Made by a program: the position numbers and the translations under genes. The notes under the pieces are model-generated. The model worked only from the letters and a program-made list of their open reading frames with translations. It had not been told where the DNA came from and did not search any database. A stretch of 38,399 nt of DNA. Origin: a virus. This document shows positions 1-38,399 of this stretch, piece by piece. The DNA is taken from positions 1 to 38,399 of IMG/VR virus record IMGVR_UViG_3300044712_002662, one strand, 5' to 3'. Every line of letters starts with the position of its first letter. The stretch's first letter is position 1.

Positions 1-297
1 TCACCCCTCGATCGCCTTCCCCGCCAACCCGTCCCGATATCCTCGCCCCAGCACTTGCTCAAGCCCGCCAGGCGCGTCCTGCAGCAGCTCGAACGCCACG
101 ACCTCGAGCTCGTCCTGGGCGACCGGTCCGGCGAGCCGGCGCGCGATCCCGCTGACGTAGCCGCGGTAGTAGGCCCGGTCGGCGTCGTTGCGAGCGGCGG
201 CCTCGAGGCGGGCGGCCGCGTCGTGGAGCTCGAGGAGGCGCGGGTGCTCGGCGGCGAGCTGCGCACGGGCGGGAATGAGATTACTTCCCTGTTTCAA
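1..297 (-). CDS. Hypothetical protein, end of the leftward operon
   Basis: A 98-residue protein I do not recognise. It is rich in Ala, Arg, Asp and Glu, has no membrane segment, and looks mostly helical, with a charged helix around residues 18-37 (RLLELHDAAARLEAAARN). Its ATG lies inside the 3' end of the upstream membrane-protein gene (17-base overlap), so it is probably translationally coupled to it. Base composition returns here to the GC-rich phage average, unlike the AT-richer neighbour. Its TGA stop occupies the first three bases of the window. On a circular molecule the integrase ATG would follow the stop without a gap, with GAGGGG just before the stop as a possible ribosome site. Function unknown. 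Confidence 0.65.
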   Translation of the reverse strand: MKQGSNLIPARAQLAAEHPRLLELHDAAARLEAAARNDADRAYYRGYVSGIARRLAGPVAQDELEVVAFELLQDAPGGLEQVLGRGYRDGLAGKAIEG

Positions 298-883
298 GGA
301 GCGCCCTCGGATGACTCAGCAACTTGTCAGTCCGCGGCGACGGCAACAGCCGCGCGGTGATCGGAAACCGCTTTGACCGTTGGACCTTCTCACCGACAAC
401 TCTATTGGCGACCGGAATCGCGACAGAATGAAGGTGGCCCAGGGAGTCGACTACGTTGAAATTCACAAAGTATTCAACAACTGCGCTCGGAGGCCCCATC
501 TTGGAGGACTCCATCTTCCATTCGCCCTTGTAGGACTGGGTCACAATCTGGCCTGGTAGCAGAGTGAACGGAGGAAGGGAACCGCGCCACGCCTGCCATT
601 CAGCATCAAAACGAAAATCCTTTGGATCTGCATTTGGATCAGGCTTCAGCCTCATTGAGACAACCATGCTCGTGATCGCAGCGGGTCGGTTGCCCATGTT
701 GATATAGACGACGTCAGCGGCAAACATTTCTTCGTCGTCCGATATGAAGTTCATGATTACCGCGTCCACGCGATTGTGGCGGCGGAGGTCCCTCCACCAA
801 AAAGGGATCCATGTGCCACATAAGGCAATAACTGAGATCACGATAGCCAGTAGATCTTTGTGCGACGCAACCCAGTCCTTCAT
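281..883 (-). CDS. Membrane-anchored protein of unknown function (probable moron)
   Basis: A 200-residue protein with one hydrophobic segment near the N terminus (about residues 10-29, LLAIVISVIALCGTWIPFWW) followed by Arg-rich WRDLRRHNR. This predicts a signal anchor. The rest is polar and looks beta-rich, compatible with an Ig-like fold, although I recognise no family. The start overlaps the stop of the methyltransferase gene by one base (TGATG). Base composition is strikingly different from the rest of the window: bases 421-480 hold 27 G+C of 60. A foreign, membrane-attached protein in a lysogeny operon suggests a lysogenic-conversion or superinfection-exclusion gene. That role is inference from position and composition only. 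Confidence 0.75.
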   Translation of the reverse strand: MKDWVASHKDLLAIVISVIALCGTWIPFWWRDLRRHNRVDAVIMNFISDDEEMFAADVVYINMGNRPAAITSMVVSMRLKPDPNADPKDFRFDAEWQAWRGSLPPFTLLPGQIVTQSYKGEWKMESSKMGPPSAVVEYFVNFNVVDSLGHLHSVAIPVANRVVGEKVQRSKRFPITARLLPSPRTDKLLSHPRALLETGK

Positions 884-2514
884 CAGGAGAACAACTTCTC
901 TTGCGTGACGGTGGGATCGTCGGCCTTCGCCTTCTTGAAGATCAGCTCACCGCCGCGTGCCACATCGGGATACCGCGGCCGTTCAGAGCCTTCCATTAGG
1001 CCCTCGACGGTGAGGATCTGGATCCGCGGGTACTGCCCGAAGTGCGGCGACTCGTAGAAACCCGAGGAAACGGCCTCCGTCAGCATTGGCTTGGACGGCT
1101 GCGCCAGCGTCACGAATAGCCCCAGGTGCGCCTTCTCCCGCTCCATCGTTCCCCTGAGGTCGCGGACTTGCGCAACGCCAACGTTCTCGCCGCCCTTTAC
1201 CGACACGAGGATCTTCTTTGCCTCGTGCTTCTCGTCCTGGAAGTAGATCAGTCCGTCGATCCCTGAGTCGGCGCCCTTCTTCTTGCCCTGGTACGGCTGT
1301 GCGTTAACCAGAGAGCAGGCCCACCACTGGAACTGGTAACGGTCCCGCTCGGAAAGGTCACGAGCTCCGTCGATGTCCTGAGGAGTACCGTGCACGGCGA
1401 ACTCAATTCCCTTGTAGCGGTCGCGCATGCGCTTCTCGATCAAGGAAATTGCCAGGTGGGTGATGTCGATCCCCACCCAGCGCCGGCCGTTCTTCTGGGC
1501 CGAGTCGACGGCCGTGCCGCAGCCGCAGAACGGATCCAGGACCACGGCGTTCTCGTTCGAAGAGGAGAGGATGATGCGGTCCAGCAAGGCGAGCGGCTTC
1601 TGCGTCGGGTAGCCGAGTCGCTCCGCCGCGTTAGCGGAAATTGGCGGGAGGTCGGTCCAGATGTTCTGCAGGCGCTCGCCCAGGCTGTCGTTCTCGTACA
1701 TCTTCAGCCGCAGCGCGCCCCCGGCCTTCGCTGGGAAATGCAGACGCCCCTCTCGATCATAGAGCTGCATGCGCTCCAGATTGCACGACCACCCGTTTGG
1801 ATGCGGCTGATAGGTGACTCCGTTGGAGGCGGTGTATGGGAAGTGCAGGTTGGGCCGAATCGCTGGGTTCCTCAAGGTCACGGACTGCCACCGGCGGCCG
1901 TCCGGGTCGGTGTTCGGGTACTTCTCCGTCTTCTCTTCCTCGGAGAGCGTGCGGTACTGCTGGTTCCAGACGTACTTGTCGGTCTTCGTATACCAGAGCA
2001 GGGTGTCGGCGATGCTGCCGTAGTTGCGCCCGACGTTGCCGTGGGCGAACGTGCGCTGCCAGGTGATCTCGTTCTGAAAGCGCTCGGCGCCGAACACGCC
2101 GTCAAGCACGATCTTGAGGTAGTGGCTGGCCGTCGGGTCGCAGTGAAGATAGAGACTCCCCGTCGGCTTGAGCACACGCCGGAGCTCGAGGAGGCGGTTG
2201 GCCATCATCGTCAGGTAGGCCATCATGTCGTTCTCGCCAAGGAATCGGCGAAGCGCTCGCATCATTTCGGAGACGTCGGTGTTGTCCTGGCGCAGCAGCT
2301 CGGCGTATTCCGATTCAGCCTGTTCGCCCCAGTGCCAGGTGTCATCGAAAGCCTTGATCTGCGCATCGGACTCGTGGCCCTTCGGGGTCTTGAACAGAAG
2401 GTTGTAGTCGCGGTTCGAGTTGAACGGCGGATCGAGGTAGATCAGGTCAACGGACTCGTCCTTGATGTGCTCGCGCAGGACGTGGAGGTTATCGCCGAAG
2501 TAGAGGGCGTTCAC
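883..2514 (-). CDS. DNA methyltransferase (N4/N6 amino type) fused to a nuclease-like C-terminal domain
   Basis: A 543-residue protein of the amino-methyltransferase family that methylates adenine N6 or cytosine N4 with S-adenosylmethionine. The catalytic motif IV is DPPF at residues 28-31 and precedes the SAM-binding motif I DPFCGCGT at 327-334, which is the beta-class order. YPTQKPLALLDRII at 302-315 is the usual motif X region. Residues about 395-515 form a second domain with GIDG (418-421) and VSVKGG (437-442), resembling the D...(Q/S)xK core of Mrr/PD-(D/E)XK nucleases found at the C terminus of this methylase type. Whether it cuts DNA is unclear because the usual acidic residue before xK is Ser. 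No separate restriction or specificity gene is present. It lies in the lysogeny operon 14 bases after the YozE-like gene. Confidence 0.93.
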   Translation of the reverse strand: MNALYFGDNLHVLREHIKDESVDLIYLDPPFNSNRDYNLLFKTPKGHESDAQIKAFDDTWHWGEQAESEYAELLRQDNTDVSEMMRALRRFLGENDMMAYLTMMANRLLELRRVLKPTGSLYLHCDPTASHYLKIVLDGVFGAERFQNEITWQRTFAHGNVGRNYGSIADTLLWYTKTDKYVWNQQYRTLSEEEKTEKYPNTDPDGRRWQSVTLRNPAIRPNLHFPYTASNGVTYQPHPNGWSCNLERMQLYDREGRLHFPAKAGGALRLKMYENDSLGERLQNIWTDLPPISANAAERLGYPTQKPLALLDRIILSSSNENAVVLDPFCGCGTAVDSAQKNGRRWVGIDITHLAISLIEKRMRDRYKGIEFAVHGTPQDIDGARDLSERDRYQFQWWACSLVNAQPYQGKKKGADSGIDGLIYFQDEKHEAKKILVSVKGGENVGVAQVRDLRGTMEREKAHLGLFVTLAQPSKPMLTEAVSSGFYESPHFGQYPRIQILTVEGLMEGSERPRYPDVARGGELIFKKAKADDPTVTQEKLFS

Positions 2515-2528
2515 GTTGATTTCCTAGG

Positions 2529-2756
2529 TTATGCGGACTTGAGGTACTTCTGATGCTCGTCCCAGGCGGCATACATCGCCTGAATCGTCTCTTGGCTGGC
2601 GCCGGCCTGCCCGAGGTAGCGGCGCCATGCGAGGGCGGTCTTGCGGCGGCTGTCGGGCTTCCTCCCGTGGATCGACACGACGCCCCGCGCGAACTCGCCG
2701 ACCTGGTCAGTACGGGCGATCTGCGTCTTGATCCACTGGACGAACGTCACCGGCAC
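2529..2756 (-). CDS. YozE SAM-like domain protein
   Basis: A 75-residue protein that resembles the YozE SAM-like family (small helical proteins, molecular role unknown). The match is the pattern FVQWIKTQIARTDQVGEFAR at residues 5-24, which mirrors the family's F..WL..Q..RDDPVGDLA signature. It continues with a WRRYL helix (45-49) and a C-terminal AAWDEHQKYL (63-72) like the family's FDEAWEEY end. It is only 4 bases downstream of the repressor stop and 14 bases upstream of the methyltransferase start, so it is co-transcribed with both. Related genes often sit next to phage or conjugative repressor and modification genes. Function in the phage is unknown. Confidence 0.75.
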   Translation of the reverse strand: MPVTFVQWIKTQIARTDQVGEFARGVVSIHGRKPDSRRKTALAWRRYLGQAGASQETIQAMYAAWDEHQKYLKSA

Positions 2757-2760
2757 CCCG

Positions 2761-3549
2761 TCACGCCTTCCTAATCTTCCCGGCCCGCTTCTTCCGCTCC
2801 ACCCGCTCCGGCGCCGCGTCCCCGCCGAGCTCGTCCGCGCTGATCCATACCCGCCACGACCATACCACGCGCCCGACCACGATGTCCGGCCCGTCCGGAT
2901 CGCGCCGCACCCGCTGCTCCCGGTGCGCGCGGTGGTTCTCAGGGATCAGCACCAGCTCCTCGCCGTCGGCCTCGAGGTACTTGACCGTGCAGGCGCCCTC
3001 GTCGTCGACCCTGACCACATAGGGCGCGCCGTCGACCACGTCGCGGTCCTCGCGATCGACGACGACCATGCTACCGTCGGGGAGGACCGGGTCCATCGAG
3101 TCGCCGCGGACGCGCACGGCGACCAGGTTGTGCCGGTGGCCGAGCTGCGACTGGTGGATCCAGGCCCAGTCCTCGACCTGCTCGGACACCACGCGGGCCG
3201 AGCCGGCGGCCACGGCGCCGTCGACGAGCGGGACGGCGATGAAGTCCCGGCGCTGCACCAGGTCGGCCGGCGGGGGCTCGACGGCTGAGGCGAAGAAGAC
3301 CACCGGCTGCGGGAGCTCGGAAGGCTCGAGGCGGGCGGTCGGCTCCTTGCCGGTGAGGAGGTAGTCGGTGCTGACGCCCAGGGCGCGGGCGAGGGCAAGA
3401 ACTATCTCGCCGCCGGGCATCTTCTTCCCGGTTTCGATGTCGTGAAGGAAGCCGGGGGCAGAACCAGTCTCTCTCGACAGCGCCTGAAACGTGAGGCCGC
3501 GCTGCTTTCTGAGGGCTCCAACCCTTGCTCCGAGGCCGTCATTCTTCAT
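2761..3549 (-). CDS. CI-like prophage repressor (XRE HTH plus S24 peptidase domain)
   Basis: A 262-residue LexA/CI-type repressor that should keep the lytic genes silent and be inactivated by RecA-stimulated self-cleavage. The N-terminal XRE helix-turn-helix spans about residues 8-64 (LTFQALSRETGSAPGFL is the DNA-contact region). The C-terminal S24 domain has the catalytic Ser151 in RGDSMDP, the general-base Lys190 in CTVKYLE, and a plausible Ala-Gly cleavage site at 115-116 (GAVAAGSAR). It is transcribed away from the Cro-like gene, with 77 bases between the two starts. An AAGGGGAAA stretch upstream of the ATG can serve as the ribosome site. An operator-like sequence covers its start codon, which suggests autoregulation. 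Confidence 0.95.
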   Translation of the reverse strand: MKNDGLGARVGALRKQRGLTFQALSRETGSAPGFLHDIETGKKMPGGEIVLALARALGVSTDYLLTGKEPTARLEPSELPQPVVFFASAVEPPPADLVQRRDFIAVPLVDGAVAAGSARVVSEQVEDWAWIHQSQLGHRHNLVAVRVRGDSMDPVLPDGSMVVVDREDRDVVDGAPYVVRVDDEGACTVKYLEADGEELVLIPENHRAHREQRVRRDPDGPDIVVGRVVWSWRVWISADELGGDAAPERVERKKRAGKIRKA

Positions 3550-3556
3550 GGAGAAC
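3541..3556. promoter_or_regulatory. Putative second operator, overlapping the repressor start codon
   Basis: The 16 bases ATTCTTCATGGAGAAC match 12 of 16 positions of the perfect palindrome at 3573-3588 and keep both outer half-sites. The two sites are 32 bases apart, about three helical turns, which would place bound dimers on the same DNA face. It covers the repressor ATG (3547-3549), so binding could limit repressor expression. Inferred from sequence similarity only. Confidence 0.5.
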
Positions 3557-3564
3557 GTTTCCCC

Positions 3565-3593
3565 TTGACAGCATTCTCAATTGAGAATAGATT
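3565..3593 (+). promoter_or_regulatory. Rightward early promoter (PR-like)
   Basis: TTGACA at 3565-3570 is the exact consensus -35. It is followed by 17 bases and TAGATT at 3588-3593, which matches four of six -10 positions. Transcription would start near 3600 and give a leader of about 25 bases before the Cro-like GTG at 3627, which has AAGGAGGG at 3613-3620. This is the strongest sigma-70-type promoter I can see in the window. Confidence 0.8.
3573..3588. promoter_or_regulatory. Repressor operator (perfect 16-bp palindrome)
   Basis: ATTCTCAATTGAGAAT is its own reverse complement over all 16 bases. It occupies the spacer of the rightward promoter and touches the first base of the -10, so a bound CI-like or Cro-like dimer would block RNA polymerase. 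Its position between divergent repressor and Cro-like genes is the classical one. Confidence 0.8.
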
Positions 3594-3611
3594 CCTTCCG
3601 GTAATAACCAA
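3584..3611 (-). promoter_or_regulatory. Possible leftward repressor-maintenance promoter
   Basis: On the minus strand TTGGTT (3611-3606) and TATTCT (3589-3584) are separated by 16 bases and would drive the repressor operon. The -35 matches only three of six consensus bases, so it may be weak or need activation. The -10 lies inside the operator palindrome. Tentative. Confidence 0.4.
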
Positions 3612-3626
3612 AAAGGAGGGTACGCC

Positions 3627-3896
3627 GTGGCGCGAAGGTTGGCAAGCCCGGACGAAATCAAGATCAGGATGCTCCAACGACAACTAACGCAGGACAAAAT
3701 CGCCGCCTCTCTGAACGTCACCCGCAACGCAATCTCCCAGGTCATCAACGGAAAGCTCAAGACCCCCCGTCTCCGCGCCGCCGTCACCGCGGCCCTCGGC
3801 TGGCCGGCCTCGCGCCTGTGGGCCGACGCGGGCAAGGCGCCGCGGGAGCAGCAGGGGAAGGGCCAGGAAGCGCAACAGGGGAGGGTGGCGTGGTGA
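3627..3896 (+). CDS. Cro-like HTH regulator
   Basis: An 89-residue protein encoded first on the rightward transcript, divergent from the CI-like repressor. A helix-turn-helix is clear at residues about 20-45 (LTQDKIAASLNVTRNAIS is the core), followed by GKLKTPRLRAAVTAALGW, an arrangement common in small phage XRE/Cro-type regulators. The last 20 residues are a Lys/Gln/Gly-rich tail. The start is GTG at 3627, chosen because AAGGAGGG lies seven bases upstream. It probably competes with the repressor for the operators between the two genes and tips the switch to lytic growth. That role is inferred from position and fold. Confidence 0.88.
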   Translation: MARRLASPDEIKIRMLQRQLTQDKIAASLNVTRNAISQVINGKLKTPRLRAAVTAALGWPASRLWADAGKAPREQQGKGQEAQQGRVAW

Positions 3897-4063
3897 AGCC
3901 CAAGAAGCTGGTGAAGCATGTTTCGAAGCTGGCGAACGACCTCGACCACCTGGCCAACCAGCCGCCGTCGATCCTGGCGGCCGAGGTCGCCGTACTCCTG
4001 TCCTACGGCTTCAAGCGCCGGCAGATCGTTCGGGTCATTTCTTCCCGTCGTGCAGGGCGGTGA
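3893..4063 (+). CDS. Small basic hypothetical protein
   Basis: A 56-residue protein beginning at a GTG that overlaps the Cro-like stop by four bases (GTGA), with GGGGAGGG just upstream. It starts KPKKLVKHVSKLANDLDHL and ends in the basic stretch FKRRQIVRVISSRRAGR, so it is a small helical, positively charged protein that may bind nucleic acid. A longer reading frame exists upstream, but that part is the out-of-frame 3' end of the Cro-like gene. Its last 29 bases overlap tail-to-tail with a small gene on the other strand. No family recognised. Confidence 0.7.
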   Translation: MKPKKLVKHVSKLANDLDHLANQPPSILAAEVAVLLSYGFKRRQIVRVISSRRAGR

Positions 4064-4187
4064 GTTTCTTGAAGATGATCTCGATGGCCTCGGCGGTTGC
4101 CTCGGCATGCGTCGTGTTCATTGAGCTGACCTGCACCTGGGGCACCTTCTCAACCGCCATCTTCAAGAGCTCCAGCGTTGCCGACAT
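4035..4187 (-). CDS. Small hypothetical protein on the opposite strand inside the early operon
   Basis: A 50-residue protein, MSATLELLKMAVEKV through TALHDGKK, mostly helical, soluble and acidic in the middle. The start is supported by AAGGAGGG five bases before the ATG, as good a ribosome site as any in this window. It is transcribed against the rightward early operon and overlaps the end of the preceding plus-strand gene by 29 bases. I see no convincing promoter upstream, so its transcription is unexplained. Leftward transcription here would run antisense to the Cro-like gene and towards the repressor. No family recognised. Confidence 0.65.
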   Translation of the reverse strand: MSATLELLKMAVEKVPQVQVSSMNTTHAEATAEAIEIIFKKLTALHDGKK

Positions 4188-4220
4188 CGTTCCCTCCTTG
4201 TGGTTGCGGGCCTGACACCC

Positions 4221-4559
4221 ATGACCAATGCAGCATCCACCGTGAGCAGCGGGGACGCTCGGAACTCTACGGGTCCGCGGCCGGCCGTGCAACTGGATCC
4301 TTTCCTCGACATCGAGGCCGTTCACGCGCTGACGACCTACAGCGTCAGCCGGATCCGCGAGCTCTACAAGCGCAAGCACGACCCGCTCCCGGCGATCCGC
4401 ACGGGCCGGCGCGGGGAGAAGGTCCTGTTCAGCCGGCCGGCCGTGGAGAAGTGGCTGCTGCGGCGCGGGCGGCGGGGGAGGTCAACGTCCCAAAACGAAA
4501 GCGGCCCCGGAGAGGTGCAACTCCCCGAGGCCAGTCCAACCACCGCACCGGGAATATAG
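4221..4559 (+). CDS. HTH DNA-binding protein (MerR/excisionase-like)
   Basis: A 112-residue protein with a winged-helix DNA-binding domain of the kind found in excisionases and AlpA-like regulators. FLDIEAVHALTTYSVSRIRE forms the first helices of the domain, IRTGRRGEKVLFSRPAVEKW gives the wing and the typical final helix. The C-terminal 30 residues are low complexity and probably disordered. The ATG at 4221 is used; an in-frame GTG at 4200 is possible, and neither has a strong ribosome site. A control role for the integrase is conceivable, since no other excisionase candidate is obvious, but an early-operon regulator is equally likely. Confidence 0.75.
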   Translation: MTNAASTVSSGDARNSTGPRPAVQLDPFLDIEAVHALTTYSVSRIRELYKRKHDPLPAIRTGRRGEKVLFSRPAVEKWLLRRGRRGRSTSQNESGPGEVQLPEASPTTAPGI

Positions 4560-4583
4560 CTCCCGGGGAAAGGCAGGTCAAGA

Positions 4584-5048
4584 ATGAGCTGCAAGCACTG
4601 CGCCAGCACCAAGGACAAGCTGCGCCGGATCGCGGAGATCCTGAACGAGCCCGACCAGGTCGTCAGGGGCCGCCGCGCGCACAGCCCGCTGGACATCCCG
4701 ACGGACTACGGCCGCGTGATCGCAGTCTCCGCGGCGACGGCCGGCGTCACCCTCGCCGAGCTCTCGAAGGAGCTGGGCTACGGCAAGGACTACGTCAAGC
4801 GCGTCTGCACCGGCGAGTTCAAGGTGACGCGCCGGTTCGCCCTGCAGGCGGGGCCGCGTCTGGGGATCAACCTCGAGCTGCACGTCGGCCGCGGAGGGGA
4901 GGCGAAGGGGGCGCCGCCGGTCACCGTCGACCTGGACAAGCTTCCGTTGCGTCCCGCCGAATCTCTCCAGTTCCAGCCCGGCGCCGACGTCGCCGTCGCG
5001 CAGCAGCACCCGCAGCTCCCGCTCGACGGCGAGCCGAGGATCGCGTGA
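4584..5048 (+). CDS. HTH-containing early protein with an N-terminal CxxC
   Basis: A 154-residue protein. The middle part, about residues 45-95, contains a likely helix-turn-helix (GVTLAELSKELGYGKDYVKR at 57-76), followed by a basic stretch TGEFKVTRRFAL. The N terminus carries CKHC (residues 3-6) but there is no second Cys pair nearby to complete a zinc site. The C-terminal third is Pro/Gln-rich and probably unstructured. AAGGCAGG lies before the ATG. It overlaps the next gene by one base (TGATG). Probably a phage regulator; I do not recognise a named family. Confidence 0.7.
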   Translation: MSCKHCASTKDKLRRIAEILNEPDQVVRGRRAHSPLDIPTDYGRVIAVSAATAGVTLAELSKELGYGKDYVKRVCTGEFKVTRRFALQAGPRLGINLELHVGRGGEAKGAPPVTVDLDKLPLRPAESLQFQPGADVAVAQQHPQLPLDGEPRIA

Positions 5049-5347
5049 TGAAGCGCGAGAACTTCGACGCCACGATCGACCGCCTCTGCGAGCTGCTGAC
5101 CATGACCGTCGACGAGGAGCGGGACGAGCTGCTCGAGGCGCTCGAAAAGAACGACGGCAAGATCACGATCAGCTTCAGCGTCAGCGTGAACGCCTGGACC
5201 AAGGGGGCCGACCTCGAGGCCAAGATCGGCTACGTCGTCGAGCGCCGGAACAACAAGATGACGGCCGAGCTGGAGTTCGCCCAGGAGCCGCTGCCGGGGA
5301 TGCCGGAGGCCACGAAGACCGGCCGGAAGGCGGCTCCCCGTGGGTAG
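5048..5347 (+). CDS. Conserved-looking acidic early phage protein
   Basis: A 99-residue protein with an acidic helical N-terminal half (RLCELLTMTVDEERDELLEA) and a beta-type C-terminal half beginning KITISFSVSVN, followed by AKIGYVVERRNNKMTAEL. This pattern of a beta-hairpin set followed by PLPGMPE resembles small proteins common in phage early regions, but I know no function. The ATG overlaps the preceding stop; the open frame extends far upstream, but that part is antisense or out-of-frame to real genes. It overlaps the next gene by eight bases. Confidence 0.75.
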   Translation: MKRENFDATIDRLCELLTMTVDEERDELLEALEKNDGKITISFSVSVNAWTKGADLEAKIGYVVERRNNKMTAELEFAQEPLPGMPEATKTGRKAAPRG

Positions 5348-5612
5348 CGACCGCTCGATCCTGACGTACTGGGACCTCGTCGTCCTGGCGTTCCGCGCGG
5401 GCTGGCGGTTCATGGTGTCGGTGCTGGTCGTAATCGCGATGGCAGCGATTTGCATCCACCACGCCGACCGGGACGTCCAGCGCGATCTCCGCATCGCCCA
5501 GCTCGAGGCCGAGGCCGCCGCCTGCCAGGGGATCCGCGACCTGGCCGATTCGATCGACGCAACCCCGTCCGGCTCGCGCACCGAGGCCGGCGCAATTCTG
5601 GCAGGGAGGTAG
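5340..5612 (+). CDS. Small single-pass membrane protein
   Basis: A 90-residue protein with one hydrophobic segment at about residues 23-41 (FMVSVLVVIAMAAICIHH) followed by a charged helix, LRIAQLEAEAAACQGIRDL, that could form a coiled coil. The GTG start overlaps the previous gene by eight bases. The gene sits among replication and recombination genes, not in the lysis region, so it is more likely an early host-interaction membrane protein than a spanin or holin. No family recognised. Confidence 0.65.
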   Translation: MGSDRSILTYWDLVVLAFRAGWRFMVSVLVVIAMAAICIHHADRDVQRDLRIAQLEAEAAACQGIRDLADSIDATPSGSRTEAGAILAGR

Positions 5613-5617
5613 GGACG

Positions 5618-6580
5618 ATGGGAACGAGAGTCAAGGAGGGCGGCGAGCGCACGCTCACGCCGGCCGGCCTACACCGCGCGCGCTGCTGCTGGGTGATCGA
5701 CCTGGGCAGCGTCGAGAACAAGGCCTACGGGAAGATCCAGAGCAAGGTCATGCTCGGGTGGGAGCTGCTCGACCAGAGCATCGTCGTCAACGACAAGCCG
5801 ACCCGTCCGATCTTCAAGCACAAGTACACCGCGAGCCTCGACAGCCGGGCCGTCCTGCGCCAGCACCTGGACTCGTGGCGCGGGATCCCCTTCACCGACG
5901 AGGAGCTCAAGAAGACCGGATTCGAGCTGAAGAACGTCCTGGGCGCCGTCTGCTACCTGCAGATCATGCACGAGAAGGGCAACGACGGGACGATCTACGC
6001 GAACCTCAAGTCGATCATGCCGCTGCCGCCGGGGAGCCCCGAGGCGCCACCGCTGATGACGCGCAATGTCTTCTTCGACATGGACGAGCGCACCCCGGTT
6101 CCCGAGGGGCTCCCGCCCTGGTTGCTGGCCGAGATCGCCAAAAGCCCCGAGTGGTCGAAGAACTACTCCGGCGGTGACGACGGCGGCGGGCCCGGCGCCG
6201 ACGGGTCGCAGCTCTCCGGGCTTCAGGAGGCGATGCTCGAGGCCGAGGCCCGCGGGCTGGGGACGGCGTGCGGGCTGCAGGCGGCGCACGTCAGCACCTT
6301 CATCTCCGACGCCAAGGCGAAGGGCGTCCTTCCGGAGCTGGTCGCCACCTACCGCAGGACCCTCGATGCGCGCAGCGTCGACCCGTTCAATCAGGAGGCC
6401 GCGCCACCCCCGCTGCCGGCCGACGCCGGTGACCTGATCGACGAGATCTACGACATGGCCGAGCTGCTCGGCAGCACGCGCGCCGAGACGAAGGCGCTGG
6501 TGGCCGGGGCGAAGGGCAAGGGAGAGCTCCAGAAGCTTCACGCCGCCATGACGCTGCAGCTCTCGAAGGGGCAACCGTGA
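5618..6580 (+). CDS. Conserved phage protein, probable ssDNA-binding / recombination role
   Basis: A 320-residue protein. Residues about 14-155 resemble a domain widespread in phage early regions: a YGKIQSKVMLGWELLD strand region, KHKYTASLDSRAVLRQHLDS, then WRGIPFTDEELKKTGFELKN and VLGAVCYLQIMH. Proteins with this pattern usually lie beside recombination nucleases and are often labelled as phage single-stranded DNA-binding or replication proteins; I am recalling this and could not test it. The C-terminal half after about residue 185 contains a Gly-rich linker and helical segments. The ATG at 5618 is preferred because GGGAGG precedes it at 5604-5609. It is followed by a zinc-ribbon protein and a VRR-NUC nuclease, consistent with a recombination/repair module. 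Confidence 0.7.
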   Translation: MGTRVKEGGERTLTPAGLHRARCCWVIDLGSVENKAYGKIQSKVMLGWELLDQSIVVNDKPTRPIFKHKYTASLDSRAVLRQHLDSWRGIPFTDEELKKTGFELKNVLGAVCYLQIMHEKGNDGTIYANLKSIMPLPPGSPEAPPLMTRNVFFDMDERTPVPEGLPPWLLAEIAKSPEWSKNYSGGDDGGGPGADGSQLSGLQEAMLEAEARGLGTACGLQAAHVSTFISDAKAKGVLPELVATYRRTLDARSVDPFNQEAAPPPLPADAGDLIDEIYDMAELLGSTRAETKALVAGAKGKGELQKLHAAMTLQLSKGQP

Positions 6581-6870
6581 GCCGGAAGGAGAGCTACTAC
6601 GAGGCCGGCCTGACCTCGTCGCAGAAGTCGGCGCGCGCTCGAGCTCGTGCGCGGGTGCCGGCGTCGGGGCCGCGGGTGTCGGACGAGCAGGTCCGGGAGA
6701 TCATGCGCCAGGTTGGGTTCGCGGTCTACCCGGACAGGCAGAAGCCGGGGCCGGCGATCCGGGCGCGGTGCTGCCGGTGCCACTCCTGGGGGATCGCCCC
6801 CCACCTTATCCAGGACCGCGCGCGGCTGGTGTGCGCCGGCGGGTGCGTGGCGAGGGAGGTGGCTGCGTGA
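6577..6870 (+). CDS. Putative zinc-binding protein
   Basis: A 97-residue protein with a very basic N-terminal third (KSARARARARVP) and a C-terminal Cys/His cluster, CCRCHSWGI at about residues 69-77 and CAGGC about 17 residues later. This is the spacing of a treble-clef or zinc-ribbon finger. The start is GTG within a GTGA overlap with the previous gene. It lies between a probable ssDNA-binding protein and a nuclease, so a DNA-binding accessory role is reasonable. No named family recognised. Confidence 0.7.
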   Translation: MSRKESYYEAGLTSSQKSARARARARVPASGPRVSDEQVREIMRQVGFAVYPDRQKPGPAIRARCCRCHSWGIAPHLIQDRARLVCAGGCVAREVAA

Positions 6871-7223
6871 CTGCCCGCCGCGCTACCGGCCGCCGCGGAG
6901 GGGCCCGCTCCGGGCCGCATACCGCCCTCGTGAAGGCCTGCCTGCAGTGGCTGGCTCTGCACAAGATCAAGGCGTGGAAGATGAACACCGGCGCGTTCAT
7001 CGGGAAGAGCGGCCACCTGGTGCGCGCCGGGTTCCCCGGGTGCCCGGACATTCTCGGAGTGGTCAGGCCGACCGGGCGATTCCTCGGCGTCGAGTGCAAG
7101 ACGGGCAGGGCTGAGCTCAACGACGACCAGACGCTGGTCGAGATCGACGTGATCCACTGCGGCGGGATCTTCATTGTGGCCCGGTCGGTTGACGACCTCG
7201 AGGCTCTGGTCCGCGAGAGGTAG
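6867..7223 (+). CDS. VRR-NUC domain nuclease
   Basis: A 118-residue protein of the VRR-NUC branch of the PD-(D/E)XK nuclease fold, a family linked to structure-specific DNA cleavage and often taking the place of a Holliday-junction resolvase in phages. The catalytic core is visible: PD at residues 60-61 (GCPDILGVV), ECK at 76-78 (LGVECKTG), and a conserved Gln88 (ELNDDQ). HTALVKACLQWLALHKI at the start is the usual first helix. The GTG at 6867 overlaps the previous stop (GTGA); the frame stays open further upstream but there covers the zinc-protein gene. Confidence 0.9.
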   Translation: MTARRATGRRGGARSGPHTALVKACLQWLALHKIKAWKMNTGAFIGKSGHLVRAGFPGCPDILGVVRPTGRFLGVECKTGRAELNDDQTLVEIDVIHCGGIFIVARSVDDLEALVRER

Positions 7224-7226
7224 GAC

Positions 7227-8042
7227 ATGGGCGAGGCTTGGTATCGCTGGTTCCCTGGCGATTACGGTCGCGACACCCGGCACCTATCCCTGGCAGAGGA
7301 CGGGGCGTACCGGCGGCTCCTGGACGCCTACTACTCGGCTGGCGGTCCGCTTGCTGCCGGCGCTGACGCCCTCTACAGGATCGCCGGAGCCCATAGCAAG
7401 TCCGAACGCTCTGCCGTCGATACGGTGGCCGCTGAGTTCTTCCCGGTTGGAGGCGACGGCCTCCGGCACAACTCACGAGCCGACCGGGAGCTGGCCGAGT
7501 CGAGGGCCTACTCCCTGTCGCAGTCGCTTCGCGGACGGATCGGGAACGCGAAGCGGTGGGGATCGCAGGAGGATCGCACTGGCGATCCCAAGTGCGATCC
7601 CAAGTGCGATCCTTGCGCGATCGCCAAACCGTCGCCTCCACAACCACAACCACAACCACATAAAGAAAGAACACCCCCCCCTCCCCCCTCGGGGGGCGCC
7701 GTGATGACCTCCGAGTTCCTCGAGTTCTACGCCGCGTACCCCCGGCACGAGGACAAGCGGGACGCCTGGAAAGCGTGGGTTTCTCTCGGGCAGAAGCGCC
7801 CGGAACTCGCGGTCCTGCTCGCTGCCATCGAGCGCCAGAAGGCAGGCCGAAAGTGGCAGGAGGGCTTCATCAAGGCGCCGGCTTCCTGGCTGCGGAAGGG
7901 GTCGTGGGAGGACGAGCCGGACGTGAGCGTGGCCGCTGCTGCGGCCCCTCCAGGCCAGGCGACCAGCGGGTTCTTCCAGGCATGGGATGCGCTAGACGCC
8001 GAGAAGGCGGCGAAGGAGGCCAAGCGTGCTGAGTCGGCATGA
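7227..8042 (+). CDS. DUF1376 phage replication protein
   Basis: A 271-residue replication-module protein. The N-terminal DUF1376 domain (about 1-105) shows its hallmark WYRWFPGDYGRDTRHLSLAE and DGAYRRLLDAYY. A low-complexity linker (about 112-158) contains PKCDPKCDP, QPQPQP and a Pro run. The C-terminal region (about 163-235) has FLEFYAAYPRHEDKRDAW and ASWLRKGSWEDE, a pattern common at the end of phage replication proteins. The DNA for the linker carries iterons and a C-rich stretch that may be the phage origin. An in-frame ATG at 7704 begins the C-terminal domain. The next gene overlaps it by 17 bases and is probably its partner. The precise function of DUF1376 is not established; a role in initiation or helicase loading is inferred. 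Confidence 0.88.
   Translation: MGEAWYRWFPGDYGRDTRHLSLAEDGAYRRLLDAYYSAGGPLAAGADALYRIAGAHSKSERSAVDTVAAEFFPVGGDGLRHNSRADRELAESRAYSLSQSLRGRIGNAKRWGSQEDRTGDPKCDPKCDPCAIAKPSPPQPQPQPHKERTPPPPPSGGAVMTSEFLEFYAAYPRHEDKRDAWKAWVSLGQKRPELAVLLAAIERQKAGRKWQEGFIKAPASWLRKGSWEDEPDVSVAAAAAPPGQATSGFFQAWDALDAEKAAKEAKRAESA
7538..7670. other. Putative phage replication origin (iterons inside the replication gene)
   Basis: Seven GATC sites start at 7538, 7561, 7572, 7584, 7596, 7608 and 7619, the last six at 11- or 12-base steps, near one helical turn. Two perfect 12-base units CGATCCCAAGTG (7583-7594 and 7595-7606) and a partial third follow in tandem. A run of CCACAA repeats and the A-rich ATAAAGAAAGAACA come next, as a possible unwinding element. 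The cluster codes for the linker between the two domains, as lambda iterons do in gene O. No binding has been shown. Confidence 0.5.
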
Positions 8043-8499
8043 TTTCGATGAGGGCGTGGCGGTCGTGACCTCGAGCTTCAACCGGAAGATCCCGGCGCAG
8101 ACGGTCGACACCTGGTATCGCCTGATCGGCCATGCGTTCGACGGGAAGACCTGGGTGGAGGCCTGCCGGAACACCATCGCTGAGGAGGAGTCCTTCCCGG
8201 CGAACTTCGTCCGGGCGATGCTCTCGCGCCGGCCGCGGCGATCGACCGCGGAGATCCCGATCAACCCCGACACCGGCCAGCCCTGGTCGCTCGAGGAGTG
8301 CAACGTGAACATCGAGCGGCTCCAGAAGCTGATGATGATCGTCACCGGCGACCACCCGGCGAAGAACGCGATCATGGCCTGCGCCGAGGCGTCCTTGCGC
8401 GAGGGGGACTCGGTGACCTCGAGGCGCAAGTGGGGGCGGTTCATCATCGAGCGGCTCGACCAGGAGCTCGGGCGCGGAGTGGTGGAGGGGGCGGCGTGA
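8026..8499 (+). CDS. Probable helicase-loader-like replication protein
   Basis: A 157-residue protein directly after the DUF1376 gene. Residues about 20-65 (TVDTWYRLIGHAFDGKTWVE followed by FPANFVRAML) resemble the N-terminal domain of phage helicase-loader or loader-inhibitor proteins such as the G39P type, in which the T-V-x-x-W-Y pattern and an F-P motif are recurrent. The C-terminal half is helical and has no ATPase motif. The start is GTG at 8026, with AAGGAGG eight bases upstream at 8012-8018, inside the previous gene. Its likely job is to help bring the host helicase to the origin. Assignment is by pattern and position. Confidence 0.65.
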   Translation: MLSRHDFDEGVAVVTSSFNRKIPAQTVDTWYRLIGHAFDGKTWVEACRNTIAEEESFPANFVRAMLSRRPRRSTAEIPINPDTGQPWSLEECNVNIERLQKLMMIVTGDHPAKNAIMACAEASLREGDSVTSRRKWGRFIIERLDQELGRGVVEGAA

Positions 8500-8792
8500 C
8501 GCCCGCCGAGATGCGCTCCCACTACGATGCCGGCCTGACGATCCGCCAGCTCGCCTCGCTGGCCGGATGCTCGACCAACCTAGTCCAGAAGAAGCTGCGC
8601 CTCGCCGGCGCGGCGCGCCGGCGCCGCGGCCGCCGTCCGAAGTTCGCGGTCAGTCGCGTCCCTGGTCGCCGCTGCATGCCGGAGCTCGGCTACTGCCCGA
8701 CCGGGGCGAGGCTCACGCTCGCAGCGGTTGCGCCGTCGCCCGGGTCTTCGCTGGGCGGGGAGTTCGGTGTCGGCAGGAGCCGCTCCCTGTGA
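8496..8792 (+). CDS. Small HTH protein
   Basis: A 98-residue protein whose first half is a helix-turn-helix: MRSHYDAGLTIRQLASLAGC then STNLVQKKLRLAGA, a pattern shared by resolvase-type and small phage regulators. It is followed by a strongly basic patch ARRRRGRRPKF. The remaining residues are low complexity. The GTG start overlaps the preceding stop (GTGA). It lies just before another HTH protein and the terminase genes, so it may control late transcription or bind the packaging site. Function inferred only. Confidence 0.7.
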   Translation: MTPAEMRSHYDAGLTIRQLASLAGCSTNLVQKKLRLAGAARRRRGRRPKFAVSRVPGRRCMPELGYCPTGARLTLAAVAPSPGSSLGGEFGVGRSRSL

Positions 8793-9013
8793 CGCGGTGG
8801 GTCGGGACGCACGTCGCGGCCAAGGCCTGCGGTGTGTCATCGCGCACGATCCAACGCTACTGCGAGGACGGTTTCATTCCTCCTGGCCACGCGCACCGCA
8901 CGAAGGCCGGAGAGGGCCACTGGCGGATCGACTACGAACACGTCCTGAGGATCAGAATGTACCTCGAACAAAATCGGACAAACCGGACATCCCAGAGGAG
9001 GGTCCAACCCTAG
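8789..9013 (+). CDS. Small MerR/excisionase-like HTH protein
   Basis: A 74-residue protein with a winged-helix pattern: HVAAKACGVSSRTIQRYCED followed by GFIPPGHAHR and GEGHWRIDYEHVLRIRMYL. The aromatic HWRID turn and final helix match the small MerR/excisionase-like DNA-binding fold. It starts at a GTG overlapping the previous stop (GTGA) and ends 9 bases before the terminase small-subunit gene. It is a second candidate for excisionase or for a late-gene regulator; the sequence does not decide between them. Confidence 0.72.
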   Translation: MTRWVGTHVAAKACGVSSRTIQRYCEDGFIPPGHAHRTKAGEGHWRIDYEHVLRIRMYLEQNRTNRTSQRRVQP

Positions 9014-9022
9014 CCTGACCGC

Positions 9023-9529
9023 GTGACCACGCACCGCACGAAGGGCGCCGCTCGGAAGAAGGCCGGGGGCGCCCTTTCTGTTCCCCCGCCCCCACCGCCG
9101 CCCCATATCCCCGGCTTCCCGACGCTCCCTCTCGAGGCTGTCGGCCGCCTCATGCTGCTGATCGCGGACGGCCGCGGCGTGCTCCGCGGCTGCGAAGACG
9201 TGGGCATCTGCCGCGAGGTCTTCTACACCGCGCTGCGCGAGTACAAGCCGCTTGCTGACAGCTACGCGCGCGCGCGCGAGCAGGAGGCCGACAAGGACGC
9301 CGACGACGTCAAGTCGATCGCGGATGACGACGAGCTCGCTCCCGACGAAAAGCGGGTGCGGATCGACGCCCGCAAATGGTCGGCTGCGGTGCGCCGCCCG
9401 AAGCTCTACGGCCCGAAGCTCGAGGTCACCGAGGTGGCCGATCCGCTGACGCCTGCCGGGAAGATCTCCCAGGCGAAGGAGCTGATCGGCCGGATCGACC
9501 GGCTCAAGTCGCTGCTGGAGATCCCGTGA
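9023..9529 (+). CDS. Terminase small subunit
   Basis: A 168-residue protein resembling the terminase small-subunit family that selects phage DNA for packaging. The core is an HTH-like region (RGVLRGCEDVGICREVFYTA), then SYARAREQEADKDADDVKSI and RVRIDARKWSAAVRRPKLYG with KLEV. These are the typical YARA-RE.QAD and R.RIDARKW.A....PK.YG blocks of this family. The N-terminal 30 residues hold a run of seven prolines. It begins at GTG 9023 and overlaps the large-subunit gene by four bases. The packaging start site may lie in or near this gene, but I cannot locate it. Confidence 0.9.
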   Translation: MTTHRTKGAARKKAGGALSVPPPPPPPHIPGFPTLPLEAVGRLMLLIADGRGVLRGCEDVGICREVFYTALREYKPLADSYARAREQEADKDADDVKSIADDDELAPDEKRVRIDARKWSAAVRRPKLYGPKLEVTEVADPLTPAGKISQAKELIGRIDRLKSLLEIP

Positions 9530-11109
9530 GCGCCACGGCCCTGGCCGAGGACACGCGCTCCGCCGCGATCGACGAGCTGCTCCGGGCCGGCACCGAGCTC
9601 GACGAGCTCATGCACCGGAATCCATCGGTCTTCTACACGCCGAGCCCGGCGCAGCTCCGAGTCATCCGGGAGATCGAGCGGATCTACGCGAACGACCCCG
9701 CGGCGCTCCAGAAGGTCATCACCCTGTTCTGGCTTGGCGGCAACGGCAACGGGAAGACGCGGCTGCTCGCCGAGATCGCGGTGAACCTCATGGAGGGCCC
9801 GCAGTCGCCCTGGTTCGAGACGCCGTTCTTCCAGAACTTCCCGCGTCCCTGCCACGGCCGCATGACGTCGACGAACAAGGCACTCCAGGAGGGCATGATC
9901 CGCGAGATCCGCGCGGCCCTCGTTGAGCACCTGGCGCCCGGCTACCCGCTGAAGAACGGCTACCCCTTCGAGTCGTTGTGGATGACCCGGTGCGGCTCGA
10001 CGCTCGAGCTGCTGACCTGGGACATGGGCGTGACGACGCACGCCGGGGCGAAGAAGGACTTCATCCTCAAGGACGAGCCGGGCCCGATGGCCGTCTCCGA
10101 CGAGGACGACGCCCGGCTGCGCGCCGGTGGCCCGGTGTTCCACTTCCTGAGCCCGGTCGACGAATCCGGATTCAGCCCCAACGTGGCCTGGATCATCGAC
10201 CGGATCGAGCAGTCGGAGGAGGGCAAGTTCCCCGGGCTGCACGTCATCTACACCGACGCCGAGGACAACTGCGTCGAGCATGCGTGCGAGCGGGTCGAGT
10301 TCTCGGACGGCTCGGTGCGCTACGCCCGCGGTCGCGTGCCGCACACGACGATCCAGGACAACTACAACCGCTGGAAGGCGATCAGCCCGGCGACTCTCCA
10401 GGCGCGGTTCTTCGGCAAGCACGTCCGGGAACTCGGCAAGGTGCTGCGCAACTGGGACGTCAACCTGCACGTCGTCGCCGATGCCCGTCTGATCCCGGCG
10501 CCGCACTGGCAGCGGATCTTCGCGCTGGACACGCACCCCTCGAAGCCCGAGGTCGGGATCTACCTGTACGTCACCCCCTTCGGCGAGCTCATCGTCAAGC
10601 GGGAGATCGTGCTCGAGAAGGGCCCGGACGGCCTGATCGTGAACATGGCGACGCTCTGCAAGGAGCTCTTCCGCACCTGGGGCCAGCCGGACGTGCTGCT
10701 GATCGACCCGCTGGCCGCCACCCCGAACCCGGTGAATGGCGGCTCGGTGCTCAAGGAGTACCGCAAGCACGGGATCCCGTTCCTGACGGCCGGCGCCGAG
10801 AAGGCCGACAAGACGCTCGCGATCGACCGGCTGATCGAGCTGCTGAAGGGCACGCCGGACGGCTTCAACGCCGACGGCGAGCCTCGGTTCCGTCCGCTGC
10901 TCAAGGTGTCGGACGCCTGCCCGTTCACGATCTCCCAGGCCAAGCGCTGGATGCGTGACAAGAACGGCCACCCCGGCAAGGAGCACGACGACAGCTGGGA
11001 GTGCATCTACCGGGCGGCCCTGAACGTACCCCTCGGCGGCAAGGCGACCAAGCGCCAGGTCGCCGCCAAGCTGCGGCCGCGCTCGCCGCTCGTGATGCCC
11101 CGGAGGTAG
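9526..11109 (+). CDS. terL: Terminase large subunit
   Basis: A 527-residue packaging motor and headful/cos nuclease. The ATPase domain has a Walker A GNGNGKT at residues 72-78 and a likely Walker B region FILKDEP at 179-185. The RNase-H-like nuclease domain shows three spaced acidic sites: FALDTHP (Asp335), LLIDPLA (Asp394) and HDDSWE (Asp488/489). Length is in the normal range. The GTG at 9526 overlaps the small-subunit stop (GTGA) and is preferred to an earlier start in the same frame that would overlap the small-subunit gene by 150 bases. It acts on the portal encoded just downstream. Confidence 0.95.
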   Translation: MSATALAEDTRSAAIDELLRAGTELDELMHRNPSVFYTPSPAQLRVIREIERIYANDPAALQKVITLFWLGGNGNGKTRLLAEIAVNLMEGPQSPWFETPFFQNFPRPCHGRMTSTNKALQEGMIREIRAALVEHLAPGYPLKNGYPFESLWMTRCGSTLELLTWDMGVTTHAGAKKDFILKDEPGPMAVSDEDDARLRAGGPVFHFLSPVDESGFSPNVAWIIDRIEQSEEGKFPGLHVIYTDAEDNCVEHACERVEFSDGSVRYARGRVPHTTIQDNYNRWKAISPATLQARFFGKHVRELGKVLRNWDVNLHVVADARLIPAPHWQRIFALDTHPSKPEVGIYLYVTPFGELIVKREIVLEKGPDGLIVNMATLCKELFRTWGQPDVLLIDPLAATPNPVNGGSVLKEYRKHGIPFLTAGAEKADKTLAIDRLIELLKGTPDGFNADGEPRFRPLLKVSDACPFTISQAKRWMRDKNGHPGKEHDDSWECIYRAALNVPLGGKATKRQVAAKLRPRSPLVMPRR

Positions 11110-11116
11110 CGAACGC

Positions 11117-13141
11117 ATGGGCAGGCTTCTGAAGGTCACGACCGCCGAGGGCGCCACGCTGCGCGCGCGCTTCAAGGAGGCCAAGGAGCGCCTGGCGACC
11201 GAGGGCGAGAAGCGCAAGAAGTTCCGGGCCGCCTACAACCGGGACCCGCTCGGGAACGAGCTCGAAGGGCGCAGCGACCTGATCGCCAGCGACGTCTGGA
11301 ACCACGTCGAAGGGGAGCACCCGACCCTGATGCGGCGGTTCCTCGCGACCGACCCGCGCATCTCGTTCGTCGGCCCGGATCCGCTGGTTTGCAAGGCGGC
11401 GAAGGTCCTGTGCCGCGAGACGATCTACGACCAGGGCGGCTTCAAGATCTTCACCGACCTGCTGAAGGACGGGCAGATCGACGGCTTCGGCGTCGTCAAG
11501 CTCTGGTGGCGCCGGATCTGGGGCCCCTGGGAGAAGAAGGTCAGCGCCGGCCTGGACGGCACGGGCTGGACCGGCGCCGAGGTGGAGCAGCTGGTCGCCT
11601 CTGGCAAGCAGGTCCTGAGCGTGCACGAGGTCACGGCCGAGCCCGTGCTCGAGATCGAGGACCCGGGCGACGACCTGGTGCCGCCGGCGACGATCACGGT
11701 CGAGCCCGAGCGCCGCTACGCGGTCGTCGTGAAGCACCGGGAGCTGAAGGAGTCCGGGGTCGTCATCGAGAACCTGCCGAGCGAGGAGTTCCTGCACGAG
11801 GCCGGCAAGAAGAAGATGAACGACCGCAAGGGCTGCGGTCACATCCGTCAGATGACGGTCGGCGAGATCCTGCGCGAGCAGGAGCGCCTGAGTCTTCCCG
11901 GCGAGCCCTACTACCTGAACCTGGCCGAAGCCCTCGACAAGGCGACCGCCGGATCGAGCGCGGTCGGCGACACCTCCTCCCTGACGCTCGAGCGGATCGA
12001 GCGCGAGTCGTACCACTACGACCCCACGAACGAGCAGGCCGAGGCCACCAACGTGAGCGACGCCAAGCGCGACCTGCGGGACAAGCGCTGGGTCGGGGAG
12101 TGGTGCGACTGGGTCGTCGAGGGCGACAAGCTGGTGCCCGGGATCGTGACCTTCATCGGCGAGACGATCGTCCGCGCCGAGGAGAACGAGGAGGACATCA
12201 TCCCCTACGCCGGCTGGTCGCCGTTCCCCCAGAGCCACCACCTGGTGGGCAAGGGCCCGGCCGAGATCCACGCCGACGAGCAGCTCGCGCACACGCTGCT
12301 GCTGCGGGCGTTCATGGACTCCGTCGGGTTCAGCATCGACAAGGTGCGCATGGTCAGCGACGCGAGCGTCGACCAGCTCGCGCTGCAGGAACTCTACCCC
12401 GGCAAGGTCATCAGCGGCGACATCAACGGCGTTCACGACCTGCCGATCGCCGAGCCGAACCAGTGGATCCTCCAGGCGATCGAGCTGATCAAGGGCGACG
12501 CCGACGAACGCGGGCCGTCGACCCGGCTGAACCAGGGGACCGATGCTCCCACCTTCAACAAGACCGCCACCGGGGTCAGCTTGATCCAGCGGGCGGCCTT
12601 CAACAAGGTTGACCTGGTCGCGCTGGCCTTCGCCGAGCTGGCCTTGGCTGACCTGTACACCAAGGAGTTCTTCCTCTTCCAGCGCAACCTCGACAAGCCG
12701 CGCACCGTGATGGTCGACGGCGAGCCGGTGGAGCTCACGAAGGAGAAGATCCAGGGGGCCTACCGCGCTCGCGCCGAGATCGGGCTCGACGTCGACTTCG
12801 ACGACCGCGGTTTCTCGAAGGCGGTCGGGCTGCTGCAGCAGGCGCTGGCCGTGGCGCAGCAGTACCCGATGCTCTTCCCGCCCCAGAAGGTGCGCGAGCT
12901 CATGCGCCGGGTCTTCACCGCGGCCGGCGAGCAGCACATCGGCGAGCTCATGGAGATGGACGACGCCGCGCTGCAGCCGCTGCCCCAGCTTCCGCCTCAG
13001 GGGATGCCCCCCGGCGGCCCGGGTGGACCCGGCGTGCCTGTCCCGCCGCCCGACGCGAACGCAGGCGAGCCCCCTCCGGGGCGTGACTTCGTCGCCGGGG
13101 CCGCAACGTCCCAGCCCCAAGACACTGCGATGGGGGCCTAG
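11117..13141 (+). CDS. Portal protein (short-tailed phage type)
   Basis: A 674-residue portal that forms the dodecameric ring at the packaging vertex. Its N-terminal region has the typical GNELEGRSDLIASDVWNHVE and GEHPTLMRRFLATDPRISF blocks seen in P22-like portals. The middle part contains a conserved-looking SHHLVGKGPAEIHADEQLAH and the LNQGTDAPTFNKTATGVS region, where Gly-Ser/Asn-rich loops usually precede the clip. The final 60 residues are a Pro/Gly-rich tail (LPPQGMPPGGPGGPGVPVPP). It lies immediately after the terminase and before the scaffold-like gene, as expected. Family assignment rests on these blocks and order. Confidence 0.9.
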   Translation: MGRLLKVTTAEGATLRARFKEAKERLATEGEKRKKFRAAYNRDPLGNELEGRSDLIASDVWNHVEGEHPTLMRRFLATDPRISFVGPDPLVCKAAKVLCRETIYDQGGFKIFTDLLKDGQIDGFGVVKLWWRRIWGPWEKKVSAGLDGTGWTGAEVEQLVASGKQVLSVHEVTAEPVLEIEDPGDDLVPPATITVEPERRYAVVVKHRELKESGVVIENLPSEEFLHEAGKKKMNDRKGCGHIRQMTVGEILREQERLSLPGEPYYLNLAEALDKATAGSSAVGDTSSLTLERIERESYHYDPTNEQAEATNVSDAKRDLRDKRWVGEWCDWVVEGDKLVPGIVTFIGETIVRAEENEEDIIPYAGWSPFPQSHHLVGKGPAEIHADEQLAHTLLLRAFMDSVGFSIDKVRMVSDASVDQLALQELYPGKVISGDINGVHDLPIAEPNQWILQAIELIKGDADERGPSTRLNQGTDAPTFNKTATGVSLIQRAAFNKVDLVALAFAELALADLYTKEFFLFQRNLDKPRTVMVDGEPVELTKEKIQGAYRARAEIGLDVDFDDRGFSKAVGLLQQALAVAQQYPMLFPPQKVRELMRRVFTAAGEQHIGELMEMDDAALQPLPQLPPQGMPPGGPGGPGVPVPPPDANAGEPPPGRDFVAGAATSQPQDTAMGA

Positions 13142-13143
13142 CC

Positions 13144-13440
13144 GTGGCGAGCGAACGCAACGCCAAGCTGATCTCCGCGCAGCTCTCCCGGGCGAACGCC
13201 GCCCAGGACGCGCTGAGGATCCCGGCGGTTCGCGACCTGGTCGTCGGCGCACTGGACAAGGCGCTGACCGCGCTGCTGGAAACCGACCTGGCTGAACCCG
13301 GGGCCCGCGAGGCCCTCTTCGCTGCAGCGGCCCACGCTCAGGCCGCGGTGCGCATCGAGAACGGCCTGCTCATGGCCGTGAACCAGGCGCGGAGCGCGGC
13401 CGAGGCCGCCTCCCGCAACAACCAGGGAGGGAACCCGTGA
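13144..13440 (+). CDS. Small helical hypothetical protein in the head cluster
   Basis: A 98-residue, Ala-rich and almost wholly helical protein (ISAQLSRANAAQDALRIPAV, LDKALTALLETDLAEPGARE). It starts with GTG two bases after the portal stop and overlaps the scaffold-like gene by four bases (GTGA). It has no membrane segment or Cys. The position between portal and scaffold suggests a head-assembly accessory factor or a second, small scaffold component. I do not recognise a family. Confidence 0.7.
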   Translation: MASERNAKLISAQLSRANAAQDALRIPAVRDLVVGALDKALTALLETDLAEPGAREALFAAAAHAQAAVRIENGLLMAVNQARSAAEAASRNNQGGNP

Positions 13441-14525
13441 CCAAGCCCATGACCGAGGAACCTGAGAAGGACCTCGAGCAGGAACCCCAGGCCGACGACC
13501 AGGCTCGCCCCAGTGGCGAGGAACAGGTCGACGACCAGGACGGCGGCACCGACGAGATCCAGGAGCTGCTGCGCAACCCCGAGGCGCTGGACCAGCTGAA
13601 CCAGAGGCTGGCAACCGAGGCCGCGGCGGAAGAGCAGGAACAGCCCGAGGCTCAGAAGGCCGCGAAGCCGGCGCCCAGCGCCGAACCCGACGACCCGGTG
13701 GTGGAGACGATCCTCTTCCGCGGCCGCGAGGAGCAAGTCCGCAAGTCCCAGAGCAAGGGCCTGATGCAGAAGGGTCGCGTCCTCGAGCAGGCGCTCGAGC
13801 AACTCGCACCCCTGCGCGAGGTCGCTGAGGACCCGGAGCTCTTCGCCGCGGTGCAGGCGGCTCTGAAGTCGGACGGCGGGAAGGCCAAGCTGCTCAAGCT
13901 GCTGCGCGAGCGCAAGGAGGAAGCGGAGGCCGCGGCCGACGTGCCCGTCGAGGTCCCGGGCTACACCAAGGAGGAGGCCGCCGAGGCCGAGCCCCTGGTG
14001 ACCGCGATCCTGAAGAAGCACGGGATCCTGAAGCCGGACGCCGGCGCCCCGCTGGGCGAGCAGAAGCAGTACGACCAGGTCGTCGTCGATGCGCACCTGG
14101 CCGCGGCCGAGGCCCTCGAGGACGACCCCCAGGAGCACGTCAAGAACCTGGACTTCGCCAACGCCGCGATCCTCGAGATGGACCAGAAGGCGGCCGCCGG
14201 CGAGATCGACCAGGCCGCCTGGGCGCGCTTCCGGCGCGACCTCGACGACCCGAAGCAGCCCCGGGTCTTCCTGCGCTTCTACCGCGAGATGCGGGAGCAG
14301 CGCCGGCGGGTCCAGGGCGGCGGTGCGCAGCCCGAGGCCGAAGAGGGCGCCGCGCCCCCGGCGGCCCGCGGGGCGGCCCCCAAGATCGTCGTGCGCCAGA
14401 GCCCTGGCGCACGCAGTGGCAACCAAGACCGGATGGGCTCGGGCGAGGGCGGATCCCGCGCCGGAGCCGTCCTCAGCGCGTGGGACCTGACCGACGAAGA
14501 GTTCGAGAGGACTCTGCGCAGCTGA
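13437..14525 (+). CDS. Probable scaffolding protein
   Basis: A 362-residue, very acidic and Gln/Glu-rich protein: the N-terminal 80 residues (EEPEKDLEQEPQADDQARPS) look disordered and the rest helical, with coiled-coil-like stretches such as GRVLEQALEQLAPLREVAED. A basic C-terminal stretch (AAPKIVVRQSPGARSG) could bind capsid subunits. This composition, and the place between the portal and the major capsid gene, are those of phage scaffolding proteins, which guide procapsid assembly and leave before DNA entry. There is no protease gene nearby, so exit would be without cleavage or through a cellular protease. Function is inferred. Confidence 0.8.
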   Translation: MTKPMTEEPEKDLEQEPQADDQARPSGEEQVDDQDGGTDEIQELLRNPEALDQLNQRLATEAAAEEQEQPEAQKAAKPAPSAEPDDPVVETILFRGREEQVRKSQSKGLMQKGRVLEQALEQLAPLREVAEDPELFAAVQAALKSDGGKAKLLKLLRERKEEAEAAADVPVEVPGYTKEEAAEAEPLVTAILKKHGILKPDAGAPLGEQKQYDQVVVDAHLAAAEALEDDPQEHVKNLDFANAAILEMDQKAAAGEIDQAAWARFRRDLDDPKQPRVFLRFYREMREQRRRVQGGGAQPEAEEGAAPPAARGAAPKIVVRQSPGARSGNQDRMGSGEGGSRAGAVLSAWDLTDEEFERTLRS

Positions 14526-14545
14526 TCCCCGCATAGGAGAAGACC

Positions 14546-15598
14546 ATGTCCGTCCAGAACCTGAGCAAGACCTACAACCCCGGGCCGGAAGTCTCCGGCT
14601 ACTACGACCGGGCCCTGATGCCGACGCGCTACCGCAAGTTCGTGTGGCGCGGGTTCGGCATCGAGAAGAGCGTCCCGGTGAACGAGGGGCGCGACATCAC
14701 GGTCGCCCGCTACGGCCGGCTGTCCGACGCGACCGACGAGCTGCTCGACGGCGTGACCCCGGAGCCGATGACCATCGACCGCACGCCGCTGACGCTGCGG
14801 CTGGTGCCGCACGGGGCGTTCATCCGCTACACCGACCAGGTGCAGGACGTCGGCGTCGACAAGAACGTGCTGCAGGTCTTCTCGCAGACCCTGCAGAAGC
14901 AGGCGCTCTCGACGCTCGACGTGCTCTGCCGGGACGCGATCGTGGCCGGCACCCAGGTCGTCTACGCCGGGTCGCCCGCGGACGGCGACACCGACGGGAA
15001 CTTCCGCGAGCACATCGTCTCGAAGATCACCAAGGCCGCGTTCCAGGGGGCCGAGAGCCTGCTCGACCTGGCGTGGGTCGAGCTGATCACCGAGAAGATC
15101 GACCTGGCGAACAAGTACGGCGCCATGCCGGTCGACGCGGCCTACGTCGCGATCGGGCACACGAACCTCCTCAAGGACCTCGAGGGGCTCAACCTGGTCA
15201 CGACCGGCGACACCGAGGTCTTCGTGCCGGTGCGCAAGTACGCGAGCCAGGGCAACCTGCTCGAGGGCGAGGTCGGCAAGGTCGGTCGCATCCGCATCTG
15301 CCTGAACTCGTCCGGGAAGATCATCCCCGGCGGGAGCGCGGCGGTAGCGTCCACGGGCCTGCGCTCCACCGGCGGGATGATCGACACCTACATCCTCCAG
15401 GTCTTCGGCAAGGGCTACTACGCGAACACCGGCCTCGCCAAGGGCGGGATCAAGTCCAAGGTCAAGCCGATCGGCAGCGGCGGCTCCGAGGACGCCCTCG
15501 ACCAGCGCGGGTCGCTCGGCTGGAAGACCTGGGCCGTCCACGGGATCGTCGACGACGAGTGCGGCGTGCGCATCGAGTGCGGCGCCTCGACCCTGTAA
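14546..15598 (+). CDS. Major capsid protein (N4-gp56-like, HK97 fold)
   Basis: A 350-residue major capsid protein. The N-terminal YYDRALMPTRYRKFVWRGFG and VPVNEGRDITVARYGRL, followed by the LVPHGAFIRYTDQVQDV strand, and the late LGWKTWAVHGIVDD region near the C terminus are typical of the N4-gp56-type capsid family found in short-tailed phages. TAGGAG lies upstream of the ATG. A strong GC hairpin 13 bases after the stop could set the ratio between this highly expressed gene and downstream ones. Confidence 0.92.
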   Translation: MSVQNLSKTYNPGPEVSGYYDRALMPTRYRKFVWRGFGIEKSVPVNEGRDITVARYGRLSDATDELLDGVTPEPMTIDRTPLTLRLVPHGAFIRYTDQVQDVGVDKNVLQVFSQTLQKQALSTLDVLCRDAIVAGTQVVYAGSPADGDTDGNFREHIVSKITKAAFQGAESLLDLAWVELITEKIDLANKYGAMPVDAAYVAIGHTNLLKDLEGLNLVTTGDTEVFVPVRKYASQGNLLEGEVGKVGRIRICLNSSGKIIPGGSAAVASTGLRSTGGMIDTYILQVFGKGYYANTGLAKGGIKSKVKPIGSGGSEDALDQRGSLGWKTWAVHGIVDDECGVRIECGASTL

Positions 15599-15610
15599 CC
15601 ACCTACGAGC

Positions 15611-15635
15611 GGCGGCCGGCATGACGCCGGCCGCC
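15611..15635 (+). terminator. GC-rich hairpin after the capsid gene (possible attenuator)
   Basis: GGCGGCCGGC (15611-15620) and GCCGGCCGCC (15626-15635) form a perfect 10-bp stem with a five-base loop. There is no T-run after it, so it is not a standard intrinsic terminator. It may pause RNA polymerase, protect the capsid mRNA end, or partly terminate. The hairpin ends four bases before the ribosome site of the next gene. Confidence 0.55.
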
Positions 15636-15653
15636 ACAGAAGGAGCTGACACC

Positions 15654-16115
15654 ATGAAGAACTGGAAGAAGTACATGGCCCTGGCGGGCATCCTCGCGGT
15701 CATGCTCGGCGTGACTTTCGTCGCGCAGTTCCCCGACGCGCTGGCGGCCCAGTCCGGCGTCGTCAACACGCCGACCAAGGACGCGGGCGTCGGCGGGCTG
15801 CCGCTGTTCGTTACCTTCAGCGCGACGTCGAAGGCCAGCGAGGAGGCGATCACCTTCACGCTGCCCGCGGGATTCCTGGCGACGTTCGTGCGCGTCGTCG
15901 ACGACTACAACGCCTCGGGGTCGAACATCTGCGAGTGGCACAGCGGCATGCCGGCCGCGAGCGCCATGGTCTACGACTTCACCTCCGCGACGGCGCCGGT
16001 GGCGACCGCGATCTACGACACGACCGACGGCATCACGGTGACGGCCGGGTCGATCATCGTCGGGGTCGACTGCCAGGTGAACGACGGCGACGTCTGGGGC
16101 ATGGCTTTCCGCTAA
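15654..16115 (+). CDS. Signal-peptide-bearing protein next to the capsid gene
   Basis: A 153-residue protein. Residues 1-35 look like a classical Sec signal peptide: a Lys-rich start (KNWKKY), a hydrophobic core MALAGILAVMLGVTFVA and an AxA-type site before AQSG (DALAAQSG). The mature part is rich in Thr, Ser and Val and looks beta-rich (TFSATSKASEEAITFTLPAG), like a small decoration or fibre domain. AAGGAG lies nine bases before the ATG at 15654; an in-frame ATG at 15621 falls in the hairpin loop and is unlikely. Two GC hairpins flank the gene. It may instead be a virion decoration protein with a hydrophobic N terminus. Unknown role. Confidence 0.75.
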   Translation: MKNWKKYMALAGILAVMLGVTFVAQFPDALAAQSGVVNTPTKDAGVGGLPLFVTFSATSKASEEAITFTLPAGFLATFVRVVDDYNASGSNICEWHSGMPAASAMVYDFTSATAPVATAIYDTTDGITVTAGSIIVGVDCQVNDGDVWGMAFR

Positions 16116-16129
16116 CACGCACGCGAGCA

Positions 16130-16159
16130 GCCGCCGGCCGGGAACCCTCGGCCGGCGGC
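16130..16159 (+). terminator. Second GC-rich hairpin
   Basis: GCCGCCGGCCG (16130-16140) and CGGCCGGCGGC (16149-16159) form a perfect 11-bp stem with an eight-base loop, 15 bases after the stop of the signal-peptide gene. No T-run follows. The stem shares its GC core with the hairpin at 15611-15635. Together they bracket one gene and may regulate its mRNA separately. Confidence 0.55.
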
Positions 16160-16185
16160 CCTCGAACGACAACAGGAGGGAATAC

Positions 16186-16731
16186 ATGGCCGCCAGGATC
16201 ACCCCCGAGAAGACGGACGCGCCCGCTCAGGCGCCGCCCGCCACCAGCATCTCTCCCGCGCCGGCGCCCCGCACCGCGGCGAGCGACGAAGACGCCAACC
16301 TGCCCGAGCTGCCGAAGATCACCGGCGGCGGCATCCCGGGCGAGCAGAAGATCGTGCGGCTGGGCAAGTGGTTCAAGGTGCGGGTCATCGACCTGCTCGA
16401 CCCGGAGGCGGTGAACTCGATCCCCGTGGCGATCTACACCCAGGGCTTCGAGTGGAAGGAGACGGTGCGCACCGGGGTCGTCTGCGTCCTTCCGCTGGCG
16501 GCGATCCGGATGCTGCAGAAGCACACGACCCAGCGCACGACCCAGCGGATCGCCCCGGGTTCGCCGCTGTACCGCAACGAAGAGGCGGTGATGCGGAGCA
16601 ACCCGACCGCCGAGATCGTCTACCGCGGCTCCGAGATGTACCTGGTCAAGGAGCGCAAGCGGTTCAGCATCGAGATCCTCGAGGACCTGGGCGCCCCTCC
16701 GCAGAACGCGGCGCGGGGGATCCGCGGGTGA
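16186..16731 (+). CDS. Hypothetical head-region structural protein
   Basis: A 181-residue protein with a disordered Pro/Ala-rich start (about 1-35, including APAQAPPATSISPAPAPRTA) and a folded remainder (about 50-175) that looks mixed alpha/beta: FKVRVIDLLDPEAVNSIPVA, then QGFEWKETVRTGVVCVLP and SEMYLVKERKRFSIEILEDL. AGGAGG precedes the ATG at 16186. Its place after the capsid gene and before small neck genes suggests a head-completion or virion accessory protein. No family recognised. Confidence 0.75.
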   Translation: MAARITPEKTDAPAQAPPATSISPAPAPRTAASDEDANLPELPKITGGGIPGEQKIVRLGKWFKVRVIDLLDPEAVNSIPVAIYTQGFEWKETVRTGVVCVLPLAAIRMLQKHTTQRTTQRIAPGSPLYRNEEAVMRSNPTAEIVYRGSEMYLVKERKRFSIEILEDLGAPPQNAARGIRG

Positions 16732-16964
16732 GCACCCCGATGCTGATCCCCCCCGAGGCCGCGGCCGTTCTGATGCGGCTGCTCGAGATCGGCGAGCGCT
16801 GGAAGGAGACGCGCATCGTCGAGGAGGGGAATCTCGTCGAGGAGTGGGAGGCCGGGATCGTCAAACTGATCACGATGGAGCTGCTCGCCTTCAAGGACGA
16901 GATGACCGAGTCGCCCCCGGCCGACGACAAGCTCCTAGTCTTCCCCGGGTGCGCGCCCGTATGA
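16728..16964 (+). CDS. Small helical hypothetical protein
   Basis: A 78-residue protein with a predicted amphipathic helix IPPEAAAVLMRLLEIGERWK and an acidic C-terminal part (ELLAFKDEMTESPPADD). It begins at GTG 16728 in a GTGA overlap with the previous gene. The adjacent 64-residue gene shows a similar short helix followed by a disordered tail, so the pair may have arisen by duplication or act together. Probably a minor virion or assembly protein; function unknown. Confidence 0.65.
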   Translation: MSTPMLIPPEAAAVLMRLLEIGERWKETRIVEEGNLVEEWEAGIVKLITMELLAFKDEMTESPPADDKLLVFPGCAPV

Positions 16965-17155
16965 CGACGCCGACGCGCGACGCCGCGAGCGTGCTGATCG
17001 ACAAGCTGCTGCAGCTCGCCGATTCGTGGGTCGGGGTGGGCTACATCCCGATCGCGGCGCGCGGCGACTGGACGGCCATGCGCGCGGAGCTCGACCGGCT
17101 GCGCGCCCTCGAGGCCGAGACGGTCCCGGATCCGGTCCCGGGTCCCCAGGGGTAG
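16961..17155 (+). CDS. Small helical hypothetical protein
   Basis: A 64-residue protein with two helical stretches, AASVLIDKLLQLADSW and DWTAMRAELDRLRALEAE, and a Pro-rich end (VPDPVPGPQG). The ATG overlaps the previous stop (ATGA) and the stop is three bases before the next ATG, so it is part of the same translationally coupled series. It resembles the preceding small protein in pattern (LID/LLxLxDxW versus LMRLLEIGERW). Function unknown. Confidence 0.65.
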   Translation: MTTPTRDAASVLIDKLLQLADSWVGVGYIPIAARGDWTAMRAELDRLRALEAETVPDPVPGPQG

Positions 17156-17158
17156 ACC

Positions 17159-17788
17159 ATGGGCTGGAACATGTACCTGGCCCCGCGCGAGGGCGACGGC
17201 CTGACGCCGGAGACGGCTTTCCGGTCGATCTTTCGCCGGTGGCCGGGCGTGCTCCAGTACAGCGAGATCCGCAACCACTCGCGCATGACGTCGATCACGT
17301 TCCTCGAGGCGCCCGACGCCGTGCACACGGCGATCCAGGCCGACCCCCGCGTCGTGCGCCTGTTCCCCGTCGTCAGCGCCACGCTCGAGCAGATCCGGGC
17401 GAACCTGGACGTGCCCCTGGTCAGCTTCGGCACGAGCTACGCGACGCAGCTGCGCGCGGCACTCGAGGCCCGCGGCGTCGACACCGACTGGGCAATGGCC
17501 GCCACCACGGGGCGCGACCTGGTGCGCCGACTCGTGCGCGCCTACCTGTTCTCACAGTCGATCGGCGGGACGAACGGGACAAACGCGCTGGCACTGCTCG
17601 CGTCGAACCTTGACGCGACGGTGGGTTCGCTCTCGGCGACGGTGCGCAACGGGGCCAAGAGCTGGCTGACGGCCCAGGGCCTCGACACGTCCTGGATCGT
17701 CTCCGGGACCACGGTGCGCCAGGTGCTCGCCTGGGCGCTCGGCGCGCGGACCTGGCCGGCGCTCGCGCTCGGCGAGGAGACGTTCTGA
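17159..17788 (+). CDS. Hypothetical structural protein with an internal duplication
   Basis: A 209-residue protein. The first 70 residues (GWNMYLAPREGDGLTPETAF, then EIRNHSRMTSITFLEAPDAV) look like a compact mixed fold. The remainder contains two similar 49-residue blocks, at 83-131 (LDVPLVSFGTS...LEARGVDTDWA) and 151-199 (LDATVGSLSA...LTAQGLDTSWI), each with an L-D start, a G-[VL]-D-T-[DS]-W centre and a T-x-R-x-[LV] end. It overlaps the next gene by one base (TGATG). The head-to-tail region position suggests a neck or virion component. No family recognised. Confidence 0.7.
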   Translation: MGWNMYLAPREGDGLTPETAFRSIFRRWPGVLQYSEIRNHSRMTSITFLEAPDAVHTAIQADPRVVRLFPVVSATLEQIRANLDVPLVSFGTSYATQLRAALEARGVDTDWAMAATTGRDLVRRLVRAYLFSQSIGGTNGTNALALLASNLDATVGSLSATVRNGAKSWLTAQGLDTSWIVSGTTVRQVLAWALGARTWPALALGEETF

Positions 17789-18393
17789 TGGCAGAGCAGT
17801 CGGTCGTCACCGACTCGTTCAGCGGCGGCGCGGCGAACCCGGCGCCGGCGCCTTGGACCGCGGTGTGCGGGTCAGGCATCCGGGTCGTCGATCCCGGGCA
17901 GGCGCGCAACGCGGCGACCGGGAACCAGATCGCCCTCTACAACGCGGGCACGCTGAACGCCGCGCAGTACGTCAAGGCGAAGGCGGCTAGCACGGGATCC
18001 TACAGCGGGCTCGCGTGCCGCGGCACGGTCGGGCCCCCGCACTACTGCTACATGGCCTGGTTCGGCGTCGGTGGCTCTGGCAGCCAGGTCTATGCGTTCA
18101 CGGCCGGGACCTTCCACGACCTGGGCTATCCGGCGGGCCACCTGGCGCACGGGATCGGCGACACCGTCAAGATGACGGCCGAGGGCTACAACCTGAAGGG
18201 ATTCGTCAAGGGCACGCAGGTCTTTTCGTACACCGACGCCACCTACTTCCTCGACGGGACCAAGGCGGGCCTGGCTCCGTACTCCCAGGACATGGACGAC
18301 TTCGAGGCGGGCAACATCGTTGCCGACGGCTACCCGGCCGGGGCCCGCCGCGCGCGCGCACCCTACGGGGCGAAAGGGATTCAGGTGATCTGA
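17788..18393 (+). CDS. LamG/concanavalin-like jelly-roll virion protein
   Basis: A 201-residue protein with the pattern of a LamG/concanavalin-type beta-jelly-roll: it starts VVTDSFSGGAANPAPAPWTA, has a central YSGLACRG strand, GIGDTVKMTAEGYNLKGFV in the middle and a DATYFLDGTKAGLAPYSQ end, which mirror the D-F..W, Y-x-G, GDxxxL-x-A-x-G and G-x-x-G-L features of such domains. Jelly-rolls of this kind in phages usually decorate capsids or bind carbohydrate on tail appendages. It has TGATG overlaps at both ends. Fold assignment moderate; role inferred. Confidence 0.7.
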   Translation: MAEQSVVTDSFSGGAANPAPAPWTAVCGSGIRVVDPGQARNAATGNQIALYNAGTLNAAQYVKAKAASTGSYSGLACRGTVGPPHYCYMAWFGVGGSGSQVYAFTAGTFHDLGYPAGHLAHGIGDTVKMTAEGYNLKGFVKGTQVFSYTDATYFLDGTKAGLAPYSQDMDDFEAGNIVADGYPAGARRARAPYGAKGIQVI

Positions 18394-20831
18394 TGGCGAA
18401 CCATGCGAGTCACGCGGCCCTGCCGTTCCCGGTCAAGAAGGCACGCTACACCATCCTGGTCCCGTACCTGGACGCCGACGGCGACCCGACCGACCCGACG
18501 ACCCCGGACACCGAGGTGAGCAAGGACGGCGGCGCGTTCGCCGACTGCGCCGAAGAGGTCACCACGATCAGCGGGTCGAACGGCATGGGCTACCTGACGC
18601 TCACCGGGGCCGAGCTGGACGCCTCGGTCGTCGGCGTCGCGGCGAAGGTGGCGAGCGGGCCGAAGGCGACGCTCGCGCTGCTCACGCCGCGGGTGCTCCC
18701 GATCATCGCCCAGGGCACCGCCCAGGCCGGGGCCGCCGGGTCGATCACGCTGGCGTCCGGGGCGAGCGCCGTCGACGGCGCCTACACCGGCTGCATCGTG
18801 CGGACGACCGGCGGGACCGGCGGCGGCGGGACGGGCGGCGCGAACAACCAGGCCCGCGTCGTCACCGGCTACACGGGATCGACGAAGGTGGCGACGGTCG
18901 AACCGAACTGGGAGACGAACCCAGGCAACGACACGACCTACGACCTGCTCGCGACCGAGATGGCGACGGTTCCGCTGCCGATCGGCGACCTGGACGCCGA
19001 GGTCGACACCCTGGTCGGCCGGCTCACCGCGACGCGCGCGACGAACCTGGACCAGCTGCACGACCTGCATGACGGGCTCGACAACGTCAGCACGATCAAG
19101 AGCGTGCTCCAGAATGCGACCTACGGGCTCCAGGCGCTCTACAACGTCCTGACGACGGCCGGCGTCAAGGTCGCGTCGATCGCGAACGCAGCGATCTCCG
19201 CGGCGACCTTCGCGGCCAACGCTCTCGACGCGGTCTGGAGCGCGGTGACGCGGGAGCTCACGACCGCGCCGGCGACGTCGACCGACGTGCGCGACTGGCT
19301 CGCGATTCACCTCGAGAAGACCGACCACCGTTTCCGCTACCTGCTCGCGAAGGATCTCAAGGGGATCATCGGCACGGTCTTGGCCGGCACCACGGTCGCC
19401 TGGCACGACGAGGCGGGCCAGCCCGTGACCCCGCTCGAGGGCTGGTGGATCGACATCGTCGCGTCCACGGTCGGCTGGGGAACGGACTTCACCGACCTGG
19501 GCTGGGGCAGCCAGTTCATTTCCGGCGGCACGACGATGTACCCGGAGAAGAAGCTCGGCCGCCTGGACGCGAACGGCTGGACGCCGGAGCTCTACCCCGA
19601 GGGGCACGAGAAGGCGGCACAGCCCGTGACCGTGAACGGGGCCATGGTCTACTTCGACCAGAACCCCGACAACACCGGCACGCCGACGGTGCACCTGGTG
19701 ACCACCAACTGGACCGCCGACCTCAGCCCGTGCCACGGTGGCTGCTGCTGCTTCTTCCTGAACGACGGCACGCCGCTGAACAACCAGAACATGCTGATCA
19801 CCAACGGCCCGCTGGTGCGCCCGCCGCTGCTGCTCTCGGAGATCGAGGGGTCGACCAAGCTCGCGCGCCAGGACCAGACGAAGGGGCTCGACAACACCTA
19901 CGACAAGGTGGCGACGCTCGAGGCGCGGCTCACCGCGGAGCGCGGGCTGCTGCTGGACAACCTCACCAGGCTCGACGCTTCGATCTCGAGCATCGCGGCC
20001 CCGGAGATCACGGTCGACGCCGCGCCTCTGCTGGCCGCTGGCCTCGCCTCGGACGCCAGCATCCAGGCGCTGCGCACCCAGCTGCAGATCGCGATCGCCA
20101 CGGGCGCCGCGGCCGTCGCCGGCCCGGGGGACGCCGGCGGGGCGCGGTACATCGAGGCCGTGCTCAACCAGATTTGGATCGACCTGCGCGACCCGAACCA
20201 CAACGCCTACACGGCCGACGTCATGCGCGGCGCCTTCAACCGCGCGGCACAGGAGGTCGCCGACGTCCTCGTGAACATCGGGGCCGAGGTCGCGCAGCGC
20301 TCGCTGACGATCGTCGGCGACGGGGTACACCAGGACTACGCGCTCCCAGGTGACTTCCGGGCCTTCGTGCCCGAGACGGTACAGCCGCGCATTCCGCGGA
20401 CGGCACTCACGAACTTCGAGCGCGGCCGCTTCCTGCGCCACATGGGTCCGCATGCCATCAAGGTCACGCCGACCGGGACGGCCGACCCGACGGCCTTCTG
20501 CCTGGTCACGACGGAAGAGGGCCAGTTCATCCGCTTCGAGCGGGTGCTCCCGGCCGGCACCTTCATCGACGCCCGCTACCTGCCACTCCCGCCGTTCTAC
20601 GGGCCCGAGGTCGACCTGGGCAAGACGCGCATGCCCTGGCTCGGCCTGCTCGATCCGCTGCTCCAGCGGACGACGGAGCTCTACCTGCGCGAGGGCCTGG
20701 AGTTCACGGTCGAGGCCCGGGCCCTCTGGCGCGCGCGCGCGGAGGCCGAGGCGATCGGCCTGCTCGGGCTCCGGCACCGCCAGGTGCGCGTCTCCAACCC
20801 GTCGATCTGGTCGGGGATCAGGCCTCGGTAG
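18393..20831 (+). CDS. Large virion protein: long N-terminal extension fused to a neck-adaptor-like domain
   Basis: An 812-residue protein. The N-terminal ~300 residues are Thr/Gly/Ala-rich and include TGGTGGGGTGGANNQ and a coiled-coil-like RLTATRATNLDQLHDLHDGL with DAVWSAVTRELTTAPATS, motifs typical of phage fibre or baseplate shafts. A middle region (about 310-490) contains an unusual Cys cluster, CHGGCCC at 447-453. The C-terminal ~228 residues (from about 585) start with RYIEAVLNQIWIDLRDPNHN and ADVMRGAFNRAAQEVADVLV, then DYALPGDFRAFVPETVQP, like the head-tail adaptor proteins of short-tailed phages, which are usually about 200 residues alone. The ATG is at 18393 (TGATG). So the neck adaptor seems fused to an appendage domain. 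Roles are inferred. Confidence 0.75.
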   Translation: MANHASHAALPFPVKKARYTILVPYLDADGDPTDPTTPDTEVSKDGGAFADCAEEVTTISGSNGMGYLTLTGAELDASVVGVAAKVASGPKATLALLTPRVLPIIAQGTAQAGAAGSITLASGASAVDGAYTGCIVRTTGGTGGGGTGGANNQARVVTGYTGSTKVATVEPNWETNPGNDTTYDLLATEMATVPLPIGDLDAEVDTLVGRLTATRATNLDQLHDLHDGLDNVSTIKSVLQNATYGLQALYNVLTTAGVKVASIANAAISAATFAANALDAVWSAVTRELTTAPATSTDVRDWLAIHLEKTDHRFRYLLAKDLKGIIGTVLAGTTVAWHDEAGQPVTPLEGWWIDIVASTVGWGTDFTDLGWGSQFISGGTTMYPEKKLGRLDANGWTPELYPEGHEKAAQPVTVNGAMVYFDQNPDNTGTPTVHLVTTNWTADLSPCHGGCCCFFLNDGTPLNNQNMLITNGPLVRPPLLLSEIEGSTKLARQDQTKGLDNTYDKVATLEARLTAERGLLLDNLTRLDASISSIAAPEITVDAAPLLAAGLASDASIQALRTQLQIAIATGAAAVAGPGDAGGARYIEAVLNQIWIDLRDPNHNAYTADVMRGAFNRAAQEVADVLVNIGAEVAQRSLTIVGDGVHQDYALPGDFRAFVPETVQPRIPRTALTNFERGRFLRHMGPHAIKVTPTGTADPTAFCLVTTEEGQFIRFERVLPAGTFIDARYLPLPPFYGPEVDLGKTRMPWLGLLDPLLQRTTELYLREGLEFTVEARALWRARAEAEAIGLLGLRHRQVRVSNPSIWSGIRPR

Positions 20832-21392
20832 ATGGGCACCGCGCAGTTCTATCCGATCGGCTGCCTCGAGTCGGACGCGCCCCTGGCCGCGTCGTCGGCC
20901 GGGGACCCGCTCGACAACTGGATGATGGTCGACGACCCGGTCGGGGAGGCTGATGACGACGGGACCTACGTCGAGGCCGCCGAGCTCGGGTATCAGAACG
21001 ATCGGTATCTGCTCTCCGGTGTCATGGAGGAGTACCCGAAGACGGTCCAGCTGCACTTCCGTTTTCGGGGGGTGGGGTCCGTGCCCTTCCCGCCGGGACA
21101 GAACGCCGAGGTCATCCTCGAGTCGTACTTCGGCGAATACGAGGGTCAGACCCAGTTCATCACGACCTACGACGAGGGCTGGGCTGACGTGCTGGCCGAC
21201 ATCGCCGCGCCGCCGGGCGGGTGGACGCCCGGACACTTCGAGCTGATCATGGTCAAGCTCGCGTGCAAACGCATGTCGGGCGTGACGACCCGCGTCACCC
21301 AGGTGTACCTCGAGATCACGACGGCCAAGATTGGCGGCGGCAACAAGCTGCGGATCCCCTTCCGGCCGGTCATCGAGCTGGGGGCCGGATGA
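20832..21392 (+). CDS. Hypothetical tail/neck structural protein
   Basis: A 186-residue protein that starts directly after the preceding stop codon (TAG-ATG). It looks beta-rich (VQLHFRFRGVGSVPFPPGQN, EVILESYFGEYEGQTQFITT, TRVTQVYLEITTAKIGG), with few helices and one early Cys. This composition fits a small virion beta-sandwich, for example a tail-hub or fibre-attachment protein. It overlaps the next gene by four bases (ATGA). I do not recognise a family. Confidence 0.7.
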   Translation: MGTAQFYPIGCLESDAPLAASSAGDPLDNWMMVDDPVGEADDDGTYVEAAELGYQNDRYLLSGVMEEYPKTVQLHFRFRGVGSVPFPPGQNAEVILESYFGEYEGQTQFITTYDEGWADVLADIAAPPGGWTPGHFELIMVKLACKRMSGVTTRVTQVYLEITTAKIGGGNKLRIPFRPVIELGAG

Positions 21393-21748
21393 GCCAGCGC
21401 ACCCCGAGCGTCTACCCGCCGATCCGCGGCAAGGCCTTCACCGTCGACTTCAAGATCGTCGGCGAGGACGGCCAGGACGTGCTCTCCCCGGAGGGCCTCG
21501 CCGGCCGCGTCCTGGTCGACGGACGGCCGTTCGCGCTGCGCCGCGCCCCGGCGCTCGCCGACGCGGCCACCGGGGCCTGCCGGGCGACGATCCCGCCCGA
21601 GCTGATGCGGGGCGCCGCGGTGCTCTTCACCGGGACGAGCACGACGCCCGGGTCGCGCGCCTACTCGGTGCTTCTGTACACGACGGCGCAGACGCTGAAC
21701 CAGCAGGCGGCCCGCGAGCGGCGCCGGAAGATCGGGGGATGGAAATGA
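21389..21748 (+). CDS. Hypothetical beta-sandwich structural protein
   Basis: A 119-residue protein. The first 80 residues have the layout of an Ig-like or BppU-type N-terminal domain (AFTVDFKIVGEDGQDVLSPE then GLAGRVLVDGRPFALR and RATIPPELMRGAAVLFTGTS). The last part is a basic helix, QTLNQQAARERRRKIGG. ATGA overlaps connect it to both neighbours. It probably belongs to the tail, alongside the hub-like protein that follows, but there is no direct evidence for the exact role. Confidence 0.68.
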   Translation: MSQRTPSVYPPIRGKAFTVDFKIVGEDGQDVLSPEGLAGRVLVDGRPFALRRAPALADAATGACRATIPPELMRGAAVLFTGTSTTPGSRAYSVLLYTTAQTLNQQAARERRRKIGGWK

Positions 21749-23766
21749 GCTCGACGCGGCCCCCCGGGCGCAGCCCGTTCTCCTACAGGCCCGGGCCCGG
21801 GGACTCCGGCGACCAGTCGGCGAGCCAGTCCAAGAAGGGCGACCGGATCATCCCGGTGACCTTCGGTGGCGGCATCGAGCGCGGCGTCGCGCCAAACATG
21901 ATCCCCGAGGGCGCCGCGCGCCTGCTCCAGAACTGCTACTACCCACGGGAGGTGTCGACCCCGACGACCAGGCCCGGCCTCACGCCGCTGCTCGCCTCGG
22001 CGCTTCCCGGGGCCGTGACCGGAGTCTATGCCTACCAGTCCCCGACGAAGTCCTACACGGTCGTCTCCTGCCTGAACGGCAACGCGCAGGAGCTCTACTA
22101 CCTCGACGACGAGAACGTGCCCCAGCTCATCAGCGCGAGCCTCGGCGGGGTCACGCCTCCGACGTTCCGAACGTTCAACGGGCGCCTGGTCGTCGCCGTC
22201 GCCGGCGTGTACCTGCAGACCTGGAACGGCGTCGAACTTGCCTGGGACAACAACGTCCCCGTCGTCGGGGCCCGGGCCGCCGGCTCCGTCGAGTTCACCG
22301 GCGTGCCGGCGGTCGGCGAGACGCTCCAGATCGGCGACCGGCTCTTCACGTTCTGGGATGAGCGCTACACCAGCGGCGAGGTCGCGATCGGAAACGACGC
22401 CGAGGCCTGCGCCGCGAACCTGCTCGCCGCGATCGTGACCGATTCCGCGGACGTTCGCGCGAGCATCGACCAGGGCGACCTGAGCACGGTCGTCCTCGAG
22501 GCGCGCCTCACCGGCGCCGGCGGCAACTCCTACCCGCTGGCCGGCACGGCCTCGAACGTGACGCTGACGCCGGCGAGCGGGCACCTCGAGGGGGGCGGCC
22601 TCGAGGGGGGCGGGGATGGACTCGGCTGGGACGTCATCGACTCCTACGGTGCACCGATGGGCGGCATCATCACGAGCGACCGCAACGGCCGCCTGGTGTC
22701 CGGCGGCGACACCCGGGCCGGGATGCAGGACCTGCTGCGCTTCAGCGCCCCGGGAAACGATTACGCCTGGGCCTCCGACGACCTGGGCTACGGGCAGTAC
22801 TGGAACCTCGGCCAGCTCGAGGGGAACGTCATCACCGCGATCGTCGCCTACTTCGACGAGCTCTGGGTGCACAAGTACGGGGAGAACCGGGAGATCCACC
22901 GGGTGCGCGTCGCCGACCCGAACCCGGAAACCTGGGATCTGCAGGTCCGGCCGTACTCGGACACCCAGGCGGCCGCGGCCGCGCGCGCATGCCTCGCCGC
23001 TGGCGACAAGCTGCTCGTGCTCGACCGGGACTTCCTCGGGGTCTACGAGCCCTCGGACGGCTACGACGAGATCCGCGCCGGCCTGGACGGCAACAAGGTC
23101 CACGACCTGATCAACGGCACCGTGCGCGCGAGCGCCTTCATGGCTCTGAACCCGGCCGAGGGCTACGCGCTGGTCTTCCCGAACGCCGGCCGTGCCTGCC
23201 TGGTCTACCACTACTCGAGCCGCCGCTGGACCTACTGGACCTTCCCGCGGATCGCACCGACCTGCGCCTGCTACTCCGAGGCCAAGGGCACGATGCTCTT
23301 CGGGTCGAACGACGGGATGGTCTTCGTGCTCGACCCGACCTCGGCGACCGACTGGGAGCTCCCGTTTCAGACGGTGATTATGACTCCAACCTACGGCATG
23401 GAGACGCTCGAGGAGCTGCTGATCAAGCAGGTCATCATCGACTACACCCAGCAGCATGCCGGGTGGGGTTCGATCTACATCATCAACAACCGCAACGAGG
23501 CCGCGCCCCAGCTGCTGTGCACGTTCAAGATCGACGGCTCCGGCCTGATGCTCGCCGGCGCGATGACGCTCCCCCTGGAGCCGCCGACCGAGGGCGCCCC
23601 GAGCGGGATGACGACCTACTTCACGAGCTCTCCTTTCGGCCGGATCGTCAACCACAGCCACGCCGTCGGGGAATCGCTCGCGCTGAAGATCGTCTTGGAG
23701 CGTGGGGCGTTCGCAGTCAACTCCGCAGCCCTGCGCTGCAGCACCACCGGGAGGGCATTCGAGTGA
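21745..23766 (+). CDS. Tail hub / DNA-stabilisation-like protein with an inserted domain
   Basis: A 673-residue protein that resembles the beta-propeller-like tail hub proteins of short-tailed phages (P22 gp10 class). The start has GGGIERGVAPNMIPEGAARL and NCYYPREVSTPTTRPGLTPL, the usual opening of that class; later parts give repeated strands such as RLVSGGDTRAGMQDLLRFSA and VYHYSSRRWTYWTFPRIAPT. At about 180-290 an extra domain is inserted, with VEFTGVPAVGETLQIGDRLF, AAIVTDSADVRASI and a GAGGNSYPLAG turn ending in GG-rich repeats, like a separate module seen in other phage structural proteins. The start at 21745 (ATGA) is preferred; an ATG at 21739 is possible. Confidence 0.75.
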   Translation: MSSTRPPGRSPFSYRPGPGDSGDQSASQSKKGDRIIPVTFGGGIERGVAPNMIPEGAARLLQNCYYPREVSTPTTRPGLTPLLASALPGAVTGVYAYQSPTKSYTVVSCLNGNAQELYYLDDENVPQLISASLGGVTPPTFRTFNGRLVVAVAGVYLQTWNGVELAWDNNVPVVGARAAGSVEFTGVPAVGETLQIGDRLFTFWDERYTSGEVAIGNDAEACAANLLAAIVTDSADVRASIDQGDLSTVVLEARLTGAGGNSYPLAGTASNVTLTPASGHLEGGGLEGGGDGLGWDVIDSYGAPMGGIITSDRNGRLVSGGDTRAGMQDLLRFSAPGNDYAWASDDLGYGQYWNLGQLEGNVITAIVAYFDELWVHKYGENREIHRVRVADPNPETWDLQVRPYSDTQAAAAARACLAAGDKLLVLDRDFLGVYEPSDGYDEIRAGLDGNKVHDLINGTVRASAFMALNPAEGYALVFPNAGRACLVYHYSSRRWTYWTFPRIAPTCACYSEAKGTMLFGSNDGMVFVLDPTSATDWELPFQTVIMTPTYGMETLEELLIKQVIIDYTQQHAGWGSIYIINNRNEAAPQLLCTFKIDGSGLMLAGAMTLPLEPPTEGAPSGMTTYFTSSPFGRIVNHSHAVGESLALKIVLERGAFAVNSAALRCSTTGRAFE

Positions 23767-24875
23767 GCAATCTTGAGAAACGGGTCGCGATCAGCTACTC
23801 CACGGGCGCGGTCACGCCCGCGATCCAGGCGCTCGACGACGAGTTCGACCTGGTCTACCAGCACCTGACCAAGGGCCGCGGCCTCCAGGCGGGCCCGGTC
23901 CGGCCGTCGAACCCGAACGCGAACGACCTCTGGTTCGACACCCGGGTCGCGAGTTTCGGGCTCAAGTACTGGACGGGCGGCGAGAACACTGAGGAGTCCT
24001 GGGTCGCCGTCGCTGCGAACGGGAACTTCGGCTCGGGCGTACGGCTCGACGCGGGCGTGGCTGGCTTCACCGCGCGCATGATCCTGGACAACCCGGGGAC
24101 GACGAAGCTCCAGGTGGTCGCGAGCGCGCTCGCCCCGGCGACGGTCGCGGTCGACGACGTGCTGCTCCAGAACGTCGCGACCGCGGAAAGTGCGAACTTC
24201 GTGACGGAGTCGACTGGGCTCTACTACATGTTCGCCTACCGGGAGAGCTCGACCAGCACGACCTGGAAGCTCGGCAAGTCGGAGTCGCTCGCGGAAGCCT
24301 CGGGCCGGCGCTATATCGGCATCGCCTACTGGGACAAGGACCTCCAGAAGTTCCCCTGGGTCGAGAGCTTCGAGCGGCCGACGTTCCCGGCGAAGATCCC
24401 GGGGCTGTTCCACTACAAGCAGACCGTCGCGCAGGAGATCCCGCAGCAGGTCCCGGCCGACGAACCGACGGTGCTCAAGTTCACGCCGGCGACCGACCTG
24501 GTGCGCGGCGACGAGCAGTTGATGCCGGAGGCCGACGGGGTTCTGGTCCTGAACCGCGCCGGGGTCTGGGAGGTCAACGTGCGGTTCATGATCGACAACG
24601 GGACCGGGACGCACATCGACACCGAGCACCACACGACCTACCTGTACCTGCGCCACTACACGGGCACGACGCTCAACGCCGAGGACCGGCGGGTCGAGCG
24701 CCGGGGGAGCGGGCTCAAGGAAATCAGCGCCGACATCCGGGGGACGCTCTTCTACGCGCAGGTCGGTGACCTGGTGAAGGCCTCGGTCATCCTGGATCCC
24801 GACGTCAACGAGCCGCACTTTCACACGCTGCCCGCCGGCTGCCAGCTCTGGGGCCGCTACCTCGGCCCGGCATAG
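23763..24875 (+). CDS. Putative tail fibre / appendage protein
   Basis: A 370-residue protein. Residues 1-75 contain LDDEFDLVYQHLTKG and PVRPSNPNANDLWFDTRVAS, typical of a virion-attachment start. Residues about 85-210 look beta-rich. The C-terminal 130 residues (VLVLNRAGVWEVNVRFMIDN, TYLYLRHYTG, GTLFYAQVGDLVKASVILDP) resemble a C1q/TNF-type jelly-roll found at the tip of phage receptor-binding proteins. It starts at GTG 23763 in a GTGA overlap with the tail-hub gene. Role as a receptor-binding protein is inferred from fold and location. Confidence 0.72.
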   Translation: MSNLEKRVAISYSTGAVTPAIQALDDEFDLVYQHLTKGRGLQAGPVRPSNPNANDLWFDTRVASFGLKYWTGGENTEESWVAVAANGNFGSGVRLDAGVAGFTARMILDNPGTTKLQVVASALAPATVAVDDVLLQNVATAESANFVTESTGLYYMFAYRESSTSTTWKLGKSESLAEASGRRYIGIAYWDKDLQKFPWVESFERPTFPAKIPGLFHYKQTVAQEIPQQVPADEPTVLKFTPATDLVRGDEQLMPEADGVLVLNRAGVWEVNVRFMIDNGTGTHIDTEHHTTYLYLRHYTGTTLNAEDRRVERRGSGLKEISADIRGTLFYAQVGDLVKASVILDPDVNEPHFHTLPAGCQLWGRYLGPA

Positions 24876-24887
24876 GAGGTCACGACG

Positions 24888-25685
24888 ATGGCTTACTGGG
24901 ACGACCCGAATTTCAAGTACGACGAGCGGAAGAACAACGGCCCGCTGGGCCCGATCTTCTACCGGCGCGGATCCGGGTACCAGCAGTACAACCCGGCGAC
25001 CGGCCAGTGGAACGTCGGCGGATCGCAGACGGGCGCCGCCGGCTGGGAGCGCTACGACCCGAAGACCGGGACCTGGGTCTACGACGAGGGCCGCACCTGG
25101 GGCGACCTGACGCAGCGGCGCAGCGCGTACCAGGAGTACGTCAACGGCGGCGGCCAGCCGGGCGGGCCCCAGTCGATCGACGCGAACGACCTCGCCAGCA
25201 CGAGCGAGAGCTGGTCGGGCCTCCCCAGCTGGGCGACCGAGGGGATCCGCAAGACGACCAAGAAGTACGCGCCGGAGGCCTTCGCCGGGATCTCCAAGTC
25301 GGTGCGCGACCTGAACAACGCGCCGGAGACGATCGAGCAGCAGAGGAAGAACCTCAACCTGCAGTACCAGCGGGACATCAACACGCCGACCCGGGACGTC
25401 GTCAATAGCGCCATGGCCGGCGCGCTCGGCCGCGGCACCGCGGGCTCGTCGATGATGGGCAACTTCATGGGCCGCATCGGGTCGCAGCTCGCGGCCGGCG
25501 CCGGCCGGCAGCAGACCGAGAGCAACACCTGGGCGGCGAACAGCCTGCTCCAGAACCTGAAGGACCGAGTCAGCGCGAACCAGGGCTTCGGCGCCCTGAT
25601 GGGCGACCTCTGGGGCCAGACCCGCTCGAGCCGCAGCAGCAGCTACAACCCGAACTTCGCCGGCATGGACTTCTCGACGCAGTAG
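24888..25685 (+). CDS. Hypothetical virion protein
   Basis: A 265-residue protein rich in Gly, Asn, Gln and Ser. Its N-terminal third has a doubled aromatic motif (YQQYNPATGQWNVGGSQTG and WERYDPKTGTWVYDEGRTW) that looks like a short WxY-type beta repeat. Residues about 140-240 are helical with VVNSAMAGALGRGTAGSSM and a SQLAAGAGRQQTESNT stretch, such as occurs in internal virion proteins. Its ribosome site is TAGGAGGT, where the TAG is the stop of the previous gene. It starts the internal-protein block. Function unknown. Confidence 0.7.
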   Translation: MAYWDDPNFKYDERKNNGPLGPIFYRRGSGYQQYNPATGQWNVGGSQTGAAGWERYDPKTGTWVYDEGRTWGDLTQRRSAYQEYVNGGGQPGGPQSIDANDLASTSESWSGLPSWATEGIRKTTKKYAPEAFAGISKSVRDLNNAPETIEQQRKNLNLQYQRDINTPTRDVVNSAMAGALGRGTAGSSMMGNFMGRIGSQLAAGAGRQQTESNTWAANSLLQNLKDRVSANQGFGALMGDLWGQTRSSRSSSYNPNFAGMDFSTQ

Positions 25686-25697
25686 GAGGACACGAAC

Positions 25698-26138
25698 ATG
25701 AGCTGGAATTTCAGCAATATCTTCGGAGGCGCGGCCGGCGGCGCTGGGGCGGGCGCATCCTTCGGGCCCTGGGGTGCTGCGATCGGGGGCGTTCTCGGCG
25801 GCCTCGCCGGCGGCCTCAGTGGTGGCGGGTCTTCGAAGAGCGAAACCGAGACGAAGCGCACGTCGACCCCGGTGCGCGTCCGGCTGAAGAGCGGGGCGGT
25901 CGTGACGATGTACGCGCACGGGCCGGGATCCTCGACGACGACCCAGAGCGGGCCCAAGCCGAGCGCCCTCGAGACGGCCGGCGACGTGCTCATGGCCGGC
26001 GGGCTCTGGAAGAAGTACACACAGAAGGACGGCGCCGGCGGCGGCACCCCCGACTGGTTCTCGAAGCTGACCGGCGGCGGCACGGACCCGGTCGTCGGCA
26101 AGAAGCAGACCGGCGACTTCAGCGACAGCTACGTCTAG
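25698..26138 (+). CDS. Glycine-zipper-rich internal virion protein (membrane-active candidate)
   Basis: A 146-residue protein whose first 46 residues are a Gly/Ala-rich hydrophobic stretch, GGAAGGAGAGASFGPWGAAI followed by GGVLGGLAGGLSGGG, the pattern of a glycine zipper that can insert into membranes. The rest is polar, with many Ser/Thr/Lys. Small glycine-zipper proteins occur among phage ejection proteins that help DNA cross the host envelope. It lies between two other internal-type genes; its ribosome site TAGGAGGA includes the previous stop codon. Role inferred from composition and position. Confidence 0.68.
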   Translation: MSWNFSNIFGGAAGGAGAGASFGPWGAAIGGVLGGLAGGLSGGGSSKSETETKRTSTPVRVRLKSGAVVTMYAHGPGSSTTTQSGPKPSALETAGDVLMAGGLWKKYTQKDGAGGGTPDWFSKLTGGGTDPVVGKKQTGDFSDSYV

Positions 26139-26148
26139 GAGCGCGATC

Positions 26149-27438
26149 ATGGGATTCGTCGAAGCGATCCAGAACAGCCCGCTCGGGGACCCCTCCGGCG
26201 ACGGCCTGGTCGTCATGGGCCAGGCGCTGCGCGGCATGGGCGCCGGCACCGGCGTCGCCCCGGCGGCGGCTCTCGCCGAGGGCCTCATGGCGCGGCGGCG
26301 CGAGGAGGTGACCCAGGAGCACACCCGCGGCTTCATCGCTGCGATCGAGTCCGGGGCCAACCCGCAGGCGGCGCTCAAGCAGTTCCCCGCGACCGACACC
26401 GGGTTTCTCTCGGCGATCGCCCAGCACCGGATGCAGCAGCGGGAGGCGCTCGATGCCGAGGCTCGTCGGGAGGCGGCGGCGATCCGGGCCGAGGGTAGGG
26501 CGCAGGCGGGCCAGCGCGCGGACGAGGCGGCGAAAGCCGAAGACGAGGCGGCCAAGGCCGCCGCGATCGCGGCCGAGACGACGCAGGCCGATGCCGCGCG
26601 CCGGAAGCTGGCCGCACCTCGCCCCGTCCCCGGCTTCATGTCAGCACTCGGGCTGGAGCCCCATCCGGTCTACGACGACCGCTCGGTCGATCCGAACCTT
26701 GTGGCGCCGCCGTCGAGCGATGCCTCTCCGCTCGACCTGCCGGGAACGCCGTACCTCGACCAGAGCAGAGAGCAGGTTCCCGACGTCACCGACCGTGGAT
26801 TCATCGCGGCGGGCAAGGACTACCTCGCCAGCCAGGCCGCGCAGGCGCTCATCGGCGCGCGCGAGGCCAACGCCGGCGCCCGCACCGCCACGACCGAGTT
26901 GAAAGATCAGACCAGGTCGGACACCAAGGCCTACTACGACAGGTTGGTAGCGGCAGGAATGGACCCGAGCAAGGTTGATGCCTCCGATTTGACGAGCGTC
27001 GACCCTGGCGTGCTGCGTTCGCTGATCGCGGCCGACGCCGCGGCGAAGCGCCAGGACAAGTCACTCACGACCGTCCCGGCCGCGACGACGGCGAACAACG
27101 CCGCGGCGGCTGCCCGCCAGAACACGGCGCTCGGGACTGTCCCTGCCGCTACGACGGCGACGAACGACGCAGCGACCGCGCGTGCCGACAAGTCCACGGC
27201 GCTGCAGCAGTGGAAGGCGGCCGGGGCGCCGCTGATCGCTCGGGACAAAGCCGACGATGCCCGCCTCGTCCAGTTGCGGACGTTGGTCAACTCGGTGGCT
27301 CCAAAGGCGAAGGCAGACCCCAAGAGCCCGTGGGCTGAACAGCTTGCCGGGTACAAGGCCGAACTGGACGAGATCGCCAAGCGCAAGGCCGAGTACGCCT
27401 TGTGGCAGCAGCAGGGCGAGCAGTTCAAGGTCAAGTAG
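26149..27438 (+). CDS. Ala-rich coiled-coil internal virion protein
   Basis: A 429-residue protein with a long Ala/Glu/Arg helix (about 100-160, ALDAEARREAAAIRAEGRAQ and more) and no Cys. Residues 303-352 hold a tandem repeat with a period of about 22 (TTVPAATTANNAAAAARQ, then GTVPAATTATNDAATARA). The C terminus is a further helix, QQWKAAGAPLIARDK to KRKAEYALWQQ. Such long helical proteins, placed just before a giant polyvalent protein, are typical of internal or ejection proteins of short-tailed phages. Base composition becomes AT-richer from about 26900 on, continuing into the next gene. Start set by TAGGAG before the ATG at 26149. Confidence 0.72.
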   Translation: MGFVEAIQNSPLGDPSGDGLVVMGQALRGMGAGTGVAPAAALAEGLMARRREEVTQEHTRGFIAAIESGANPQAALKQFPATDTGFLSAIAQHRMQQREALDAEARREAAAIRAEGRAQAGQRADEAAKAEDEAAKAAAIAAETTQADAARRKLAAPRPVPGFMSALGLEPHPVYDDRSVDPNLVAPPSSDASPLDLPGTPYLDQSREQVPDVTDRGFIAAGKDYLASQAAQALIGAREANAGARTATTELKDQTRSDTKAYYDRLVAAGMDPSKVDASDLTSVDPGVLRSLIAADAAAKRQDKSLTTVPAATTANNAAAAARQNTALGTVPAATTATNDAATARADKSTALQQWKAAGAPLIARDKADDARLVQLRTLVNSVAPKAKADPKSPWAEQLAGYKAELDEIAKRKAEYALWQQQGEQFKVK

Positions 27439-30400
27439 ATGGCCGACGCCTTCGACGAACTCTGGGAATCGGCACGGCGTTCGACCGGGTACGATACGGC
27501 GCAGGCGGCCGGACCCTCGTCTCCCGCCGTGACTGCTCCGGCGGCTGACGCCTTCGATGCCGCCTGGTCCCAGTCCCTGAAGGCGGTTGGGATGCGCGCC
27601 GTCGCGCCGATCGTCGACCAGGTTGTTCCTTCCCACCAGCCGAACCCGCGGACTGATCCCACCAGTCCCGACTACCAGATGGTCCTCGACCCGCAGCACG
27701 AGGTTGGTACGGACATCCCCTACCACCTGACGCCCGAGGCGCAACTGATCAACGCGATCCCCGGCGCCGCGCAGTTGCGGCCCGTCGGCCGCGCACTCCT
27801 CGACGTCAACGACATGATCGCGAAGACTGCCGAGGCTTTGGACTCCAGCGTTACGCCCGATCAGATGGCGGATCCCAACCGTCAGAACCGCTACACCCGC
27901 GCCCAAGCGATGAACGAGCGCGCCCGCAAGAGCAGGTTGTTCACGCCCCTGCAGGACGAAGTCAATCATCCGTTGGCCGGTGAGATCGTCCAGTCGGCCG
28001 CGGCATCCGCCGCGCTCCCGGTGGCGCTGGCTGCTGTTGGCGTCCCGGCAACGGTCGCGGCGATCCCGACGGTGGGGCTCTTTGCCGGCGCTCAGTACAG
28101 TGACGCCCTTGGCAAGGCCAAGCGCGAGGGCCTGAATGACACAGCCGCCCGGGTCGAGGCCGGCATCGAGGGGATCAGCGAAGGGGCCTGGGAGTACATC
28201 AGCGACATGGCCCTACTGGGGCCGCTGGGGCGAGGCGTGACCAAGTCGGCCGCCAAGGCGATCGCGGAGGCCACGGCCAAACGCAGGGCCGGGTCGATCA
28301 GTGCGATGGCCTTCAAGGATGTGCTTAAGGGGAACCTGACCAAAGACTTCGTGAAGTCGTTCCTCATGGAGACGGGGACCGAGCTCGGAAACACGGCGAC
28401 CCAGTTCGGGGCGCGTAAGGTGTTCGGCATTCAGGAAGATACGGACTCGAAGACGGGAGCCCCGATGACGCTCGGGGCGGAACTCGCGAAGACCGCGCAG
28501 GTTGCCGGGGGAGTCTCGGGAATCTACGGAACGCTGGCCGCGGCGCTCGGCGTCAAGGGCGCCAACCATGCTCGGGAAGTGTTGTCCAGCCCGGACGTCG
28601 ATCGGCGCACCCGTGCCGCGATGAAGGACCAGGTCGTCGGCGAACTGCGGCAACTTGGCCTGAAAACCGAAGCTGCTCTGCTCGATTCCGATTGGGGCAA
28701 CCGCATCGACAAGGGGCTCCCGATCCCTCTCGACCAGCAGGGCCGCGACGAGACGGACCCGCGCGCGCAGGTCAGCTCCCCCGAGGACCTGGTGGCGAAA
28801 ACCATCACCTACGCCGACCGCGCCGCGGCCGCGCGCGACCAGGCGCCGGCCGCCACACCCGGCCCGGCCGTCACGCAGAAGGACCCCGCCAGCCTCCTGT
28901 CCTTCCTGCAGGGCCAGCTCGAGCAGACCGGCCTCGCGCCCGATACGGTCGTCCTGACCCCGCCGGCCAACCTGACCAAGGACCAGAAGACGGTCCAGCA
29001 GCAGTACGCCGAGCGCGGCTTCAACGTCCACTTCTTCGACGTCACCGACGGGCGCCCCGCCGCGGCGGTCAGCGGCGGCCCGACGACGTTCTTCCTCCCG
29101 TCCAACCTCAAGGGCGCCGAGCAGCTCTTCAAGGCGGCGCACGAGGCTGGGCACGGCCTTGACGCCCGGCCCGGAATCGCGACCCAGACGGGGGAGACGC
29201 GCGAGGCCATCGCCCAGGCCATGCCCGAGGACGAGTACGCCGGCCGCGCCTTCCAGCTCGAGGTCGACCGGGCGGCCGCGGGACTCCCCGAGGCTACCCC
29301 GGCCATCGAGTTCGACGAGCTCGTGCAGGACGTGCGGGGCGAGGTCGGACAGGTCGCCGGGCTGGATCCGAAGACTGCCAGCAAGCGCGCAGCCCGGTGG
29401 GCCGCCACGGTCGCCGAGGCCGACCCGACCCGCTGGGAGCGCACGAAGGAGAAGATCGCCCGGATCGCCGCGAGCATCGGCCTCCCGGGCGCCCAGGCTC
29501 CCGACCCGCGGCGGGGCACCACCGAGCAGTGGGGGCGGGTCGCCGCGGCGATCATCTCCGAGAACCATGCTGCCGGGCACCAGGCGAAGACCGTCGTGCG
29601 CCAGCGCCTGGTCGCGGCCCTCTCCCAGCTCCCGGCCATGCAGGAGTCCGGCGTGCGCGCCGCCGGTTCCGACCAGTACCAGAAGTGGAAATCCAACGCG
29701 GCGCAGGCCGCCCCGGCCGCGGCCGTCGCCGCCTCCCCCGCGGAGCCCCGGGGCCGCCGCGGCCTCACCCGCTTCGGGAAGCCCTTCACCCCGCCGCAGC
29801 CTCTTGACGACATCCCCTTGGTCGAGCTCGCCAAGGCCAGCCCCGAGAAGCAGGAGCTCTGGCGCCGGGCGCTGCGCCTGAAGATCGACCAGCCATGGAC
29901 GCTCTCCGAGGTCGTCCTGCGCGATGCGATCGCCGCCGAGGCCCGCCGCGGGAAGGCCGCCAGCACCCCTACCGTGCCGAGCGTAGCGGCCCAGGACGCG
30001 ACTTCCGCCCCTCCCCCTGCCGAGGGTATGGCCCCGGGGGAGATCGCCAGCGGACAGGCCAGCAGCGCCGCGGAAACCGCGCCGGCACCCGCCCCGTCCC
30101 CGGCGGAGGCCAGCGACCGCCGCGGCTGGGAAGGCGGCGGCGCTGGGGTCGTCCCCGAAGGCTGGGAGCCGGACCCGACCGGCAAGCGGGTCTACCGCAA
30201 GAAGAAGCCCCAGAACTCCCCCGAGCCGCCCGAAGCCGCGATCGGCCGCGAGGAGATGAAGAAGCGCCGGGCCTTCGGCAAGGGCAAGAAGACCGATGCT
30301 GGCGGGGCGGTGTTCAACGTCGGCGAGATCGTCAACCACAACTCCTTCGACGAGCCGATGCGCGTCGTCAAGAAGGAGGGCCCCGGCTACGTCCGCGTCG

Positions 30401-33400
30401 TCCCGGCCCGCCAGCGCGGTTCCGAGAACTCCACCCGCGCCGACGTCAACGCCCTGACCCGCGTGACCGGCCCGGCCGAGCCGAAGCTCTCGCTGCCCAG
30501 CAGTTCGTCGGAGCTGCGCCAGCTCGAGGAGGAGTCCTACGGTCCCCGCCGGGCGATGATCGCCGAGGCCCGGGTGGCGGCCGAGCGCCGGGAGCGCGAG
30601 TCGAACCGGAGGACGGGCTCCCAGCCGAGCGAATTCGGCGGCGGCGAGATCAGCGCCAAGTTCTCCCTCGACACCTACCGGCAGCCCGCCTGGTCGCGCC
30701 GCCTGCGCGAGGAGGCCGTCCGCGCCGGCTACGGCGACGAGGTCGTCGACAACGTGCTGGGCACCCTCGAGGCCGCGGCGCAGATGTTTGAGCGACATCC
30801 GGCGATCCTCCCGGGGCGCGGGGCCCGCGGGGCCAAGGGCAACCCCCTCAAGGGCAACGCCGACTTCTACCGGACCCTCGACATCAACAGGCTCTGCCGG
30901 CGCACCCAGCGGTACTATGCGACGATCAGCTCGATCCAGGAGCGGGTCGGGCATCTGCTCTCCCCGGACGAGATGATCTCGCTCGCGCAGGAAATGCGGG
31001 CCAAGGGCGACATCAGCTTCTGCACCTTCTGCTACGTCGAGGCCGGGCGCCGGATGCGCCGCTACCTCGAGAAGCTCTTCCTCGAGGCCGAGGCGACCGA
31101 CATCCCCAAGGGCCGGCTGAACACCCTGCGCTCGCTGCTCCCGGCCCGCAACCGTTCGCTCAAGGACCTGGGCATCTCGAAACAGGACTTCCAGACGGCG
31201 GTCAGCTCGGCCGCCCGTACCCGCGAGTTCCTCGAGCAGCACGGGGCGAAGGGCCAGGCGCTGCTCGACATGTTCGAGAAGTACGCCCTCGGCGCCAAGG
31301 GGACGCTGATCCTGCCCAACGGCACGTACGGCCACCAGCTCCTGCGCTGGTCCAAGGAACTGGTCGATGAGTTCAACTCCCGCGCCGGGCTGCGCGCCTT
31401 CTCGGCGACCGACCTGGACCCGACCCAGATCATGGACCTGAACCAGGCGCTGGCCGACGCGATGGTCAAGGGCCTCGCGATGCACGGGTACAGCAAGGAC
31501 GCCTTCACCGCGCTGATCTACGGCCGCACCGGCCTGAAGATCAACCTCTCGGTCGCCGCCGACGGCCGCAAGGGCTTCAAGGCCGACACCTTCAACGGGA
31601 TGGACTGGGACCTGGCGAAGCGGCTCCGCAAGGAGTACCCCGACGCCGGGACGATCTTCGTCGCGAAGAACCGCGAGCAGCTCGACTGGGCGCTGAAGCA
31701 GGACTGGATCGACTACGTCATCCCGCACCACGCGGCCAACTGGGGCTTCGAGGGGGAGCGGCGCTACTCGGCCCTCGACCTCGAGGAGCTCGCCGACGGC
31801 CAGCGCGAGGAGTGGGCCGACCCGAAGGGGCACCCCGGCCAGAGCCCGAAGGACGTCCACGGGTCGGCGCTCTGGTACACCGGCTTCCTGCGGCGCGCGG
31901 GCAACGACGAGGCGAAGGCCGTTCGCGCCTACCTGGCCTTCTGCGACAAGAACGGGATCATCCCCCGTGTCGACCGCTACCGGGGGCACCCCGGCTACGC
32001 CAAGCTCCTGAAGGACTACGCCCGCACCGACTCCCCGCAGCGCCCGGTGGACGCCAGCCTGATCGACCGTGGGCGGATGACCGAGTACCTGCAGCAGTTC
32101 GTCGACCGCGGCGGTTTCACCGGGGACCAGACGGTCGACCCGGAGTTCGTCGACGAGTTCGTCGGGAAGATGGAGGCCGGGACGGTCGGGACCGTCGAGG
32201 CGATCGCGGCGCGCGAGCAGGAGCTGGCGAAGGAGCGGCCGCTCGCCAGGGAGACGCAGACGGTCAGGCGGATCTTCGGGAAGGTGCGGGGCGGGGCCGT
32301 CGCTTCAGAAACTGAAGCTGTAGCGGGGAAGTTCTCGGTGCCGTCGGGCCACCAGTTTCGTCCGGTTCTTGACCTGTCAGGGGACGAACTCGGGAATTTC
32401 GGGGACGACATGCACGCTCTCCGCAAGGCTGCCGTGGACTGGTATCGGCTGAACCTGCAGCGCCAGGGGCCTGCCCACAGAGATGACCTCGATGACATCC
32501 TTTTCACCCGGATGGGCATGAAGGAGTTCGCGCACTTCGGCGCTGATCCGGCCAAGATGAAGATGGTTGTGGCTCTCAGGCAGATCATCGAGCAAGGCGA
32601 ATACCAAGGGCCCCGAGAGCTGGAGCACAAGCGCAACGATGGAATCGTGAGGTTCCATCCGATCGATGCTGACGTGACCCTGGAGGGCAGGGACTACCGT
32701 GTGCGGGTCCTGATCGGTGAGGACAAATTCCAGAACAAGTTCTTCGACCTGTTCCCGAACATCGAGGAGTACAAAACGAGGAAGGCCCTCAGGGGTTTTG
32801 CTGCCGACAAACCAAGTGCCGGGTCCCCCGAGGGCCGCTCGGGGAGCGTTGCCGCTCCCGGAAAGAATATCGCTCCTCCCGCCAAGGATGTCAACGGGAC
32901 CGAGCCTCCGGTCAAGACGTCCCTCCCGTCGGCCCGCCCCGGTGCCCGGCCGTTCTCCTCCGAGGACGGAGCCGAGGCCCCCGCGGTCACCGACCGGATC
33001 CGCCGCGCCTTCGGCAAGAGAGGGGTCACGGTCGCCCGGTTCGTGGAGAACGCGATCAAGTACTGGCCGGCCGGCGGCAAGCCCCCCGAGGACATCCTTT
33101 CGGGCATCCCCGAGGGTGCCGAGATCCTGCAGCGGGTCGAGCGCACCTGGGCCGAGAGCCACCGCCGGGCCGCCACCTGGATGCGCCCGCTGACCGTGGC
33201 CTACCAGGCCCTCAACCGCGCCGACCGCAAGTACGTCACCCGACACTTCGTCCGCGCCTACGAGGAGGGCGGGGTCGGGCAGTCGTGGCCCTCCGAGGCC
33301 GTGCAGTCCTTCGCCGAGGCGTGGCGCGACGTCAACGACACGGTCGCCGCCGAGGCCGGACAGCTCATCGAGTCCTTCGCCGGCCGGGACCCCGACAACT

Positions 33401-35205
33401 ACGTCCCGCACCGGCTGACCGACGAGGGGCGCACCGCCCTCGAGAAGAAGGCCGGCCCCGAGTGGGAGGCCTTGCGCGAGGCCGCCGAGGTCGCCGGGAT
33501 CGACATTCACGTCCTCGAGGGGATCCGCCAGGACCCGCTGCGCCAGAGCAAGTACGGGTCGATCGACTACGCCCGCATCGCCGAGCTGCCCTGGGAGGTC
33601 ACCCTCCCCGACGGGACCGTCGTCCCGATCCTCGAGACGGACCCGACGTTGCTGTTCGCGCACGTCCGCTCGGCCGCGCGCCGGCTCTCGACTGTCGAGG
33701 AGTTCGGCGGCGACGAGGCCTCGAGCGACTACCTGGACCAGACCGCCGCCGGCCTGATCGCCAGCGGGGGCATGAAGTTCGACGAGGCGAAGGACGCCCT
33801 GTCCCGCATCTGGAACCGCCTCGAGGGCAAGGACGCCCGCGCCGACCAGCAGCTCGACGAGATGACTCACGGGCTCTGGAAGGTCGTCGACTCCATCGTC
33901 GCCAGCCTCTCGCTTTCCGGCGCCGTGATCGGCAACGTCGTCGGCGGGCACCTCCCGCAGTCGGTGCGGATGGGCTTCGGGGACACCGCGCGCGCCTTCG
34001 CCGAGGCGTACACGACCAGCCTGAAGAACCCCGACCTCGCCGAACTGCACGCCCTGGTCGACCTCGAGGGCGACTTGCTGCAGGAGCTGGCCGACACCGA
34101 GACGCTCTCCGGGCGCGCGGCCAAGGGCGCCGGCACCCTGCTCCGGGCGACCGGTTTCGTCGCGGCCAACCGCCGGATCAACCTCGCGGTCGCCGTCGCG
34201 ATGCAGCGGCGCAACCTCGACCTGATGCTCGACGCGATCCGCCAGGACAAGGACTCCGTCTGGGAGCGGCGCTGGGGTAAGGATGCCGGGGCGGCCCGCC
34301 GCTACCTGCAGGAGGAGCTGAAGTTCTCCGAGGCCGACGTCGAGCGCATGGTCCTCGAGGGGCCGTCCGACAAGGACATGAGCCGGGCGATCGGCAAGCA
34401 GCTCGAGCTGGTCAACGCGATGAACGAGTCCCCCGGATCGCGGCCGCGGTGGGTCGCGCACCCGCTCTGGCGCATGGCCTTCGCCTACTCGACCTTCGTC
34501 CGCAAGATGTACGACACCACCAAGTACACCGTGAACGAGGCCAAGGCCGGAAACGTGCGGCCGCTCGCGACCCTGATCCTCGCCGGCGCCCCGACCGCCG
34601 CGGCGATGGCCGCGATCAAGAACTGGCTGAAGGACCGCGAGGACGAGGACGAGGGCTTCTGGGACGGGCTGCTCGGCTTCCTGACGGAGACGGGCGCGCT
34701 CGGCCTCGCCGGGTCCTTCCGGTACGCGATCGCCCGGATGAACGACCCGAAGGCCGACTTCTTCACCGACACCTTTAAGCCCCCGCACCTCGAGGTCGGC
34801 TGGAAGGTCGGCAAGGGCGCGGCGCTGGCCGTCAGGGACATGGACATCAAGCCCCTCTGGAAGGGCCTCGCGAGCGCCGGCTCCGGGATCGACATCATCG
34901 ACAAGCAGATGACCAGGCGGGGCATCCTGCCGAGCCGAAAGACGATCACCGACGAGGACACCGGGGAGTCCGTCACGGCCACGCGGCGCCAGCGCGAGTA
35001 CGCCGAGCGCCTGATCGACCAGGTCTACGTCCGACGCACCACCCGGGCGGGGGTAGTTCGCAACCCCCTCGACCCGGTTCCCAGCAAGTTCCGCCCGGCC
35101 ACCACGCGCCGGCTCGTGGCGGATCTGCGCGCCGACGGCCTGACCGACGAGCAGATCCTGACCCTCATCGAGGACGCCCGCGCCCGACGCGCGCGGGAGA
35201 AGTAG
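27439..35205 (+). CDS. Giant polyvalent internal virion protein (2588 residues)
   Basis: One uninterrupted 2588-residue protein. (1) Residues 1-470: two short DAFD-x-x-W repeats near the start, then a hydrophobic region about 195-230 (LPVALAAVGVPATVAAIPTV). (2) About 475-650: metallopeptidase-like domain with HEAGH at 568-572, in KAAHEAGHGLDARPG. (3) About 650-1070: Pro/Ala-rich linkers with small helical domains. (4) About 1075-1560: domain with CTFC (Cys1195, Cys1198; FCTFCYVEAGRRM), FSATDLDP (1321-1328), GLKINLS and YVIPHHAANWG (1426-1436). (5) About 1640-1785: LPD3-like (BECR-type) domain in an AT-richer stretch. (6) About 1855-2588: long helical C-terminal domain with two hydrophobic helices (near 2165 and 2376). 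Such proteins are known as polyvalent proteins and are thought to enter the cell with the DNA. It likely acts on host targets early in infection; the enzyme activities are untested. Confidence 0.85.
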   Translation: MADAFDELWESARRSTGYDTAQAAGPSSPAVTAPAADAFDAAWSQSLKAVGMRAVAPIVDQVVPSHQPNPRTDPTSPDYQMVLDPQHEVGTDIPYHLTPEAQLINAIPGAAQLRPVGRALLDVNDMIAKTAEALDSSVTPDQMADPNRQNRYTRAQAMNERARKSRLFTPLQDEVNHPLAGEIVQSAAASAALPVALAAVGVPATVAAIPTVGLFAGAQYSDALGKAKREGLNDTAARVEAGIEGISEGAWEYISDMALLGPLGRGVTKSAAKAIAEATAKRRAGSISAMAFKDVLKGNLTKDFVKSFLMETGTELGNTATQFGARKVFGIQEDTDSKTGAPMTLGAELAKTAQVAGGVSGIYGTLAAALGVKGANHAREVLSSPDVDRRTRAAMKDQVVGELRQLGLKTEAALLDSDWGNRIDKGLPIPLDQQGRDETDPRAQVSSPEDLVAKTITYADRAAAARDQAPAATPGPAVTQKDPASLLSFLQGQLEQTGLAPDTVVLTPPANLTKDQKTVQQQYAERGFNVHFFDVTDGRPAAAVSGGPTTFFLPSNLKGAEQLFKAAHEAGHGLDARPGIATQTGETREAIAQAMPEDEYAGRAFQLEVDRAAAGLPEATPAIEFDELVQDVRGEVGQVAGLDPKTASKRAARWAATVAEADPTRWERTKEKIARIAASIGLPGAQAPDPRRGTTEQWGRVAAAIISENHAAGHQAKTVVRQRLVAALSQLPAMQESGVRAAGSDQYQKWKSNAAQAAPAAAVAASPAEPRGRRGLTRFGKPFTPPQPLDDIPLVELAKASPEKQELWRRALRLKIDQPWTLSEVVLRDAIAAEARRGKAASTPTVPSVAAQDATSAPPPAEGMAPGEIASGQASSAAETAPAPAPSPAEASDRRGWEGGGAGVVPEGWEPDPTGKRVYRKKKPQNSPEPPEAAIGREEMKKRRAFGKGKKTDAGGAVFNVGEIVNHNSFDEPMRVVKKEGPGYVRVVPARQRGSENSTRADVNALTRVTGPAEPKLSLPSSSSELRQLEEESYGPRRAMIAEARVAAERRERESNRRTGSQPSEFGGGEISAKFSLDTYRQPAWSRRLREEAVRAGYGDEVVDNVLGTLEAAAQMFERHPAILPGRGARGAKGNPLKGNADFYRTLDINRLCRRTQRYYATISSIQERVGHLLSPDEMISLAQEMRAKGDISFCTFCYVEAGRRMRRYLEKLFLEAEATDIPKGRLNTLRSLLPARNRSLKDLGISKQDFQTAVSSAARTREFLEQHGAKGQALLDMFEKYALGAKGTLILPNGTYGHQLLRWSKELVDEFNSRAGLRAFSATDLDPTQIMDLNQALADAMVKGLAMHGYSKDAFTALIYGRTGLKINLSVAADGRKGFKADTFNGMDWDLAKRLRKEYPDAGTIFVAKNREQLDWALKQDWIDYVIPHHAANWGFEGERRYSALDLEELADGQREEWADPKGHPGQSPKDVHGSALWYTGFLRRAGNDEAKAVRAYLAFCDKNGIIPRVDRYRGHPGYAKLLKDYARTDSPQRPVDASLIDRGRMTEYLQQFVDRGGFTGDQTVDPEFVDEFVGKMEAGTVGTVEAIAAREQELAKERPLARETQTVRRIFGKVRGGAVASETEAVAGKFSVPSGHQFRPVLDLSGDELGNFGDDMHALRKAAVDWYRLNLQRQGPAHRDDLDDILFTRMGMKEFAHFGADPAKMKMVVALRQIIEQGEYQGPRELEHKRNDGIVRFHPIDADVTLEGRDYRVRVLIGEDKFQNKFFDLFPNIEEYKTRKALRGFAADKPSAGSPEGRSGSVAAPGKNIAPPAKDVNGTEPPVKTSLPSARPGARPFSSEDGAEAPAVTDRIRRAFGKRGVTVARFVENAIKYWPAGGKPPEDILSGIPEGAEILQRVERTWAESHRRAATWMRPLTVAYQALNRADRKYVTRHFVRAYEEGGVGQSWPSEAVQSFAEAWRDVNDTVAAEAGQLIESFAGRDPDNYVPHRLTDEGRTALEKKAGPEWEALREAAEVAGIDIHVLEGIRQDPLRQSKYGSIDYARIAELPWEVTLPDGTVVPILETDPTLLFAHVRSAARRLSTVEEFGGDEASSDYLDQTAAGLIASGGMKFDEAKDALSRIWNRLEGKDARADQQLDEMTHGLWKVVDSIVASLSLSGAVIGNVVGGHLPQSVRMGFGDTARAFAEAYTTSLKNPDLAELHALVDLEGDLLQELADTETLSGRAAKGAGTLLRATGFVAANRRINLAVAVAMQRRNLDLMLDAIRQDKDSVWERRWGKDAGAARRYLQEELKFSEADVERMVLEGPSDKDMSRAIGKQLELVNAMNESPGSRPRWVAHPLWRMAFAYSTFVRKMYDTTKYTVNEAKAGNVRPLATLILAGAPTAAAMAAIKNWLKDREDEDEGFWDGLLGFLTETGALGLAGSFRYAIARMNDPKADFFTDTFKPPHLEVGWKVGKGAALAVRDMDIKPLWKGLASAGSGIDIIDKQMTRRGILPSRKTITDEDTGESVTATRRQREYAERLIDQVYVRRTTRAGVVRNPLDPVPSKFRPATTRRLVADLRADGLTDEQILTLIEDARARRAREK
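32302..32318. repeat. Inverted repeat inside the polyvalent gene
   Basis: GCTTCAG (32302-32308) and CTGAAGC (32312-32318) form a perfect 7-bp stem with an AAA loop. It lies exactly where the base composition drops and the LPD3-like segment begins, so it may mark one edge of a recombined module. It is translated as part of the protein and need not be regulatory. Confidence 0.45.
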
Positions 35206-35207
35206 CC

Positions 35208-35339
35208 GTGAAGATCACCTGGAAGGAAATCGCCATGATCGCCGCGATTATTGCGCTGGTTGCTCTGGCGACCTGGGGCAATTACACCGTGCACGCCATT
35301 CGCACGCCGGACGCTCCAGTCTGGACGAGGTTCTTCTGA
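35208..35339 (+). CDS. Tiny membrane protein (43 residues)
   Basis: A 43-residue protein starting with GTG two bases after the polyvalent stop. It has one hydrophobic helix at about residues 8-23 (IAMIAAIIALVALATW), a short polar loop and a C-terminal tail ending WTRFF. It opens the lysis region and looks like a small holin, antiholin or lysis regulator. The region GAGAAGTAG before the GTG is a weak ribosome site, so coupling to the upstream gene is likely. Family unknown. Confidence 0.6.
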   Translation: MKITWKEIAMIAAIIALVALATWGNYTVHAIRTPDAPVWTRFF

Positions 35340-35392
35340 TGACCACCGCAACCCCGGCCGGCTCCGCCGCGGCCCGCACCTCGGAGGACTAG
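35339..35392 (+). CDS. Possible leader or relay peptide (17 residues)
   Basis: An ATG that overlaps the stop of the 43-residue gene by one base (TGATG) opens a frame of 17 codons (start MTTATPAGSAAART) ending in TAG directly before the ATG of the next gene. The sequence is low complexity. It may only relay ribosomes through the junction. Weak evidence; included because the chain of coupled starts is otherwise broken here. Confidence 0.3.
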   Translation: MTTATPAGSAAARTSED

Positions 35393-35683
35393 ATGGCTGG
35401 TGACGAGATCGACATGAAGGAGTGGGGCGTGTTCACGCAGATGGTCACGAACCTGATGACCGGGTTCACCGAGATGCGTGGCGAGTTCAAGGAGCTGCAG
35501 AAGTCGGTCGGTCGCCGCTGCACGGACTGCGCCCCTGGCGAGAGCCTGAAGGACGTGAAGGTGCGACTCGACAAGGTCGACGACCGGCTGCGCTTCCTCG
35601 AGATCAAGGTCGCGGGGATCGCCGTGCTCTCGAGCGTCGTCTCCGCCGGGATCATGCACCTGCTCGCAAAGGCGTTCCGATGA
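35393..35683 (+). CDS. XhlA-like holin-accessory protein
   Basis: A 96-residue protein with an N-terminal amphipathic part (FTEMRGEFKELQKSVGRR), a central coiled-coil (LKDVKVRLDKVDDRLRFLE) and a C-terminal hydrophobic helix at about 75-92 (VAGIAVLSSVVSAGIMHLL). This order resembles XhlA-type hemolysin/holin-associated proteins. It contains a CTDC pair (43-46) in the loop. It lies immediately upstream of the endolysin gene and shares an ATGA overlap with it, so a role in lysis is likely. Family match by pattern only. Confidence 0.65.
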   Translation: MAGDEIDMKEWGVFTQMVTNLMTGFTEMRGEFKELQKSVGRRCTDCAPGESLKDVKVRLDKVDDRLRFLEIKVAGIAVLSSVVSAGIMHLLAKAFR

Positions 35684-36138
35684 TCGTCGACCCCGAGCAG
35701 TTGCACCCGAAGCTCCAGCCGATATGGGTCCGCTTCATGCGGCTGGTGCGCGCCGGCGGGGACAACCCCCGGATGACCTTCGCCTACCGCAGCCGGTTCG
35801 CTCAGGACCGGCTCTGGGAGATCGGGCGCCGTGGCATCGAAGGCGAACGGATCGTGACCAACGCGCGCGGCGGGGAGTCCTGGCACAACGTCGAGCGCGA
35901 CGGGAAGCCGGCCTCCCTCGCGCTCGACGTCGCCATGCTGACCCGGGACGGCCGGGCGATCCTCGGCGACACCGACGAGGCCTGGGAGCGCATGGGCCGG
36001 GTCGCCGAGAGCCTCGGCCTGACCTGGGGCGGCCGCTGGAAGATGCGCGACCTTGGGCACCTTCAACTCGACGACGGTGGCGAGCTCACGCTGGCCGCCG
36101 CAATGGCCGGGCAGGACCCGGCGAGAGGGGACGCATGA
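35680..36138 (+). CDS. Endolysin, M15-type peptidase
   Basis: A 152-residue peptidoglycan peptidase of the M15/VanY class that would cut stem-peptide bonds in the cell wall. FAYRSRFAQDRLWEIGRR (residues 34-51) is the family's YRS..Q..L...GR block. The zinc site is formed by His69 (GESWHN), Asp83 (LALDVA) and His127 (RDLGHLQ), with Asp124 near the third ligand. WERMGRVAESLGLTWGGRW is the usual late helix. The S-x-H to D spacing is longer than in the common S-x-H-x-x-G-x-A-x-D, with an ERDGKPASL insert. No signal peptide, so export should need a holin. The ATG overlaps the previous stop (ATGA). Confidence 0.9.
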   Translation: MIVDPEQLHPKLQPIWVRFMRLVRAGGDNPRMTFAYRSRFAQDRLWEIGRRGIEGERIVTNARGGESWHNVERDGKPASLALDVAMLTRDGRAILGDTDEAWERMGRVAESLGLTWGGRWKMRDLGHLQLDDGGELTLAAAMAGQDPARGDA

Positions 36139-36746
36139 AGAAGTTCCTCGCCTGGCTCAAGCAGCTGCTCCGCGACATCTACCTGGAGCCGGTGAAGCCG
36201 CCGGCCGACCCGCCTCCCGACGCGCCCCCGGGTCCTGGCCCGGTGGTCCCTCCCTCCCCACCTGGCCCTGGTGGACCTGAGCCCCCCGCCCCCGGGGGCG
36301 CGGACGGAGACTACCCCGACGAGTTCACCGCCTGGGACCAGGTCCGGTGGCTGCACGCCGACATACACCTCTGGCCGCGCACGTCGCAGCTGCTGCAGCT
36401 GGACATCGACCGGCCGGGGAACAAGATCTGGCTGCGTCATACCAAGGGCGGGAAATGGCCGGAGACGGTCGGCTCCAACGGCAAGCACACCGAGGGGAAC
36501 GTCTGGATCCTGGCCCAGTACCGCGGCGAATGGTGGGCCTGGACCTGGGAGTGGCTCGGCGTCGACCAGCGCATGAAGGGCGTCACCGTGCAGGAGATCG
36601 GGCGCTACTCCAAGAAGGAGCCGATCTACAGCGGCTACACGCCGGCCAAGGGGGACGTCGTCTACTTCGCCGTCTCGACGCACGCGCGCAACCTGCAGCG
36701 CACGACGAACGAGCGCACCCAGTTCCGGCGGGTGGTCTGGCCGTGA
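36135..36746 (+). CDS. Proline-rich-stalk protein with a C-terminal beta domain
   Basis: A 203-residue protein. Residues 1-18 form an amphipathic helix (KKFLAWLKQLLRDIYLEP), residues about 20-58 are a Pro/Gly stalk (PPADPPPDAPPGPGPVVPPS), and residues about 60-203 are an aromatic-rich domain containing EFTAWDQVRWLHADIHLWP, GNVWILAQYRGEWWAWTWEW and GDVVYFAVSTHAR. I recall similar Trp-rich domains in uncharacterised bacterial proteins but cannot name one. There is no clear signal peptide. A cell-wall or carbohydrate-binding role next to the endolysin is possible, but speculative. It is coupled by GTGA overlap to the tiny zinc-type gene after it. Confidence 0.65.
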   Translation: MKKFLAWLKQLLRDIYLEPVKPPADPPPDAPPGPGPVVPPSPPGPGGPEPPAPGGADGDYPDEFTAWDQVRWLHADIHLWPRTSQLLQLDIDRPGNKIWLRHTKGGKWPETVGSNGKHTEGNVWILAQYRGEWWAWTWEWLGVDQRMKGVTVQEIGRYSKKEPIYSGYTPAKGDVVYFAVSTHARNLQRTTNERTQFRRVVWP

Positions 36747-36820
36747 TCTGCCCGGAGTGCGGCACTCCGTTGCACGGCGGTCACTGCCCGCACTGCGGCT
36801 GGTGCCCCGGAGGGACGTGA
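36743..36820 (+). CDS. Tiny zinc-ribbon-like protein (25 residues)
   Basis: A 25-codon frame starting with GTG in a GTGA overlap with the previous stop. It encodes two CxxC pairs plus His residues: CPEC at 3-6 and CPHC at 15-18, with CGWC overlapping at 18-21 and H11/H14 between them. This is a minimal zinc-ribbon knuckle followed by PGGT. A sequence this rich in metal-ligand residues, joined to coupled genes on both sides, is likely to be real. Function unknown. Confidence 0.6.
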   Translation: MICPECGTPLHGGHCPHCGWCPGGT

Positions 36821-36822
36821 GG

Positions 36823-37065
36823 ATGACGGCCGCGGAGGTCGTCCGCGACCCCTACACCTGGGGCTGGATCGCCTGGGTGCTGGCCTTCTTCGCCCTCGAG
36901 GTGCCGGCCGTGCGCGACCGGCGCCCCGGGGGTACGCTCTCGGAGCTCGTCTGGGAGCTCTGCTCGATCCGCGAGAAGCACGTCGGCTGGAGGTGGCGCA
37001 GGATCGGCCTGCTCTGCCTGCTCGGCTGGCTCACCGTCCACCTGCTGACCGGCGGGTGGGTCTGA
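36823..37065 (+). CDS. Two-helix membrane protein, holin candidate
   Basis: An 80-residue protein with two hydrophobic segments, about residues 14-30 (GWIAWVLAFFALEVPAV) and 61-80 (IGLLCLLGWLTVHLLTGGWV), separated by a basic and acidic loop (RDRRPGGTLSELVWELCSIR). Size and topology suit a class II holin, and it lies in the lysis region 685 bases after the endolysin. The ribosome site GGGACGTGAGG lies before the ATG. I do not recognise a family, and the next gene is also a candidate. Confidence 0.65.
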   Translation: MTAAEVVRDPYTWGWIAWVLAFFALEVPAVRDRRPGGTLSELVWELCSIREKHVGWRWRRIGLLCLLGWLTVHLLTGGWV

Positions 37066-37079
37066 CCAAGGAGGGGAAG

Positions 37080-37382
37080 ATGCTCGCTTCGTTGCTCATG
37101 AAGTTCGGGATGGGGCTGGTCATGCCCGTGGTCGTTGGCGTCGTGAAGGCCGCGGCGCCGGGTCTCTGGGCGAAGGTCCCGGCCTGGCTGCAGCCGCTGC
37201 TCTCCAGCGTCCTGGGCGCCATCGCCAGCGGTGGGGCCTCGGTCGTGACCGACGCGGCCGCGGGCGCTGCCTCGATCGCGGTGGACGCCGTCGTCGGCGC
37301 TGCCGGCGGGGCTTCGGGCAAGGCCGTGCGGGACTCGGCCAAGGCGATGCAGATGCCGTGGATGGGCGAGTCCGGCGGGTAA
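37080..37382 (+). CDS. Hydrophobic Ala/Gly-rich protein, holin candidate
   Basis: A 100-residue protein. The N-terminal half (LLMKFGMGLVMPVVVGVVKA, then WLQPLLSSVLGAIASGG) is strongly hydrophobic. The second half is Ala/Gly/Val-rich (TDAAAGAASIAVDAVVGAAG) and ends polar. AAGGAGGGG precedes the ATG at 37080. It is the last plus-strand gene, and its TAA stop lies three bases from the integrase stop. A membrane-permeabilising role is possible; family unknown. Confidence 0.65.
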   Translation: MLASLLMKFGMGLVMPVVVGVVKAAAPGLWAKVPAWLQPLLSSVLGAIASGGASVVTDAAAGAASIAVDAVVGAAGGASGKAVRDSAKAMQMPWMGESGG

Positions 37383-37385
37383 GGC

Positions 37386-38399
37386 CTACTGCTCGGCCTT
37401 CTTGTAGGAGATCCGCGCCACCGTCCCGGCGAGGTGGGCGGGGGACAGGTGCGCGTAGATCCGCGTCGTCTCCTGCGATGAGTGACCGAGGAGCTTGCTG
37501 ACCGTGTAGAGGTCCACACCGCTCGACACGAGCGTCCCGGCGAACGTGTGCCTGAGGGTGTGGACCCCGACTCCCGGCTCGAGCCCGGCCCGCGCCGCGG
37601 CCCTGCCGACGGCCGTCCGCAGCGAGTTGTGGTGGTGCTCCGGGAAGGGCGCCGGCAGCCGCGCCTTGCGCCGGCGCGCGAGGATCGGCGCGAGCTCCTC
37701 GTGGATCGGGACCAGGCGGTGCTTGTCGCCGCGGCGCTTGCCGAACGTCTTGAGGTTCGTCACCCGGATCGCGTCCGGCAGCACGTCGGACCACTTCAGC
37801 GCCCAGAGCTCCCCGAGGCGCACGCCGGTGTAGAGGTAGGCCGCGACGTAGTCGCCCAGGTCCGGCCAGGAGTCCCGGTGCTGGCCGGTGGCGCAGGCCG
37901 CCAGCAGCCGCGCGGCCTCGTCGGGGTCGAGCACCCGCAGGTCCTTCGAGTCCCTGGTCGGCAGGTTCGGGATCGCCTTGAAGGGGTGCGTCCCCTTTGG
38001 GCCGTAGACCATCCTGATGAAGATGAGCTCGTTGTTCACGGTCTTCGATCGCACCGACTGCAGCCGGTGCTCGATGTAGCGGCGCAGGCCGGTGACGTCG
38101 ACGTCGACCTCCGTGCCGAAGAACTTCAGGAAGTGCGCCGCCATCTCCCGGTAGCGCACGACGGTCCCCGGGGCCTTGCCCGTGACGTTGTCGCGCAGGA
38201 ACTCCTCGAGGCGCTGGGCGAGCGTGCGCTTCTTTGCCAGGGCAGGGAAGCCGGCCTTGCCCCGCTGGCGATCCGACTCGATTTCTGACAGGCGCAGGCG
38301 CGCGAGCTCCTCGTTCTCGCCGAGGCTGCGGCGCACGGGTTTCCCGTCGATGAAGACGTTCAGGTACCAGCAGTTTCCGCGCTTGTAGACGGTCGCCAT
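37386..38399 (-). CDS. int: Tyrosine recombinase (phage integrase)
   Basis: A 337-residue tyrosine recombinase that should join phage and host attachment sites. The catalytic set is complete: Arg194 in TGVRLGEL, Lys217 in LKTFGKR, His280 and Arg283 in HTLRHTF, His306 in LLGHSS, and the nucleophile Tyr315 in RIYAHLS. The N-terminal part has an arm-binding-like segment (MATVYKRGNCWYLNVFIDG) and a core-binding domain (about 60-145). The ATG is the last three bases of the window. It converges on the lysis genes with only three bases between stops, leaving no non-coding attachment site at its 3' side. If the molecule is circular, it is the last gene of the repressor operon. Confidence 0.95.
   Translation of the reverse strand: MATVYKRGNCWYLNVFIDGKPVRRSLGENEELARLRLSEIESDRQRGKAGFPALAKKRTLAQRLEEFLRDNVTGKAPGTVVRYREMAAHFLKFFGTEVDVDVTGLRRYIEHRLQSVRSKTVNNELIFIRMVYGPKGTHPFKAIPNLPTRDSKDLRVLDPDEAARLLAACATGQHRDSWPDLGDYVAAYLYTGVRLGELWALKWSDVLPDAIRVTNLKTFGKRRGDKHRLVPIHEELAPILARRRKARLPAPFPEHHHNSLRTAVGRAAARAGLEPGVGVHTLRHTFAGTLVSSGVDLYTVSKLLGHSSQETTRIYAHLSPAHLAGTVARISYKKAEQ

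Follow-up and report, generated by a model that had tools for sequence, protein, structure and literature searches.

The locus and its phage

What does a single protein of 2588 residues, encoded past the virion genes of an uncultured phage, do, and what chemistry belongs to the one module that holds all of its cysteines? The window analysed here is an entire virus record of 38,399 bases and high GC content. It encodes an SU10-type portal protein (SU10_portal, PF23899; 11117..13141, + strand; Pfam E 2.7e-73), a major head protein assigned by a PHROG match (phrog_1357; 14546..15598, +) and an integrase. The phage is placed among the podoviruses because of the SU10_portal match and, taken together with the head protein and the integrase, the record is that of a podovirus-like phage. 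The integrase is of the tyrosine type (Phage_integrase; 37386-38399, - strand), and given its presence the phage is probably temperate. Close to the record edge, positions 883-2514 (- strand) encode an N6/N4 DNA methylase with a C-terminal Mrr-like/NA-iREase1 domain.

The giant gene occupies 27439..35205 on the plus strand, downstream of the portal and head genes. The first-pass annotation had read it as one gene without internal stop, and it is indeed an intact, ATG-started frame of 2588 codons with zero internal stops, whose ATG abuts the stop of the preceding gene (TAG ATG). GC content by codon position (69/49/92%) matches that of the other window genes, whereas the long antisense ORFs have their GC maximum at codon position 1. 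The forward frame is therefore the coding one.

Modules of the giant protein

LPD3 is the sole Pfam domain recognised in the giant protein (PF18798, residues 1657-1767; 32407..32739, +; E 4e-17, 62.9 bits against a gathering cut-off of 27). It scores well above that cut-off and falls inside the stretch, residues 1640-1785, previously described as LPD3-like. A PHROGs search returned zero matches. Nearer the N-terminus, a zincin-like metallopeptidase region (approximately residues 485-700; 28891..29538, +) is recognised by its motif only. The HEAGH site reported at 568-572 is present and forms part of HEAGHGLD (residues 568-575; 29140-29163, +), in which the HEXXH of H568-H572 is followed by D575. 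An Asp three residues past HEXXH (HEXXHxxD) is the signature of one widespread clade of phage-type polyvalent metallopeptidases (PMC5512222), and HEAGHGLD fits it in both the HEXXH and the Asp. A Pfam search of this region was without match; by eye, H532 and several Glu residues are candidates for the conserved His at the end of zincin strand 2 and the Glu of the second helix.

Other parts are recognisable by composition or hydropathy. A hydrophobic, Ala/Val/Gly-rich stretch detected in a Kyte-Doolittle scan (residues 182-218; 27982..28092, +) is possibly a membrane-insertion segment. Residues 841-960 (29959..30318, +) form a low-complexity linker rich in Pro, Ala, Ser, Gly and Glu, and the C-terminal region (residues 1860-2588; 33016..35202, +) contains two hydrophobic stretches (2146-2170 and 2375-2394). 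No relative of the whole giant protein was found in IMG/VR, GTDB genomes or cultured phages, and none of its N-terminal, metallopeptidase and C-terminal regions among the collected giant proteins. An LPD38 profile built from two giant-protein loci (L031 and L052) also missed its C-terminus. Judged by sequence comparison, the giant protein is an orphan outside LPD3 and the cysteine-containing (Cys) domain described below.

The proposal that this is a phage-type polyvalent protein is supported by LPD3, by the HEXXHxxD motif and by relatives whose giant ORFs carry ART-PolyVal, LPD22, LPD23, LPD38, zeta toxin and C5 methylase/DNA-methylase domains. At least two effector-type or LPD domains (LPD3, the zincin motif and the Cys domain) are joined in one large chain that is encoded with phage structural genes. 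In Pfam, PHROGs or cultured phages no segment of it showed full-length similarity to a tape-measure or core protein, the outcome that would have counted against the first-pass reading. Directly upstream of the giant gene, the relatives encode internal virion proteins (phrog_308, phrog_511), endolysin/lytic proteins and a tail protein, and in two related loci a major head protein lies just downstream. The phrog_1357 head protein of the window is homologous to the head proteins adjoining giant genes in related loci. At one locus the Cys-domain giant has, two genes upstream of it, a gene for a canonical radical SAM protein (L041:1368-2585; phrog_1802, E 2e-24).

The Cys domain defines a new family

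The first-pass annotation had noted a Cys-containing domain at 1075-1560 within a combination of modules that it could not place. The domain is genuine, is conserved in other phages and extends over about residues 1085-1560 (30691..32118, +). All four cysteines of the giant protein lie in it: C1153 (30895..30897, +), six residues past strand beta1 (1144-1147), the pair C1195-x2-C1198 (31021..31032, +) and C1502 (31942..31944, +). The first route to its family was a DNA pattern for CxFCYVE, with which two of the three loci obtained were chance matches. The giant ORF of locus L003 matches residues 1062-1435 at E 4e-24, and alignment-guided scans led to 80 viral loci (IMG/VR) and four genome loci with a Cys domain. 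In every case but two genome fragments, the ORF that holds the domain has 1.2 to 5.7 thousand residues, and relatives share almost no other part with the window protein.

Conservation was counted over 65 non-redundant members, which share 19-28% identity with the window domain. C1153, C1195 and C1198 are invariant (65/65) and are always spaced as C-x41-50-C-x2-C (65/65), while C1502 is kept in 62/65. Also invariant are D1148, R1319, S1322, D1325, D1333, I1428, H1431 and P1509. The domain fits no Pfam or PHROG family, the best family hint being a single member of the 65 that matches GP88 at E 0.0014 (Pfam). On the strength of these alignments, the Cys domain is a new, previously unnamed and widespread family within a known kind of protein. 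The module singled out as unplaced was the right one, and it now belongs to a new family with radical-SAM/DUF5131-like features.

Members also carry large inserts and diverge extremely outside the motifs, as might be expected of a degenerate, non-catalytic barrel with a structural or binding role only. We consider such a role very improbable: the three cysteines together with R1319, S1322, D1325, D1333 and H1431 do not vary even at this low identity, and the cysteines are kept in chains that otherwise shed this residue.

Two compact relatives bear on the long spacing between the first and second cysteines. CDS0078 of Moorella phage MTATph1 (WPA89565.1, 231 aa, annotated as hypothetical; OR602862.1 92182-92877, equal to L210:2839-3534, - strand) was found as a tblastn match to the core of family member L022 and matches the Cys-domain family profile at 62 bits. 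It retains D1148, the three Cys, R1204, G1317, R1319, S1322, D1325 and D1333, as well as D1340, K1353, N1369 and S1371. Its cysteine loop reads SLDLTTIC-x8-CPYCYV. The second compact CX8CX2C domain, on a 91-kb viral contig (L211, ORF around 2501-3391), belongs to an ORF of at least 1275 aa and has a Cys-rich C-terminal motif resembling that of CDS0078. Since both relatives carry CX8CX2C, the preferred reading of the 41-residue gap in the giant-protein branch is an insertion into an otherwise compact three-Cys loop. Against a radical SAM profile, CDS0078 scored 10.9 bits, above the maxima of 300 full shuffles (4.9) and of 300 shuffles that kept the Cys motif (9.7); against a DUF5131 profile it did not exceed its shuffles.

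Predicted fold and possible kinship with radical SAM and DUF5131 proteins

AlphaFold2 was run on 65-row alignments for the window domain (pLDDT 85, pTM 0.87) and for the L022 core (pLDDT 94, pTM 0.91). In both models a strand pair is followed directly by the first Cys, two inserted helices, the CxxC pair and then alternating strands and helices. The Cys domain is accordingly predicted to be a (beta/alpha) barrel with its first Cys, C1153 in the window, just past beta1, an order of secondary structure like that of radical SAM enzymes, whose cluster cysteines follow beta1 of a partial (beta/alpha) barrel. Foldseek searches of the PDB with the L022 core returned mainly TIM barrels, all insignificant, among which the radical SAM protein QueE (5th5; E 0.4, prob 0.33) came eleventh. 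The same library gave no significant fold match to a solved radical SAM member and nothing meaningful for the window model. In the Foldseek viral library, the one significant match was an uncharacterised Caudovirales protein (E 4e-20), and GP88 proteins and a phage radical SAM protein were among the better-probability but insignificant matches.

Kinship was also assessed with profiles of 27 radical SAM proteins and 22 DUF5131 proteins, with DHDPS and AP_endonuc_2 as unrelated-barrel controls. In the test that we relied on, inserts were excised, natural order was kept, the first Cys was omitted and gap penalties were relaxed. The global score was 49 against radical SAM (shuffles 5±3) and 42 against DUF5131 (14±7), compared to 12 against DHDPS (9±6) and 22 against AP_endonuc_2 (9±5), with the caveat that the penalties were relaxed after the fact and that a positive result also requires excision of the inserts. 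Much of the score stems from the CxxC region, although a smaller excess persists for radical SAM and DUF5131 when the CxxC columns are omitted too. The ordered motifs of DUF5131 and GP88 (CXnCX2CY.E, S.SD, TK, S, ID..I and C) are collinear with those of the Cys domain under relaxed gaps, and the DUF5131 motif-set score is higher than that of all shuffles except one outlier of about 135, an end-column artefact. A trimmed domain that reached 87% probability was rejected as evidence, the cut having built a CX3CX2C motif by hand; its score was 45, and shuffles that kept this motif reached as much as 41.

Standard searches were negative. Default HHalign of the uncut Cys domain against radical SAM, GP88 and DUF5131 gave no significance, and the giant protein had no match to radical SAM (PF04055) in Pfam, PHROGs and NCBIfam. 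Radical SAM is absent from the Pfam and PHROGs families listed for the 65 members, DUF5131 is absent from the Pfam families listed, and the gathering score of DUF5131/GP88 is not reached. The canonical CX3CX2C motif is missing from 65/65 members. Because the curated cut-offs failed, the domain is described here as radical-SAM-like and is not classed as radical SAM. In the profile comparisons radical SAM and DUF5131 come out ahead of the other TIM barrels; this is supportive, not decisive, and suggestive of a domain that may work like a radical SAM enzyme without being filed as one. Radical-SAM chemistry in the Cys domain is plausible but unproven, since the curated cut-offs were missed and no fold match to a radical SAM protein was significant.

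The strongest competing reading is a zinc-dependent barrel that uses the family cysteines and H1431. The giant protein would still be an ejected polyvalent protein, but its Cys domain would be a TIM-barrel enzyme for zinc or another metal with a Cys3/His or Cys4 site. CxxC pairs often bind zinc, the invariance of H1431 and near-invariance of C1502 would allow either site, and the best PDB fold matches, none significant, are ordinary TIM barrels. On the other hand, the radical SAM and DUF5131 profiles resemble the Cys domain more closely than do those of the two other barrel families, and C1502 is missing in three members. In the predicted models the three Cys are positioned as in a radical-SAM cluster loop, past beta1, and the compact relatives combine CX8CX2C with a further Cys-rich motif at the C-terminus. 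We give the metal-site enzyme an appreciable but clearly minor probability. The explanation that we prefer, with slightly better than even credence, is that the giant protein is polyvalent, is ejected and has as its core module a divergent radical-SAM-type [4Fe-4S]/SAM enzyme.

Cysteine depletion and probable ejection

Three Cys-free genes precede the giant gene and encode putative ejection-cassette partners: a 265-aa protein (24888..25685, +), a 146-aa Gly-zipper protein with weak tape-measure similarity (25698..26138, +) and a 429-aa Ala-rich protein (26149..27438, +). Searches with the last yielded no relatives; a STAS_2 Pfam match in it looks like low-complexity similarity and was set aside. 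There is thus no cysteine in the 840 residues of these three proteins, nor in the about 2100 residues of the giant protein outside the Cys domain, as against 9.5 Cys per 1000 residues in the other window proteins. The 70 distinct relatives have 8.7 Cys per 1000 inside the domain and 1.2 outside.

Among control proteins, T7 gp15 and gp16, N4 vRNAP, gp51 and gp52, and P22 gp7, gp20 and gp16 are without cysteine, and T7 gp14 has one. An earlier paper noted that N4-type vRNAP lacks Cys and connected this with its passage through the tail at injection (PMC3915230). The ejected proteins of T7, N4 and P22 are almost all Cys-free, and this may be a general signature.

The position of the giant gene past the virion genes is consistent with an ejected protein, and so is the absence of cysteine from the three upstream genes and from the chain outside the Cys domain. 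As in T7 gp16, a Cys-free chain is encoded in an internal-virion gene set, with the exception of the Cys domain. Cysteine depletion, gene order and the context of the relatives together indicate, indirectly, that the giant protein is probably ejected into the host with the DNA. It could instead be made and act late, or be merely a structural core protein that never reaches the cytoplasm. T7 gp9, P22 scaffold and gp26, and N4 head protein and gp57 are Cys-free too though they are not ejected, and the N- and C-terminal parts of the giant protein are without relatives. However, conserved catalytic-looking modules and effector partners (ART, zeta toxin, methylases) would be unexpected for a scaffold, and the gene lies past internal virion/endolysin genes. 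We regard a late or purely structural role as improbable.

Proposed mechanism and its meaning

Under the ejected radical-SAM-type reading, the giant protein would be encoded last in a Cys-free ejection cassette (24888-35205), as its largest product, and would be packaged in the head and enter the host together with the DNA by way of the short tail. The chain would pass the tail largely unfolded, its scarcity of cysteine preventing disulfides en route. Once inside, the zincin-like domain may cleave the chain itself (autoproteolysis) or host proteins, and the modules would then act separately. C1153, C1195 and C1198 would be the ligands of a [4Fe-4S] cluster assembled by host machinery inside the cell. 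This cluster would cleave S-adenosylmethionine, and the radical so formed would alter a macromolecule of the host or the phage in early takeover or counter-defence. What the analysis shows is the coding frame, the LPD3 domain, the Cys family conserved in giant phage proteins, the barrel prediction, the depletion of cysteine and the virion-gene context of relatives; that the protein is ejected and cuts itself, and that it carries an Fe-S cluster and acts on a substrate by SAM chemistry, are steps that we infer.

Extended to the family, the proposal is that dozens of uncultured short-tailed phages inject, along with their DNA, a giant unfolded apo-chain whose one cysteine-bearing module belongs to a new [4Fe-4S]/SAM radical family, which the cluster-assembly machinery of the host activates and which modifies a macromolecule of host or phage at the start of infection. 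We hold this wider proposal a little more doubtfully, as something short of an even bet. Polyvalent proteins are a known phage means of delivering many activities together, and a recurring, unnamed module that keeps its Cys in giants that shed cysteine suggests a chemistry worth carrying through the tail. If the reading is true, the Cys domain would be, to our knowledge, the first radical SAM enzyme predicted to be injected. The Cys-depletion signature may also provide a simple sequence test for ejected proteins.

Comparison with known systems

The giant protein resembles described polyvalent proteins (Iyer et al., 2017; PMC5512222) in being a large multidomain phage protein with LPD3, a zincin-type motif and a virion-gene neighbourhood, and in having relatives that bear ART-PolyVal, LPD22, LPD23 and LPD38. 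It differs from them in its Cys domain, to which the Pfam models of LPD and other polyvalent domains gave no match; the terms "radical SAM" and "cysteine" are both absent from the main text of that paper. N4 vRNAP and T7 gp16 are similarly giant and the last of an internal virion gene set, the window protein being Cys-free like them except for one domain, and N4 vRNAP likewise carries a polyvalent metallopeptidase (PMC5512222). Unlike both, the window protein has a four-cysteine module, and a Pfam search found no RNA polymerase or lysozyme/lytic transglycosylase domain in it.

With radical SAM proteins (PF04055), among which QueE-type members also have unusual Cys spacing, the Cys domain shares three Cys past beta1 of a predicted (beta/alpha) barrel and a collinear profile alignment over the barrel. 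It departs from them in having CX41-50CX2C instead of CX3CX2C, in lying below Pfam detection and in lacking a significant fold match. DUF5131 (PF07505, phage Gp37/Gp68) and GP88 (PF17338) proteins have CX6-13CX2CY(A)E followed by SMSDLF, LTK, SVE, IDWVI and QC...VPFFFK, and in a relaxed-gap alignment the window domain shows SFSDFE, YTK, NLS, IDFII and C...PKF in the same order. In contrast to the window family, which falls below their curated cut-offs, they are small standalone proteins and not modules of giant, probably ejected ones. MTATph1 CDS0078 likewise stands alone, without long inserts, and differs from the window domain in its CX8CX2C loop and its additional C-terminal CX5CX2CX3C motif, but it keeps most of the invariant residues of the window family and matches its profile.
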